Of a DNA stretch of 41,303 nt, positions 1 through 41,303 are shown piece after piece. The notes under the pieces were generated by a model. The model was not told the origin of the DNA. It did not search any database and was given only the letters and a program-made list of their open reading frames with translations. How positions within the stretch are numbered: position 1 is the first letter of the stretch; each line of letters opens with the position of its first letter. Source of the stretch: a virus; the IMG/VR virus record IMGVR_UViG_3300034072_001414, positions 1 to 41,303 of that record; one strand, written 5' to 3'. The translations under genes were made by a program, and so were the position numbers.

Positions 1-696
<696 letters not shown>

Positions 697-770
697 CTTT
701 GAAAAGGCGGGCGCCGCTTCCTACATCGGGAGCGGCTCCCAGCCCGGTTTTGAGAGAGACCGACATATTG

Positions 771-807
771 CCCGCCGGATCAGCGATGATCCGGCGGGCT
801 TTTCTTT
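771..807 (+). terminator. Rho-independent terminator of rpoC
   Basis: A perfect 12-bp stem (CCCGCCGGATCA at 771-782 with TGATCCGGCGGG at 787-798) closes a GCGA tetraloop and is followed by a T-rich run (800-807, TTTTCTTT). This is a textbook intrinsic terminator placed just after the rpoC stop. Confidence 0.95.
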
Positions 808-1043
808 GTCCGGTAAAGGCAGCTGGTCGGCGATCGGGAGGATCGACAAAAAACTGCGGAAAGGCTGCACAAAGCGCTTGACCGACTCTGAATCCCCGCC
901 TATCTGCGGCCTCCCAAGCGGGGCACGCCCTGCTGATGATGCCCGATCCTCTAATGGTAAGGTGGCATCCACTCCAAAAAAATCAGCGGCTTAGGTTTCC
1001 AAATTTGCGCGCTTTTGCATCCATTTGGGCGAAAAGTCGGCTG
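808..1043. other. Intergenic region, probable left prophage junction
   Basis: About 240 bases lie between the rpoC terminator and the last phage gene. They hold the promoter at 878-906 and a D-arm-like string (CCTCTAATGGTAAGG at 946-960) that recalls the 5' part of a tRNA but does not fold as one. A run of seven A follows at about 983-989. Host sequence presumably changes to phage sequence here, but the partner site is outside the window, so no core repeat can be defined. No open frame here looks coding. Confidence 0.4.
878..906 (+). promoter_or_regulatory. sigma70-type promoter pointing into the prophage boundary
   Basis: TTGACC at 878-883 and TATCTG at 901-906 are separated by exactly 17 bases. 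The upstream context (a GCGC directly before TTGACC) resembles stable-RNA or ribosomal-protein promoters of alphaproteobacteria. No intact gene follows on the plus strand before the convergent phage genes begin at 1262, so the promoter looks cut off from its original gene. The promoter call is inferred from sequence only. Confidence 0.55.
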
Positions 1044-1262
1044 TCACGGTATGTCTTCAAGATCCCCGACGCGAACGCCCAGATCATGGATCTGATCCTG
1101 CTGCGCACTGATCGCGTCGTTGATGCCGACGACGTTTTCTTCCACGATTGCTGCATCACTGGATGCCCGGACATTTGCCGCCGCCACCGCTTGAGCTGTC
1201 GCTGCCGACTGATGCCGGGCCACCGCGACCGGCGATCGCGTTCTATTCCCCATCATTGCCAT
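1044..1262 (-). CDS. Small hypothetical protein at the end of the late operon
   Basis: A 72-residue protein starting MAMMGNRTRS, whose ATG shares one base with the stop codon of the Rz gene (TGATG), the usual spacing in this operon. The sequence is Ala-rich in the middle and ends in a likely short helix or coiled coil (INDAISAQQDQIHDLGVRVGDL). It has no signal peptide or membrane segment. I do not recognise the family. Its position after the spanins makes it the last late gene; it could be a lysis accessory protein or simply a terminal hypothetical. The coupled start and phage position are the main support. Confidence 0.6.
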   Translation of the reverse strand: MAMMGNRTRSPVAVARHQSAATAQAVAAANVRASSDAAIVEENVVGINDAISAQQDQIHDLGVRVGDLEDIP

Positions 1263-1765
1263 CAGCGATCTCCTCTCAAGGCGTCGTAGCTGGCTTCGCA
1301 GGCACGCCCGGCGATGCTGGCTTCATCAGCGTATCGAGCAATTCCGTCCGCACTTTCGTCAAGCCGCTGCTGCACGTAGGCGAGCAGATCGGCGGACGCG
1401 GCGGCTGCTTCGCCACTTGCGGGAGTTCGGGCACCACTGGCGGCGAGGGACAGGGTAAGGTTGCGGACCTGTTGACGCAGCCGCTCGCCGCTAAGGGCAG
1501 CAGCATCAGCAGCGTCGTGCGCCGCATCACGTTCCTGGACTGCATTTTCGGCGATCTCCTTTTGTGTGATCAGGCGGCGCGCGCTTTCGTCGTCGTTCGC
1601 CTTCTGCTGGGCGGCGCGGGCCGCCGCTTCCTTGCCCTGCGCCTTTTCCCATCGGCCGCGCTCGGTGGACACGCCGTGCGAATAGGCGAGCCAGATCGCC
1701 CCGGCGGCGAGCGCCAGCGCTGCGGCCCACAGATAGGGGCGGAGCGGGGCGAGAAGCCGGCTCAT
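1262..1765 (-). CDS. Inner-membrane spanin (Rz-like)
   Basis: A 167-residue protein with one N-terminal membrane segment (about residues 10-28, LWAAALALAAGAIWLAYSHG) followed by a long Ala/Glu/Arg/Gln-rich helical periplasmic part. This is the plan of the Rz i-spanin, which with Rz1 fuses the inner and outer membranes in the last step of lysis. The C-terminus (AGRACEASYDALRGD) resembles the Cys-containing end of many Rz proteins. The start ATG overlaps the stop of the 28-residue peptide (ATGA). A lipoprotein gene lies inside it in another frame, which is diagnostic of an embedded Rz/Rz1 pair. Topology and arrangement, not a strong sequence match, support the call. Confidence 0.8.
   Translation of the reverse strand: MSRLLAPLRPYLWAAALALAAGAIWLAYSHGVSTERGRWEKAQGKEAAARAAQQKANDDESARRLITQKEIAENAVQERDAAHDAADAAALSGERLRQQVRNLTLSLAASGARTPASGEAAAASADLLAYVQQRLDESADGIARYADEASIAGRACEASYDALRGDR
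1276..1527 (-). CDS. Outer-membrane lipoprotein spanin (Rz1-like), embedded in Rz
   Basis: An 83-residue protein encoded wholly within the Rz gene in a different frame. It starts MRRTTLLMLLPLAASGC, a short lipoprotein signal with lipobox LAASGC, so Cys17 would be lipidated. The mature part is Pro-rich (PPVVPEL, PPRPPIC), as in Rz1 o-spanins, which span the periplasm to meet Rz. I chose the ATG at 1527 because AGGA lies five bases upstream; an in-frame ATG at 1545 would add six residues. Complete embedding matches the lambda-type spanin arrangement. It is easily missed because the frame overlaps Rz completely. Confidence 0.85.
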   Translation of the reverse strand: MRRTTLLMLLPLAASGCVNRSATLPCPSPPVVPELPQVAKQPPRPPICSPTCSSGLTKVRTELLDTLMKPASPGVPAKPATTP

Positions 1766-1848
1766 GAAGCCATCCAGTGAATGGCGCCGACGATCAGCGC
1801 CAGCCACAGCGCGTCCGAAACCGGGATGCTGATCAGGAGGCCCTTCAT
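1762..1848 (-). CDS. 28-residue single-span membrane peptide in the lysis cassette
   Basis: A 28-residue frame, MKGLLISIPV then SDALWLALIV then GAIHWMAS. Its ATG overlaps the holin-like stop (ATGA at 1845-1848) and its TGA overlaps the Rz start (1762-1765). The peptide is one hydrophobic stretch with a single Lys near the N-terminus, so it should insert in the inner membrane. The position between holin and spanin genes suggests a second holin, an antiholin or a pinholin-like regulator, but that is inference. The two exact coupling overlaps argue strongly that it is translated. Confidence 0.7.
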   Translation of the reverse strand: MKGLLISIPVSDALWLALIVGAIHWMAS

Positions 1849-2114
1849 GACCGCACCCCCTGTGCGGGTGGATCAGCCGGCGGTGCGTTGGCCAGGCTCT
1901 GCCCCATCCGGTCGACGCTGCGCTGGGTCCATCGACCTTGCACGGCCTCGATGATGCGCTGAAGCACGAGGAGGAAGGCCGCGACATCGAACCCGGTGCC
2001 GACCAGGCCGCGCTCGATCGCGCGCCAGAGCAGCAGCACGACGCCCACGGCGATCGCCGACAGCAACGCGATCTCGCTGCCATGGTCGGTCAGGCGGATA
2101 GTGGGCAGCTTCAT
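1845..2114 (-). CDS. Holin-like membrane protein
   Basis: An 89-residue protein starting MKLPTIRLTD, with a strong membrane segment at about residues 14-31 (IALLSAIAVGVVLLLW) and a second hydrophobic stretch at about 44-57 (FDVAAFLLVLQRII). The tail is polar and Pro-rich. Size, topology and the place directly after the endolysin (ATGA overlap at 2111-2114) fit a holin, which makes inner-membrane lesions that time lysis. I do not recognise a named holin family. The next two genes, also coupled, are membrane or spanin genes, so the whole cassette is consistent with lysis. Confidence 0.7.
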   Translation of the reverse strand: MKLPTIRLTDHGSEIALLSAIAVGVVLLLWRAIERGLVGTGFDVAAFLLVLQRIIEAVQGRWTQRSVDRMGQSLANAPPADPPAQGVRS

Positions 2115-2653
2115 GCCGCGATCCTCGCCAGCCAGCCGAACAGGAACGCCTCGTTCGCGCTGCGCCCTTCGCACAGCGACAGATAGCGCTCGCCCTGGAG
2201 GGCATTGAGCAGGGCGAGCAGCCGGCGCTCGCCCTCAGCACCACGCTTCTTCAGGAAGGCGGTCAGCGCGTCGCGCGTCTTCTGCCCGGCCGACCCGTCG
2301 ACCAGCAGGTCGGCATAGTCCTTGCCCTGACTGTTGAGGCCATTGAGCGCGCGCTGCAGGAACTGCGCCGCGACCTTCGGTCCCATGTTGACGCCGGTGT
2401 CGACCAGCTCGGCGCCGATCGCCTGCGAGATGGCTGCGATCTTGTCGAAGCCAGGCGCCACGACATATTGCTTGTTATAGACGCCGAACGCGAAATCGCG
2501 GGTCAGATCCTTCATCGGGCCGGTGTAGCCGTTGGCGCGGGCCGTCGCGATCGTCAGACCGAAGTTGGTTTCGCCGCCGGCGTCGCGCGGATCGTTCACA
2601 TGGCCGCCCTCTTTGGCCAGCACCTCTTCGATGATTCCGTTGATGGTCGCCAT
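2111..2653 (-). CDS. Endolysin, GH108-type N-acetylmuramidase
   Basis: A 180-residue peptidoglycan hydrolase. The N-terminal motif EEVLAKEGGHVNDPRDAGGE followed by TNFGLT matches the glycoside hydrolase 108 signature (E-G-G then D-x-G-G-x-T-N-x-G-I-T); the Glu of EGG is the expected catalytic acid. The C-terminal half (LNGLNSQGKDYADLLVDGSAG, TRDALTAFL) matches the peptidoglycan-binding domain usually paired with GH108. No signal peptide is present, so release should depend on the holin. The ATG at 2653 has GGAGG six bases upstream; an ATG at 2656 would add one Met. It overlaps the preceding gene's stop and the following gene's start. Confidence 0.93.
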   Translation of the reverse strand: MATINGIIEEVLAKEGGHVNDPRDAGGETNFGLTIATARANGYTGPMKDLTRDFAFGVYNKQYVVAPGFDKIAAISQAIGAELVDTGVNMGPKVAAQFLQRALNGLNSQGKDYADLLVDGSAGQKTRDALTAFLKKRGAEGERRLLALLNALQGERYLSLCEGRSANEAFLFGWLARIAA

Positions 2654-3075
2654 CATTCACCTCCCGTCGCGGCTATCTCCGCCGCATGAATCGCTGCGGC
2701 CTCGGCCGCCTCCGCCTGCAGCTGCGCCTCGCGCATCGCCCGCACCTTCCCAACAACCTCGACCGTCTTCTCCGGCGCGGTTTCGAGGATCATCAGCACG
2801 GCATCCAGGCACTGGTTCAGGTTTCGGATCTTGTGCCTGTCCAGCGACCTCTCGGCCGCATGGACCTTGTCTTTTTGTTCCAGCGATCGCTCGAGCTTCT
2901 CCACCCGCGCCATCAGTCCGTCGCGCAATTTCGATTCCGCATCGCTGGTCTGTTTCTTCCATGGTCCGACTTGGCGGATGATAACCCCCAGCAATGCCAG
3001 GAACGACGCCCACGCGCCGGCCGCCGTCCAGCCGAAGCCGTGCGCCGTGACAGCGATGGGCGAGGGGTCAGCCAA
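2653..3075 (-). CDS. Membrane-anchored coiled-coil protein, unknown function
   Basis: A 140-residue protein with a probable TTG start at 3075, which sits inside the stop of the upstream gene (ATTGGCTGA); the same TTG-GCT-GA arrangement starts the gene at 15713. Near the N-terminus is a hydrophobic segment (AAGAWASFLALLGVIIRQV, about residues 18-36). A long charged region follows (KLRDGLMARVEKLERSLEQK) that is clearly coiled-coil, then an Ala/Glu-rich tail. Proteins of this shape are common beside phage lysis genes and might assist tail or lysis functions, but I cannot assign one. The start is less certain than the reading frame. Confidence 0.65.
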   Translation of the reverse strand: MADPSPIAVTAHGFGWTAAGAWASFLALLGVIIRQVGPWKKQTSDAESKLRDGLMARVEKLERSLEQKDKVHAAERSLDRHKIRNLNQCLDAVLMILETAPEKTVEVVGKVRAMREAQLQAEAAEAAAIHAAEIAATGGE

Positions 3076-5302
3076 TGCCCGCGACCTTTGCTTCCAGCCG
3101 ATCCATACGGCGGCGCTGATAGGCGGCCTCGACCGCAAAGCATTCGTCGTAGCGCAAGCCCCAGCGATCTCCCGCAGGCCGGGCCGGAGTGGAGACGACC
3201 GGATTGCCGACAGGCTCTCCCTCATCATCGAGCGGCTGATAATATTGCGCCGGAACAGCATCCCACTCATCATGGCAGACAAGGCCGAGCCGTTCAGCCT
3301 CACCAGCGCCCAGGTGCGCATCGATAGTGTCACGGACCTGCTGCGCGATCGCGCCCAGGTGGAACCGCGCGGCGTCGCCCTTTTCGGCGATCGCATCCTT
3401 GAAACGGAACGACTTCCATTCCACGCTGGCCCAGGCATCGAGCAGCTGGTCGGAGATGTCCGCAATGTCCTGCTTGTCCCGTTCATCCGACGTGCTGATT
3501 GCGCCGGTGGCCGCATAGACGACGTTCCACCGATAGGACGGACTGCCGCTCGAAAAGACATTGTCAGCAGCGGGCCTGACTTGAAGGGTGATCAGCGTTC
3601 CATCGTCGCGCTTGAGGATCAATGGCGAACCGCGATAACCACCCGCGTCGTCGAAGCTGACCCAGCCCAGATCTTCAGCGGCGTCATTGAACCGGCCCAT
3701 CTCCCATCGGTCCAACCCGCCGGTTCTGAACCCGATGCGCGCGTTCCTGCCGGCATCCGCGTCCAGATAGAAGCTCATATCGGCCCCGTGTCCCACCTGG
3801 GTCAGACGAACGGTGGGCTGAGACAAAAAGCCACTGGCGTTAGGCGGAGGCAACATCGCGATGAAGCTAGGCAGACGGCCATACTGCGCTACGCCATCAT
3901 GTATGCGGACATGCGCCGCGTCGTCCCGGATCGTACCCCGTGCACCCACGACTGGGCCGTCCTGGTCGCCAGCGCCGGTATCGCGCGCGATCGCATAGCC
4001 AAGCTTGCAGTCCGATCCGTTAGGCCGGGACGAAAGCTTTATTTTGGCCGAAAGGCCGGTCAGGTCGACAGTGGTGACCCACGGCGAATTGTCCGATCCG
4101 TCATCGAACCAGAAACCCATATTCGCCAGACCGACGGTGGAGATCACGCCCGACAGGTCGTTGACAAGCATCGTGCCCAGACTGTCGCAGTCCATCGTGA
4201 TCTCGTCGCCAGCCGCGTTGCTCCATCGGAATCTGACAGGCTTCAGGCCGTGAGACGTCGCGCCGAACACTTCGGCCATCGTTGCGCGGGCGAGCAGCTG
4301 GCCGGTCGTGTATTTGCCGAGGTTGTTGCGGTGGATCACGAAGTCTGGCGGGACGTCGGAGCCACTCATAGGCAGATGATAGGCCGGCCCTGCCAGCACG
4401 ATCGCGCCCTCACCGTCGAGTTCGACGAGCGCCTGGCGCACGGGCTGGTTCCACGGTTGCCCGTTGATGACGTTGCTTGGCTGGATCGCGAGCAGTGGCG
4501 CCATCACCAGTTCGCCGGTGATGCGGCGGATGACATCTGCGCTGTCGCGATCGAGCTGGCGCATCTGCTTCTTGAAGCGCTCTACGGTCATGCGCGGCAG
4601 ATGAGTATCGCTCTCGCTGCCCACCCATGCGCGCACGGTGCGGATGTCGGTAAAGCCCTGCGCGCGCAGGGCCGCGACCATGGCTGGCAGGCCATCGCTG
4701 ATGTTCTGGAAGGCGTATGTGCCCTTCTTGTTGCCGATATATGGCCTGCCGCCGATGGCGATGATCATACCGCCAATGGTGGGGCGCTCACCCCACGCGG
4801 TGTCCCAGTCGCGGATTGTATGATTGACCCAGCCAGACAGAGGAGTTTCGGCCTGTCGACTGGCGCCGCCACGGTTCACGACCGTTTCGCGCAGCGGCAC
4901 GAGCTCGGTCTCGCCTTCTTCAACGGTCCACATACGCGGACCGCCGGCGAGCATGAATGCATGATCGGGATAAATCGGCGCTGCCGAAATCAACGGCTCG
5001 GCAGTGTTCGCCGTGTCGCCATCGGCATTGGACTGGCCCATGAGGATGAAGATGTACGCAACCTTTGAACCGTCGGTCGGGCGCGACAGCAGTTCCTGCA
5101 TGCCATCGAACCATTCCTGCCCGGTATAGTCCGGGGTCTTAGGCTCAAGCACCAACGCTTTACCCAGAGCCTCTTCCGCGTCGCTCTTGGCCGAGCTCGC
5201 GACCGCCTCGACAGAAGATCCTGACGAAGTCTTGATCCAGCTGGCCGCCGCCGGTGCATCGAACAGCGCCGCCAGGCGCTCTGCTTTGGACGTGCCGGTC
5301 AT
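3068..5302 (-). CDS. Tail protein with SGNH/SASA-type esterase motifs and S74 chaperone end
   Basis: A 744-residue receptor-binding-type tail protein. After an Ala-rich N-terminus comes YIFILMGQSNADGDT (about residue 86 onward), the GQSN nucleophile block of sialic-acid-esterase-like (SASA/DUF303) SGNH hydrolases. Further on, DFVIHRNNLGKYTTGQLLA resembles the block with the catalytic Asp/His. This suggests deacetylation of host surface sugars. The C-terminus (STSDERDKQDI, then LDAWASVEWKSFRF and FHLGAIAQQV) is a clear peptidase S74 intramolecular chaperone domain, which trimerises the fibre and cuts itself off before the conserved Ser. The start overlaps the previous stop by ATGA (5299-5302). 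A fibre-like middle region is inferred. Confidence 0.85.
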   Translation of the reverse strand: MTGTSKAERLAALFDAPAAASWIKTSSGSSVEAVASSAKSDAEEALGKALVLEPKTPDYTGQEWFDGMQELLSRPTDGSKVAYIFILMGQSNADGDTANTAEPLISAAPIYPDHAFMLAGGPRMWTVEEGETELVPLRETVVNRGGASRQAETPLSGWVNHTIRDWDTAWGERPTIGGMIIAIGGRPYIGNKKGTYAFQNISDGLPAMVAALRAQGFTDIRTVRAWVGSESDTHLPRMTVERFKKQMRQLDRDSADVIRRITGELVMAPLLAIQPSNVINGQPWNQPVRQALVELDGEGAIVLAGPAYHLPMSGSDVPPDFVIHRNNLGKYTTGQLLARATMAEVFGATSHGLKPVRFRWSNAAGDEITMDCDSLGTMLVNDLSGVISTVGLANMGFWFDDGSDNSPWVTTVDLTGLSAKIKLSSRPNGSDCKLGYAIARDTGAGDQDGPVVGARGTIRDDAAHVRIHDGVAQYGRLPSFIAMLPPPNASGFLSQPTVRLTQVGHGADMSFYLDADAGRNARIGFRTGGLDRWEMGRFNDAAEDLGWVSFDDAGGYRGSPLILKRDDGTLITLQVRPAADNVFSSGSPSYRWNVVYAATGAISTSDERDKQDIADISDQLLDAWASVEWKSFRFKDAIAEKGDAARFHLGAIAQQVRDTIDAHLGAGEAERLGLVCHDEWDAVPAQYYQPLDDEGEPVGNPVVSTPARPAGDRWGLRYDECFAVEAAYQRRRMDRLEAKVAGIG

Positions 5303-5481
5303 ACCTCTTCCCCACCAACCGATCGCCGCGTCAACTCGCGCACGATGCTGCGCGACACCGCGTCTTTTTCCTTTCCGGACAGATCTTCCCACGATCGCAC
5401 CGACGATCGCCCGGCGGCGCGCAGCGCAGCACCCTGGCGCTCATAGAAAATGCGCCCCTGCTCGAGTTCTTCTTCTGTCAT
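5299..5481 (-). CDS. 60-residue hypothetical protein between two tail proteins
   Basis: A small, highly charged, helical protein starting MTEEELEQGRIFYERQGAAL. It overlaps both neighbours by ATGA (5478-5481 and 5299-5302), so it is translated with the tailspike and the esterase tail protein. There is no membrane segment or signal. It may be a connector or assembly factor for one of the two tail proteins, but nothing in the sequence shows this. I do not recognise a family. Confidence 0.75.
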   Translation of the reverse strand: MTEEELEQGRIFYERQGAALRAAGRSSVRSWEDLSGKEKDAVSRSIVRELTRRSVGGEEV

Positions 5482-7598
5482 GTGACCTTCCAGACACCAG
5501 CGAGCGCTGTGACGCGGACAATGAAGCTGCCTCCGCCTACGACTGGCGCGAGGCGCTCTGTGGTGCTGCTGTTGGTGACGATCGCCTCCATGCCGTCCTT
5601 TGGGGGCGGGAGATCGGCGACAGGATACCAGCCCATGCCTTGCGGATAAGGATCGGCATAAGACACTCCGCGCTGCCGGCGCATCAGACCGCGCAGCGCG
5701 TTACCGTCGTCCGGGTTTTCGAGATAGACGAAATTGCCGCTGTTGGCGGTCGACCGGCTGTCGATCGTGCCGCGCCATTCACCGACGCCAGCCTCTGCAT
5801 AGATCGGATCGCCGACGAACCCGCCCATGTAGATATTGCCGATATAGCCCTGGGAAGCCGAAGCCAGATAGAGCTGGGCATTCAGGGAGACGCCGATCGT
5901 GATGTTGCCCATCTGGACATAATCAGCCGTCCGAACCACGATCCCGTAATCATGGCCATGGATGCCGCAACCATAGAGTTCGCAGCCGTTCAGTGTCCCT
6001 TCCAGCAGGATGCCGATATTGCCGATGCAAAGTTCCGGGACGTAGAGCGCGGGACCGTCGCACAGGAACTTTGCCTTGATCTCGTACACATTTTTCATGT
6101 GCAGACCGATGCGGAAGCCATAATCCTTGTTATGTTCGCAGGTGATCCCTTCGGCGCCGTCATGGACGTAAAGGAAAGTGCCCGGTCGCAGGGTCGCGCC
6201 CCAGCCGGGGTCGGGGTCCATGACCGCATTCTGGACGTACCAGGCCTTGCCGATGTTGTTCGAGATCCCGCGCGACCGGCTATCGAATACCTGCGTTACC
6301 TCGATGCCATTGTTGCAATCGATGCAGTTCTCGAAAATCTCCGGGTTGAAGATGTTCGCGCCATAGACGGCCAGATTGTGGCCGATGAACATGTTCTGAT
6401 AGACCAGGCTGTCATCGCCGATCAAGGTGACCGCCGTGCCCGCGAACTTCGCCAGCTGCGCATTGTAAACGTCGGCCGAGCGCGGCGACTGAATGATGTT
6501 CGGGTTCCAGAACAGCATGTTGCGGACCACGCCGCCGTCGACATAAACCGTCTTGTCGGTCGGCATCATCAAGATCGACGGGCAGGTGTCGAGATAGTTG
6601 TCGACGCCGCGCCCCTTGCTCGGCCACCATGATCCTTTCATCTGAACGTTGCGGGGGACGGTGAAGCTCTCGCTGGTATAGAGCGCGCCATAAGGCCCGA
6701 AATGCACGATGCCGCCACGCCGCCCGTCCACGTCGGAATCCATGAGGTCGCCGAATGCGTTGGCGATCACGTTCTTGTTGTCGAACGATCCATCGAAAAT
6801 GCAGCCGAGCGCCTTGAGATCAACTTCGCGATCGGACTTGATCTTGTCGGTCCGCGGCATGAGGCCAGGCGATGCCTGCGTCGCGTTGCGCGTCGCCAGG
6901 GCTGTCGACCATCCGCCAGCAACTTTCGGCTGGATGATGTCCCCGGCCGCCCGCCCGGCGGTAAAGCTTATCGTATCTCCAGCGACAGTGAAGATCTCCG
7001 GGTCATTGGGAAACGCTACCCCATTGACCTTCAGCTCGACCAGATCGCCGTTGAGGCCCTCGAAGACGAAGGCGGTCTGGCCGTCGATCGCAACGACCGC
7101 CTGCAATTCCGAGAGGACGGTGCCGTCTGGGAGGGCAGCGGCGATCGGGTCGCCGTTCGCGTCGAAGCCCAGTGACTTGAGGGCGCGCTGTTGGCGAGCG
7201 GGTAGTTCAGTCGCTTCTTCACCGTCAGGGTATCGGAACGTTCGCAAGATATCGCGATCCAATTCCTGCTCGACCATGGCGCGACGATCCAACTCACGCC
7301 CCAGTTGCTCGGCAGGCAGCGGCTTAAAAGGATCGGTTACCGCCTGTTGCAAGCGAGGCGTCGCCCGCGTCACTGTCATTTTTTCGTCTGGAAGGAACGC
7401 CCTGAGCGTTCTGATCTTGCCTGTTTTAGCAGAGCCATCACCAATCAGGACATAGTCTGTTCCAGATATCAGCGGCACATCCCGGTCGATAAATGCAATG
7501 ATATGATCCCTATCCAGAAACTGGAACGGAATGGGTTCCTCGGCCATAGAAACGCCGGGGAAGTAACAATGTGTTACAATCTCGGTCGAAACCGTCAT
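5478..7598 (-). CDS. Tailspike/tail fibre with T7-type N-terminus and beta-helix body
   Basis: A 706-residue protein. The first roughly 150 residues (TVSTEIVTHCYFPGVS, PIPFQFLDRDHIIAF, TGKIRTLRAFLPDEKMTVTR) match the N-terminal domain of T7-like fibres, which attaches the fibre to the tail tube. From about residue 330 the sequence becomes a run of short beta strands with turns (NMFIGHNLAVYGANIFNPE, GIEVTQVFDSRSRGIS, GNIGILLEGTLNGCELYG), typical of a right-handed parallel beta-helix. Such spikes often cleave capsule or O-antigen. No catalytic residues can be assigned by eye. I chose ATG 7598, with a G-rich ribosome site upstream; ATG 7613 is possible. An operator-like repeat lies upstream at 7702-7722. 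Confidence 0.85.
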   Translation of the reverse strand: MTVSTEIVTHCYFPGVSMAEEPIPFQFLDRDHIIAFIDRDVPLISGTDYVLIGDGSAKTGKIRTLRAFLPDEKMTVTRATPRLQQAVTDPFKPLPAEQLGRELDRRAMVEQELDRDILRTFRYPDGEEATELPARQQRALKSLGFDANGDPIAAALPDGTVLSELQAVVAIDGQTAFVFEGLNGDLVELKVNGVAFPNDPEIFTVAGDTISFTAGRAAGDIIQPKVAGGWSTALATRNATQASPGLMPRTDKIKSDREVDLKALGCIFDGSFDNKNVIANAFGDLMDSDVDGRRGGIVHFGPYGALYTSESFTVPRNVQMKGSWWPSKGRGVDNYLDTCPSILMMPTDKTVYVDGGVVRNMLFWNPNIIQSPRSADVYNAQLAKFAGTAVTLIGDDSLVYQNMFIGHNLAVYGANIFNPEIFENCIDCNNGIEVTQVFDSRSRGISNNIGKAWYVQNAVMDPDPGWGATLRPGTFLYVHDGAEGITCEHNKDYGFRIGLHMKNVYEIKAKFLCDGPALYVPELCIGNIGILLEGTLNGCELYGCGIHGHDYGIVVRTADYVQMGNITIGVSLNAQLYLASASQGYIGNIYMGGFVGDPIYAEAGVGEWRGTIDSRSTANSGNFVYLENPDDGNALRGLMRRQRGVSYADPYPQGMGWYPVADLPPPKDGMEAIVTNSSTTERLAPVVGGGSFIVRVTALAGVWKVT

Positions 7599-7701
7599 TG
7601 GTGCCCCCAACACATCGCGTCCGCTGAAAATGCAGATGCGCAGTGCCGAACGGGATTGGAGACGGTCGGCCGATCGCCAATATCTCTACAGGCAGTTCAT
7701 C

Positions 7702-7722
7702 AATGTATCAAATGGAAAACTA
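7702..7722. promoter_or_regulatory. Operator-like half-conserved site O1 in the late operon
   Basis: AATGTATC then AAATG then GAAAACTA. The left half matches the operator half-site seen at the switch, with the same N5 spacing; the right half is degraded. The first 18 bases are identical to 20871-20888. It sits immediately after the stop of the upstream virion gene, in the 120-base gap before the tailspike gene. Confidence 0.45.
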
Positions 7723-10173
7723 TTCCTCGGGCGGGGCGGCGAACGCGCCAGCGAAATCGGGCGCGCGCACATCCTCGCTGAGGTCCGGCGGCAGATAATA
7801 GCCGCCGCCCTCCTCCTCCGCCTTGCGCATGATCCGCGCGACATTGGCGTCATGATCCGGGTCGATCATCCGGTCCATATTGTTGAGGATCAGCCGGTCA
7901 TAGATCGGCCGCACATACCATAGCGAGGACGCTACCGGCACTTCCTGGCGCATGATCTGCAACGTGCCCTTCCAGAATTTGGTGTCGTCGCCGCGCGCCG
8001 CGCGCATCGCATTGCCCACGGTCAGGTCGGCCAGGTTGCTGGCGGTCTGGAACATCGGCCCCGTTGCCGTCACGCCCAGGCTGGTGCCGAATCGGCTTTC
8101 GCTGGAGCCGATGAAATCGCCGAATATGCCCCAGCCGCCCCCCTGCAACATCGCCTTCCCCCAGAATTGCGGCGATTTCATCGCCATCGGGTCGCGCCCC
8201 TTCTGCACTTCCTTCATCTGCACCGCCATCGCGCCGGCCAGCGTGGTCAGCACCGTCAAGCCGGCGGCGTAGCGCGCCGCGCTCCACCCGTCCATGTCCA
8301 GCATGCGGCGGCCGTGCAGGTTCAGCACGGTCAGGCCAAAGGATTTGAACAGGAAGGCGCTGCGCGCAATTTCGCCCACCCATGTGCCGCGCCGGCCAAC
8401 CGTGTTCATCGCCGCCCGCGTGCGCAGGTCTACGGTCGGCACGGCGAAATCGGTTTCGCTCTGGATCATCTCCAGCAACTTGTCGCCCAGCTTCTGGTCA
8501 GCGACCTTGTCAGGCAGGATCCAGCCGGCGCCCCGCTCCTGCGTCAGTGGCGTTGCGCGGATACCGTCCCATTCGGTCGCGCCAATGCCATAGCGCCCAA
8601 GCATCGCGCGGAACGCCGGGTCCAGCTGCTCCAGGCTCTTGCCCGCCTCGCGCGTCACCAGCCCGCTCACCTGGCGCGCATGGGTTGCGCGCAGCGCCAT
8701 GGTGTGGCGCGACAGGCCTGACAGGCGCAGCGTGCCGCTGGCCAGTCGCTGGGCAAATTCGCCGGTCAGCTCCTCGCCGGTCAGCCGGTTCATCGCCGCC
8801 GCCATTTCCGCCCACTCGTCCGCCGCGGCGCCCATGTGCATGGCCAGCATCATGTCGTCTTTGTTGCCGGGGCGCAGCAGCCGCACATAGTCGCCCAGGA
8901 TCGTCGTGACCGGCATGCCGTTGAAGCGGCGCGTCATCGCCGTCATGGCAAAATCGCCCACCGCCGACAGCACCGCACTGCCCAGCTTGGCGCTGGTCTG
9001 CACCGCCCGCACCGTGCCGAAATTGCGGGCCAGTCGCTCATTCACCGGCGCGGCATTGCGCCCCGAATATTCGTCCCACAGGGTGCGGACCTGCGCCGCC
9101 GCGGCATTGGCCTTGTTGATTGCCGATGCGTCCCCCTTCAACTGGGCATCCTTGATGATGCTGTCGCCCAGGAAGCGGACGGTTGCTTCGGGGTTCGGCC
9201 CCAATATCTCCATCGCAGCAATCTCGCGGCTCATCATCTCGACATGGCCCATCACCGTATCGAACGGACCGGCCGCCCCATATTGATCGTTGATGCGCAG
9301 CCAGTCGTCGGCCGACCGGAAATGCAGGAAACGCTCGTCGGCATGGCGATTTGCGATCGACGATGCGCCAGCTGATCCCGGCTTGCGGCGGCTCCATCCC
9401 TCGGTGCGGATGCCCTGGAATGTTTCCTCCAGCACGCTGCGCAGCTTGTCGTCACTGAACGGCAGGCCGGTATCCCGGTCGATCATCCGTGCCCGGTCCA
9501 GCGCCGGCATGATGTCGCCCAGCCACTGCTCGAAATTTACGCCGCGCAGCTGCTGCGCGGACCAGCGATGCGGCAGGTCATAGCCTTCCATCTTGGGGAT
9601 ATGGCCGCCCGCCATGTTGAAACGCTGGCGCAGATAATCCATCGTGCCGCGCACCGAATCCGCCATCTCCCGCGCGTTCAGGCTGTCCACCGCCTCCCCG
9701 TTCAGCGCGCGGACGATATCGCTTTCCAGCGCCGGGTCGCGCACCTTGCCGGTCACCGTCTTGCGCAGGTCCGCCAGCATCCGGTCCATCATGCCATGCA
9801 CGCGCACTTTAATCGCCCGCTGGCGCAGTTCCAGCGGCGAATAGCTGGCCTTGTCGTCGCGCACCAGCATGGCAACGGCCGCGCGCGGATCGACCGGCTT
9901 ACCGGCCTTCACCCCGCCATTATAGGTCCGCATCTTGGCGTCGGCATCCTGCTGCGCGGCGATCGTCATGAAGGTGCGGCGCTTGGCCTGCTGCGCCTCG
10001 CCCTTCAATATCGCGATCGTCCGTTCGGTCGCCGCCGACTTGGCGGCCGCGTCGCCCATCTCATGGTCATATCGCGCCAGCAGTTCGTCATACAGCTTCT
10101 GCGCCTGGCGCGCCTTGGCCTTGGGGATTTTGCCCTGCTCGATCAGGTCGGGAATGCAGACACCTAGAGACAT
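7720..10173 (-). CDS. Large internal virion (ejection) protein
   Basis: An 817-residue protein starting MSLGVCIPDLIEQGKIPKAK. The first 100 residues are Lys/Ala/Gln-rich and helical. Hydrophobic stretches occur in the C-terminal third (YAAGLTVLTTLAGAMAVQM), as expected for a protein that inserts into membrane during DNA ejection. Its place after a transglycosylase-containing internal protein matches the C-terminal part of T7 gp16, here on a separate polypeptide; related podoviruses also split this function. The start overlaps the preceding stop by ten bases. The function is inferred from position and composition; I see no catalytic motif. Confidence 0.7.
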   Translation of the reverse strand: MSLGVCIPDLIEQGKIPKAKARQAQKLYDELLARYDHEMGDAAAKSAATERTIAILKGEAQQAKRRTFMTIAAQQDADAKMRTYNGGVKAGKPVDPRAAVAMLVRDDKASYSPLELRQRAIKVRVHGMMDRMLADLRKTVTGKVRDPALESDIVRALNGEAVDSLNAREMADSVRGTMDYLRQRFNMAGGHIPKMEGYDLPHRWSAQQLRGVNFEQWLGDIMPALDRARMIDRDTGLPFSDDKLRSVLEETFQGIRTEGWSRRKPGSAGASSIANRHADERFLHFRSADDWLRINDQYGAAGPFDTVMGHVEMMSREIAAMEILGPNPEATVRFLGDSIIKDAQLKGDASAINKANAAAAQVRTLWDEYSGRNAAPVNERLARNFGTVRAVQTSAKLGSAVLSAVGDFAMTAMTRRFNGMPVTTILGDYVRLLRPGNKDDMMLAMHMGAAADEWAEMAAAMNRLTGEELTGEFAQRLASGTLRLSGLSRHTMALRATHARQVSGLVTREAGKSLEQLDPAFRAMLGRYGIGATEWDGIRATPLTQERGAGWILPDKVADQKLGDKLLEMIQSETDFAVPTVDLRTRAAMNTVGRRGTWVGEIARSAFLFKSFGLTVLNLHGRRMLDMDGWSAARYAAGLTVLTTLAGAMAVQMKEVQKGRDPMAMKSPQFWGKAMLQGGGWGIFGDFIGSSESRFGTSLGVTATGPMFQTASNLADLTVGNAMRAARGDDTKFWKGTLQIMRQEVPVASSLWYVRPIYDRLILNNMDRMIDPDHDANVARIMRKAEEEGGGYYLPPDLSEDVRAPDFAGAFAAPPEE

Positions 10174-12941
10174 GCTTCCATCGCCGCGATCGCGGCCTCC
10201 TCTTCGTCGATTTCAACGATGATGTCGACCAGCGCGCGCGGCTCGCCGCCCTCCTCCAGCGCGAAGCCCTGATCGGGATCGGCCTTGGCCCAGCCACGCA
10301 CATCATGCTCGATGCTCATCAGCTGCGCGATCGCCGCGCCATCCGGTTCGTCCCAGCGGGCAAGGTCGGCGGGCGTCAGCGCCCCTTGGGCGACTGCATC
10401 GTCAGCGGCCGGCCCTGATGCCGCTGCTGCGCCTCGGCCATTGCCATCGCCCGTTCGGCCTTGGCGCGCGTCGGCGCCGACAGCCTGTCGCCCGCCAGCA
10501 TCGCCCGCAATTCGTCCATCTTGCCCACGTCCAGCGTCATCGCCCTGCTCCTGTATCCGCCGCAACTCGGCATGCATGTCGGGATCATGTTCGGCCAGCG
10601 CATCCATATGCGCTGCGTCCAGATGCTCGTTGATCAGGCGATCTAGCGTCCCGTCGAAATCCTCGCCATCCCACAGCTCGAACGCGCGCAGCGCATCCTC
10701 CTGGGTCAGGTCGCCCAGCCCGCGCGCGTGCGCAGCATCCCCCAGCCGGTCGAAAAATTCCTGATAATGATCGTCGGCCTCGATCCGCTGGCGCCGCGCC
10801 TCCATCTCTGCCATGTCGGCGCCGGCATAGATGCGATCGCCGCCCCGATGCTGGCGGTCCATCGCCTCCAGCAGGTCGGACACGGTGACATCGGTGCGGC
10901 GCGGATCGCCGAAATAGCCGGCCTCCACCGCCAGTTCGCGCGCCTCGTCCAGTGTGAGCCCCTTTTCGCGCAACAAGCGCCCCATGCCGGGGATGAAGGG
11001 GTTTTCCCCGAAATGGCCGGGCAGGTCATGACCGACCCGCGCACCGGCCGGGCGAGCGGCATCCGCCGCAATGCCCTCGGGCACCAGCCCGCCCCGGCTT
11101 GCCAGAAACTGCATCAGGTCCATGCGCCCGCGCGGCACGCTGCGGCGCTGGGCCACCGGCACGCCGCTGCCCGCCTCGTCCGCGTCGGTCCAGCGATCAA
11201 CAATGTCGAAGCCTTCGCGCGCATCGATCTCCGCCTCCATCTCGATCTGGGCGCGGGCGTGGCTTTCCGGGCTGTCGAACAGGTCCAGCCGAAGCCGCGG
11301 CATGTCCATATCCTCCAGCCAGGCGCCGTCGCCCAGATCGTCCGTCATGCGTGCCCATACGTCCGGCCCGTTGCGCCGCTGCGCCAGTGCCGTCACATCC
11401 ATCTCGGGCAGGTCAGGGCCCGCCGGCACGTTCACCGGCCCAGCACCGCCCTGCCCGCCCATCTTGCGCGCGGCCCAGGCGCGCACATCGCCCGCCGTGC
11501 GCCCTTCCAGGATCGACCGATTGGCCGCGATCGACTTGCCGCGCACCAGCCCAGCGATCGGTGCGGCGGGGTCCGCCGTCAGCACCCGTATCGCGTCGCG
11601 CGGGCCAAGGAAATGCGCTAGATACAGATTGTCGGCCGTTTCCGGCAGGCCGGCCTCGCGCAGGCGCCGGGCATTGTTCGCGGTGAAATCCTCCATGAAG
11701 ATTTCCTGCAATGCGCCATCGGCCCGCTTTGCCAAAATCTGCTCGTCAGAAAGACCGCTGCCCGGATAGCGTTGCTTCCACCATCCCAGCCAGGTCGACT
11801 TGATCGGCTGATAGCGGCCATAGGCGCTGCTGGTCGTTGCCGGGGCGCGATCGTCGCCGCCGGATTCGGCCTGGCGCACCATCGCCTTGTAGCGCGACCG
11901 CTCGCCATGGCGCAGATTGCCTGTGACGCCGCCCGCCAGCTCGGCCGCGTTGATGCGCCGCACCGGCTGCGTCTGCGGCATACGCACGCCGAATATCCAG
12001 TCCCGCGCCTGCGTCATGCGCTCGGCATGGACGTCGTCGCCCGCTGGTGCAGGAACGAATGGCGACAGCCGGGCGTCGGATATCGCGTTTTCCACAATCG
12101 CGCCGGCGGCACGCTCCTCGCCGGTCTGGTTGGCCGGCGGCACCAGCCGGTCGAAGTCCGCGCGCAATTCCTCGTCGCCCACCGGCCCCGATCGCGCGCG
12201 GCCACCCAGCAGATGCTCGACGCCGCCGCCGATCCCGCCCAGCACGAAGCCGGCACCGGCCTGCACCGTCAGGTCCAGCGCCGTGTCGCCCATGCCGCGA
12301 TCGACGCCCAGCGCCTGGGCATCCGCGCGCACCGCCGGTTCCATCAGGATGCCCAGCCCCAGATTGGCCAGCGCCTCGTTGCGACCCATGGTCAGGATGC
12401 TGCGCGCCAGGCTGGCGCCCTTCACGCTCGCACCGCCGACCGGGATATAGCTGGTCGGATCCGCTAGTCCGGCCAGCAGCTCGCCGCCCAGCGCGCCGAT
12501 TGTCGATCCATTGGCCAGCCGGCTGTCAGCCGCTTCCATGTCGCCGCGGCGCATCCGGTGCGCCTCGGCCGTCATTGATCGCGCGTCGATCACATCGCCA
12601 TGGGGCAGGGTCAGACCGTCCGCGCGCGCCTTCGCCACCGCCGCCCAGAAAGGATCTTCCTTGCCCCGGAATGTCCGGCCGATCCGTGCCGCAACACTGT
12701 CGTCCAGCGGTTGGGTCAGATAGCCCTTTTCCAGCAACGGCTTGTAGAGGTCGAAGGCGATCTGCTCTTCATAGTTGCGCTGGTTGAAACCCCAATCCGG
12801 CGCCGATCGCGCCCGCTGCCAGCCCAGGCCAATACTTTCCAGTACACCCGGCCCACCGTCCAGATCGCCCTGGCCGCGCGGCAGATCGGCGCCTGCCCGC
12901 ATGCTGCTGCCGATGGTCGGCGTGGTCCATACGTCGCCCAT
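10164..12941 (-). CDS. Internal virion protein with lytic transglycosylase domain
   Basis: A 925-residue protein. At about residues 350-460 it has an SLT/lysozyme-like domain: KAMVRQAESGGDDRA (catalytic Glu in AESGG), then SSAYGRYQPIKSTW, and NLYLAHFLGP. This matches transglycosylases of T7 gp16 and BPP-1-type virions, which cut peptidoglycan so DNA can cross the cell wall. The rest is long, helical and acidic, with Asp/Glu-rich runs (RTDVTVSDLLEAMDRQHRGG, LWDGEDFDGTLDRLI). Its start shares one base with the upstream stop (TGATG at 12941). It works with the two neighbouring ejection proteins. Confidence 0.87.
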   Translation of the reverse strand: MGDVWTTPTIGSSMRAGADLPRGQGDLDGGPGVLESIGLGWQRARSAPDWGFNQRNYEEQIAFDLYKPLLEKGYLTQPLDDSVAARIGRTFRGKEDPFWAAVAKARADGLTLPHGDVIDARSMTAEAHRMRRGDMEAADSRLANGSTIGALGGELLAGLADPTSYIPVGGASVKGASLARSILTMGRNEALANLGLGILMEPAVRADAQALGVDRGMGDTALDLTVQAGAGFVLGGIGGGVEHLLGGRARSGPVGDEELRADFDRLVPPANQTGEERAAGAIVENAISDARLSPFVPAPAGDDVHAERMTQARDWIFGVRMPQTQPVRRINAAELAGGVTGNLRHGERSRYKAMVRQAESGGDDRAPATTSSAYGRYQPIKSTWLGWWKQRYPGSGLSDEQILAKRADGALQEIFMEDFTANNARRLREAGLPETADNLYLAHFLGPRDAIRVLTADPAAPIAGLVRGKSIAANRSILEGRTAGDVRAWAARKMGGQGGAGPVNVPAGPDLPEMDVTALAQRRNGPDVWARMTDDLGDGAWLEDMDMPRLRLDLFDSPESHARAQIEMEAEIDAREGFDIVDRWTDADEAGSGVPVAQRRSVPRGRMDLMQFLASRGGLVPEGIAADAARPAGARVGHDLPGHFGENPFIPGMGRLLREKGLTLDEARELAVEAGYFGDPRRTDVTVSDLLEAMDRQHRGGDRIYAGADMAEMEARRQRIEADDHYQEFFDRLGDAAHARGLGDLTQEDALRAFELWDGEDFDGTLDRLINEHLDAAHMDALAEHDPDMHAELRRIQEQGDDAGRGQDGRIAGDAGGRQAVGADARQGRTGDGNGRGAAAASGPAADDAVAQGALTPADLARWDEPDGAAIAQLMSIEHDVRGWAKADPDQGFALEEGGEPRALVDIIVEIDEEEAAIAAMEACL

Positions 12942-15175
12942 CAGTCGTCGCTGCCCCAGCTCAGCGCATCCTGCGCTGCCTGCGACCCCTTGCCTTTCAG
13001 CGCCGGGGCCTTCTTCGGCGCCGCTGGAGCGGGCTTGATGCCGAACAATCCTTCCATCAGCGATCCTGTCGCCAGCGCGCTCTCGGCCGCGCTGCGCGCG
13101 CCATTACCCTGCGCGCGGACTGCTGCGCCACCAGCAGGAACGTTGCGAAGAGCCAGCGCCAAGGGACGAATGTTAAGCGTCCATGGCCCCTGGCCATCAC
13201 TGGACCAAGCGTATTTCCCGCCCGGCGATCGGAAGCGATAGAGGCCATCACCGGCCCACTCCATTTGCAACCCCTTTAGCTGTCCGGTCAGGAGCCGCTT
13301 ACCGTCCCACATCGGCATGTTGCCGCCTGCTGCCTTGACCAAAGCCGGCCCATCAGCGCGGGCCACAGTCCAATCAACGTCGCGTTGTGTCATGCCACGC
13401 GGCAACAGCATCGGGCTGTCGCCGCGCGTATGGCCCAGGCCGCCCGTGCCGTCGCTGGCGGCGCCCAGCGCATCCTGCATCGCCTGCCCCCACAGATCCT
13501 TGTCGAAATCCCTGGCGCCGGCCTGCACTGCGCGCGCAGCATAGATGCCCTGCGCCGTGCGCATCACCGCCAGACGACTATTGCCGTCTGCCCCGCGCAT
13601 CGCTGGTCCGATGGTCCGGTCAAATGCCTGCCGCATCTTGGTGGCGTTCTCGCCCTGCACCGGCGTACCATCCGCCTTCAGCTGCTCCCACCCGGCCAGC
13701 GCCTCGCGTACATAGCCGCGCCCGACGCCAACATTGCGCATTGCCGCCAGGTCGGTCAGCCAGGCATATTCCGGCTTGGCCGGCGCGATCTGGCGCATGA
13801 ACGCCCTGCCGACATCGGCGCCCGCACTGGTGAAATTGTTGATGATGGCGGCCTTGTCTGCAGCACCGCCCTGCTCAAACTGTTGACGCAGCGGATCGAG
13901 CTCGTCCACCTGCATCACCTGCAACTCGCCCCCATAACGCTGTTGCGCTGCGCGCGCTGTTTTCGCGCGGGCGCGAAGGCTCGCCGGGTCGGTGATATCC
14001 AGAGGGGCAACCTCCTTTCCGCTCGCGCTCCACAGGCCCAACACGTCATTCTTGACCCTTGCGCGGTTCTGCCCTTCAAGAACGCCCAGCCGATTATAGA
14101 CCGCGACCACCTGGGGATTGCTGCGCCAGTCAGCGCCGCTCTGCTCGATCTGCCGTCGCGCCGCGGTGATCTCGGCGGGCGACGCATTGCCATAGACGCT
14201 ATTGGTGCGGACAAGCCCGATACCATTGTGCAAATCGTGGGCAAGGTCGCCCTCCCCCATCGCTTCGGCCTGCTTAGCCAGCGCCTCTAGCTGCTGCGGA
14301 TCGACCGCTACGCCGGCATTCACATCCTCCAGCGCAGTGCGCGCCGCAGCTTTGAATTCGCTGATTTGGTCAGACGCAGCAGAAGCGGCTTTCTGCTGGA
14401 TCTTCGCCATCGCCGTCGCCGCCGTCGCCGGATCAAGGAAATCCTTGAAACGCCCGCTGGTGATCGCTTCAGCAGCACCCTTGTAATCGCCTGCGACGAT
14501 CCGGCCATCCAGCCAGTTATCGGCCAGCTTGCCCAGCACATCGCGCTGGATCAGTTCGGTGCGATCCTTGAAGCGGTCGGTGGTGATGACGCCTTTCACC
14601 GTCGCTTCGGCGTCGTCGAAATCCTTGATCGACCCTTCCGGCCCCAACGTCACCAGCTTGTTGCCCAGTGCCGTCGTGATCCCGATCGTCGCATTGGTTT
14701 CGCGTTCGATCCGCTTCTTGCGCATGAAGATATCGGCCCGGTCCAGCGCCCCGGCGCGATCCTTCGCCAGCATCAGCTGATATTTGCCGCGCAGCTCCTC
14801 GTCGCCGATCTGGTCCAGAAACGCGCTGTCGCTGTCCTGGTAGAGCTTGGTGACAGCGCCGGCCATATCCTCGCCGCTGGTATAATTCTCCTCCAGATCG
14901 CGGGCCTGTTTCGTCCGGTCCATCTGAAGGTTGACGAACTTCTCCGTCAGCTCGACATCCTGCACCTCGCGGTCGCGCGCCATTTCGCGCTCGCGCACCC
15001 GCTGCTGGCTGGCGGCGATCTGCCGCTCTGCCTCGGCATCCTGCTCGCCGATTTGGCCCATGGTGCGGCCGACCACACTGGCCACCTCCCCCAGCACGGA
15101 CGGCGCGGCATAACGATCGGCGACCCGCCCCGCCTGCAGGCGGACGCGATTGGAAAAGGTCGGCGGCAAGGCCAT
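12941..15175 (-). CDS. Internal virion protein, T7 gp15 position
   Basis: A 744-residue, mostly helical protein starting MALPPTFSNRVRLQAGRVAD. The first 200 residues are strongly charged and coiled-coil-like (EQDAEAERQIAASQQRVRER; KYQLMLAKDRAGALDRADIF). It lies between the gp14-like protein and the transglycosylase protein, the slot of T7 gp15 (internal core protein C, part of the ejection tunnel). I recognise no catalytic motif; a weakly conserved domain near the C-terminus (PMWDGKRLLTGQLKGLQMEW, GLYRFRSPGGKYAWSSDG) may interact with peptidoglycan or other virion proteins. The assignment rests mainly on gene order and length. Confidence 0.75.
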   Translation of the reverse strand: MALPPTFSNRVRLQAGRVADRYAAPSVLGEVASVVGRTMGQIGEQDAEAERQIAASQQRVREREMARDREVQDVELTEKFVNLQMDRTKQARDLEENYTSGEDMAGAVTKLYQDSDSAFLDQIGDEELRGKYQLMLAKDRAGALDRADIFMRKKRIERETNATIGITTALGNKLVTLGPEGSIKDFDDAEATVKGVITTDRFKDRTELIQRDVLGKLADNWLDGRIVAGDYKGAAEAITSGRFKDFLDPATAATAMAKIQQKAASAASDQISEFKAAARTALEDVNAGVAVDPQQLEALAKQAEAMGEGDLAHDLHNGIGLVRTNSVYGNASPAEITAARRQIEQSGADWRSNPQVVAVYNRLGVLEGQNRARVKNDVLGLWSASGKEVAPLDITDPASLRARAKTARAAQQRYGGELQVMQVDELDPLRQQFEQGGAADKAAIINNFTSAGADVGRAFMRQIAPAKPEYAWLTDLAAMRNVGVGRGYVREALAGWEQLKADGTPVQGENATKMRQAFDRTIGPAMRGADGNSRLAVMRTAQGIYAARAVQAGARDFDKDLWGQAMQDALGAASDGTGGLGHTRGDSPMLLPRGMTQRDVDWTVARADGPALVKAAGGNMPMWDGKRLLTGQLKGLQMEWAGDGLYRFRSPGGKYAWSSDGQGPWTLNIRPLALALRNVPAGGAAVRAQGNGARSAAESALATGSLMEGLFGIKPAPAAPKKAPALKGKGSQAAQDALSWGSDD

Positions 15176-15176
15176 A

Positions 15177-15713
15177 TCAATATCCCCGGTTCAGGCTGTT
15201 GTAGCTGCGCAGGCCCGTGCTGGTGCGCGGCAGGCGGCTCGTCCGCTCGGCTTCCGTCTGCGCGTCGATCCGCCCCCGCCGCTGGATTCCGGCCGCTGCC
15301 GACGCGCCCTGCGACGCGGCATTCAGCACGCCGCCGATGATGGCGCTGCGCGCCGCCCGCTTCTTGTCGGCCGCCTGCTGGCGCAGGCTGGTCGCGTCCT
15401 GATTGGCCTGGTAGCGGATATTGCCGATCTCCACTTCCCGCTCGATCGCATTCTGGCGGATCAGGTCGGCGGCGCTGCCGGTGCCTAGCGCAAAGCCGCT
15501 GCTGGCCATGGCCGCGATCGCGTCGCCCGATGCCCCGCGCTCATCGCGCCGCGTCTGCAACACGTCGATCTCGCCCTGCAATTCGGTGCGCCGCGCATTC
15601 TCCCGATCGGCACGCGCCTGCCGGCGCAGCGCGCTCGCCTGGTCCACCGCGCCCATCACCGTGCCCACCATTTGCAGGCCGGCGGCTACGCCCATCGACA
15701 CCGGATCAGCCAA
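15177..15713 (-). CDS. Internal virion protein, T7 gp14-like
   Basis: A 178-residue protein, TTG start at 15713 overlapping the previous stop (ATTGGCTGA). It begins MADPVSMGVAAGLQMVGTVM, a small hydrophobic/Gly segment, followed by a charged helix (SALRRQARADRENARRTEL) and a Gly/Ala stretch (AIAAMASSGFALGTGSAAD). This pattern is typical of podovirus gp14-type internal proteins, which form the outer-membrane pore in DNA ejection. It sits directly before the two large ejection proteins, in conserved order. Family membership is judged by eye. Confidence 0.75.
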   Translation of the reverse strand: MADPVSMGVAAGLQMVGTVMGAVDQASALRRQARADRENARRTELQGEIDVLQTRRDERGASGDAIAAMASSGFALGTGSAADLIRQNAIEREVEIGNIRYQANQDATSLRQQAADKKRAARSAIIGGVLNAASQGASAAAGIQRRGRIDAQTEAERTSRLPRTSTGLRSYNSLNRGY

Positions 15714-16170
15714 TTTCGCCCCCTGCTATCCGCGCATGCATCACCATGTCGCCGCCATCGGGCCGCCAGGCCCGCAACACTGCCTCGCGTGTGAAGCCCA
15801 AGCGCCGGGCCCAGCGATGGCCGGCGGCAAATTCCGCCCGCACCAGCATGTCGATCCGGCGATAGGGGCGGGCATCCAGATAATTGCGGGCGATCCGCGT
15901 CAGCTCGCCCATATGGCCCCAGCATCCCGGCGCCATCAGCGCCCACGCCGTGCCCGCCTGCGCATGAACCTCGATCACGCCCATGATCGCCAGCACCCGG
16001 CCATCCGTGCGCGCGTCGCCGGGCTGCACCAGGCGCAGCGTGAATGCCCCGCCCTTACCGGCCATCGCCGCCAGATGCGGCCGCATGTCGCTCGGCCAGT
16101 CCGCCAGCTGCGCGTCCTGCGGCGCGATCATGTCGGCATCATGCCATGCAAACGGATCGACCCGGATCAT
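15706..16170 (-). CDS. GNAT-like protein, T7 gp13 position
   Basis: A 154-residue protein starting MIRVDPFAWHDADMIA. It has the strand/helix pattern of GNAT acetyltransferases: a central strand (DGRVLAIMGVIEV), then GCWGHMGELTRIARNYLDA, and RRIDMLVRAEFAAGHRWARR-LGF, which resembles the acetyl-CoA-binding and C-terminal GNAT motifs (AxxWxxxLGF). T7 gp13 and its homologues occupy this slot between the nozzle and gp14 and are needed for internal core assembly. Whether it is enzymatically active is unknown. ATG at 16170 overlaps the nozzle stop by ATGA; a longer upstream frame would read through the coding end of the nozzle gene. Confidence 0.75.
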   Translation of the reverse strand: MIRVDPFAWHDADMIAPQDAQLADWPSDMRPHLAAMAGKGGAFTLRLVQPGDARTDGRVLAIMGVIEVHAQAGTAWALMAPGCWGHMGELTRIARNYLDARPYRRIDMLVRAEFAAGHRWARRLGFTREAVLRAWRPDGGDMVMHARIAGGEIG

Positions 16171-18464
16171 CGCCCAGCCACCTCGCTGGTCGTTCCGATC
16201 GCCAGCACCGTGCATTGCTTGGGTGCAATCCGCTCCAGCTTCACCTGCCCGGCACGGTCCCACACGCCCACCATGTCGTTGATGAAATCCGCCGTCACCA
16301 GCGGCAATGCGCTGTCCATCGGGCTGTTGCCCATCTGGTTTTCCAGATCCCGCATGGCATGACCCTGCACCGTCAGGCGCAGGCCCAGCCCGTCATGGAC
16401 GCGCACCATGATGCGATTATTGCGCTTCATCTTCGCCTGCGCCGGGCCATTGTCGCCGCCCGCCTCGATCGGCAACAGGTCGACATAGGCCGGGAATGCT
16501 AGCCCCAGCATCACATTGCTGGCTTCGCGGCCCAGCGCGACCCACCCATCTGCATCCGCATCCATACGGCCCAGCCAGGCGCCATCGGCCACAACATCCA
16601 CCGTCATCCCGGCCAGATGCGGCGCCCCCACTTCCGTCACGGCGTCGCCCGCATAGCGCAGCGCGGCGTCAGCCATGATGCCGTTGGCATCGCTTTCCCC
16701 GGCCTGGCGGAACGGCGCCAGTGCCATCACCCACCATTCGCTGCCCTTCTGCGCCACCGTCCACAGCTGGTCGCGCCGCCCGTCCGGAGACGTGATCGAA
16801 CAGACCGACCGGGCCAGCAGCCCATCAGCCAGCGGACGGCGGCACCAGCCCAGCACTTCCTCGGTCGGCATCGAATCCGCACAGACCAGCGTGCCATCCT
16901 CGCGCACGGCCCAGATCAGCCGCATCGGCTCGCGCAGCCAACAAAATTCAACGAAGGGCGAATTGCCGATATGGTCGGCATAGCGGGTCAGATCCTCGCC
17001 GCTATATTTCTCCACCCGCTCCTCGGTCAGCATCAGCAGCTTGCGGCCATTGCGCTGCAGGAAGATCGGGCGACCATCGCTCTCGATCGGGCGCACCGCC
17101 GCCGACCCGTTATTGCTGTGCGCCGTCAGCTTCACATTGTCATAGCCGATGCCCTTGGCCTGACTCGCCGGCCCCAGCACATGTTCGGCAATGGCGGTGC
17201 CGACGAACAGCGCCGCCCCCGCCATCATCCATCGGATCGGGTTGGGGTTGTCGATCGTGCCGGTGAACGCGCTGTCGGTGGTGGCGTCGCCATTTTCATC
17301 CAGCCGGTCGAAATCATGCAGCGATCCGGCGACCGACGCATAGATGGTGTCACCCTTCCACAGATAGAGCCGTTGGTCGTAGATGACGCCGCCTTCCGGC
17401 CAGCCCCGGCGCGCGCTGAACGCACCGAAGCGCCAGCGCCATGTGCCGGTGGTATAGGTGCCGCCACCGCCCGGCACATAATCATAATCGCCCGGATCAA
17501 ATCCGCCGGCGGTATAGCCGCCATAATCATAATCGCTGAAACTGTAGCTGCTCGCCACCGTCAGCGGCAGGCGGCGCGTCACCGTTGCCGTCACCTGTGT
17601 CGTGCTGACATAGCCGGTGATTTTCAGCCGGCCGAACATGTCGTGCAGATAGGCCAGCTGGACGCCGCCGGCATCCTTGTCGTTGATGTCCTTGCCCTTG
17701 CCGATGCCATCCCACTCGACCCCGCGCGAGTGGAAGGGCTGGACCGTGCCAGTCTTCATCGCCGTGCCGCCGCCGACAACCTGATAGACCCGGCCATTCC
17801 ATTGCAGCAGGTCGCCCAGCGACACGGTGATGCCCGGTTCCCAGCTCGGAATCCGGCCAAGGTCGCTCGCCTCCACCTCGAACAACCCGCCCACGTCGCC
17901 TGCGGCGAAAATCGGCTGCGTCGCGGTGATGGTGACGCTGCCCGTCACGCCGCTGAAACTGACCAGGCTGGTTTCATCATTGTTACGGTCGGCGAAGGGG
18001 CCGTTTTCCAGCTCCAGCGCCTCCAGCGTGAAGCTGGTCGCCGCCGTGCGAACCAGCCGCCGCTGCTGATGATCGCCATGGAACAGATAGACGACATCAT
18101 TGCTCTGCGTCGTGTTGAGCGCCCGCACCTCGTCATAGGTCCAGGGCGTGGCAACGGTCACCGGCAGGTTGCTTCCGTTCCGCAACAGCACATCATTGGT
18201 GTAGAAACGGAACAGATTGGCGCTGGCCTCGATCACATGGCCCTGCGTCACATAGGGCTCGAACGGGATCAGCCGGCACGGTCCTGCCGCCTTCTCGATG
18301 AACTCGAAACCGGGACAGGCCTCCAGCCCGCCCTGCGGCCGCGGAATCCACCCCACCATCGCGGCGGTCGATATGCCATAGACGGCATGATCGACCCGGC
18401 CGAGCATATAGGGGGACAGCTCGCCGCCGTTGAAATTGGTCTGGATCGGGGAAACGCGCGACAT
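16167..18464 (-). CDS. Tail nozzle (tail tubular protein B, T7 gp12-like)
   Basis: A 765-residue protein with the characteristic N-terminus SRVSPIQTNFNGGELSPYM-LGRVD. This FNGGELSP-type motif is the hallmark of the podovirus nozzle family. It continues with beta-rich segments (WMLNAA-type repeats absent; instead GGGTYTTGTWRWRFGAFSAR, GGVIYDQRLYLWKGDTIYAS, GTAIAEHVLGPASQAKGIGY) that build the beta-propeller nozzle closing the tail tube. The start lies six bases after the adaptor gene's stop. Length is close to T7 gp12 (about 790). It should form a hexamer beneath the adaptor ring and receive the tailspikes. Confidence 0.92.
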   Translation of the reverse strand: MSRVSPIQTNFNGGELSPYMLGRVDHAVYGISTAAMVGWIPRPQGGLEACPGFEFIEKAAGPCRLIPFEPYVTQGHVIEASANLFRFYTNDVLLRNGSNLPVTVATPWTYDEVRALNTTQSNDVVYLFHGDHQQRRLVRTAATSFTLEALELENGPFADRNNDETSLVSFSGVTGSVTITATQPIFAAGDVGGLFEVEASDLGRIPSWEPGITVSLGDLLQWNGRVYQVVGGGTAMKTGTVQPFHSRGVEWDGIGKGKDINDKDAGGVQLAYLHDMFGRLKITGYVSTTQVTATVTRRLPLTVASSYSFSDYDYGGYTAGGFDPGDYDYVPGGGGTYTTGTWRWRFGAFSARRGWPEGGVIYDQRLYLWKGDTIYASVAGSLHDFDRLDENGDATTDSAFTGTIDNPNPIRWMMAGAALFVGTAIAEHVLGPASQAKGIGYDNVKLTAHSNNGSAAVRPIESDGRPIFLQRNGRKLLMLTEERVEKYSGEDLTRYADHIGNSPFVEFCWLREPMRLIWAVREDGTLVCADSMPTEEVLGWCRRPLADGLLARSVCSITSPDGRRDQLWTVAQKGSEWWVMALAPFRQAGESDANGIMADAALRYAGDAVTEVGAPHLAGMTVDVVADGAWLGRMDADADGWVALGREASNVMLGLAFPAYVDLLPIEAGGDNGPAQAKMKRNNRIMVRVHDGLGLRLTVQGHAMRDLENQMGNSPMDSALPLVTADFINDMVGVWDRAGQVKLERIAPKQCTVLAIGTTSEVAGR

Positions 18465-18470
18465 GGGCGA

Positions 18471-19112
18471 TTACCACACCCCCGGCGGCCGTCGCCCGCC
18501 GGCATAGCCATCCAGCCAGCGCGATCCCGCGCGGGCGCTGTCATTGGCGCGTCGGCCGGTCGCCATGCCGTCCAGCCGGCGCGCTTCAGCCAGATAGCCG
18601 CCGCGCCCGTCCTGCCCTTCATAGGCAATCCGGGCTTCGTCGACATTGCCGCTGATCTGGGTCGCGCTTTCGCACAGATCCCAGGCCAGCCGATAGGCCA
18701 TCAGCAACTGGACATGGGCGGACCATTTGGTCACATCCTCGATATCGGCAATGTAACGGATGTTGATCGGCCCCGCCTCGTTGGACAGGATGGCGCCGCC
18801 CTCCTCCTCGCCGTCGAACCAGTCGCAATCGCCGGTCACCCATGGCAACCAGCGCAAATTATCGGCAGGCAGCTGGAACTGCGCACTATAGCCGAAGGCG
18901 GGCACGGTGCCCGCCTTGTTCAGCCGCGCGCGCCGGATCGCGCAATTCCACGGATGCGCCACCAATATCTGGCGCCGGCTTTCATGCCACAGATCCTTGG
19001 TCTGGATCGCCAGCGGATCGGGATCGTCAACGCTCGTGATGCGGGCAGTCGTTCCCAGCAGGATGAAGGCGCGATTGGCGATCCGCGTCTGCGATGTCAC
19101 GATATTGGCCAA
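18471..19112 (-). CDS. Tail adaptor (tail tubular protein A, T7 gp11-like)
   Basis: A 213-residue protein starting MANIVTSQTRIANRAFILLG. The pattern of a helical N-terminus with A-x-x-x-L-G, followed by LWHESRRQILVAHPWNCAIRR and VQLLMAYRLAWDLCESATQI, is characteristic of T7 gp11 adaptor proteins, which form the ring between portal and nozzle. The C-terminal 30 residues are Gly/Arg-rich and likely disordered. It is the first gene after a strong hairpin (19137-19218) and is followed closely by the nozzle gene, as in T7. Confidence 0.9.
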   Translation of the reverse strand: MANIVTSQTRIANRAFILLGTTARITSVDDPDPLAIQTKDLWHESRRQILVAHPWNCAIRRARLNKAGTVPAFGYSAQFQLPADNLRWLPWVTGDCDWFDGEEEGGAILSNEAGPINIRYIADIEDVTKWSAHVQLLMAYRLAWDLCESATQISGNVDEARIAYEGQDGRGGYLAEARRLDGMATGRRANDSARAGSRWLDGYAGGRRPPGVW

Positions 19113-19136
19113 AACGCGCCCTCCTGAAAATCAGAA

Positions 19137-19218
19137 GGACGCGCCGTCGCGGGTTTCCAATCCCGGCATTTCCGGCCCCAGGAAGGATAGCCGGAAAGAC
19201 CGCTGCGACGGCGCGTCC
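19137..19218 (-). terminator. Intercistronic hairpin after the capsid genes, terminator/attenuator-like
   Basis: A perfect 14-bp inverted repeat (GGACGCGCCGTCGC at 19137-19150 with GCGACGGCGCGTCC at 19205-19218) encloses a second perfect 8-bp stem (TTTCCGGC 19169-19176 with GCCGGAAA 19190-19197). On the minus strand it is followed by TTCTGATTTTC. It lies between the decoration and adaptor genes and probably terminates some transcripts or protects the 3' end of the capsid mRNA. Confidence 0.75.
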
Positions 19219-19232
19219 GCCCCGCCGCTAGA

Positions 19233-19667
19233 TCAGCGGTGGGAAACGATGGTCTGGACGACCAGGATGCCGGCGGCGGGAACGGTCCCGCCCAGCACGC
19301 CCAGGATCTCGACCGCGCTGGCCAGCGGGCCGTCGTCGATGCCGCTGGTCAGGCCCACTTCCTTGGTCACGCCAGGGGTCGCGGGGCCGGCCACGGCCGT
19401 CATGTAATAATCGTCGTCGGCGGCGGTGCCGATCTTGATCGTCATCGCCGACAGGTCGACCGAGCTGCTGAGCTTGAAGCCCAGGATCACATCGCCGTTG
19501 CGCGGCTTGGCCAGCACCAGAATGTCGGCGGCCGACGCATCCGGGCTGGCCAGGTCGAAAACCTCGCGATGGACCCGCATGCCAGCATTGACACTGCTGC
19601 CCGGCGCCAGCGCATCGGCCGCGCCACTCAGCACGGCGGTCAGCGTCTTTCCGTAAATCTTTGCCAT
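19233..19667 (-). CDS. Probable capsid decoration/stabilisation protein
   Basis: A 144-residue protein starting MAKIYGKTLTAVLSG, beta-rich with hydrophobic strands (DILVLAKPRNGDVILGFKL, TIKIGTAADDDYYM, VEILGVLGGTVPAAGILVVQ) and no membrane or signal segment. It is encoded just after the major capsid gene and before the post-capsid hairpin, so it should be made in large amounts with the capsid. Head decoration or fibre proteins commonly sit here. The role is inferred from position and fold style, not from a recognised family. Confidence 0.65.
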   Translation of the reverse strand: MAKIYGKTLTAVLSGAADALAPGSSVNAGMRVHREVFDLASPDASAADILVLAKPRNGDVILGFKLSSSVDLSAMTIKIGTAADDDYYMTAVAGPATPGVTKEVGLTSGIDDGPLASAVEILGVLGGTVPAAGILVVQTIVSHR

Positions 19668-19736
19668 GTTCCGTTCCTTCCCCGTGGGGCTGAAGAAATA
19701 CGGGATGGCGACCGCGGCCGCCGTCCCGGCGACCCG

Positions 19737-20651
19737 TCAGCTATGCTTGACGATGATCTGGTAGCACTTGTCCTCATGGACGCGGGTCACGGCCGAACAG
19801 GCCTCGACATAGATCTGCCAGCTGAACTTCTTGCCCGGCAGCTTGTCGATCGAGCCGAAAAACTCTTCCCAGACGCCGCGATAGAGGCCGCTCGGCACGA
19901 AGCAGGGCAGCGCGACCGCGCCGGCTTCGGGCACCAGCAGCGACGAACCGCGCTTATAGGCGCGGGCGCTGGTCAGGTTGGTCCGCACGAAGCGGAAACC
20001 CAGCCACGGCTTGATCTCGCCGCGCACCAGCGGATGCCCCTCCTGATAATCGGAGTTCACATATTCGTCGATCTGCAGCAGCTCGGTTTCCGACTGCGGA
20101 TCGAGCAGGATGATCGGCATCTCCGCTTCGATATCGACATCGTTGAGGTTCATCATCTCGCGCGCGTCGAGCAGCTTCGCCTTGGTGAAGCCGGTATTGC
20201 CGTGCGGGATGATGTTGGCGGCCTTGAACGGCACCGCCGTGTCGCCGGTTTCACCGACCCAGGCATTGCCGAAATAGCCGACGATCCACATATCGTCATG
20301 GTAACGACGGGCGCCCTTGCCCGCTTGGACGGCGATCGGCGACTTGATGTCGACGCGCGTCGCCTTCACATCGTCGCGGTCCAGCAGCACGCCGTTGTCG
20401 GCCGACTTCGGCTTCTTGATCCAGCGCCGGCTGTGATCGATATCGGTGTGGTTGGTGTCCTCGTTCCGGCCCGTCTTGTCTTCCAGATAGATGTCGCCGA
20501 AACGGTCGGTGATCTCGACCGACTTGTCGCTGAACGTGCCCGATCCGCCGACCAGCGGCGACAGCTTGCCGGGCTGCGCGTTCAGTTCATATTCCACCGC
20601 CAGCTGGAAGCTGGTAGTGCGCGTGCCTTCCGGCCAATTCTCGTCTGCCAT
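19737..20651 (-). CDS. Major capsid protein
   Basis: A 304-residue protein starting MADENWPEGTRTTSFQLAVE. The ATG at 20651 has AAGGGA about nine bases upstream. Long blocks (RWIKKPKSADNGVLLDRDDV, GYFGNAWVGETGDTAVPFKA, NIIPHGNTGFTKAKLLDARE) fit the Phage_capsid_2-type HK97-fold capsids of temperate podoviruses. It is preceded by a scaffold gene and followed by a decoration protein and a strong hairpin, the expected setting for the most abundant virion protein. There is a separate 248-base upstream region with its own operator-like sites, suggesting independent control. The capsid family name is by eye. Confidence 0.82.
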   Translation of the reverse strand: MADENWPEGTRTTSFQLAVEYELNAQPGKLSPLVGGSGTFSDKSVEITDRFGDIYLEDKTGRNEDTNHTDIDHSRRWIKKPKSADNGVLLDRDDVKATRVDIKSPIAVQAGKGARRYHDDMWIVGYFGNAWVGETGDTAVPFKAANIIPHGNTGFTKAKLLDAREMMNLNDVDIEAEMPIILLDPQSETELLQIDEYVNSDYQEGHPLVRGEIKPWLGFRFVRTNLTSARAYKRGSSLLVPEAGAVALPCFVPSGLYRGVWEEFFGSIDKLPGKKFSWQIYVEACSAVTRVHEDKCYQIIVKHS

Positions 20652-20714
20652 GATGGCAATCCCTTCGGTCAAAAATGACGGTTCGCGTGATTTTCGACAG
20701 GGATGGCAGCGGAC

Positions 20715-20735
20715 GCTGGGCCTATCTGGCACATG
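20715..20735. promoter_or_regulatory. Operator-like degenerate site O2 upstream of the capsid gene
   Basis: On the plus strand GCTGGGCC-TATCT-GGCACATG. The 5-base centre TATCT and the right half GGCACAT match site O5 at 28426-28446 almost exactly; the left half is degraded. It lies about 65 bases before the capsid start codon. Confidence 0.4.
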
Positions 20736-20870
20736 TCGCTGTGCTTGGGGCGCCCGCCACTTTGGCGGGTCAGCACCGGGGCCGCCCGCGCTTCTTCGCA
20801 GAAACGCTGGGCGGGATGGCCGGACGGGATGGGGAAGCGGCAGGCCGCTCCCCCGATGGCCCGGCGGAAA

Positions 20871-20891
20871 AATGTATCAAATGGAAAAGTT
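20871..20891. promoter_or_regulatory. Operator-like half-conserved site O3
   Basis: AATGTATC-AAATG-GAAAAGTT, whose first 18 bases are identical to 7702-7719 thirteen kilobases away. It lies just after the scaffold stop. On the minus strand it follows a TTGACG box, like the operators inside the late and replication promoters. Confidence 0.5.
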
Positions 20892-20899
20892 CGTCAAGC

Positions 20900-21778
20900 C
20901 TATTGGCCGCCGATCTTCACCAACTCGTCATAGCGGGCCTTTTCCGCGCTCCCGGCGATAGCCAGCTTGGGCGCAATTTCCTTGTCCTGGATCATGCGCC
21001 GGGCCTCCGCCATCGCCTCCGCCGGCTTCAGCTGGCCCGTCGTGATCTTGATGTCGGTGGGATCGACTCGGCCCAGCTCGCCCATCCGGTCGGCCAGGCT
21101 GAACAACATGCGCAGCGTGTTGCCGCCGCCGATGAAGCGGGCCATGTCATTCTCGAAATCGCTGGGCAAGCCCAGCTTGTTGAGCATGTTGACCGCCGCC
21201 TGCTTGCCCTTGGCAAACTCGTCGCGGCCCATCTCCGCTTCCAGCCCGGCCAGTTCATCCTTGCCCTTCTGGTCCGCCGCCTGGGTCAGCTGGTCCATAT
21301 GGGCATTCCACCCATCGACCAGGATCTTGGCGGATTCGGCGTGTAGCCCTGCCTGGTGGAAGATCGGCCGCATCGCATCGGCCAGGCTGCTGTCCTGCCC
21401 CTCGGGAATGTTGAAGCTGTAGGCGTCCGGCGTCTCGGGACGGATCGCCGCGGCGAACCGGCCAAAACTGTCGGCGTCGCCATCCTTGGGCAGCGGCACT
21501 TTGGACTTGGCCATGCGGTGCGCCTCGATATGGCCCTTGGCCAGATCCTCGATCGATCCGAACCGGCGCAGCGTCGCGTCGCCCTTCAGATCGTCCGGCA
21601 GGCCGCCCATCCATTCGGGCAGCTGCTCGCCTGACGGGGCTGGCGCAGGATCCCGCAGCAACGGAGCAGGTGCGGGCGTCGGCGAAGGCGTGGGCGTGGG
21701 CGTTGGAGCCGGGGCTGGCGTCGGCGTCGGGGTAGGCGCTGGGGTTGGCGTAGGCGCAGGCGCCGGGGTGTCGCTCAT
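20900..21778 (-). CDS. Capsid assembly scaffolding protein
   Basis: A 292-residue protein. The first 50 residues are an almost pure Pro/Ala/Thr repeat (APTPTPAPT-type), encoded by a degenerate GC-rich repeat at about 21655-21775 and likely disordered. The remainder is acidic and helical (LPEWMGGLPDDLKGDATLRR, DAYSFNIPEGQDSSLADAMR, AHMDQLTQAADQKGKDELAG). Order portal, small protein, scaffold, capsid and the helical low-complexity make-up match podovirus scaffolds (T7 gp9 position). The conserved DAYSF-x-x-P-EG element is common in such scaffolds. The start overlaps the previous stop by ATGA (21775-21778). Confidence 0.82.
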   Translation of the reverse strand: MSDTPAPAPTPTPAPTPTPTPAPAPTPTPTPSPTPAPAPLLRDPAPAPSGEQLPEWMGGLPDDLKGDATLRRFGSIEDLAKGHIEAHRMAKSKVPLPKDGDADSFGRFAAAIRPETPDAYSFNIPEGQDSSLADAMRPIFHQAGLHAESAKILVDGWNAHMDQLTQAADQKGKDELAGLEAEMGRDEFAKGKQAAVNMLNKLGLPSDFENDMARFIGGGNTLRMLFSLADRMGELGRVDPTDIKITTGQLKPAEAMAEARRMIQDKEIAPKLAIAGSAEKARYDELVKIGGQ

Positions 21779-22134
21779 TCTTCTTCCTCCTGGTTCAATT
21801 GTCGCTCAAGTGTCCGCAGCCGTTCCTCGGAAAGCTGGAAACGGCCGATGATGTGCAGCGCCAGCCGGCGCTTGCCTTCCTTCGCGGCCAGCTCGGCATG
21901 GTCCAGCGACGGGCTGGCCAGGCCGATCGCGGCCTCCTCCATGATGTCGAACAGCACCAGCCGCGCCGCCTCGGTCAGGCGGCCGCCTTCGTCGAAGAAC
22001 AGTCGCTGATAGGCGCGGTGGACATCCACCTGCTGGCGCGCATGACGCTGGGCGCGGACCGAATTGCTTTCGGCCCCCTGCTGCACGGCGAACAGCTCCG
22101 CCGTGATCGACGGCAGGCGCGCGTCACGCGGCAT
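21775..22134 (-). CDS. Bbp19-like small virion-region protein
   Basis: A 119-residue helical protein. The central part (QQVDVHRAYQRLFFDEGGRL followed by TEAARLVLFDIMEEAA) resembles the Bbp19 family first named in Bordetella phage BPP-1, found between portal and scaffold genes. The C-terminus is charged and ends in a run of Glu. The start overlaps the portal stop by eleven bases. Its exact role is unknown; location suggests head assembly. The family link points to BPP-1-type temperate podoviruses rather than strictly lytic T7. Confidence 0.65.
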   Translation of the reverse strand: MPRDARLPSITAELFAVQQGAESNSVRAQRHARQQVDVHRAYQRLFFDEGGRLTEAARLVLFDIMEEAAIGLASPSLDHAELAAKEGKRRLALHIIGRFQLSEERLRTLERQLNQEEEE

Positions 22135-23782
22135 TGGCAGGCACCGCCGCGCTCAGATTTTTCGCCGCATCGCTGACCGGGCCCAGCATCGCCAGCATGT
22201 CCTGCGCGCTCTGGCGGTTCGCATCCGCCTCCTCGGCCGCCGCACGTTCTTCGTCGGTCGCTTCCCAGCTGGCCGGCACGCCGTTGATGCGGCCCAGCTT
22301 GTCCAGCACCTTGTCGGGCGGATATTTGCGGTTGAACGCGGCCCAGGCTTCCGGGTCATTCTGCGCCACCCCGGCATATTGCTCGCGCATGCGGAAATAG
22401 CCGGCGGCTGCGCCCGCTTCCTGCGCGCGCGACAGGCCATTGTCATAGACGGTGCGCAGGCCGATCCCGTCTTCCATTGCCTCCTGCACCTCGCCCGGCA
22501 TGTCGTCCAGCAGGCCCAGCTCGTCCATCAGGTCGATCTCGCGCTCCTGCATCGGCGACAGCCATTCGGTTTCCTGCGTCGCGAACGGGCCCAGCAGCAT
22601 GCCCTTTTCCTCGTCCCGCTGGTAAAGCTGGCTGTCGGTGACATGGCTCTTCATCTCGTTGCGGATCTGGAGCATGTCGACATAGAAGGCCCGGTCGATA
22701 TGGCCGTGCAGCTTGTCCAGCATCGCCATCGCGCCCTGCAGGTCCGCGCCCTCGATCAGCGGACGCAGCATCTGCTGGCCCCGGCTGTCGATCGCGCCAT
22801 AGGTGATCTCACCGGCGGCATAGCGGACCATGCGATCTTCCATGTCGCTATGCGCGCCCATCGGCGGCCGCGCCGACAGTTCGGACGCGACCATGATGTC
22901 CACCATCATCTGCTGCGTTGCCCGCACCGCCGGCAGGATGGTAAAGGCCGGACACCGGCCATAGCTCTCATTGGGTGCATTGATGAACCGCGACACGATG
23001 CGCGGCATCACCCTGTAACCACCCGTCTGGAAAATCTCCGCGCCGCCTGTCTTGCACAGGAACGCGCCCGCGATCGGCTTGCCCGATGCGTCGAGCTGAC
23101 CCGGCTCGAACCGGCGGTTGGGCGCGATCACATGGATGAACTCGATCACGGCGTCGGGCTGATCGTCGCGCATCGCCTTCTTGACCGCTTCGGGCGCGGC
23201 GGTGCCCCATTTGGCTGCCGCCTGCCGCGCATGCAGCGAAAACGCGTTGTGGATCGTGTCGATCAGGCCATTGGCGTCCTCGCGCACGAATGTCTGGCCG
23301 ATGAACTCGCTCTTGTAGGACAGGCCGACCGGACGCCCCGCCATGTCCCGGCGGATATCCGGCCATGTCGACTGCATGCCGAAGCAGAAGAGCGACGCGA
23401 CGCTTTCATGCACCTGGCCGGCAAAGCCGCTGCGCGGATCGTTGCGCAGCGCGAACAGCTGGGCGTTTTTTCGGTCGCACCAGGCGCGCACCCGCTGGAT
23501 CTTCATCAGATCCTCGTCGTCAATCTCCCAGCGCTGCCAAATCTGGCCGCGCGGCATAACATAGCCCTCGAACAGCGAAACGCCCTGCTCCAGCGCCTGC
23601 TGGGCATATTCGTCGAAAATGCGCGTCTGCAAATTCTGGCCCTGCTGCATCTGGGCCAGATTGCGAAAATTGGACTGGCGGGGCAAAAGCAGCTCGGCGC
23701 ACTCCTGCATCAACGTCTCGAAGGGACGACGCTCCTGCGCCATCGCCTCCTGATCCTTGATGATCTGTTGTGCGTCGAACAT
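22124..23782 (-). CDS. Portal protein (head-tail connector, T7 gp8-like)
   Basis: A 552-residue protein. It begins MFDAQQIIKDQEAMAQERRP, then LMQECAELLLPRQSNF, the typical N-terminal helix of the podovirus head-to-tail connector family. Later segments (MPRGQIWQRWEIDDEDL, QSTWPDIRRDMAGRPVGLSY, PNESYGRCPAFTILPAVRA) also fit. The portal forms the dodecameric ring through which the terminase packages DNA. I chose ATG 23782; the frame extends upstream to 23914 but that part is low-quality sequence without a ribosome site. A 70-base gap separates it from the preceding gene. Confidence 0.92.
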   Translation of the reverse strand: MFDAQQIIKDQEAMAQERRPFETLMQECAELLLPRQSNFRNLAQMQQGQNLQTRIFDEYAQQALEQGVSLFEGYVMPRGQIWQRWEIDDEDLMKIQRVRAWCDRKNAQLFALRNDPRSGFAGQVHESVASLFCFGMQSTWPDIRRDMAGRPVGLSYKSEFIGQTFVREDANGLIDTIHNAFSLHARQAAAKWGTAAPEAVKKAMRDDQPDAVIEFIHVIAPNRRFEPGQLDASGKPIAGAFLCKTGGAEIFQTGGYRVMPRIVSRFINAPNESYGRCPAFTILPAVRATQQMMVDIMVASELSARPPMGAHSDMEDRMVRYAAGEITYGAIDSRGQQMLRPLIEGADLQGAMAMLDKLHGHIDRAFYVDMLQIRNEMKSHVTDSQLYQRDEEKGMLLGPFATQETEWLSPMQEREIDLMDELGLLDDMPGEVQEAMEDGIGLRTVYDNGLSRAQEAGAAAGYFRMREQYAGVAQNDPEAWAAFNRKYPPDKVLDKLGRINGVPASWEATDEERAAAEEADANRQSAQDMLAMLGPVSDAAKNLSAAVPANAA

Positions 23783-23852
23783 GCTCCACCCCCGTGCGCG
23801 CCCCGCCAGTCCCGCCTGCCACCCCGAGCGCAGGGGCAGCAGACGAAAGCGA

Positions 23853-24536
23853 TCAGCCCAGGCTGAAAAGCAGGTTCCCGTCCGGTATCTCGGCCTTGCG
23901 GCCGCCGCCAGCATGCAGGTCGGCGGTCAGGCGGCAAACCGCCACGGCCGCCGGCCCGTCATCCGACATCTTCGGCTCGACCAGCAGGAAGGCCTGGCGC
24001 ACGGCCACCGGCGGCAGGGCCATGCCCAGTTCGATCGACGGCTTGTAGACCAGACGTGCAACGCTGCCGGCGAAACGCTGGAAATCGCTCGGACGCGCCT
24101 CGATCGGTGGCACCGGCAACAGCTCGCCATCCGCATCGGCGAAGACGATCGCCACGCTGTCGCCAGCGGCCAGCGCATCTTCCAGCCGCGCGATCAGCGC
24201 TGCCCGCTCGGACGGCGCCGCGGGGACCAGCAACACGATGCGTTGGCGCGTCGCGTCGGGCGCGTCGGGCGCGTCGGGCGCGTCGGGCGCGTCGGGCGCG
24301 TCGGGCGCGTCGGGCGCGTCGGGCGCGTCGGGCGCGTCGGGCGCGTCGGGCGCGTCGGCGGGTTCCAGATCGGCCAGCGCGCTGTCAATCATTTCCAGCG
24401 CCCCTGCGCGCGCCTTGTTGCCCTTCGCCTGCTCGGCCGCTTTCAGCGCCGCCAGCTCCGCACCATCCAGATCACCCAGGGCCTGGCGCATCTCGTCCAG
24501 CGTGCCCTCGCTCAATGTCTTGATCTTCTCTTCCAT
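23853..24536 (-). CDS. Hypothetical virion-region protein with Pro-Asp-Ala repeat
   Basis: A 227-residue protein with three parts: an N-terminal helical domain (LSEGTLDEMRQALGDLDGAE then LAALKAAEQAKGNKARAGAL) reminiscent of small Mu-type phage domains; a Pro-Asp-Ala tripeptide repeat at about residues 60-95; and a mixed C-terminal domain (RQRIVLLVPAAPSERAALIA, VAIVFADADGELLPVPPIEA). The tripeptide run comes from a perfect 9-bp tandem repeat. The gene lies between the terminase group and the portal. The function is unknown; the repeat looks like a flexible linker whose length could vary. Confidence 0.7.
   Translation of the reverse strand: MEEKIKTLSEGTLDEMRQALGDLDGAELAALKAAEQAKGNKARAGALEMIDSALADLEPADAPDAPDAPDAPDAPDAPDAPDAPDAPDAPDAPDATRQRIVLLVPAAPSERAALIARLEDALAAGDSVAIVFADADGELLPVPPIEARPSDFQRFAGSVARLVYKPSIELGMALPPVAVRQAFLLVEPKMSDDGPAAVAVCRLTADLHAGGGRKAEIPDGNLLFSLG
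24253..24351. repeat. Perfect 9-bp tandem repeat, eleven copies
   Basis: GCGTCGGGC repeats eleven times without a mismatch, with a further imperfect copy (GCGTCGGCG) after it. On the coding strand it gives Ala-Pro-Asp in frame, so gain or loss of copies would not shift the frame. The lack of drift between copies implies recent expansion. Confidence 0.97.
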
Positions 24537-24551
24537 CGTCCGTCCTTTCGC

Positions 24552-24788
24552 TTACCGGCCCAACAGGCTGGTCTTGGCCCCCGTGCTCGCTTCCGCGCCG
24601 CCGTAACCGGTGCGCTGGTTGGCCCGCGTCCCCTGACGCCGGGCCAGCCCGTCATTCAGGGCAGCGCGCTCGGCCGCCTCGTTGCGCGTCGGCAGCGGCT
24701 GCGCCTGCGGCGTCTTCACCTTGGGACGCGAAAACAGATTGCTGGCGATCGCGAAGACCGGCGAAATGAGCGCCTTGGCCAAACCCAT
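24552..24788 (-). CDS. Small hypothetical protein downstream of terminase
   Basis: A 78-residue protein starting MGLAKALISPVFAIASNLFS. The N-terminus is weakly hydrophobic; the tail (RTGYGGAEASTGAKTSLLG) resembles the Gly/Thr-rich ends ending in a KTLLG-like string of small podovirus proteins commonly encoded between terminase and portal genes. The ATG lies one base after the terminase stop. The function is not known to me. The longer upstream extension of the frame overlaps the terminase and is not used. Confidence 0.7.
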   Translation of the reverse strand: MGLAKALISPVFAIASNLFSRPKVKTPQAQPLPTRNEAAERAALNDGLARRQGTRANQRTGYGGAEASTGAKTSLLGR

Positions 24789-24789
24789 G

Positions 24790-26343
24790 TCAGTGCCCCC
24801 TCTGGCTGAAATATCCGCTGCCGTAGGACACGCGCGGCCCCTGCGCCTTGCGCGCGGCCGACCGGCGGTCCATGTCGTCGATGATGCGCCCGCGCATCTC
24901 CTCCAGCCCCAGGCACAGATACTGGTTGCCGTCCTGCGAATGGCTGAAATCATTCTTGCTGGGCATGTCGCGGAATCGGTCGCCCGCGCTCGTCTTGATC
25001 CGCTCGATGATGTAGCCCGCGGTAAAGCCCCGGCGCAGCATCGAACAGCTGGGGTCCAGCAGATAGGCGGGCTGGCCGCCCGGCGATCGGTTCAGCCGCT
25101 TGCGCACCGCTTCCAGCCGCGGCTCCAGCCGGTTGCCATCGCGGCCGCCCGGCCGCCACTCGCCGCCGAATGTCCGCTTGAAAATGTCCATCCAGGTGCC
25201 GGCATCGTCAAACTCGCCGAAGTCGGCAGCGGGGTCGTAGAACCCCCGGCCAAAGCGCAGATTGGGCCAGCGCCGCCCCATAAACTCGCGGGCGATCTCG
25301 GCGAAGGCGGTCGGCCCCAGCCGCGCCAGCTCGCCCTTCTGCTTGGGGTCGAACAGCACCAGCTCACCCAGCACGCGCAGCTGGTCCATGTCGCTCAGCT
25401 GGGCAAAGATCATCGCCGGGGTGCGGCCGCCGTCCAGCCCCGCCAGCAACGGCAGATTGGGGTCGGGCGTGATCGGCTCGCGCGCGACATGCATCTGCTC
25501 GTTGAATTCGGGAAAAACGGGCTGGCCGTTCCGCACCGCGCCGAACTCGTTATGCACGAACCGCCGCAGATAATTGGGCTGGTTGGCATAGGCCAGCAAC
25601 AGGCCCTCATAATAGCCTTCGGGCAGGTTCTGGATATTCTCGGGCGGCGGGTCTTTCGACAGGCCGCCGGGCTGCTTCCAGTAACCGATGCCGAAGCGCG
25701 GCCCCAGCACGTCTTTCAGCTGGTTTTCCTGCTCTTCGTTCAGGCCCAACTTACCCTCGACGAAGAAATCATAGGTCCAGTTGTCGATGTCCGGCGCGTT
25801 GAAATCCGCGATCACGCCGCGCCACTGGCACCCGCCCATCTTGGCCGGCGGATAACGGCCCGTGCGCGGCCAGCCGAACAGGAAGACGCTCTGGTCCAGC
25901 GTGTCGGTTTCGTTGAGCCACAGGCCGGTCAGCTCCAGCCCCTTCAGCACGTCTTCCGCCTTCTGGTCGCCCATCGCGCGGAACAGCATTTCGATCTCGA
26001 TCTGGCAGGGCTGGCCCGTGCCGTCGATCACGTCGAAGCGCAGCGTGTGCTGCATCAGCCCGCCATGCCAGTTATTCTTGGTTTTCGGGAACCAGGCGAA
26101 CCATGATTTCATCACGTTCGCTTCCAGCTGGCCATAGGTGTCGCGGATGCAGCACCAGCGCACCCGGCGCACGCCATCGGGCCCCGGATTCTGCCAGAAG
26201 GCGCTGTTGACGATCTTGCGGATGCACGTCGTCGTCTTCGCCGACCCGAACGGCCCCATGATCGCGGTCAAAAACCGCTGGTCGTTCACGAAGCCCTCGG
26301 CCTTGGGGCCGACCGGTGCCATCAGGGATGCAAAGCCGCTCAA
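24790..26343 (-). CDS. Terminase large subunit (packaging ATPase/nuclease)
   Basis: A 517-residue protein if it starts at TTG 26343, which overlaps the previous stop (TTGA); ATG 26322 is the alternative. Walker A is GPFGSAKTT at about residues 30-38, with LTGLWLNET a likely Walker B and catalytic Glu. A C-terminal RNase H-like nuclease follows, with LLAGLDGGRTPAMIF as its first acidic motif. The enzyme docks on the portal and pumps DNA into the head. The N-terminal part of the longest open frame (to 26604) lies over another gene and is discarded. Confidence 0.9.
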   Translation of the reverse strand: MSGFASLMAPVGPKAEGFVNDQRFLTAIMGPFGSAKTTTCIRKIVNSAFWQNPGPDGVRRVRWCCIRDTYGQLEANVMKSWFAWFPKTKNNWHGGLMQHTLRFDVIDGTGQPCQIEIEMLFRAMGDQKAEDVLKGLELTGLWLNETDTLDQSVFLFGWPRTGRYPPAKMGGCQWRGVIADFNAPDIDNWTYDFFVEGKLGLNEEQENQLKDVLGPRFGIGYWKQPGGLSKDPPPENIQNLPEGYYEGLLLAYANQPNYLRRFVHNEFGAVRNGQPVFPEFNEQMHVAREPITPDPNLPLLAGLDGGRTPAMIFAQLSDMDQLRVLGELVLFDPKQKGELARLGPTAFAEIAREFMGRRWPNLRFGRGFYDPAADFGEFDDAGTWMDIFKRTFGGEWRPGGRDGNRLEPRLEAVRKRLNRSPGGQPAYLLDPSCSMLRRGFTAGYIIERIKTSAGDRFRDMPSKNDFSHSQDGNQYLCLGLEEMRGRIIDDMDRRSAARKAQGPRVSYGSGYFSQRGH

Positions 26344-26699
26344 GACAGCTGGGCCCGCGTGCAGCGGTCGAACCGCTTTTCCATCTCGCCAAAGCGCGGC
26401 AGCGCGATCTTGTCCGGCTTGGGCGGGACAGGGCGGAGCGCGGCGGTGGAAGGCCGCGCCCCTTCTGCAACGGGGCGCTCTTGCGACGCGGGATCCGGCG
26501 CGATCACCGGATGCAAGGGAGCTTGCGGCTCGTACCTGACGCCCCTCTCGGTTATGACGGGAAACTTGATCACGCCGCGATCGGCAAGCACGACCAGCGG
26601 ACACGGATCATTGCCGGAACAGCCGATGCCGGTGATGGCGCCGATATGACAGACCAGGCCCGCGCACGGCCTGCTGACGCGGCCGGACGGGTCAGACAT
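26340..26699 (-). CDS. Hypothetical protein between the terminase subunits
   Basis: A 119-residue protein starting MSDPSGRVSRPCAGLVCHIG. Its ATG overlaps the upstream stop by eight bases (ATGTCTGA) and its stop overlaps the terminase TTG. It has an N-terminal region with three Cys (C-x5-C and a later Cys), then a Pro/Ala-rich linker and a basic C-terminal part (PPKPDKIALPRFGEMEKRF). The function is unknown; position suggests packaging or an accessory of terminase. The coupled overlaps at both ends support translation. Confidence 0.65.
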   Translation of the reverse strand: MSDPSGRVSRPCAGLVCHIGAITGIGCSGNDPCPLVVLADRGVIKFPVITERGVRYEPQAPLHPVIAPDPASQERPVAEGARPSTAALRPVPPKPDKIALPRFGEMEKRFDRCTRAQLS

Positions 26700-27309
26700 C
26701 GTCGCCTTCCTCGTCATCGACGATCAGTTCGGCAAATTCGCCGTCGACAATGCGCAGGTCGGCCAGCTGGGCCGGGTCGATCCGCCCGTCGTTGACTGCG
26801 CTGGCGATGGTGCCCATCACCTGCTCGACCGGGCTCTGCCCCAGCGCCGACGCCGCCGGCATGAAGATCACGCCATCCACGCCCACCTTGACCTCGGCCT
26901 GCACCGGTTTCTTGCTGTGCGTGTATTCCGCGACCGATTTGGCCGCCTGCAACTGCACCGCCAGCGCCTTGGCGACGATGTCGCCCATCTTCTGCACCTT
27001 GCCGCCGGGGTCGGCGATCAGCATCAGCTCGACCAGCTGGTCCAGCGGCGTCGAATAGAGGCTGGCCATGAACAGCACGGGGTCGCCATGCTGCTGCGCC
27101 ACCAGCTTCGCCAGATCGTCGTTCCGCTTGTTCCGCGCGCCCACCGGGCGGCCTGGGCCACGCTGCCGCATCCGCCGGAACACGTCGGTGGGCAGGAAAC
27201 CCTTTTCGTCGCGCAGCATGTCCAGCTGCTCGGGATCCATCCCGGCGGTGACGCTCTCGCCCGTCACCGCGCGCATCGCTTTTTCCAGGCTGCTCGGCTC
27301 AGTTGACAC
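26692..27309 (-). CDS. Probable terminase small subunit
   Basis: A 205-residue protein with a GTG start at 27309; the G-rich GGGGGAT about eight bases upstream fits GTG better than TTG at 27315. It contains RGPGRPVGARNKRNDDLAKL, a GRP-x-G-x-RNK basic motif frequent at the N-terminus of small terminases, then a helical region and an acidic tail (DDEEGDDV). The small subunit recognises the packaging site and loads the large subunit. It is the first gene of the late operon, directly after a long leader with repeats, which fits. The assignment is from motif and order. Confidence 0.75.
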   Translation of the reverse strand: MSTEPSSLEKAMRAVTGESVTAGMDPEQLDMLRDEKGFLPTDVFRRMRQRGPGRPVGARNKRNDDLAKLVAQQHGDPVLFMASLYSTPLDQLVELMLIADPGGKVQKMGDIVAKALAVQLQAAKSVAEYTHSKKPVQAEVKVGVDGVIFMPAASALGQSPVEQVMGTIASAVNDGRIDPAQLADLRIVDGEFAELIVDDEEGDDV

Positions 27310-27895
27310 GGGCAAATCCCCCGCCTAGCGTCGCCGCTTCCAATCCCGGCCGCGAAAGCCCGAAAATCGATGCAAGCCACGCATTTCCGCAGGAAATCAG
27401 GCGGTCCCCGACCCGCTTGAGGGCGAGTTTCCTTGGCCATCCGCCGCACCCCGACCCGTTTGCGGGCGAGTTTTCGTTGCGGGGATGGGCCCAGCCCAGA
27501 AACTGATTAAGGTCGGCCATGGGCCAGCGCATTTTCCAGATTTCCGATCCGCTGCGCGCGACGGGATGTCTGGACGATCGCGCGGCGCCCAGGGGGGCAC
27601 CGGGGTGCCGGCGATCGAGGCCCGAAATCGGCCGCGCCCAACGCCCCATTAGTGGCGCGAGCGCCCGAAACCCGCAGAAATGCGTGGCCCGGTTGGCGTC
27701 GGCCGACTTTTCCCGACCGACTTTCACCCCCACGGCCTGGCTGATCGCCACGCCGACCGGCGCGACCAGCCCCGAAAAAATCCCCAGGACCGCGCCCCGA
27801 TCCCCCCACAACACCCGTCCAGGCGAGGGACGCGAATATACGCCCCGTAGTTTATTCGGGCGACCGATCAGAGGAAGGGAACGCGCTCCAGGCAT
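27310..27895. other. Untranslated leader of the late operon; possible packaging region
   Basis: About 590 bases lie between the late promoter and the terminase small subunit. A minus-strand frame (198 codons) spans it, but its third positions lack the strong GC bias of neighbouring genes, so I treat it as non-coding. The region holds two 25-bp direct repeats (27406-27473), an inverted repeat (CCACGCATTTCCGC at 27377-27390 with GCAGAAATGCGTGG at 27674-27687) and a GGCACC/GGTGCC hairpin at about 27597-27610. A cos/pac site or a structured leader would fit. Confidence 0.5.
27406..27473. repeat. Two 25-bp direct repeats in the late leader
   Basis: Copies at 27406-27430 and 27449-27473 differ at only two positions and are 43 bases apart. 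Each contains a small stem (perfect in the second copy: CCCG-TTTG-CGGG) followed by GCGAGTTT. Repeated short hairpins next to a terminase gene suggest a packaging or RNA regulatory element. Confidence 0.75.
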
Positions 27896-27903
27896 GGCGC
27901 AAC

Positions 27904-27933
27904 GATGTATCTGATAGGCACAATCGCGGTCAA
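27904..27933 (-). promoter_or_regulatory. Late promoter with operator O4
   Basis: On the minus strand TTGACC (27933-27928) and TACATC (27909-27904) are 18 bases apart (17 to ATACAT). Operator O4 (27904-27924, GATGTATC-TGATA-GGCACAAT on the plus strand) occupies the spacer and the -10 box, so a bound repressor would block RNA polymerase. It reads toward the terminase genes and is probably the main late promoter. Its layout is nearly the same as the promoter at 35507-35536. Confidence 0.7.
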
Positions 27934-27948
27934 GGCGGCCACCCTCTT

Positions 27949-28218
27949 GTTGCCGCCGTTGCCAGCGATTGTTTCAATGGCAACGGGACTGGCAACAGGA
28001 TTTCCTAGCTAGATCATAGTCCTAGATCATGCAGAGGCATATTGTTGCCATGTTGCCGCGTTTGCCTCGCGCGCACATGCGCACAGGCCCGCGCATCCGC
28101 GCCCACATATGCGAAAAGACGCCAGACAGCGGCAACATGGCAACAAAGGCCGCAACATACTGATAAATATAGATATTAACATGGCAACATCGCTGCCCAA
28201 GGTGGCAACAATGGCAAC
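27949..28218. other. Iteron-like GGCAAC array with AT-rich segment, candidate replication origin
   Basis: Eleven exact copies of GGCAAC or its complement GTTGCC occur in 270 bases: starts at 27949, 27958, 27979, 27991, 28044, 28052, 28131, 28139, 28183, 28204 and 28213. Ten form five close pairs 8-12 bases apart. An 18-bp perfect inverted repeat links 28042-28059 with 28130-28147. Between copies lies the most AT-rich stretch nearby (28159-28180). Paired iterons plus an unwinding-like segment are typical of initiator-dependent origins; an operator array is the alternative. Confidence 0.65.
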
Positions 28219-28533
28219 CCCCTGACCCGATCGGCGCAGCCACAATCGACCCAATTAATTCTCTGCTGAGAATGGGTCGGGGTAAGAGCCCATAGGAGAG
28301 AAGGTGCGATGTAAGATGCTGGTATGTTTTACCTTTTCGGCCGGGAGAGAGGATAAGGAATGCGGACGCACCGGCGCCGCTGCGCGGCACCTGTCCGCAT
28401 AGTTTGGCGCCAGCCGGTTAGAATGAATGTGCCTATCTGACACATTTCTGTTGACAGGCGGGTCGGGGCTGGGGCAGCACATGCATGCCACGCCGGTAAT
28501 TGGTCCGGGTGGCACGGCAAGGAGGCCGACCAC
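28219..28533. other. Upstream region of the small plus-strand operon
   Basis: These 315 bases contain operator O5 (28426-28446) and a TTGACA at 28451-28456 without a convincing -10. Frames on the minus strand across this stretch start in odd places and lack coding bias. Apart from the operator and the ribosome site (AAGGAGG, 28519-28525) for the next gene I see nothing definite. Confidence 0.5.
28426..28446. promoter_or_regulatory. Operator O5, perfect-arm palindrome
   Basis: AATGTGCC-TATCT-GACACATT. The outer six bases of each arm are exact complements and the spacing equals that of the other operators. It is the most symmetrical member and lies 88 bases before the first plus-strand gene. 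Confidence 0.7.
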
Positions 28534-28713
28534 ATGCAACGCGCAATCATCGACTATGGAAGTGAAACCCTGGACGTGCTGATCCCCGCCGGCACCGATC
28601 TTGATGATGCCTTTGACGCGATCGATGCCGAGAGCGGCGAAATGATCCGCATCAACGGATGGATGTTGGACAGCGACGCGATCAGCTTCGACCAGGCCGG
28701 GAGTGTCTACTGA
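28534..28713 (+). CDS. 59-residue hypothetical protein, first gene of small operon
   Basis: A 59-residue acidic protein starting MQRAIIDYGSETLDVLIPAG. A strong ribosome site (AAGGAGG) lies eight bases before the ATG. The stop overlaps the next ATG by one base (TGATG). The sequence has alternating strands (TLDVLIPAG; EMIRINGWML) and no membrane segment. I do not recognise it. As the first gene after operator O5 and the candidate origin it is probably an early phage gene. Codon use (GC-rich third positions) supports coding. Confidence 0.75.
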   Translation: MQRAIIDYGSETLDVLIPAGTDLDDAFDAIDAESGEMIRINGWMLDSDAISFDQAGSVY

Positions 28714-28946
28714 TGAGCATCGCCACCCGCCCCAGCGACGCCGATGCGGTCGCCTATGTCGTCGATCATTTCGCCACGCGCGACTATGACATGACCATCC
28801 TCTGCACCGGCGCCGGTGAAAGCAAGCAGGGCGCCGACTGCACCGACGTCCATTTCGTCGATGCCCGCGAGGATGACGGCCCCACCTACATCATGACGGT
28901 CTGGCATGAGCAGGCCAAGGGCGGCGCGCTCTACGGCGAATGGTGA
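28713..28946 (+). CDS. 77-residue hypothetical protein
   Basis: A 77-residue protein starting MSIATRPSDADAVAYVVDHF, coupled to the previous gene by TGATG. It has a compact alpha/beta pattern (YDMTILCTGAGESKQGADC, PTYIMTVWHEQAKGGALYGE). The two Cys and an acidic middle are visible, but no known motif. The frame extends upstream to 28659 over the previous gene; the coupled ATG is the better start. Probably an early accessory protein of unknown role. Confidence 0.75.
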   Translation: MSIATRPSDADAVAYVVDHFATRDYDMTILCTGAGESKQGADCTDVHFVDAREDDGPTYIMTVWHEQAKGGALYGEW

Positions 28947-29013
28947 CCTGACTGCATCGCCCGAGGCGCGGGCCGGATCCCGCGCCTCCTCCATGCAGCC
29001 AAGTGAGGATGCC

Positions 29014-29226
29014 ATGCCCCAGCCCGATCTGTTCGGCCACTCGGCCCCACGCCGCCGTCCGCGTGTGCTGATGCACGCGATCGATGCCGGCAGCTTCCCG
29101 GACGGCAAGGACGCGGCGCGGTTCTCCTGCCGCCGCTGCAACCATGGCAGCGGATGGATATACGCCAGCCGCTGCGAAGCCCGGCGCGGCATTCCGTGCC
29201 CGATTTGCAATGCTGCGACAGAATGA
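29014..29226 (+). CDS. Small zinc-ribbon-like protein
   Basis: A 70-residue protein starting MPQPDLFGHSAPRRRPRVLM, with a GTGAGGA ribosome-like site seven bases before the ATG; an ATG at 28993 is possible. Two Cys pairs, FSCRRCNHGSGW and GIPCPICN, form a likely treble-clef or zinc-ribbon finger. The N-terminal part is basic. Small zinc-finger proteins of this type are common early phage proteins and may bind nucleic acid or a host protein; the target is unknown. It converges with the secreted-protein gene at 29256. Confidence 0.7.
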   Translation: MPQPDLFGHSAPRRRPRVLMHAIDAGSFPDGKDAARFSCRRCNHGSGWIYASRCEARRGIPCPICNAATE

Positions 29227-29255
29227 TTGCGGGCAGCAGCGACGAGCCAGCGAGA

Positions 29256-29858
29256 TTAGGGCTGGGATGGCAGGCCGATCAACTGGCGAACGCGGGGCCA
29301 ATTGATCGGCAGCACGGTCGACCGCATGACAGTTTCGATCTCGTCTTCAAGTCCTTTAGGCGCGAAAGACGAGAGAACGGCCGCCGCGTAGCTATCACTC
29401 GCGTAAGCCTGCAGTTTCATTGCCAAAAGCGCGGCATCCGCGACTGGGCGGGAAATTTTTATTGCCCCCCTGACGTGGCTTGGCCCCTGACACGCAAATA
29501 TCAAAAGCTGCTCGCTCGTAGATTCCGGATCAACATTTTCTCGCTGGGCATCAAATTCTTGGAAGCGGCGACTCTTAATCAGCTTTCCGGCCGCATCATA
29601 TGCTCGCTGATCAAGGAACTGCATCTGTCGGCGATTACAGTCGATCCGCACGAGTTCCTTTACGTGGGTCACATTCTGCAATGGCGATTTGTAGAATGTC
29701 TGCATCCAAACTTGCCGGTAGGCGAAGTCGGCAACCACGCTATCTTTGTCGGCATAGAACGTCGCGGTATCATGGCCGGATATCCAATACCATGTCGCGG
29801 CCTTTGCTGGTGCCGGCGTCAATATGACGCTGGCAAGCACTATCCCCCACCTGTGCAT
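29256..29858 (-). CDS. Secreted surface-adhesin-E-like protein, probable moron
   Basis: A 200-residue protein with a signal peptide: MHRWGIVLASVILTPAPAKA then ATWYWISG. The mature part (TATFYADKDSVVADFAYRQV, VTHVKELVRIDCNRRQMQFL, YDAAGKLIKSRRFQ) fits the short 'surface-adhesin E'-like periplasmic/outer-surface family, in which a conserved Cys and aromatic residues recur. It runs opposite to its neighbours, has visibly lower GC than the flanks, and is not coupled to another gene, so it is a good candidate for a lysogenic-conversion gene. ATG 29858 is chosen because it starts directly at the signal peptide; ATG 29888 is possible. Confidence 0.75.
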   Translation of the reverse strand: MHRWGIVLASVILTPAPAKAATWYWISGHDTATFYADKDSVVADFAYRQVWMQTFYKSPLQNVTHVKELVRIDCNRRQMQFLDQRAYDAAGKLIKSRRFQEFDAQRENVDPESTSEQLLIFACQGPSHVRGAIKISRPVADAALLAMKLQAYASDSYAAAVLSSFAPKGLEDEIETVMRSTVLPINWPRVRQLIGLPSQP

Positions 29859-29987
29859 AAGCTCGCTATCCTTGCTCAAGACGATCATTCCTGCCATATC
29901 ATTTGCCGCTGGGTAAATCCCCAGCACGTGATTGGCGTCACGCTCTACACAAGGCGCACCCGCGCCGGACCGCCCGTCTAGGCGCGG

Positions 29988-30105
29988 TTCTTTATGGTCG
30001 GGCGTGTCTGGAGACCTACGGGTCGCCGCTACCTTGTGGGCGGTACGCCAATCCGGGCACGTCCGGCCACCAATTTGGCGTTTGGTTGCCGGGCCTTTCA
30101 CAAGG
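29988..30105 (+). ncRNA. c4: C4-type antisense RNA upstream of the antirepressor
   Basis: The stretch from TTCTTTATGGTCG through GGCGGTACGCCAATCCGG to TTTGGCGTTTGG matches my memory of the C4 antisense RNA of phages P1/P7 (Rfam C4 family). A hairpin CCGC (30026-30029)/GCGG (30040-30043) exposes CCTTGTG (30032-30038), the exact complement of CACAAGG (30099-30105), which contains the ribosome-binding site of the antirepressor. A second stem is ACGCCAA (30045-30051)/TTGGCGT (30075-30081). In P1 this RNA, cut from the same transcript, blocks ant translation. The exact ends here are estimates. Confidence 0.82.
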
Positions 30106-30113
30106 AATAGGCC

Positions 30114-30839
30114 ATGAGCGAAGTAATTCCATTCAGTTTCGAAGACCAGCAGGTTCGCGTCATTATGATTGATGACGAGCCGTGGTTTGTTGCGACGGAC
30201 ATTTGCGCAGCTTTAGATCTCGACAATGTAACCAATGCCATCAAGCGGCTCGATGACGACGAAGCTACCCTCATTTCAATTAAGGGCAGCGATCAGACAC
30301 GGACGACAAACATCGTGTCGGAATCCGGCATGTATTCGCTGGTGCTGGGCAGCAGGAAGCCGGAAGCGCGGCGGTTTAAGAAATGGATCACGTCGCAGCT
30401 GCTGCCCACCCTGCGCCGCACCGGCCGCTATATCCTGCATGACGCGCTGCCCCGGCCGCTGGTGTCGGCCGATATCGATCCGCCGCGCATCATGGCGGCC
30501 GTGGCCCTGACAAACGCCGCGCGGCGCCTCTATGGCATTGCGACGGCGCGCCGGGTCTGGGCACAGTGCGGCCTGCCCGTCGCGATCGCCGACGCCACGG
30601 CTGAGTTGGAGGATGATCCCTTCGCCGCCAGCATTGCTGCCTGGGCGACTGGGCGCAGCGGTTTCTCGATCGAGGAATGCGCGGAAGGCATTGGTGTGCC
30701 CGATCTCGACCTGGCCACACGCCTGCGCATCGGCAGACTGCTGCGCGCGCTGGGCTTCCGCCGGCACACGGTTCGCCGCGGCGATCGCATCGTCAATGTG
30801 TTCATCGTCGCTGATGGCGCCCAGGCCGCGGGAGCATGA
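30114..30839 (+). CDS. BRO-N domain antirepressor (Ant-like)
   Basis: A 241-residue protein. Residues 1-110 form a BRO-N domain: EDQQVRVIMIDDEPWFVATD then ICAALDL, AIKRLDDDEATL, SESGMYSLVLGSRKPEARRF and KKWITSQLLPTLRRTGRYI. BRO-N/Ant proteins counter the phage repressor and favour lytic growth. The C-terminal half (AVALTNAARRLYGIATARRV, GFSIEECAEGIGVPDLDLAT) carries a likely HTH-like DNA- or protein-binding domain. The ribosome site AAGGA is seven bases before the ATG and is covered both by the C4 complement and by a local GGCCT/AGGCC stem. Translation should therefore be blocked while C4 is made. Confidence 0.9.
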   Translation: MSEVIPFSFEDQQVRVIMIDDEPWFVATDICAALDLDNVTNAIKRLDDDEATLISIKGSDQTRTTNIVSESGMYSLVLGSRKPEARRFKKWITSQLLPTLRRTGRYILHDALPRPLVSADIDPPRIMAAVALTNAARRLYGIATARRVWAQCGLPVAIADATAELEDDPFAASIAAWATGRSGFSIEECAEGIGVPDLDLATRLRIGRLLRALGFRRHTVRRGDRIVNVFIVADGAQAAGA

Positions 30840-30841
30840 AC

Positions 30842-30997
30842 ATGGGCGACGACAATATCCTGCGCTTCCATCGCCCGGCGCCGGGCCTCTATCGCCCGGT
30901 CAGCTCGCGCCGCTTCAAGCGCAACATCATGGCGCTGATGTGCGACACGGTGCCAGCCCGGCCGGTGCCGCTCAAATCGCGGTCGAACGATAATTGA
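30842..30997 (+). CDS. 51-residue basic protein after the antirepressor
   Basis: A 51-residue Arg/Pro-rich protein starting MGDDNILRFHRPAPGLYRPV. GGAG lies seven bases before the ATG at 30842; an in-frame ATG at 30836 overlaps the antirepressor stop but has no ribosome site. The basic patch (SSRRFKRN) may bind nucleic acid. I recognise no family. The frame has clear GC-rich third positions. It ends just before a palindromic hairpin that separates it from the convergent replication operon. Confidence 0.6.
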   Translation: MGDDNILRFHRPAPGLYRPVSSRRFKRNIMALMCDTVPARPVPLKSRSNDN

Positions 30998-31004
30998 CAA
31001 TGAG

Positions 31005-31026
31005 GGCGGCGCCGATCGGCGCCGCC
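31005..31026. terminator. Palindromic hairpin between convergent operons
   Basis: GGCGGCGCC-GATC-GGCGCCGCC is a perfect 22-bp palindrome between the plus-strand antirepressor operon and the minus-strand replication operon. It lacks a T run on either side, so it is terminator-like rather than a classical intrinsic terminator; either bidirectional termination or 3'-end protection would fit. Confidence 0.6.
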
Positions 31027-31202
31027 TACAAATCCCCCGCAAGGATGGTGGCTCCATTCATGCCATCAGGCGTCGGACAGCCGTTGCCAGCCAAGCAATC
31101 TTTCGCGTCCCATGTTTCGCAATGAGGGCAAGGATTGTCGTATCTGGCGGCATGCCGTAAATCCGAAACGGACTTGGGTTCTATCTCCACAGCATCAGTC
31201 AT
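31026..31202 (-). CDS. 58-residue Cys-rich protein at the end of the replication operon
   Basis: A 58-residue protein starting MTDAVEIEPKSVSDLRHAAR. It contains NPCPHCETW and later DCLAGNGCPT, giving four Cys arranged as a possible zinc knuckle. The ATG overlaps the upstream stop by eight bases (ATGACTGA), the same overlap as at 37233. A longer frame (from 31217) starts inside the previous gene and is less likely. Role unknown; position suggests an accessory of the replication operon. Confidence 0.65.
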   Translation of the reverse strand: MTDAVEIEPKSVSDLRHAARYDNPCPHCETWDAKDCLAGNGCPTPDGMNGATILAGDL

Positions 31203-31335
31203 CGTCCATGCCTCCAATCCAGTGAATGAAAATCGGGAAGGAAGTTCGCCAGAATGGCGGCTTCAACAGGCCCAGCCACAGCCGGCCGATCTGCGCCTCC
31301 CAGGCCGTCGCGCCGCTGATGAGGACGATCCTCAT
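31195..31335 (-). CDS. 46-residue hypothetical protein
   Basis: A 46-residue protein starting MRIVLISGATAWEAQIGRLW. Its ATG overlaps the helicase stop (ATGA, 31332-31335) and its stop overlaps the next gene by eight bases. It has a hydrophobic, Trp-rich middle (LWLGLLKPPFWRTSFPIFIH) which could lie at or in the membrane. I do not recognise it. The double coupling and position in the replication operon are the evidence that it is real. Confidence 0.6.
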   Translation of the reverse strand: MRIVLISGATAWEAQIGRLWLGLLKPPFWRTSFPIFIHWIGGMDDD

Positions 31336-33287
31336 GCCACCTCCGCCGGCAAAGGCCCCTTCTGGTCCCATTCGACGACCAGATTGAGCGGGATCAGGGT
31401 CGAGCTTTCGGGATTGCCGTCATAGCGCACCATGACGCGGCTGATCGCGGCGCCATCGGCCTCGGCCTTGCCCTTCACGCGATTGAGCGACTGCGACCAA
31501 ACCCCGCCCTTCCAGTCGGTGGCGGCGAACACTTCGGCCAGCCCCTTATGTTCTTTGGCGCTCGACACGGCCAGATAGACGAACTTGAACGGCGTGAAAT
31601 CGCGCTCGATCCCCCACCGCGCGTCCTTCGCCTTGGCGCTGGGCGGCTTCGCATTGACCAGGCGCAGGCCATAGGTGCGCAACTTGTTCAGCGCCTTCTC
31701 GTCGAACAGGGCGCCGTCCCGCTCGGTCAGCGCCTTGGCGATCCACCGCCCCACGCTTTCCTGCTCCAGTCCGCTCGCGGCGGGCAGCTTGTGCGTGGTC
31801 AGCGTGCGCAGGCAGCGCACATGGTCGCTTTCCCCGTCCACCTCGGCCTGCAGGATGATCGGCAGCAACAGCCGCACATAGCGCTTAACCCGCTCGTCAT
31901 CCTCGTTCATGTCGCCCAGGTCGCCCGAATGCGGCGCATCGTCGTAAAGCAGCATGTCGGCACAGGCGAGCAACGATCCATATTGGTCGCCATGCCGCGC
32001 TGAAAACCCCTCGCGCTGGATCTCCAGCTTGTACCGGTCATAGGTACGCAGATAGCGGGGCCACTGGTCCATCATCCGCCGCCGCATCGCCGCGCCGCGC
32101 TGGCGGATCACATCGGGCACGATCGCCGGTTCCTTGCTGCCCTGCGGCAGGGTCAGGGCGTCCAGCACGGTGATGCGGTTGCGGTCCTGCGCGATCAGCG
32201 GCGCATGCAGGATCGAGGTGAAGAAGAAACAGCTTTTCGCCGTGAAACTCTGCCCCTTATGCTCGCTGCTGCCTTTCAGCGCCGTGCCGCCCGAACTGGA
32301 AATGCGCGCCAGGCCCAGCACCTTCATCTTGTTGTCGTCGCCGGCCTCGGCCTCGAACTCGTCGATCAGCACCGCCAGCGCGTCGCGGCGCAGCATCTGC
32401 CTTATCCCTGCCTCGGTCGCGGATTCGGCGCGCAGCCGCCATCCGTCCATCAACCAGTCGATGATGTTCATCAGCGTGGTCTTGCCGCTGCCCGACGCGG
32501 CGTTCAGCCACATATGCGGGCGCCAGGGCAGCGCGCCGGGGATCAGCATCGCCGCGCACTGGCCCAGCAGCAGCAACGGCATGATGCTGGGTTCGCGCCA
32601 ATGCCACTGCGCGAACAGCCGCAACGTCTCGGTCGCCTCGCGGATCTCGCTCGGCCGCTCGGACGGCGGCGGCAGCTCGGCGCCGCTAGGGAACACCGCC
32701 TTGTCGACCAGGCCGGGCTCCACATAGTGCGGCGCCCGCCTCTGCCCCTGCAATCCCACCGTCTCGCCGATCAGCAGCTTGTCACCGCAATGCAGGATCA
32801 GCTGGCCGTCGCGGCCGACATGCGCGCCGCGGCCCAGCTCCTGCGTATTGGGGTCGAAAATCCCGGCCCAGCTGCACGCGCGGATCAGCGCCTTTTGCGC
32901 CTTGGTCTGGTCCAGCCCCTTGATCTCGAACACGGCCGCGCCCCATTCGTCGATCATCGGGTCGCCGGTCGCCGGGTCTTTCACCGGCTTGCCATATTGC
33001 GGGAACAGAGCGTCGGCCTTGCCCGGATCGCGCCCGAACAGCGAATAGATATCGCCCTTGGTGAACTGGCTCGACACATCGACCAGCTGGCCATTGTCGT
33101 CGATGAAGAAATAGGTTTTGCCGAACTTGCCCAGCGCGATGATCGGGCAATCGGGCGGCAGACCCGTGGCGGACGGGTCGGGGCGGCGCCGCTGTGCGGG
33201 CGCCATGTCGCCCAGCAGCGGCGCGTCAACCGGTGCGGCGGCAGCGGCGGCGACGGATTCCAGGCCGGGTGCGGGTGCTTTTGCCAC
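31332..33287 (-). CDS. Phage replicative helicase-like P-loop protein (DUF927 type)
   Basis: A 651-residue protein with a central ATPase: Walker A at AASGSGKTTLM (about residues 270-280) and Walker B at AVLIDEFEAE (about 310-319), followed by a sensor-like region (ARISSSGGTALKGSSEHKGQ) and an arginine-rich segment. The N-terminal part (PIIALGKFGKTYFFIDDNGQ) and layout fit the DUF927/phage primase-helicase family that works with a TOPRIM primase, encoded two genes upstream. It should unwind DNA for phage replication. It starts ten bases after the 264-aa gene. Confidence 0.83.
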   Translation of the reverse strand: MAKAPAPGLESVAAAAAAPVDAPLLGDMAPAQRRRPDPSATGLPPDCPIIALGKFGKTYFFIDDNGQLVDVSSQFTKGDIYSLFGRDPGKADALFPQYGKPVKDPATGDPMIDEWGAAVFEIKGLDQTKAQKALIRACSWAGIFDPNTQELGRGAHVGRDGQLILHCGDKLLIGETVGLQGQRRAPHYVEPGLVDKAVFPSGAELPPPSERPSEIREATETLRLFAQWHWREPSIMPLLLLGQCAAMLIPGALPWRPHMWLNAASGSGKTTLMNIIDWLMDGWRLRAESATEAGIRQMLRRDALAVLIDEFEAEAGDDNKMKVLGLARISSSGGTALKGSSEHKGQSFTAKSCFFFTSILHAPLIAQDRNRITVLDALTLPQGSKEPAIVPDVIRQRGAAMRRRMMDQWPRYLRTYDRYKLEIQREGFSARHGDQYGSLLACADMLLYDDAPHSGDLGDMNEDDERVKRYVRLLLPIILQAEVDGESDHVRCLRTLTTHKLPAASGLEQESVGRWIAKALTERDGALFDEKALNKLRTYGLRLVNAKPPSAKAKDARWGIERDFTPFKFVYLAVSSAKEHKGLAEVFAATDWKGGVWSQSLNRVKGKAEADGAAISRVMVRYDGNPESSTLIPLNLVVEWDQKGPLPAEVA

Positions 33288-33296
33288 GACAGCCTA

Positions 33297-34091
33297 TCAG
33301 CGAAAACGATGGTCACGCTGCATCCGCATCAGCGCGGATCGCGGGCTTTCTTCGGGCAGGATGTCATAGCTGCACCCCACAGTGCCGCCTTTCCAGCTGC
33401 CGGCGCGCTCGCCAACCTCGTCGCTGAAATGCACGTCGATACTGTCAAAGACCTTCTTGGGCATGATCGAGCGAATGAACCGCCGAAGCCGGATTGGCCC
33501 GAACCAGCGGCGCCCATGAAAGGCACGACGGCGCGTAATGGTCGCCTGCACTTCCTGCACGGTGCCATTCTGCAGCATGTAGCGATAGGGATGGACCTCG
33601 CTCCACTTTTCAGGGCCGATCGGGCCGACGTAGCGATGCAGCGGGTTAGGATGCTTGCGCGCCCAGTGATTTTCGGGATGGCTGCGATCGTCATGCCAGC
33701 GCATGTCGGTGCCCAGATAATCCGTGCGGATATGCTCCAGGCCCCACGGCCACCAGAGGATCGCGGATCGCTGCCCCCAATAGAACATCAGGCCATCGTC
33801 CGACGAACTGAAGCCATAGGACGCCCAGTCCATGCCCAGCTCGCGCTCACGGAAAAAACGCCGGGTGCAGAGCGGCATCGGCGCGAACCATGTGAACAGG
33901 CCAAAGCCCAGCATCAGGCTGGGTCGCTCGCCATAATGGACCGCCTTGCAAGCGACCGTGCGATAGCGATAGCCGATTTCGCCGATCCTGGTCCGCACCG
34001 AACCATCGCCGGCCCAATAGGTGGCGCCCAACAATTTAGCCCAAAGCGGCATGCGCGGCTCGCGGCCATAGGTCTCGAATTTGTCACGCAT
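33297..34091 (-). CDS. Unknown 264-residue protein in the replication operon
   Basis: A 264-residue protein starting MRDKFETYGREPRMPLWAKL. It is rich in Trp, Tyr, His and Arg (MLGFGLFTWFAPMPLCTRRF; YWGQRSAILWWPWGLEHIRT; DMRWHDDRSHPENHWARKH), with no signal, membrane or known motif. It overlaps the primase stop by eight bases. The aromatic, basic make-up would suit a DNA- or membrane-proximal protein, but I cannot assign a function. Its place between primase and helicase implies a replication role. Confidence 0.8.
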   Translation of the reverse strand: MRDKFETYGREPRMPLWAKLLGATYWAGDGSVRTRIGEIGYRYRTVACKAVHYGERPSLMLGFGLFTWFAPMPLCTRRFFRERELGMDWASYGFSSSDDGLMFYWGQRSAILWWPWGLEHIRTDYLGTDMRWHDDRSHPENHWARKHPNPLHRYVGPIGPEKWSEVHPYRYMLQNGTVQEVQATITRRRAFHGRRWFGPIRLRRFIRSIMPKKVFDSIDVHFSDEVGERAGSWKGGTVGCSYDILPEESPRSALMRMQRDHRFR

Positions 34092-35163
34092 CGCGCATCC
34101 TCTTCCCCATCAGCTGGTCATTGACATCCTTGAAGCCGGGATCGGGCCAGATGAATTGCATCCGCTTGCCCATCCTCTGCTGCACGGCGATATTCTTCTC
34201 CAGCAGGGCCGTGGCCTTGCTGTCGGCGGCGTCGCGATCCGCGATCCAGACGATATGCGGAAAGGGCAGCTGGCACAGATTGGCCAGCGCCACCGATGCC
34301 GCGGCGGGGATCCCGCGCGCGACCTGGGCGATGGTCAGCACATTCTCTATGCCCTCGCCGCAATGCACCGGTCCGGCCATGGCAATCGGCTCGAACGCGC
34401 CATCGGGGATCTCGCCCTTGCCGTTCAGCCCCTTCCACAGCGGGATATAGCCGCCCGCCTCATAGTAACGGCCCAGCGTCATCTTGGTGAGCTTGCCCAG
34501 CTCCGCCTTCATGCTGCGCCATGTCCCGCCCTCGCGCGTGATCCATGTGCGATGCGTCGCCACATGCTGGCCGCCCCGCATGATCGCCGCGACCAGGCAC
34601 GGCGCCTCGCGCTTCAATGTCGAATGATAGACCCGGCCATAGCGCAGCGCGCCGGGGATATGGCCCAGCAGGCCGAAATCGATCCCGCGCGCTTCCAGAT
34701 AATATTGGCCCGCCGTCCGGGCGATCGGCTCGCATGACAGCCACAGGGCACGGGCGTGCCGGCGCGACTTGGCGTCGGCCTCGGCCTGCTTGCGCTGCTG
34801 CCGTTCGGCCGACGCGATCGCCTTGCGCCGCACTTCCTTGAACTGCTTGGGCGTCAGCTCTGCAATGCCCAGAAACGCCTTGCACCAGTCGATCGCCGGC
34901 TTCTTGTCGCCGCCATAGGCCGCCTGGGCGACCAGCTCGACCAGATCGCCGCGCGCATCGCCGGCATAGTCGCGCCAGCGCCCCTGCCGCGCGCCGCGCA
35001 GATAGATTTTCAAGCTGCTGCCCGGCTCGCCGTCGATCGACCCGACGCAATAGAAGCCGCCTTCCTCGCGTCCCGCCGGCAAGACCTGCCGGCAGACGGC
35101 GGCGGCATGCGGCGCCAGCATCTGCGCGATATCCGCCACGGCGATATCCTGCCCCCCGGCCAT
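34084..35163 (-). CDS. TOPRIM-domain phage primase
   Basis: A 359-residue protein. The N-terminal part (GEPGSSLKIYLRGARQGRWR then DYAGDARGDLVELVAQ) matches the zinc-binding-like primase domain seen in phage/plasmid primases of the DUF7146 type. The C-terminal TOPRIM domain shows GPVHCGEGIENVLTIAQ (Glu metal ligand) and PHIVWIADRDAADS (Asp-x-Asp). Such proteins make RNA primers for the helicase encoded downstream. A basic region (EVRRKAIASAERQQRKQAEA) lies between. The start is three bases after the HTH gene's stop, so regulator and primase are cotranscribed. Confidence 0.88.
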   Translation of the reverse strand: MAGGQDIAVADIAQMLAPHAAAVCRQVLPAGREEGGFYCVGSIDGEPGSSLKIYLRGARQGRWRDYAGDARGDLVELVAQAAYGGDKKPAIDWCKAFLGIAELTPKQFKEVRRKAIASAERQQRKQAEADAKSRRHARALWLSCEPIARTAGQYYLEARGIDFGLLGHIPGALRYGRVYHSTLKREAPCLVAAIMRGGQHVATHRTWITREGGTWRSMKAELGKLTKMTLGRYYEAGGYIPLWKGLNGKGEIPDGAFEPIAMAGPVHCGEGIENVLTIAQVARGIPAAASVALANLCQLPFPHIVWIADRDAADSKATALLEKNIAVQQRMGKRMQFIWPDPGFKDVNDQLMGKRMRDA

Positions 35164-35166
35164 GAC

Positions 35167-35499
35167 CTATCCTTTCGGAAAAGAGGCGGAGGAGGCGCGT
35201 GCAGCATCCTCCTCCGCCAGGTTGGCACCGGCAGGGTCTTGGGGTTGCGGGCCAGTGCCATGGGGCTCGATATTATGGGGCGTCAGGCCCAAAATCTGGT
35301 CTGTGGTCAGGCCCGTGACCTCCGACAGACGGCGCAGCGACGGCCCGCTGGGGTCGCGCGCACCGCTTTCCCAGCGCAGCCACACGCTATGCGTCGTCGG
35401 CATCATTTCGGCCGCCTGCACCAGCGTCAGCGATCGCGACCGACGCCACGCCAGCAGCGCGGAATCCTCAATTGGGACAGAAGCCATTTGCATAGACAT
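35167..35499 (-). CDS. XRE-family HTH regulator (Cro-type position)
   Basis: A 110-residue protein starting MSMQMASVPIEDSALLAWRR. The HTH is at about residues 20-55: RRSRSLTLVQAAEMMPTTHS, then VWLRWESGARDPSGPSLRRL. It is the first gene of the replication operon. The ATG at 35499 lies seven bases after the promoter -10 box, which predicts a leaderless mRNA; ATG at 35493 or 35487 would be in frame. The promoter overlaps operator O6. Cro-like or CI-like identity cannot be told from sequence. The C-terminus is Ala/Pro-rich and disordered. Confidence 0.8.
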   Translation of the reverse strand: MSMQMASVPIEDSALLAWRRSRSLTLVQAAEMMPTTHSVWLRWESGARDPSGPSLRRLSEVTGLTTDQILGLTPHNIEPHGTGPQPQDPAGANLAEEDAARASSASFPKG

Positions 35500-35506
35500 G
35501 GCGCAG

Positions 35507-35536
35507 GATGTATCCATATGGCACATTTGCCGTCAA
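35507..35536 (-). promoter_or_regulatory. Replication-operon promoter with operator O6
   Basis: On the minus strand TTGACG (35536-35531) and TACATC (35512-35507) are 18 bases apart (17 to ATACAT). Operator O6 (35507-35527, GATGTATC-CATAT-GGCACATT on the plus strand) fills the spacer and covers the -10. A start codon follows seven bases after the -10. The same arrangement occurs at the late promoter, 27904-27933, and 19 bases of O6 are repeated in reverse at 36107-36125. Confidence 0.8.
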
Positions 35537-35541
35537 GCCCG

Positions 35542-35562
35542 GATGTATCGATCTGAAAAATT
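35542..35562. promoter_or_regulatory. Operator-like site O7 between the two regulators
   Basis: GATGTATC-GATCT-GAAAAATT: a strong left half and a degraded right half, with the same spacing as O6 and sharing the GAAAA right half with O1 and O3. A further isolated half-site AATGTGCC lies at 35572-35579, just before the second regulator's start. Confidence 0.55.
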
Positions 35563-35597
35563 CGCGGCTTGAATGTGCCAACAGGGGGTCTGCATTG

Positions 35598-35981
35598 ATG
35601 CCTGCAATTATCTTACATTTCATTCCCATGGACAAATTGCCGAACCGCCTGCGCGCGATGCGCAAACAAGCGAACATGACCCTGGTGCAGCTGGGGGAAC
35701 GCATGGGCATGACCCACACGCACCTGTCCAACATGGAACGCGGCGTGCGAAAGCTCGACCTCGAAACCATGGAGCGCCTGGCCGATATTCTGGGTTGTTC
35801 GGTGGCCGACTTTCTGACCGACGATCATTTCCCCAGTCGCCTTTCCGCCCAGGAACAGGCGGTTATCGACAGCATGCGGCGCATGGAAAGCGGCGACCGC
35901 AACCGCGTTGCCGACATCGCCAGCACCTTCGCCCCCGAAGGCGCACCCGCCCGTCACGCGGACAATGATCGCGCCGCCTGA
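35598..35981 (+). CDS. XRE-family repressor-like regulator
   Basis: A 127-residue protein starting MPAIILHFIPMDKLPNRLRA. HTH: MRKQANMTLVQLGERMGMTH then THLSNMERGVRKLDLETMER, followed by LADILGCSVADFL, the classic end of XRE domains. A short acidic/basic C-terminal tail lacks a LexA-type peptidase, so antirepressor binding rather than RecA-stimulated cleavage may inactivate it. It diverges from the other HTH gene, with operators O6 and O7 between. A G-rich ribosome site precedes ATG 35598; ATG 35628 (MDKLPN) is an alternative. It is the best candidate for the lysogenic repressor. Confidence 0.82.
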   Translation: MPAIILHFIPMDKLPNRLRAMRKQANMTLVQLGERMGMTHTHLSNMERGVRKLDLETMERLADILGCSVADFLTDDHFPSRLSAQEQAVIDSMRRMESGDRNRVADIASTFAPEGAPARHADNDRAA

Positions 35982-36048
35982 TCGTTAGGCCTCACAGATA
36001 AGCGTCCATTCTCTCCCTCGGGTCGCACCGGGGACGCGCCCGCGCGCC

Positions 36049-36126
36049 TTGACATGATCGCCAAAAAGGCGATGTGTCAGCTAGGCACATTTTGCGCTTG
36101 ATGCGAATGTGCCATATGGATACATA
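36049..36126 (+). promoter_or_regulatory. Right-operon promoter with operators O8 and O9
   Basis: The main promoter is TTGATG (36098-36103), 17-base spacer, TACATA (36121-36126). Operator O9 (36106-36126, AATGTGCC-ATATG-GATACATA) covers the spacer and the -10. Upstream is O8 (36071-36091, GATGTGTC-AGCTA-GGCACATT), 35 bases away centre to centre, overlapping a perfect small hairpin ATCGCC-AAAAA-GGCGAT (36057-36073) and a second possible -35 TTGACA (36049-36054). Two operators in tandem suggest cooperative repression. Confidence 0.75.
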
Positions 36127-36153
36127 AGAGCCTCCCTTAAACAGGAGGCATAT

Positions 36154-36612
36154 GTGACACCCCCGTCGAATATTCTCCCATTTCCGGCTAGTGGGCCGGC
36201 CCCTGTGGCCGTCATTCCCCCCGCGCCGCTGACCATCCCGGCCCTGCCGGCGGTGGCCCCGCGGCTGGCCGATGTGGGCCTTGTCGAAATCGCCCAGCGT
36301 CTGGGCATTGCCGGCGAAAGCTGGCGCTGCATCATCGACAAGGTGCGGCTGCTCAATGAGCGCTACAGCTTCCCCGATCCGCGCAATCCGCGCTTCATCA
36401 CCCATCGCGGCGAACGCACGCTGGCGCGGGGCGCGCGCGCCATCATCCGGCGCTCGCTTTTCCCCCGCGCGCGGGTGGAGGAATGGTTCGACAATTTCCG
36501 GGCACCTGCCGAGCGGGTTCGGGATGACGCGATCGAGGCGAAGACGGCGGCAAGGGAACTTGCCGCCAATGCCCAGGCGCTTGTCGCCGCCCTCCCCCGG
36601 CGGACGGCCTGA
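36154..36612 (+). CDS. DNA-binding-like protein, first gene of the right operon
   Basis: A 152-residue protein with a GTG start (VTPPSNILPF), AGGAGG six bases upstream. After a Pro-rich N-terminus comes LADVGLVEIAQRLGIAGESW then RCIIDKVRLLNERYSF and TLARGARAIIRRSLFPRARV, which looks like a winged-helix or excisionase-type HTH. The C-terminus is Ala-rich helical. It is first behind the twin-operator promoter and could be a second-stage regulator, for example a CII- or excisionase-like protein, but the family is not certain. An upstream GTG at 36109 would put operator DNA inside the gene and is rejected. Confidence 0.7.
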   Translation: MTPPSNILPFPASGPAPVAVIPPAPLTIPALPAVAPRLADVGLVEIAQRLGIAGESWRCIIDKVRLLNERYSFPDPRNPRFITHRGERTLARGARAIIRRSLFPRARVEEWFDNFRAPAERVRDDAIEAKTAARELAANAQALVAALPRRTA

Positions 36613-36613
36613 C

Positions 36614-36712
36614 ATGCTGCGCCACATGCTCGGGCGCATGCGCCAGGAACCGCTCGACGCCGCCGGCGCGATCGGTCTCGTGATGATCTTCACGCTGGCC
36701 TTCTTCGCATGA
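36614..36712 (+). CDS. 32-residue membrane peptide
   Basis: A 32-residue peptide MLRHMLGRMRQEP, then a hydrophobic end (GAIGLVMIFTLAFFA). A basic, amphipathic N-terminus leads into one C-terminal membrane span. It starts one base after the previous stop and its stop overlaps the next ATG (ATGA, 36709-36712). Very small membrane peptides in early phage operons often act on the host membrane or on other proteins; the role here is unknown. Confidence 0.6.
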   Translation: MLRHMLGRMRQEPLDAAGAIGLVMIFTLAFFA

Positions 36713-36828
36713 ACGGCCAGCTCGGCCCCGATCCGCTCACCGCGCAGATGATGGGCGCGGCCGCGGGCATCACCCTGATCGGCGGCGGTCAGCTGCTGAT
36801 CCTTGTTCTGCACTGGATGGCATCATGA
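36709..36828 (+). CDS. 39-residue membrane peptide
   Basis: A 39-residue peptide MNGQLGPDPLTAQMMGAAAG, then ITLIGGGQLLILVLHWMAS: one hydrophobic span at the C-terminal half. It overlaps its neighbours on both sides by ATGA (36709-36712 and 36825-36828). With the 32-residue peptide it makes a pair of consecutive tiny membrane genes. Function unknown. Confidence 0.6.
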   Translation: MNGQLGPDPLTAQMMGAAAGITLIGGGQLLILVLHWMAS

Positions 36829-37079
36829 CCCGGATCGACCGAGCGCCGATCGAGCAGGCCCTGCTCGCCCATCTTTTCGACTGCGGCGTGCCCATGTCCG
36901 TTTCCGATCTGGAAACCGGCCTGGGCTGCACGCGCCGCGACCTCTGGTGCGCCGTCAGGGCGCAGGCGCTTCTGGGCAATGTGAAGCGCGGCACGCCCAT
37001 CTGTCTCACGGCTTCGGCTCGGGTCGCAATCGCTGCCGGCCGTTCGAGCAGAGCGGCGCACCAGAGGCTCCCCCAATGA
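36825..37079 (+). CDS. 84-residue HTH-like hypothetical protein
   Basis: An 84-residue protein starting MTRIDRAPIEQALLAHLFDC. The pattern LLAHLFDCGVPMSVSDLETG then LGCTRRDLWCAVRAQAL looks like a winged-helix DNA-binding domain, with a basic C-terminal end. It is coupled to its neighbours by ATGA overlaps (36825 and 37076). It may be an additional regulator of the right operon; no family name is certain. Confidence 0.7.
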   Translation: MTRIDRAPIEQALLAHLFDCGVPMSVSDLETGLGCTRRDLWCAVRAQALLGNVKRGTPICLTASARVAIAAGRSSRAAHQRLPQ

Positions 37080-37240
37080 GCGGCGAAGGGCTCCTGCCCA
37101 ACTGCCCATCCGACCGCTGGCCCGGCGAAGCGCGCGACGCGCGTGAATATGCCCCCGGCGATCATGTCAGCTGGTCGCGCCGCCCGGATCAGGGCGCCGA
37201 CTTCCCTCCCCATGAACAGGAACCGTCCCACCATGACTGA
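37076..37240 (+). CDS. 54-residue hydrophilic protein
   Basis: A 54-residue protein starting MSGEGLLPNCPSDRWPGEAR, rich in Pro, Asp, Arg and His (DFPPHEQEPSHHD at the end). It overlaps the upstream gene by ATGA and the downstream gene by eight bases (ATGACTGA). It has no visible motif and is probably poorly structured. It is supported chiefly by its coupling at both ends. Confidence 0.6.
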   Translation: MSGEGLLPNCPSDRWPGEARDAREYAPGDHVSWSRRPDQGADFPPHEQEPSHHD

Positions 37241-37715
37241 TCCCTTCATTCCCCAGGCGCTGCACCTCGCGCCCCTGCCGCCGATCGCCACCGCCAACAG
37301 CGAAGCGACCCTGGCCTTCCTCGCCGGCCCGGCCCTGCGCATGCTGATCGGCGAGCGCATCGAGCAGATCGAGGTCCACGGCTATCTGCCCGACACCGAC
37401 ATGGGCTATCAGGAGGCCGAGCTGGCGCTGGGCGCCAAAAGCTACATCGACACCTATATCGATCTGGAGCTGCGCCCCGACGAGACGCGCGCGCCCAGCG
37501 ACATCCCGGAAAGCTGGCCCTTCGCCGATCTGTTCTGGAAGGAGCCGACGCCCGAGCAGCGCGCCAAGGCGTTGGTCAAGGGGCTGGCCATGGGCCTTGC
37601 CGAACTGGACCGGCTGCTGGCGGCCATGTCGCTACTGCGCGCCGCCCGGCCTCTGATCGACTTCCAGCCGCCCGCCGATCTCACGCCGCTGCATCTGCGC
37701 GACTGGCACGGCTGA
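37233..37715 (+). CDS. 160-residue acidic hypothetical protein
   Basis: A 160-residue protein starting MTDPFIPQALHLAPLPPIAT. It is acidic, with helices (ALRMLIGERIEQIEVHGYLP; LGAKSYIDTYIDLELRPDET; LVKGLAMGLAELDRLLAAM). The ATG at 37233 overlaps the upstream stop by eight bases; a longer frame from 37143 lies over that gene and is rejected. I recognise no domain. It is the last gene before a 190-base gap holding a CCCCGG/CCGGGG hairpin (37823-37842), so it may end a transcription unit. Confidence 0.75.
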   Translation: MTDPFIPQALHLAPLPPIATANSEATLAFLAGPALRMLIGERIEQIEVHGYLPDTDMGYQEAELALGAKSYIDTYIDLELRPDETRAPSDIPESWPFADLFWKEPTPEQRAKALVKGLAMGLAELDRLLAAMSLLRAARPLIDFQPPADLTPLHLRDWHG

Positions 37716-37906
37716 CATTCACCCTCTTCACCGCGCCGGGGGAACCGGGCGGACAGGCCGGCATCCGCCTGCAAACAAGACCATGCTGCGCCGAAAGGCG
37801 TCAAATCGGGCCCGACGCGGCACCCCGGACGGGTAACCGGGGTAGTCATACAACCCGACAAGCATGGCCGCCGGCAGCTTCTTCAAATTGCGACCCGGAG
37901 GTTGTT

Positions 37907-38755
37907 ATGAACATTGGCAAGGACTTGGGGCAGGATCAGGCCGGCCCCTTCGATTTCTCCTCCATTCAGGAGGTCAAGCTCGGCCATGGCGCCCACAAGA
38001 GCGCGGCCGAAGGCATGTGCTTCATGGAAATGGTGGCCTGGTTCGCCGGTGAGGCGCACAGCGACAAGCCGGCCTGCGCCTGCAACGTCCTCGGCCGCTA
38101 TGGCATGGCACTGAATGATCGCATGCCCAATGATCTGCGCGACGAATTGTTGAAGCCGCTGGTCCCGATGATTGCCGGCACCCGCGGGTCGCTGGATGAT
38201 CGCATCGCCCGCGCGCGCTTCCTCGCCATGTGGTCCATCAACAAGGTGCTGTCGGCCCTGATGCGTCGGCGCGGGCAGGAGGCGCTCGCCATCGCCTGCG
38301 AGATCGCGGCCGACATCTCGGAAGCCCGCGCGGCCGCGCAGGCGGTCAGAAAATGGGCTGCTGATGCTGCTGCTGCTGCTTATGCTGCTGCTGCTTATGC
38401 TGCTGCTGATGCTGCTGATGCTGCTGCTGCTTATGCTGCTGCTGATGCTTATGCTGCTGCTGCTGCTTATGCTGCTGCTGCTGCTTATGCTGCTGCTGCT
38501 TATGCTGCTGCTGATGCTGCTGCTGATGCTGCTTATGCTGCTGCTGATGCTGCTGCTGATGCTGCTTATGCTGCTGCTGCTTATGCTGCTGCTGATGCTG
38601 CTGCTGCTGCTGATGCTGATGCGCGTCGCGAAATCTATGAAATCGCGGTCGAGGGCCTGCGCCAAGCCATTTTGATCGGCCCGCACGAAGGGTTCGATGT
38701 CATGATCGACCTGCGCGCCCGTCATGCCGATCTGGCCAAGCTCGTCGCGGCCTGA
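37907..38755 (+). CDS. Protein with long Ala/Tyr/Asp trinucleotide-repeat segment
   Basis: A 282-residue protein starting MNIGKDLGQDQAGPFDFSSI, with GGAGG five bases upstream of the ATG. The N-terminal 150 residues (VKLGHGAHKSAAEGMCFMEM, VLGRYGMALNDRMPNDLRDE, ARFLAMWSINKVLSALMRRR) look like a normal helical phage domain. Residues about 150-238 consist only of Ala, Tyr and Asp (YAAADAAA-type), then a normal end (EIYEIAVEGLRQAI). Within the repeat all codons are GCT, TAT or GAT, unlike the GCC/GCG-rich flanks, so it arose by repeat expansion. Function unknown; the repeat would form a long helix. Confidence 0.85.
   Translation: MNIGKDLGQDQAGPFDFSSIQEVKLGHGAHKSAAEGMCFMEMVAWFAGEAHSDKPACACNVLGRYGMALNDRMPNDLRDELLKPLVPMIAGTRGSLDDRIARARFLAMWSINKVLSALMRRRGQEALAIACEIAADISEARAAAQAVRKWAADAAAAAYAAAAYAAADAADAAAAYAAADAYAAAAAYAAAAAYAAAAYAAADAAADAAYAAADAAADAAYAAAAYAAADAAAAADADARREIYEIAVEGLRQAILIGPHEGFDVMIDLRARHADLAKLVAA
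38357..38622. repeat. GCT/GAT/TAT trinucleotide microsatellite
   Basis: About 88 consecutive codons use only GCT, GAT and TAT, giving a (GCT)-type microsatellite interrupted every four or five triplets. It is in frame and its ends are abrupt. On the opposite strand and in other frames it produces spurious Ser/Ile- or Leu/Met-rich frames. Confidence 0.97.
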
Positions 38756-39183
38756 TGCACGCCGCGCACTCTTTGGATCGAGGGGGCATCGCCCCCTCGA
38801 TCAACCCGGATCGCATTCCCCAGCGCGTCCAGCGTTCCCGCAAGCGCGGCGCAAAGATGGGCGATGGCGTGGTCTATGTCGGCCGTCCGACCATCTGGGG
38901 CAATCCCTTCACGCTGGAGCGGTTCAGCCACGCCCGGTCGATCCTGCTCTATGAAACCTGGCTGGAAGGCCGCCTGGGCGATCTGGAGCTGGAAGAGCGC
39001 GGCTTCTGCCCGGCCGAGATAGAGGCGCTGCATCGCCTGCGCCTGCGCGTACACGCATCCTGCGGCAAGCTCTGGCGACGCGATCTCGCCTGCTGGTGCC
39101 CGACGACCAGCAGTTGGTGCCATGCCAACATCCTGCTGCGCTTCGCCAATGACGATCTGCCACGCGCGAGCTTCTTCCAATGA
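38755..39183 (+). CDS. DUF4326 domain protein
   Basis: A 142-residue protein whose ATG shares one base with the previous stop. The core KRGAKMGDGVVYVGRPTIWG followed by NPFTLERFSHARSILLYETW is the DUF4326 signature (VYVGRP-x-WGNPF) and is followed by a conserved Cys/His-containing end (LACWCPTTSSWCHANILL). DUF4326 proteins are common in phages and plasmids; their biochemical role is not established. Four Cys and one His near the C-terminus may bind metal. It starts the second half of the right operon. Confidence 0.85.
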   Translation: MHAAHSLDRGGIAPSINPDRIPQRVQRSRKRGAKMGDGVVYVGRPTIWGNPFTLERFSHARSILLYETWLEGRLGDLELEERGFCPAEIEALHRLRLRVHASCGKLWRRDLACWCPTTSSWCHANILLRFANDDLPRASFFQ

Positions 39184-39434
39184 GCCGCCAGCCTCTCCAG
39201 CCCGGCGACGCCACCGCGCCATGGATCCCGGCCGATCTCTATTATCCGGCCGGGCCAAAGACCTGCCCGTGCGGCCATCATGAGGGCTATCACGCCCATT
39301 CGGGCGCCTGCCTGTTCCATCGTAAATGCAAGTGCGAGGGCCTGCCGCCCGAATGCTTCACCCCGCCGCCGCCGCTGCCGACACCGGGCCAGATCGCCCG
39401 CCACGGCCGACTGACCAGCCGTCTGGCCGGCTGA
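39180..39434 (+). CDS. 84-residue Cys-rich hypothetical protein
   Basis: An 84-residue protein starting MSRQPLQPGDATAPWIPADL. It contains CPCGHHEGYHAHSGACLFHR then KCKCEGLPPEC: several Cys and His in C-x-C and C/H clusters, strongly suggesting a zinc-binding fold. The C-terminus is Pro-rich. Its ATG overlaps the DUF4326 stop by ATGA and its stop overlaps the next gene by one base. The role is unknown. Confidence 0.72.
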   Translation: MSRQPLQPGDATAPWIPADLYYPAGPKTCPCGHHEGYHAHSGACLFHRKCKCEGLPPECFTPPPPLPTPGQIARHGRLTSRLAG

Positions 39435-39628
39435 TGACCACCGAACGCTCCGACACAGGGACACGCGTCCATCTGCATCGGGGCGAGCTTTACCGGCGCG
39501 GCCGGAAAATTCGCCAGCTGGCCGACATCCTGATGGACTGCACCGGCCCCAGCTGCACCGACATCCACCGCGCCGAACGCCTGCTTGCCGAAATAGCCGC
39601 CATCTGCGGCCAGGGAGAAGATGAATGA
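39434..39628 (+). CDS. 64-residue hypothetical protein
   Basis: A 64-residue basic, helical protein starting MTTERSDTGTRVHLHRGELY. It contains RRGRKIRQLADILMDCTGPS then CTDIHRAERLLAEIAAICGQ, with Cys residues near the middle and the end. ATG shares one base with the previous stop (TGATG) and the end overlaps the DHH gene by ATGA (39625-39628). Small, possibly DNA-binding; no family recognised. An upstream extension of the frame overlaps the preceding gene and is rejected. Confidence 0.65.
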   Translation: MTTERSDTGTRVHLHRGELYRRGRKIRQLADILMDCTGPSCTDIHRAERLLAEIAAICGQGEDE

Positions 39629-40527
39629 CTGATTGGAAACCAGACATCGTGATCTATCACAGCCCGTGCGACGACGGGTTCGGCTCGGCCTGGGCCGCAT
39701 GGAAACGCTGGGGCGACAGCGTCGAATATTTCCCGGCCACCTATGGCAAGCCGGCGCCCCATGTTACCGGCAAGAACGTCCTGATGGCCGATTTCAGCTA
39801 CAAGCTGCCTGATCTGCAGGCGATGAGCTTTGTCGCCCAGTCGATCGTCATCCTCGATCACCACAAGACGGCCCAGGCAGACCTCGCGCCCTATTTGTTC
39901 CAGGAAAAATACCCCGGCGTTATCGGCCCCGAGGACATCCCGGGCATGCTTCGCGATCTGGATGAGCTTGGCTGTCCCAAGATTGTTGCGATATTCGACA
40001 TGGAGCGCAGCGGCGCGCGCATGACATGGGACTTTTGCCAATCCGATTACGCCCCCGCGCTGATCCGCCTGATCGAGGATCGCGACCTGTGGCGCTATTC
40101 CATCACCGAAACACGGGCATTCAGCCTGTGGCTGCGATCGCACCCATACGACTTCGCGGTCTGGTCGCAGATCCACGATCAACTGGTGACCAATCAAACG
40201 GACATCATGCGCCAGGCTATCGCGATTGAAGGCTTTTACGACCAAAAGATTGCGGAGATCGTCCGCACGGCATCCCTGCGCATGATCAACAATGTCGCCG
40301 TGCCCGCCGCCAACTGCACCTGGGCCTTTGCCAGTGATGTCGCCCATGCCTTGCTTGAGGCGCACCCGGACGCGCCGTTTGCCGCCACCTATTACGACCG
40401 GGGCGACGGCTCGCGCAGCTACAGCCTGCGCAGCGAGGATGATCGCGACGACGTATCGGTTCATGCCCGCCGCTATGGCGGCGGCGGACACCGCAACGCC
40501 GCCGGTTTCGAGGTGCCGGCGCCGTGA
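39625..40527 (+). CDS. DHH-family phosphoesterase
   Basis: A 300-residue protein of the DHH/DHHA1 superfamily (RecJ/NrnA-like). Motif I: YHSPCDDGFGSA (residues 11-22); motif II: LMADFSY (53-59); motif III: ILDHHKTAQ (76-84), the name-giving DHH; C-terminal DHHA1 motif: YGGGGHRNAAGF at about 285-296. These residues bind two metal ions and hydrolyse phosphodiester or phosphate bonds, commonly in short oligonucleotides or cyclic dinucleotides. A phage copy could recycle nucleotides or remove host second messengers, but the substrate is unknown. The ATG overlaps the previous gene by ATGA. Confidence 0.92.
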   Translation: MTDWKPDIVIYHSPCDDGFGSAWAAWKRWGDSVEYFPATYGKPAPHVTGKNVLMADFSYKLPDLQAMSFVAQSIVILDHHKTAQADLAPYLFQEKYPGVIGPEDIPGMLRDLDELGCPKIVAIFDMERSGARMTWDFCQSDYAPALIRLIEDRDLWRYSITETRAFSLWLRSHPYDFAVWSQIHDQLVTNQTDIMRQAIAIEGFYDQKIAEIVRTASLRMINNVAVPAANCTWAFASDVAHALLEAHPDAPFAATYYDRGDGSRSYSLRSEDDRDDVSVHARRYGGGGHRNAAGFEVPAP

Positions 40528-41183
40528 AACTCGCGCCTGACAGTCCCGCCGGTCTGGGCGCCGCCATGGCCGGCGGGCGATCGGCCGCCAGCAAGAGCGA
40601 GCGGCGCGATTGGGATTATTACCCGACGCCGCTGGAATGCACCCAGGCGCTGCTGCGCGCGGAAATCCACCATATGCGCATGCACAGCAGCGCCATCTGG
40701 GAACCCTGCGCCCATGGCGGCCAGATCGTGGCGCCCGCCCGCGCAGCCGGATTCGACGTGTTCGCCACCGACATCCGCGCGGATCCCGCGCACGGCGTGG
40801 CGCGGCTCGACCTGCTCGCCACCCGCCGCCTGCTTGCGCCCGTCGTGCTGACCAATTTCCCATGGTCGCATGGCGCGGCGATGATCGACCATCTGCTGGG
40901 CCGCCTGCGCGCGCCCTATCTCTGCGCCCTGTTCAAGACGCAATATTGGCAGACATCGACGGAGGAAGGGCGCGGCCGCCTCGCCCTGTTCCGCCGCCAT
41001 CCGCCGGTGATGCGCTGGGACTGCACCTGGCGCGTCCAGTTCAAGCCGGGCGAACGCGATGCACGCGGCCGCCTCAAGCACAGCACCATGAACGTCAGCT
41101 GGTTCGTCTGGGACACCAACCGCGCCGGCCAGATGCAATGGGGGCTGCTCGGCAAAGACGGCCCCGTGGAAGTGGAGGGATGA
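40524..41183 (+). CDS. SAM-dependent DNA methyltransferase-like protein
   Basis: A 219-residue protein. WDYYPTPLECTQALL then IWEPCAHGGQIVAPARAAGF is a typical SAM-binding motif I region of phage class I methyltransferases (the Y-x-TP and EP-C-x-G elements), followed by FATDIRADPA. At the place of the catalytic (D/N/S)PP(Y/F) motif it has VVLTNFPWSHG, so Asn-Phe-Pro-Trp replaces Asn-Pro-Pro-Tyr, which may alter specificity or activity. A likely role is base modification of phage DNA. The ATG overlaps the DHH gene by ATGA. Confidence 0.78.
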   Translation: MKLAPDSPAGLGAAMAGGRSAASKSERRDWDYYPTPLECTQALLRAEIHHMRMHSSAIWEPCAHGGQIVAPARAAGFDVFATDIRADPAHGVARLDLLATRRLLAPVVLTNFPWSHGAAMIDHLLGRLRAPYLCALFKTQYWQTSTEEGRGRLALFRRHPPVMRWDCTWRVQFKPGERDARGRLKHSTMNVSWFVWDTNRAGQMQWGLLGKDGPVEVEG

Positions 41184-41184
41184 T

Positions 41185-41303
41185 ATGGAAAGGCTGATCT
41201 ATCTCGACGATTATTCGGACGAAGTCTGCCCCTGCGATCCGACACTGGATGCCTGGGCCGCCTGGCTGTCGAAACCAGCGCGCAATTGGGGCCGACGCAA
41301 GGC
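41185..41303 (+). CDS. Hypothetical protein, truncated by window end
   Basis: A frame starting MERLIYLDDYSDEVCPCDPT and continuing to the right edge, with GGAGGGA seven or so bases before the ATG and one base after the preceding stop. It has an early C-P-C motif and Trp-rich stretch (DAWAAWLSKPARNWGRRK). The gene belongs to the same operon; its length and family cannot be judged here. Confidence 0.65.
   Translation, partial: MERLIYLDDYSDEVCPCDPTLDAWAAWLSKPARNWGRRK

Follow-up and report, generated by a model that had tools for sequence, protein, structure and literature searches.

A 270-bp segment (27949-28218) of the window, by which we mean the whole 41,303-bp viral contig analysed, contains a dense cluster of the hexamer GGCAAC and its complement GTTGCC. 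The question raised by this locus is what the cluster does and which protein reads it. An initial annotation had proposed that the hexamers are binding sites of a phage initiator placed beside an AT-rich unwinding element, and this proposal is supported, as the hexamers are conserved in relatives and similar arrays track the helicase. Based on conservation, co-occurrence with the helicase, synteny, covariation, predicted fold and sequence composition, we consider it very probable that the array is a phage replication origin whose iterons are bound by the phage's own SF3/D5-type helicase (31332-33287).

The iteron array and its surroundings

All eleven exact hexamers claimed for the 270 bp were found, with starts at 27949, 27958, 27979, 27991, 28044, 28052, 28131, 28139, 28183, 28204 and 28213. 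Dinucleotide shuffling of the whole window gave 26.7 expected hexamers, or about 0.17 per 270 bp, compared with the earlier figure of about 0.1. A cluster this dense has a Poisson tail probability of about 1e-12. As described initially, the hexamers are mostly paired: ten of eleven lie in same-strand pairs 8-12 bp apart, with spacings of 9, 12, 8, 8 and 9. The reported 18-bp perfect inverted repeat exists, with its left arm at 28042-28059 and its right arm at 28129-28146, one base to the left of the position given earlier (28130-28147). The AT-rich stretch 28159-28180 was confirmed and is the A+T maximum of the whole window. Only 10 of 41,281 22-mers match it in AT-richness, and the most AT-rich 22-mers of the window are located at about 28157-28182. 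The features of the array and of the genes discussed below are as follows.

27949-28218: iteron array, proposed replication origin, 11 GGCAAC/GTTGCC copies
27949-27996: left outer iteron set, two GTTGCC (9 bp apart) facing two GGCAAC (12 bp apart)
27997-28043: left A+T-richer segment, 40% GC, with imperfect CTAG/GATC palindromes
28044-28057, minus strand: left core iteron pair GTTGCCatGTTGCC, 8-bp period, within the inverted-repeat arm 28042-28059
28068-28085: strictly alternating purine-pyrimidine (Z-DNA-prone) run CGCGCGCACATGCGCACA, 18 bp, the longest in the window
28131-28144, plus strand: right core iteron pair GGCAACatGGCAAC, 8-bp period, within the inverted-repeat arm 28129-28146
28145-28182: AT-rich segment, 29% GC, candidate unwinding element, holding the window's most AT-rich 22-mer
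28183-28218, plus strand: right outer iteron set, GGCAAC at 28183, 28204 and 28213
24790-26604, minus strand: terminase-large-subunit homologue
30114-30839: Ant/Bro-N antirepressor gene, near the array
31332-33287, minus strand: predicted SF3/D5-type helicase, 651 aa, proposed initiator, with a C-terminal beta-hairpin (615-633) as proposed iteron reader
34084-35163, minus strand: TOPRIM primase (DUF7146; phrog_510 DNA primase), clustered with the helicase gene

The run CGCGCGCACATGCGCACA, absent from the initial annotation, sits in the 73 bp that separate the inverted core pairs; the runner-up alternating run in the window is 16 bp long. The array combines the longest alternating run of the window with its most AT-rich 22-mer. 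GC skew of the window gave no origin signal, and a blastn search of the array against phages returned no match.

The array lies in a divergent intergenic region, as expected from its earlier placement between divergent late and early units. It had also been placed away from the helicase gene. This holds for the window, where the two are about 3.1 kb apart and separated by opposite-strand genes (28534-30839), but not for most relatives, in which the array is usually 3′ of the helicase gene. A conserved dyad, TGTRYC-N5-GRYACA, is present on both sides of the array (27906-27922 and 28428-28444) and at 35509-35525, 36073-36089 and 36108-36124; these dyads are candidate repressor operators. The gene between helicase and primase (33297-34091, minus strand) matches Pfam Acb3 (CBASS inhibitor) with an E value of 1e-38. 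Elsewhere in the window, dense ATGCTG/CAGCAGC-type repeats at 38364-38618 are probably a coding repeat, and eleven CCCGAC copies in 96 bp at 24255-24350 probably form a tandem repeat within a late gene.

Arrays in close and distant relatives

Conservation of the hexamer pairs in relatives had been set beforehand as a check, and the outcome was strongly positive. In one relative with about 97% identical DNA (L123) and two whose helicases are about 72% identical (L148 and L149), all eleven hexamers are kept without a change in any of their 66 bases. The remaining 204 bases of the array show 24, 100 and 92 differences, respectively (12-49%), and the contrast between hexamers and the rest has p values of 8e-4, 1e-16 and 6e-15. 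All three also preserve the two core pairs with their 8-bp period and the distance from one pair to the other.

In phages with helicases only 24-35% identical, the top clustered hexamer of the genome is usually an iteron array, placed next to the helicase gene or in the interval between it and the terminase. The words themselves differ: AGAACC (L151), GGTAAC (L152, L159), GTTACA (L156), CTCACA (L158) and CGTTAG (L157), with CCTAAC and AGACA among further spellings in helicase relatives. Loci L157-L160 were retrieved after the pattern had been seen and gave three strong arrays and one weak. The same hexamer scan of phage P4 ranked the annotated crr first and ori second.

A search with a 12-sequence helicase alignment provided the loci of the best 80 of 564 relatives, some of the 80 being near-duplicates. 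A fixed strict criterion (Poisson 1e-8, both strands, one or more same-strand pairs with a spacing of 7-12 bp) identified arrays in 61 of these 80 loci versus 0 of 68 control viral contigs (Fisher 5e-25), a comparison that is not perfectly matched because the controls were mostly retrieved for holding a GGCAAC 14-mer and are shorter on average. Among the 80 helicase loci, 19 had no array at the strict threshold and 11 none at the loose one. At this looser cut arrays were found in 69 loci, 66 of them 3′ and three 5′ of the helicase gene. Their commonest pair spacing is 8 bp, and many are separated from the helicase gene by less than 1 kb. Many relatives are arranged as helicase - array - terminase, and some have one long primase-helicase gene. 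A single motif model could be fitted to 78 iteron sets: p0 (G/A/C), p1 (any), A, A or G, C, p5 (A/C/G).

The alternating block is also recurrent. Of 78 arrays, 65 contain the longest alternating run found anywhere in their locus, with about 1.2 expected by chance, and many relatives have strong purine-pyrimidine alternation in the spacer that separates the inverted core pairs; the AT-rich spacers of L156 and L159 are exceptions. Flanks just outside the core pairs are AT-rich, at 41% and 50% GC versus 64.5% overall (44 arrays). Judged from sequence, the block is Z-DNA-prone and may have a Z-DNA role of some kind. No paper bringing together Z-DNA, phage, replication origin and iterons was found in the open-access literature.

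Scanning for the DNA pattern only (two inverted GTTGCC-type pairs) picked out ten contigs. Several are relatives of the window and several look like chance. The same scan revealed GTTGCC arrays in unrelated phages, at L005:2877-3057, L139:5269-5573 and L140:4174-4485. The first two abut genes with VapE-like helicase domains and the third a DUF5906 gene; these helicases belong to other families than that of the window, and the arrays possibly follow the same origin logic. An exact 14-mer scan of viral contigs produced mostly chance matches, but yielded L006 and L005. A pattern scan of genome contigs detected mostly period-8 GTTGCC-type repeats in metagenome-assembled genomes, which were not taken as origins; such GTTGCC/GGCAAC tandem repeats occur in L141-L145, from Acidobacteriota, Saprospiraceae and Gemmataceae metagenome-assembled genomes.

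The helicase as candidate reader of the iterons

The window protein 31332-33287 had no Pfam helicase match, and a profile search of solved-structure sequences gave P-loop-level matches only, with no Rep/Pri-Rep homology. Its AlphaFold2 model (69 sequences) has a pLDDT of 90.9. Foldseek matched this model to D5, ASFV PrimPol, the SaPI5 primase-helicase, PriRep1 with dsDNA and NrS-1, with query-normalised TM-scores to the PDB matches of only about 0.23-0.33, so that the structural match covers part of the helicase. The model predicts a C-terminal hairpin with strands 615-622 and 625-633, along which residues 619, 621, 626 and 628 alternate; from the strand register we infer that all four face the same way.

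The same residues stand out in covariation with the iteron bases. With labels permuted within the two main clades, mutual information placed R621, P626, M619 and S628 at ranks 1, 2, 3 and 5 of 561 columns, and hairpin residues were also singled out without clade stratification. In finer strata 619 and 626 keep ranks 1 and 2, and 621 and 628 move to 14 and 34. C at p5 pairs with K621 in 16 of 19 cases, and C at p0 with Y, W, L or Q621 in 8 of 10. H156, which came first for one iteron position in the unstratified analysis, appears to follow the split between the main clades. Class-based tree tests were picked after the data had been seen. The covariation is clade-confounded and is good but not conclusive evidence that the hairpin reads the iterons, because neither a sister-pair contrast nor a generic tree co-change ranking singled out the hairpin residues. 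Overall, co-occurrence, synteny, covariation and the predicted fold single out the helicase as the likely binder among the three candidates considered.

Based on these data the following sequence of events can be proposed. The C-terminal domain of the helicase would bind the iterons, with residues 619, 621, 626 and 628 of the beta-hairpin reading the bases of a site p0(G/A/C)-p1(any)-A-A-C-p5(A/C/G). The two 8-bp-period pairs, which face one another over a distance of about 73 bp, would place two hexamers of the helicase; the AT-rich segment 28145-28182 would then melt, the helicase would load itself, and the TOPRIM primase encoded beside it would join. The Z-prone block between the core pairs could act as a topological element that stores or releases negative supercoiling, or could be a spacer. 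Iteron recognition by the helicase is supported indirectly, with the base-residue covariation concentrated in the C-terminal hairpin; binding, hexamer loading, melting, origin activity and any Z-DNA role are inferences, as is every step after recognition.

Three other functions were weighed. A packaging (pac/cos) site recognised by the small terminase subunit is one candidate: the array of the window lies just upstream of the terminase genes, and the arrays of the window group and of L152, L154 and L157 are likewise upstream of genes on the terminase side, with the helicase gene kilobases away. In L151, L153, L155, L156, L158, L159, L005, L139 and L140, however, the array abuts the helicase or primase gene, and several of these arrays are kilobases away from terminase. 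The P4 record lists no terminase gene, yet similar arrays in it are annotated as ori and crr, and the iteron bases covary with residues of the helicase, the protein whose columns were compared. A packaging site is disfavoured because so many arrays adjoin the helicase away from terminase and their P4 equivalents are annotated as ori and crr, and we regard it as very unlikely.

An operator array for a repressor or antirepressor acting at divergent late and early promoters would fit the divergent intergenic position and the nearby Ant/Bro-N gene. A better operator candidate is the dyad TGTRYC-N5-GRYACA, because it is a different sequence that flanks the array and recurs at 35.5-36.1 kb; for this reason, and with the relatives' arrays often just 3′ of the helicase gene and associated with helicase across families, the operator reading appears even less probable than packaging. 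Partition sites can also hold iteron-like repeats, and P4 ori and crr are built of the same repeats, so a centromere-like partition or plasmid-maintenance site, or a crr-like accessory element distinct from the origin proper, could look similar. The window holds only one such array, this array carries the AT-rich minimum, and arrays track the helicase; we give this explanation the least credence of the three.

Relation to known origin systems

As a replication origin read by its helicase, the array would work like SaPI/PICI and P4 origins. The initial annotation had called it a novel origin type. It is not isolated, since it follows SaPI/PICI and P4 logic and recurs in a large phage family, and the working principle is known from those elements; what is new is that it is spread across full-sized phages of a large family, that diversified iterons go with matching residues in the hairpin, and that the core is Z-prone. 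We found no report of such an origin type in phages in the open-access literature. Origins are unmapped for most environmental phages, and the sequence rule predicts an origin and its reader at once for 61 or more phage loci, and about 560 relatives are within reach. These loci lend themselves as a natural data set from which to derive a protein-DNA recognition code, and a possible Z-DNA role at a replication origin becomes directly testable. It is conceivable, although on balance we doubt it, that they represent a large unrecognised class of tailed phages with helicase-read iteron origins and a conserved Z-DNA-forming core, in which hairpin and iterons co-evolve under a readable code that lets the words diversify among phages, and a B-Z transition of the core gates melting of the AT-rich segment beside it.

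The likeness to lambda ori is limited to initiator-bound repeats beside an AT-rich region. In lambda the iterons are internal to the O gene, whose product is not a helicase; no O-like protein was detected among the window early proteins scanned.

P4 ori1 and crr contain 8-bp type I tandem repeats 9-11 bp apart in both orientations, and crr is just 3′ of the primase-helicase gene. The type I octamer is TGTTCACC, whereas the window repeats are GGCAAC/GTTGCC. P4 has separate ori and crr, and its single alpha protein unites primase, helicase and DNA-binding domains, which in the window are represented by separate primase (34084-35163) and helicase (31332-33287) genes. The phages with VapE or DUF5906 helicases (L005, L139, L140) share GTTGCC pairs with an 8-9 bp period, inverted around a spacer and adjoining the helicase gene, but their helicases are of other Pfam/PHROG families. 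No published origin mapping for such phages was found in the open-access literature.

A further close parallel is with SaPI/PICI origins, where short iterons form two sets around a melting region, 3′ of the gene for a self-loading helicase (PMC6092414, PMC7581432), and the C-terminal domain of SaPI Rep helicases recognises the iterons directly downstream of their own gene (PMC7581432). The window has the inverted iteron sets and the AT-rich DNA, with the AT minimum outside the core spacer: this spacer is GC-rich and alternating, whereas in PICIs the AT-rich region is between the iteron sets. Much of the family has its array immediately 3′ of the helicase gene, with 66 of 69 arrays on the 3′ side and many of them less than 1 kb away; in the window about 3.1 kb of genes intervene. 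The predicted fold of the window helicase matches the SF3/D5 group, including the SaPI5 and PriRep1 structures, but sequence-level homology to solved Rep proteins was not detectable. The PICI authors called this layout unique to PICIs (PMC6092414); in the family described here it extends to full-sized phages.
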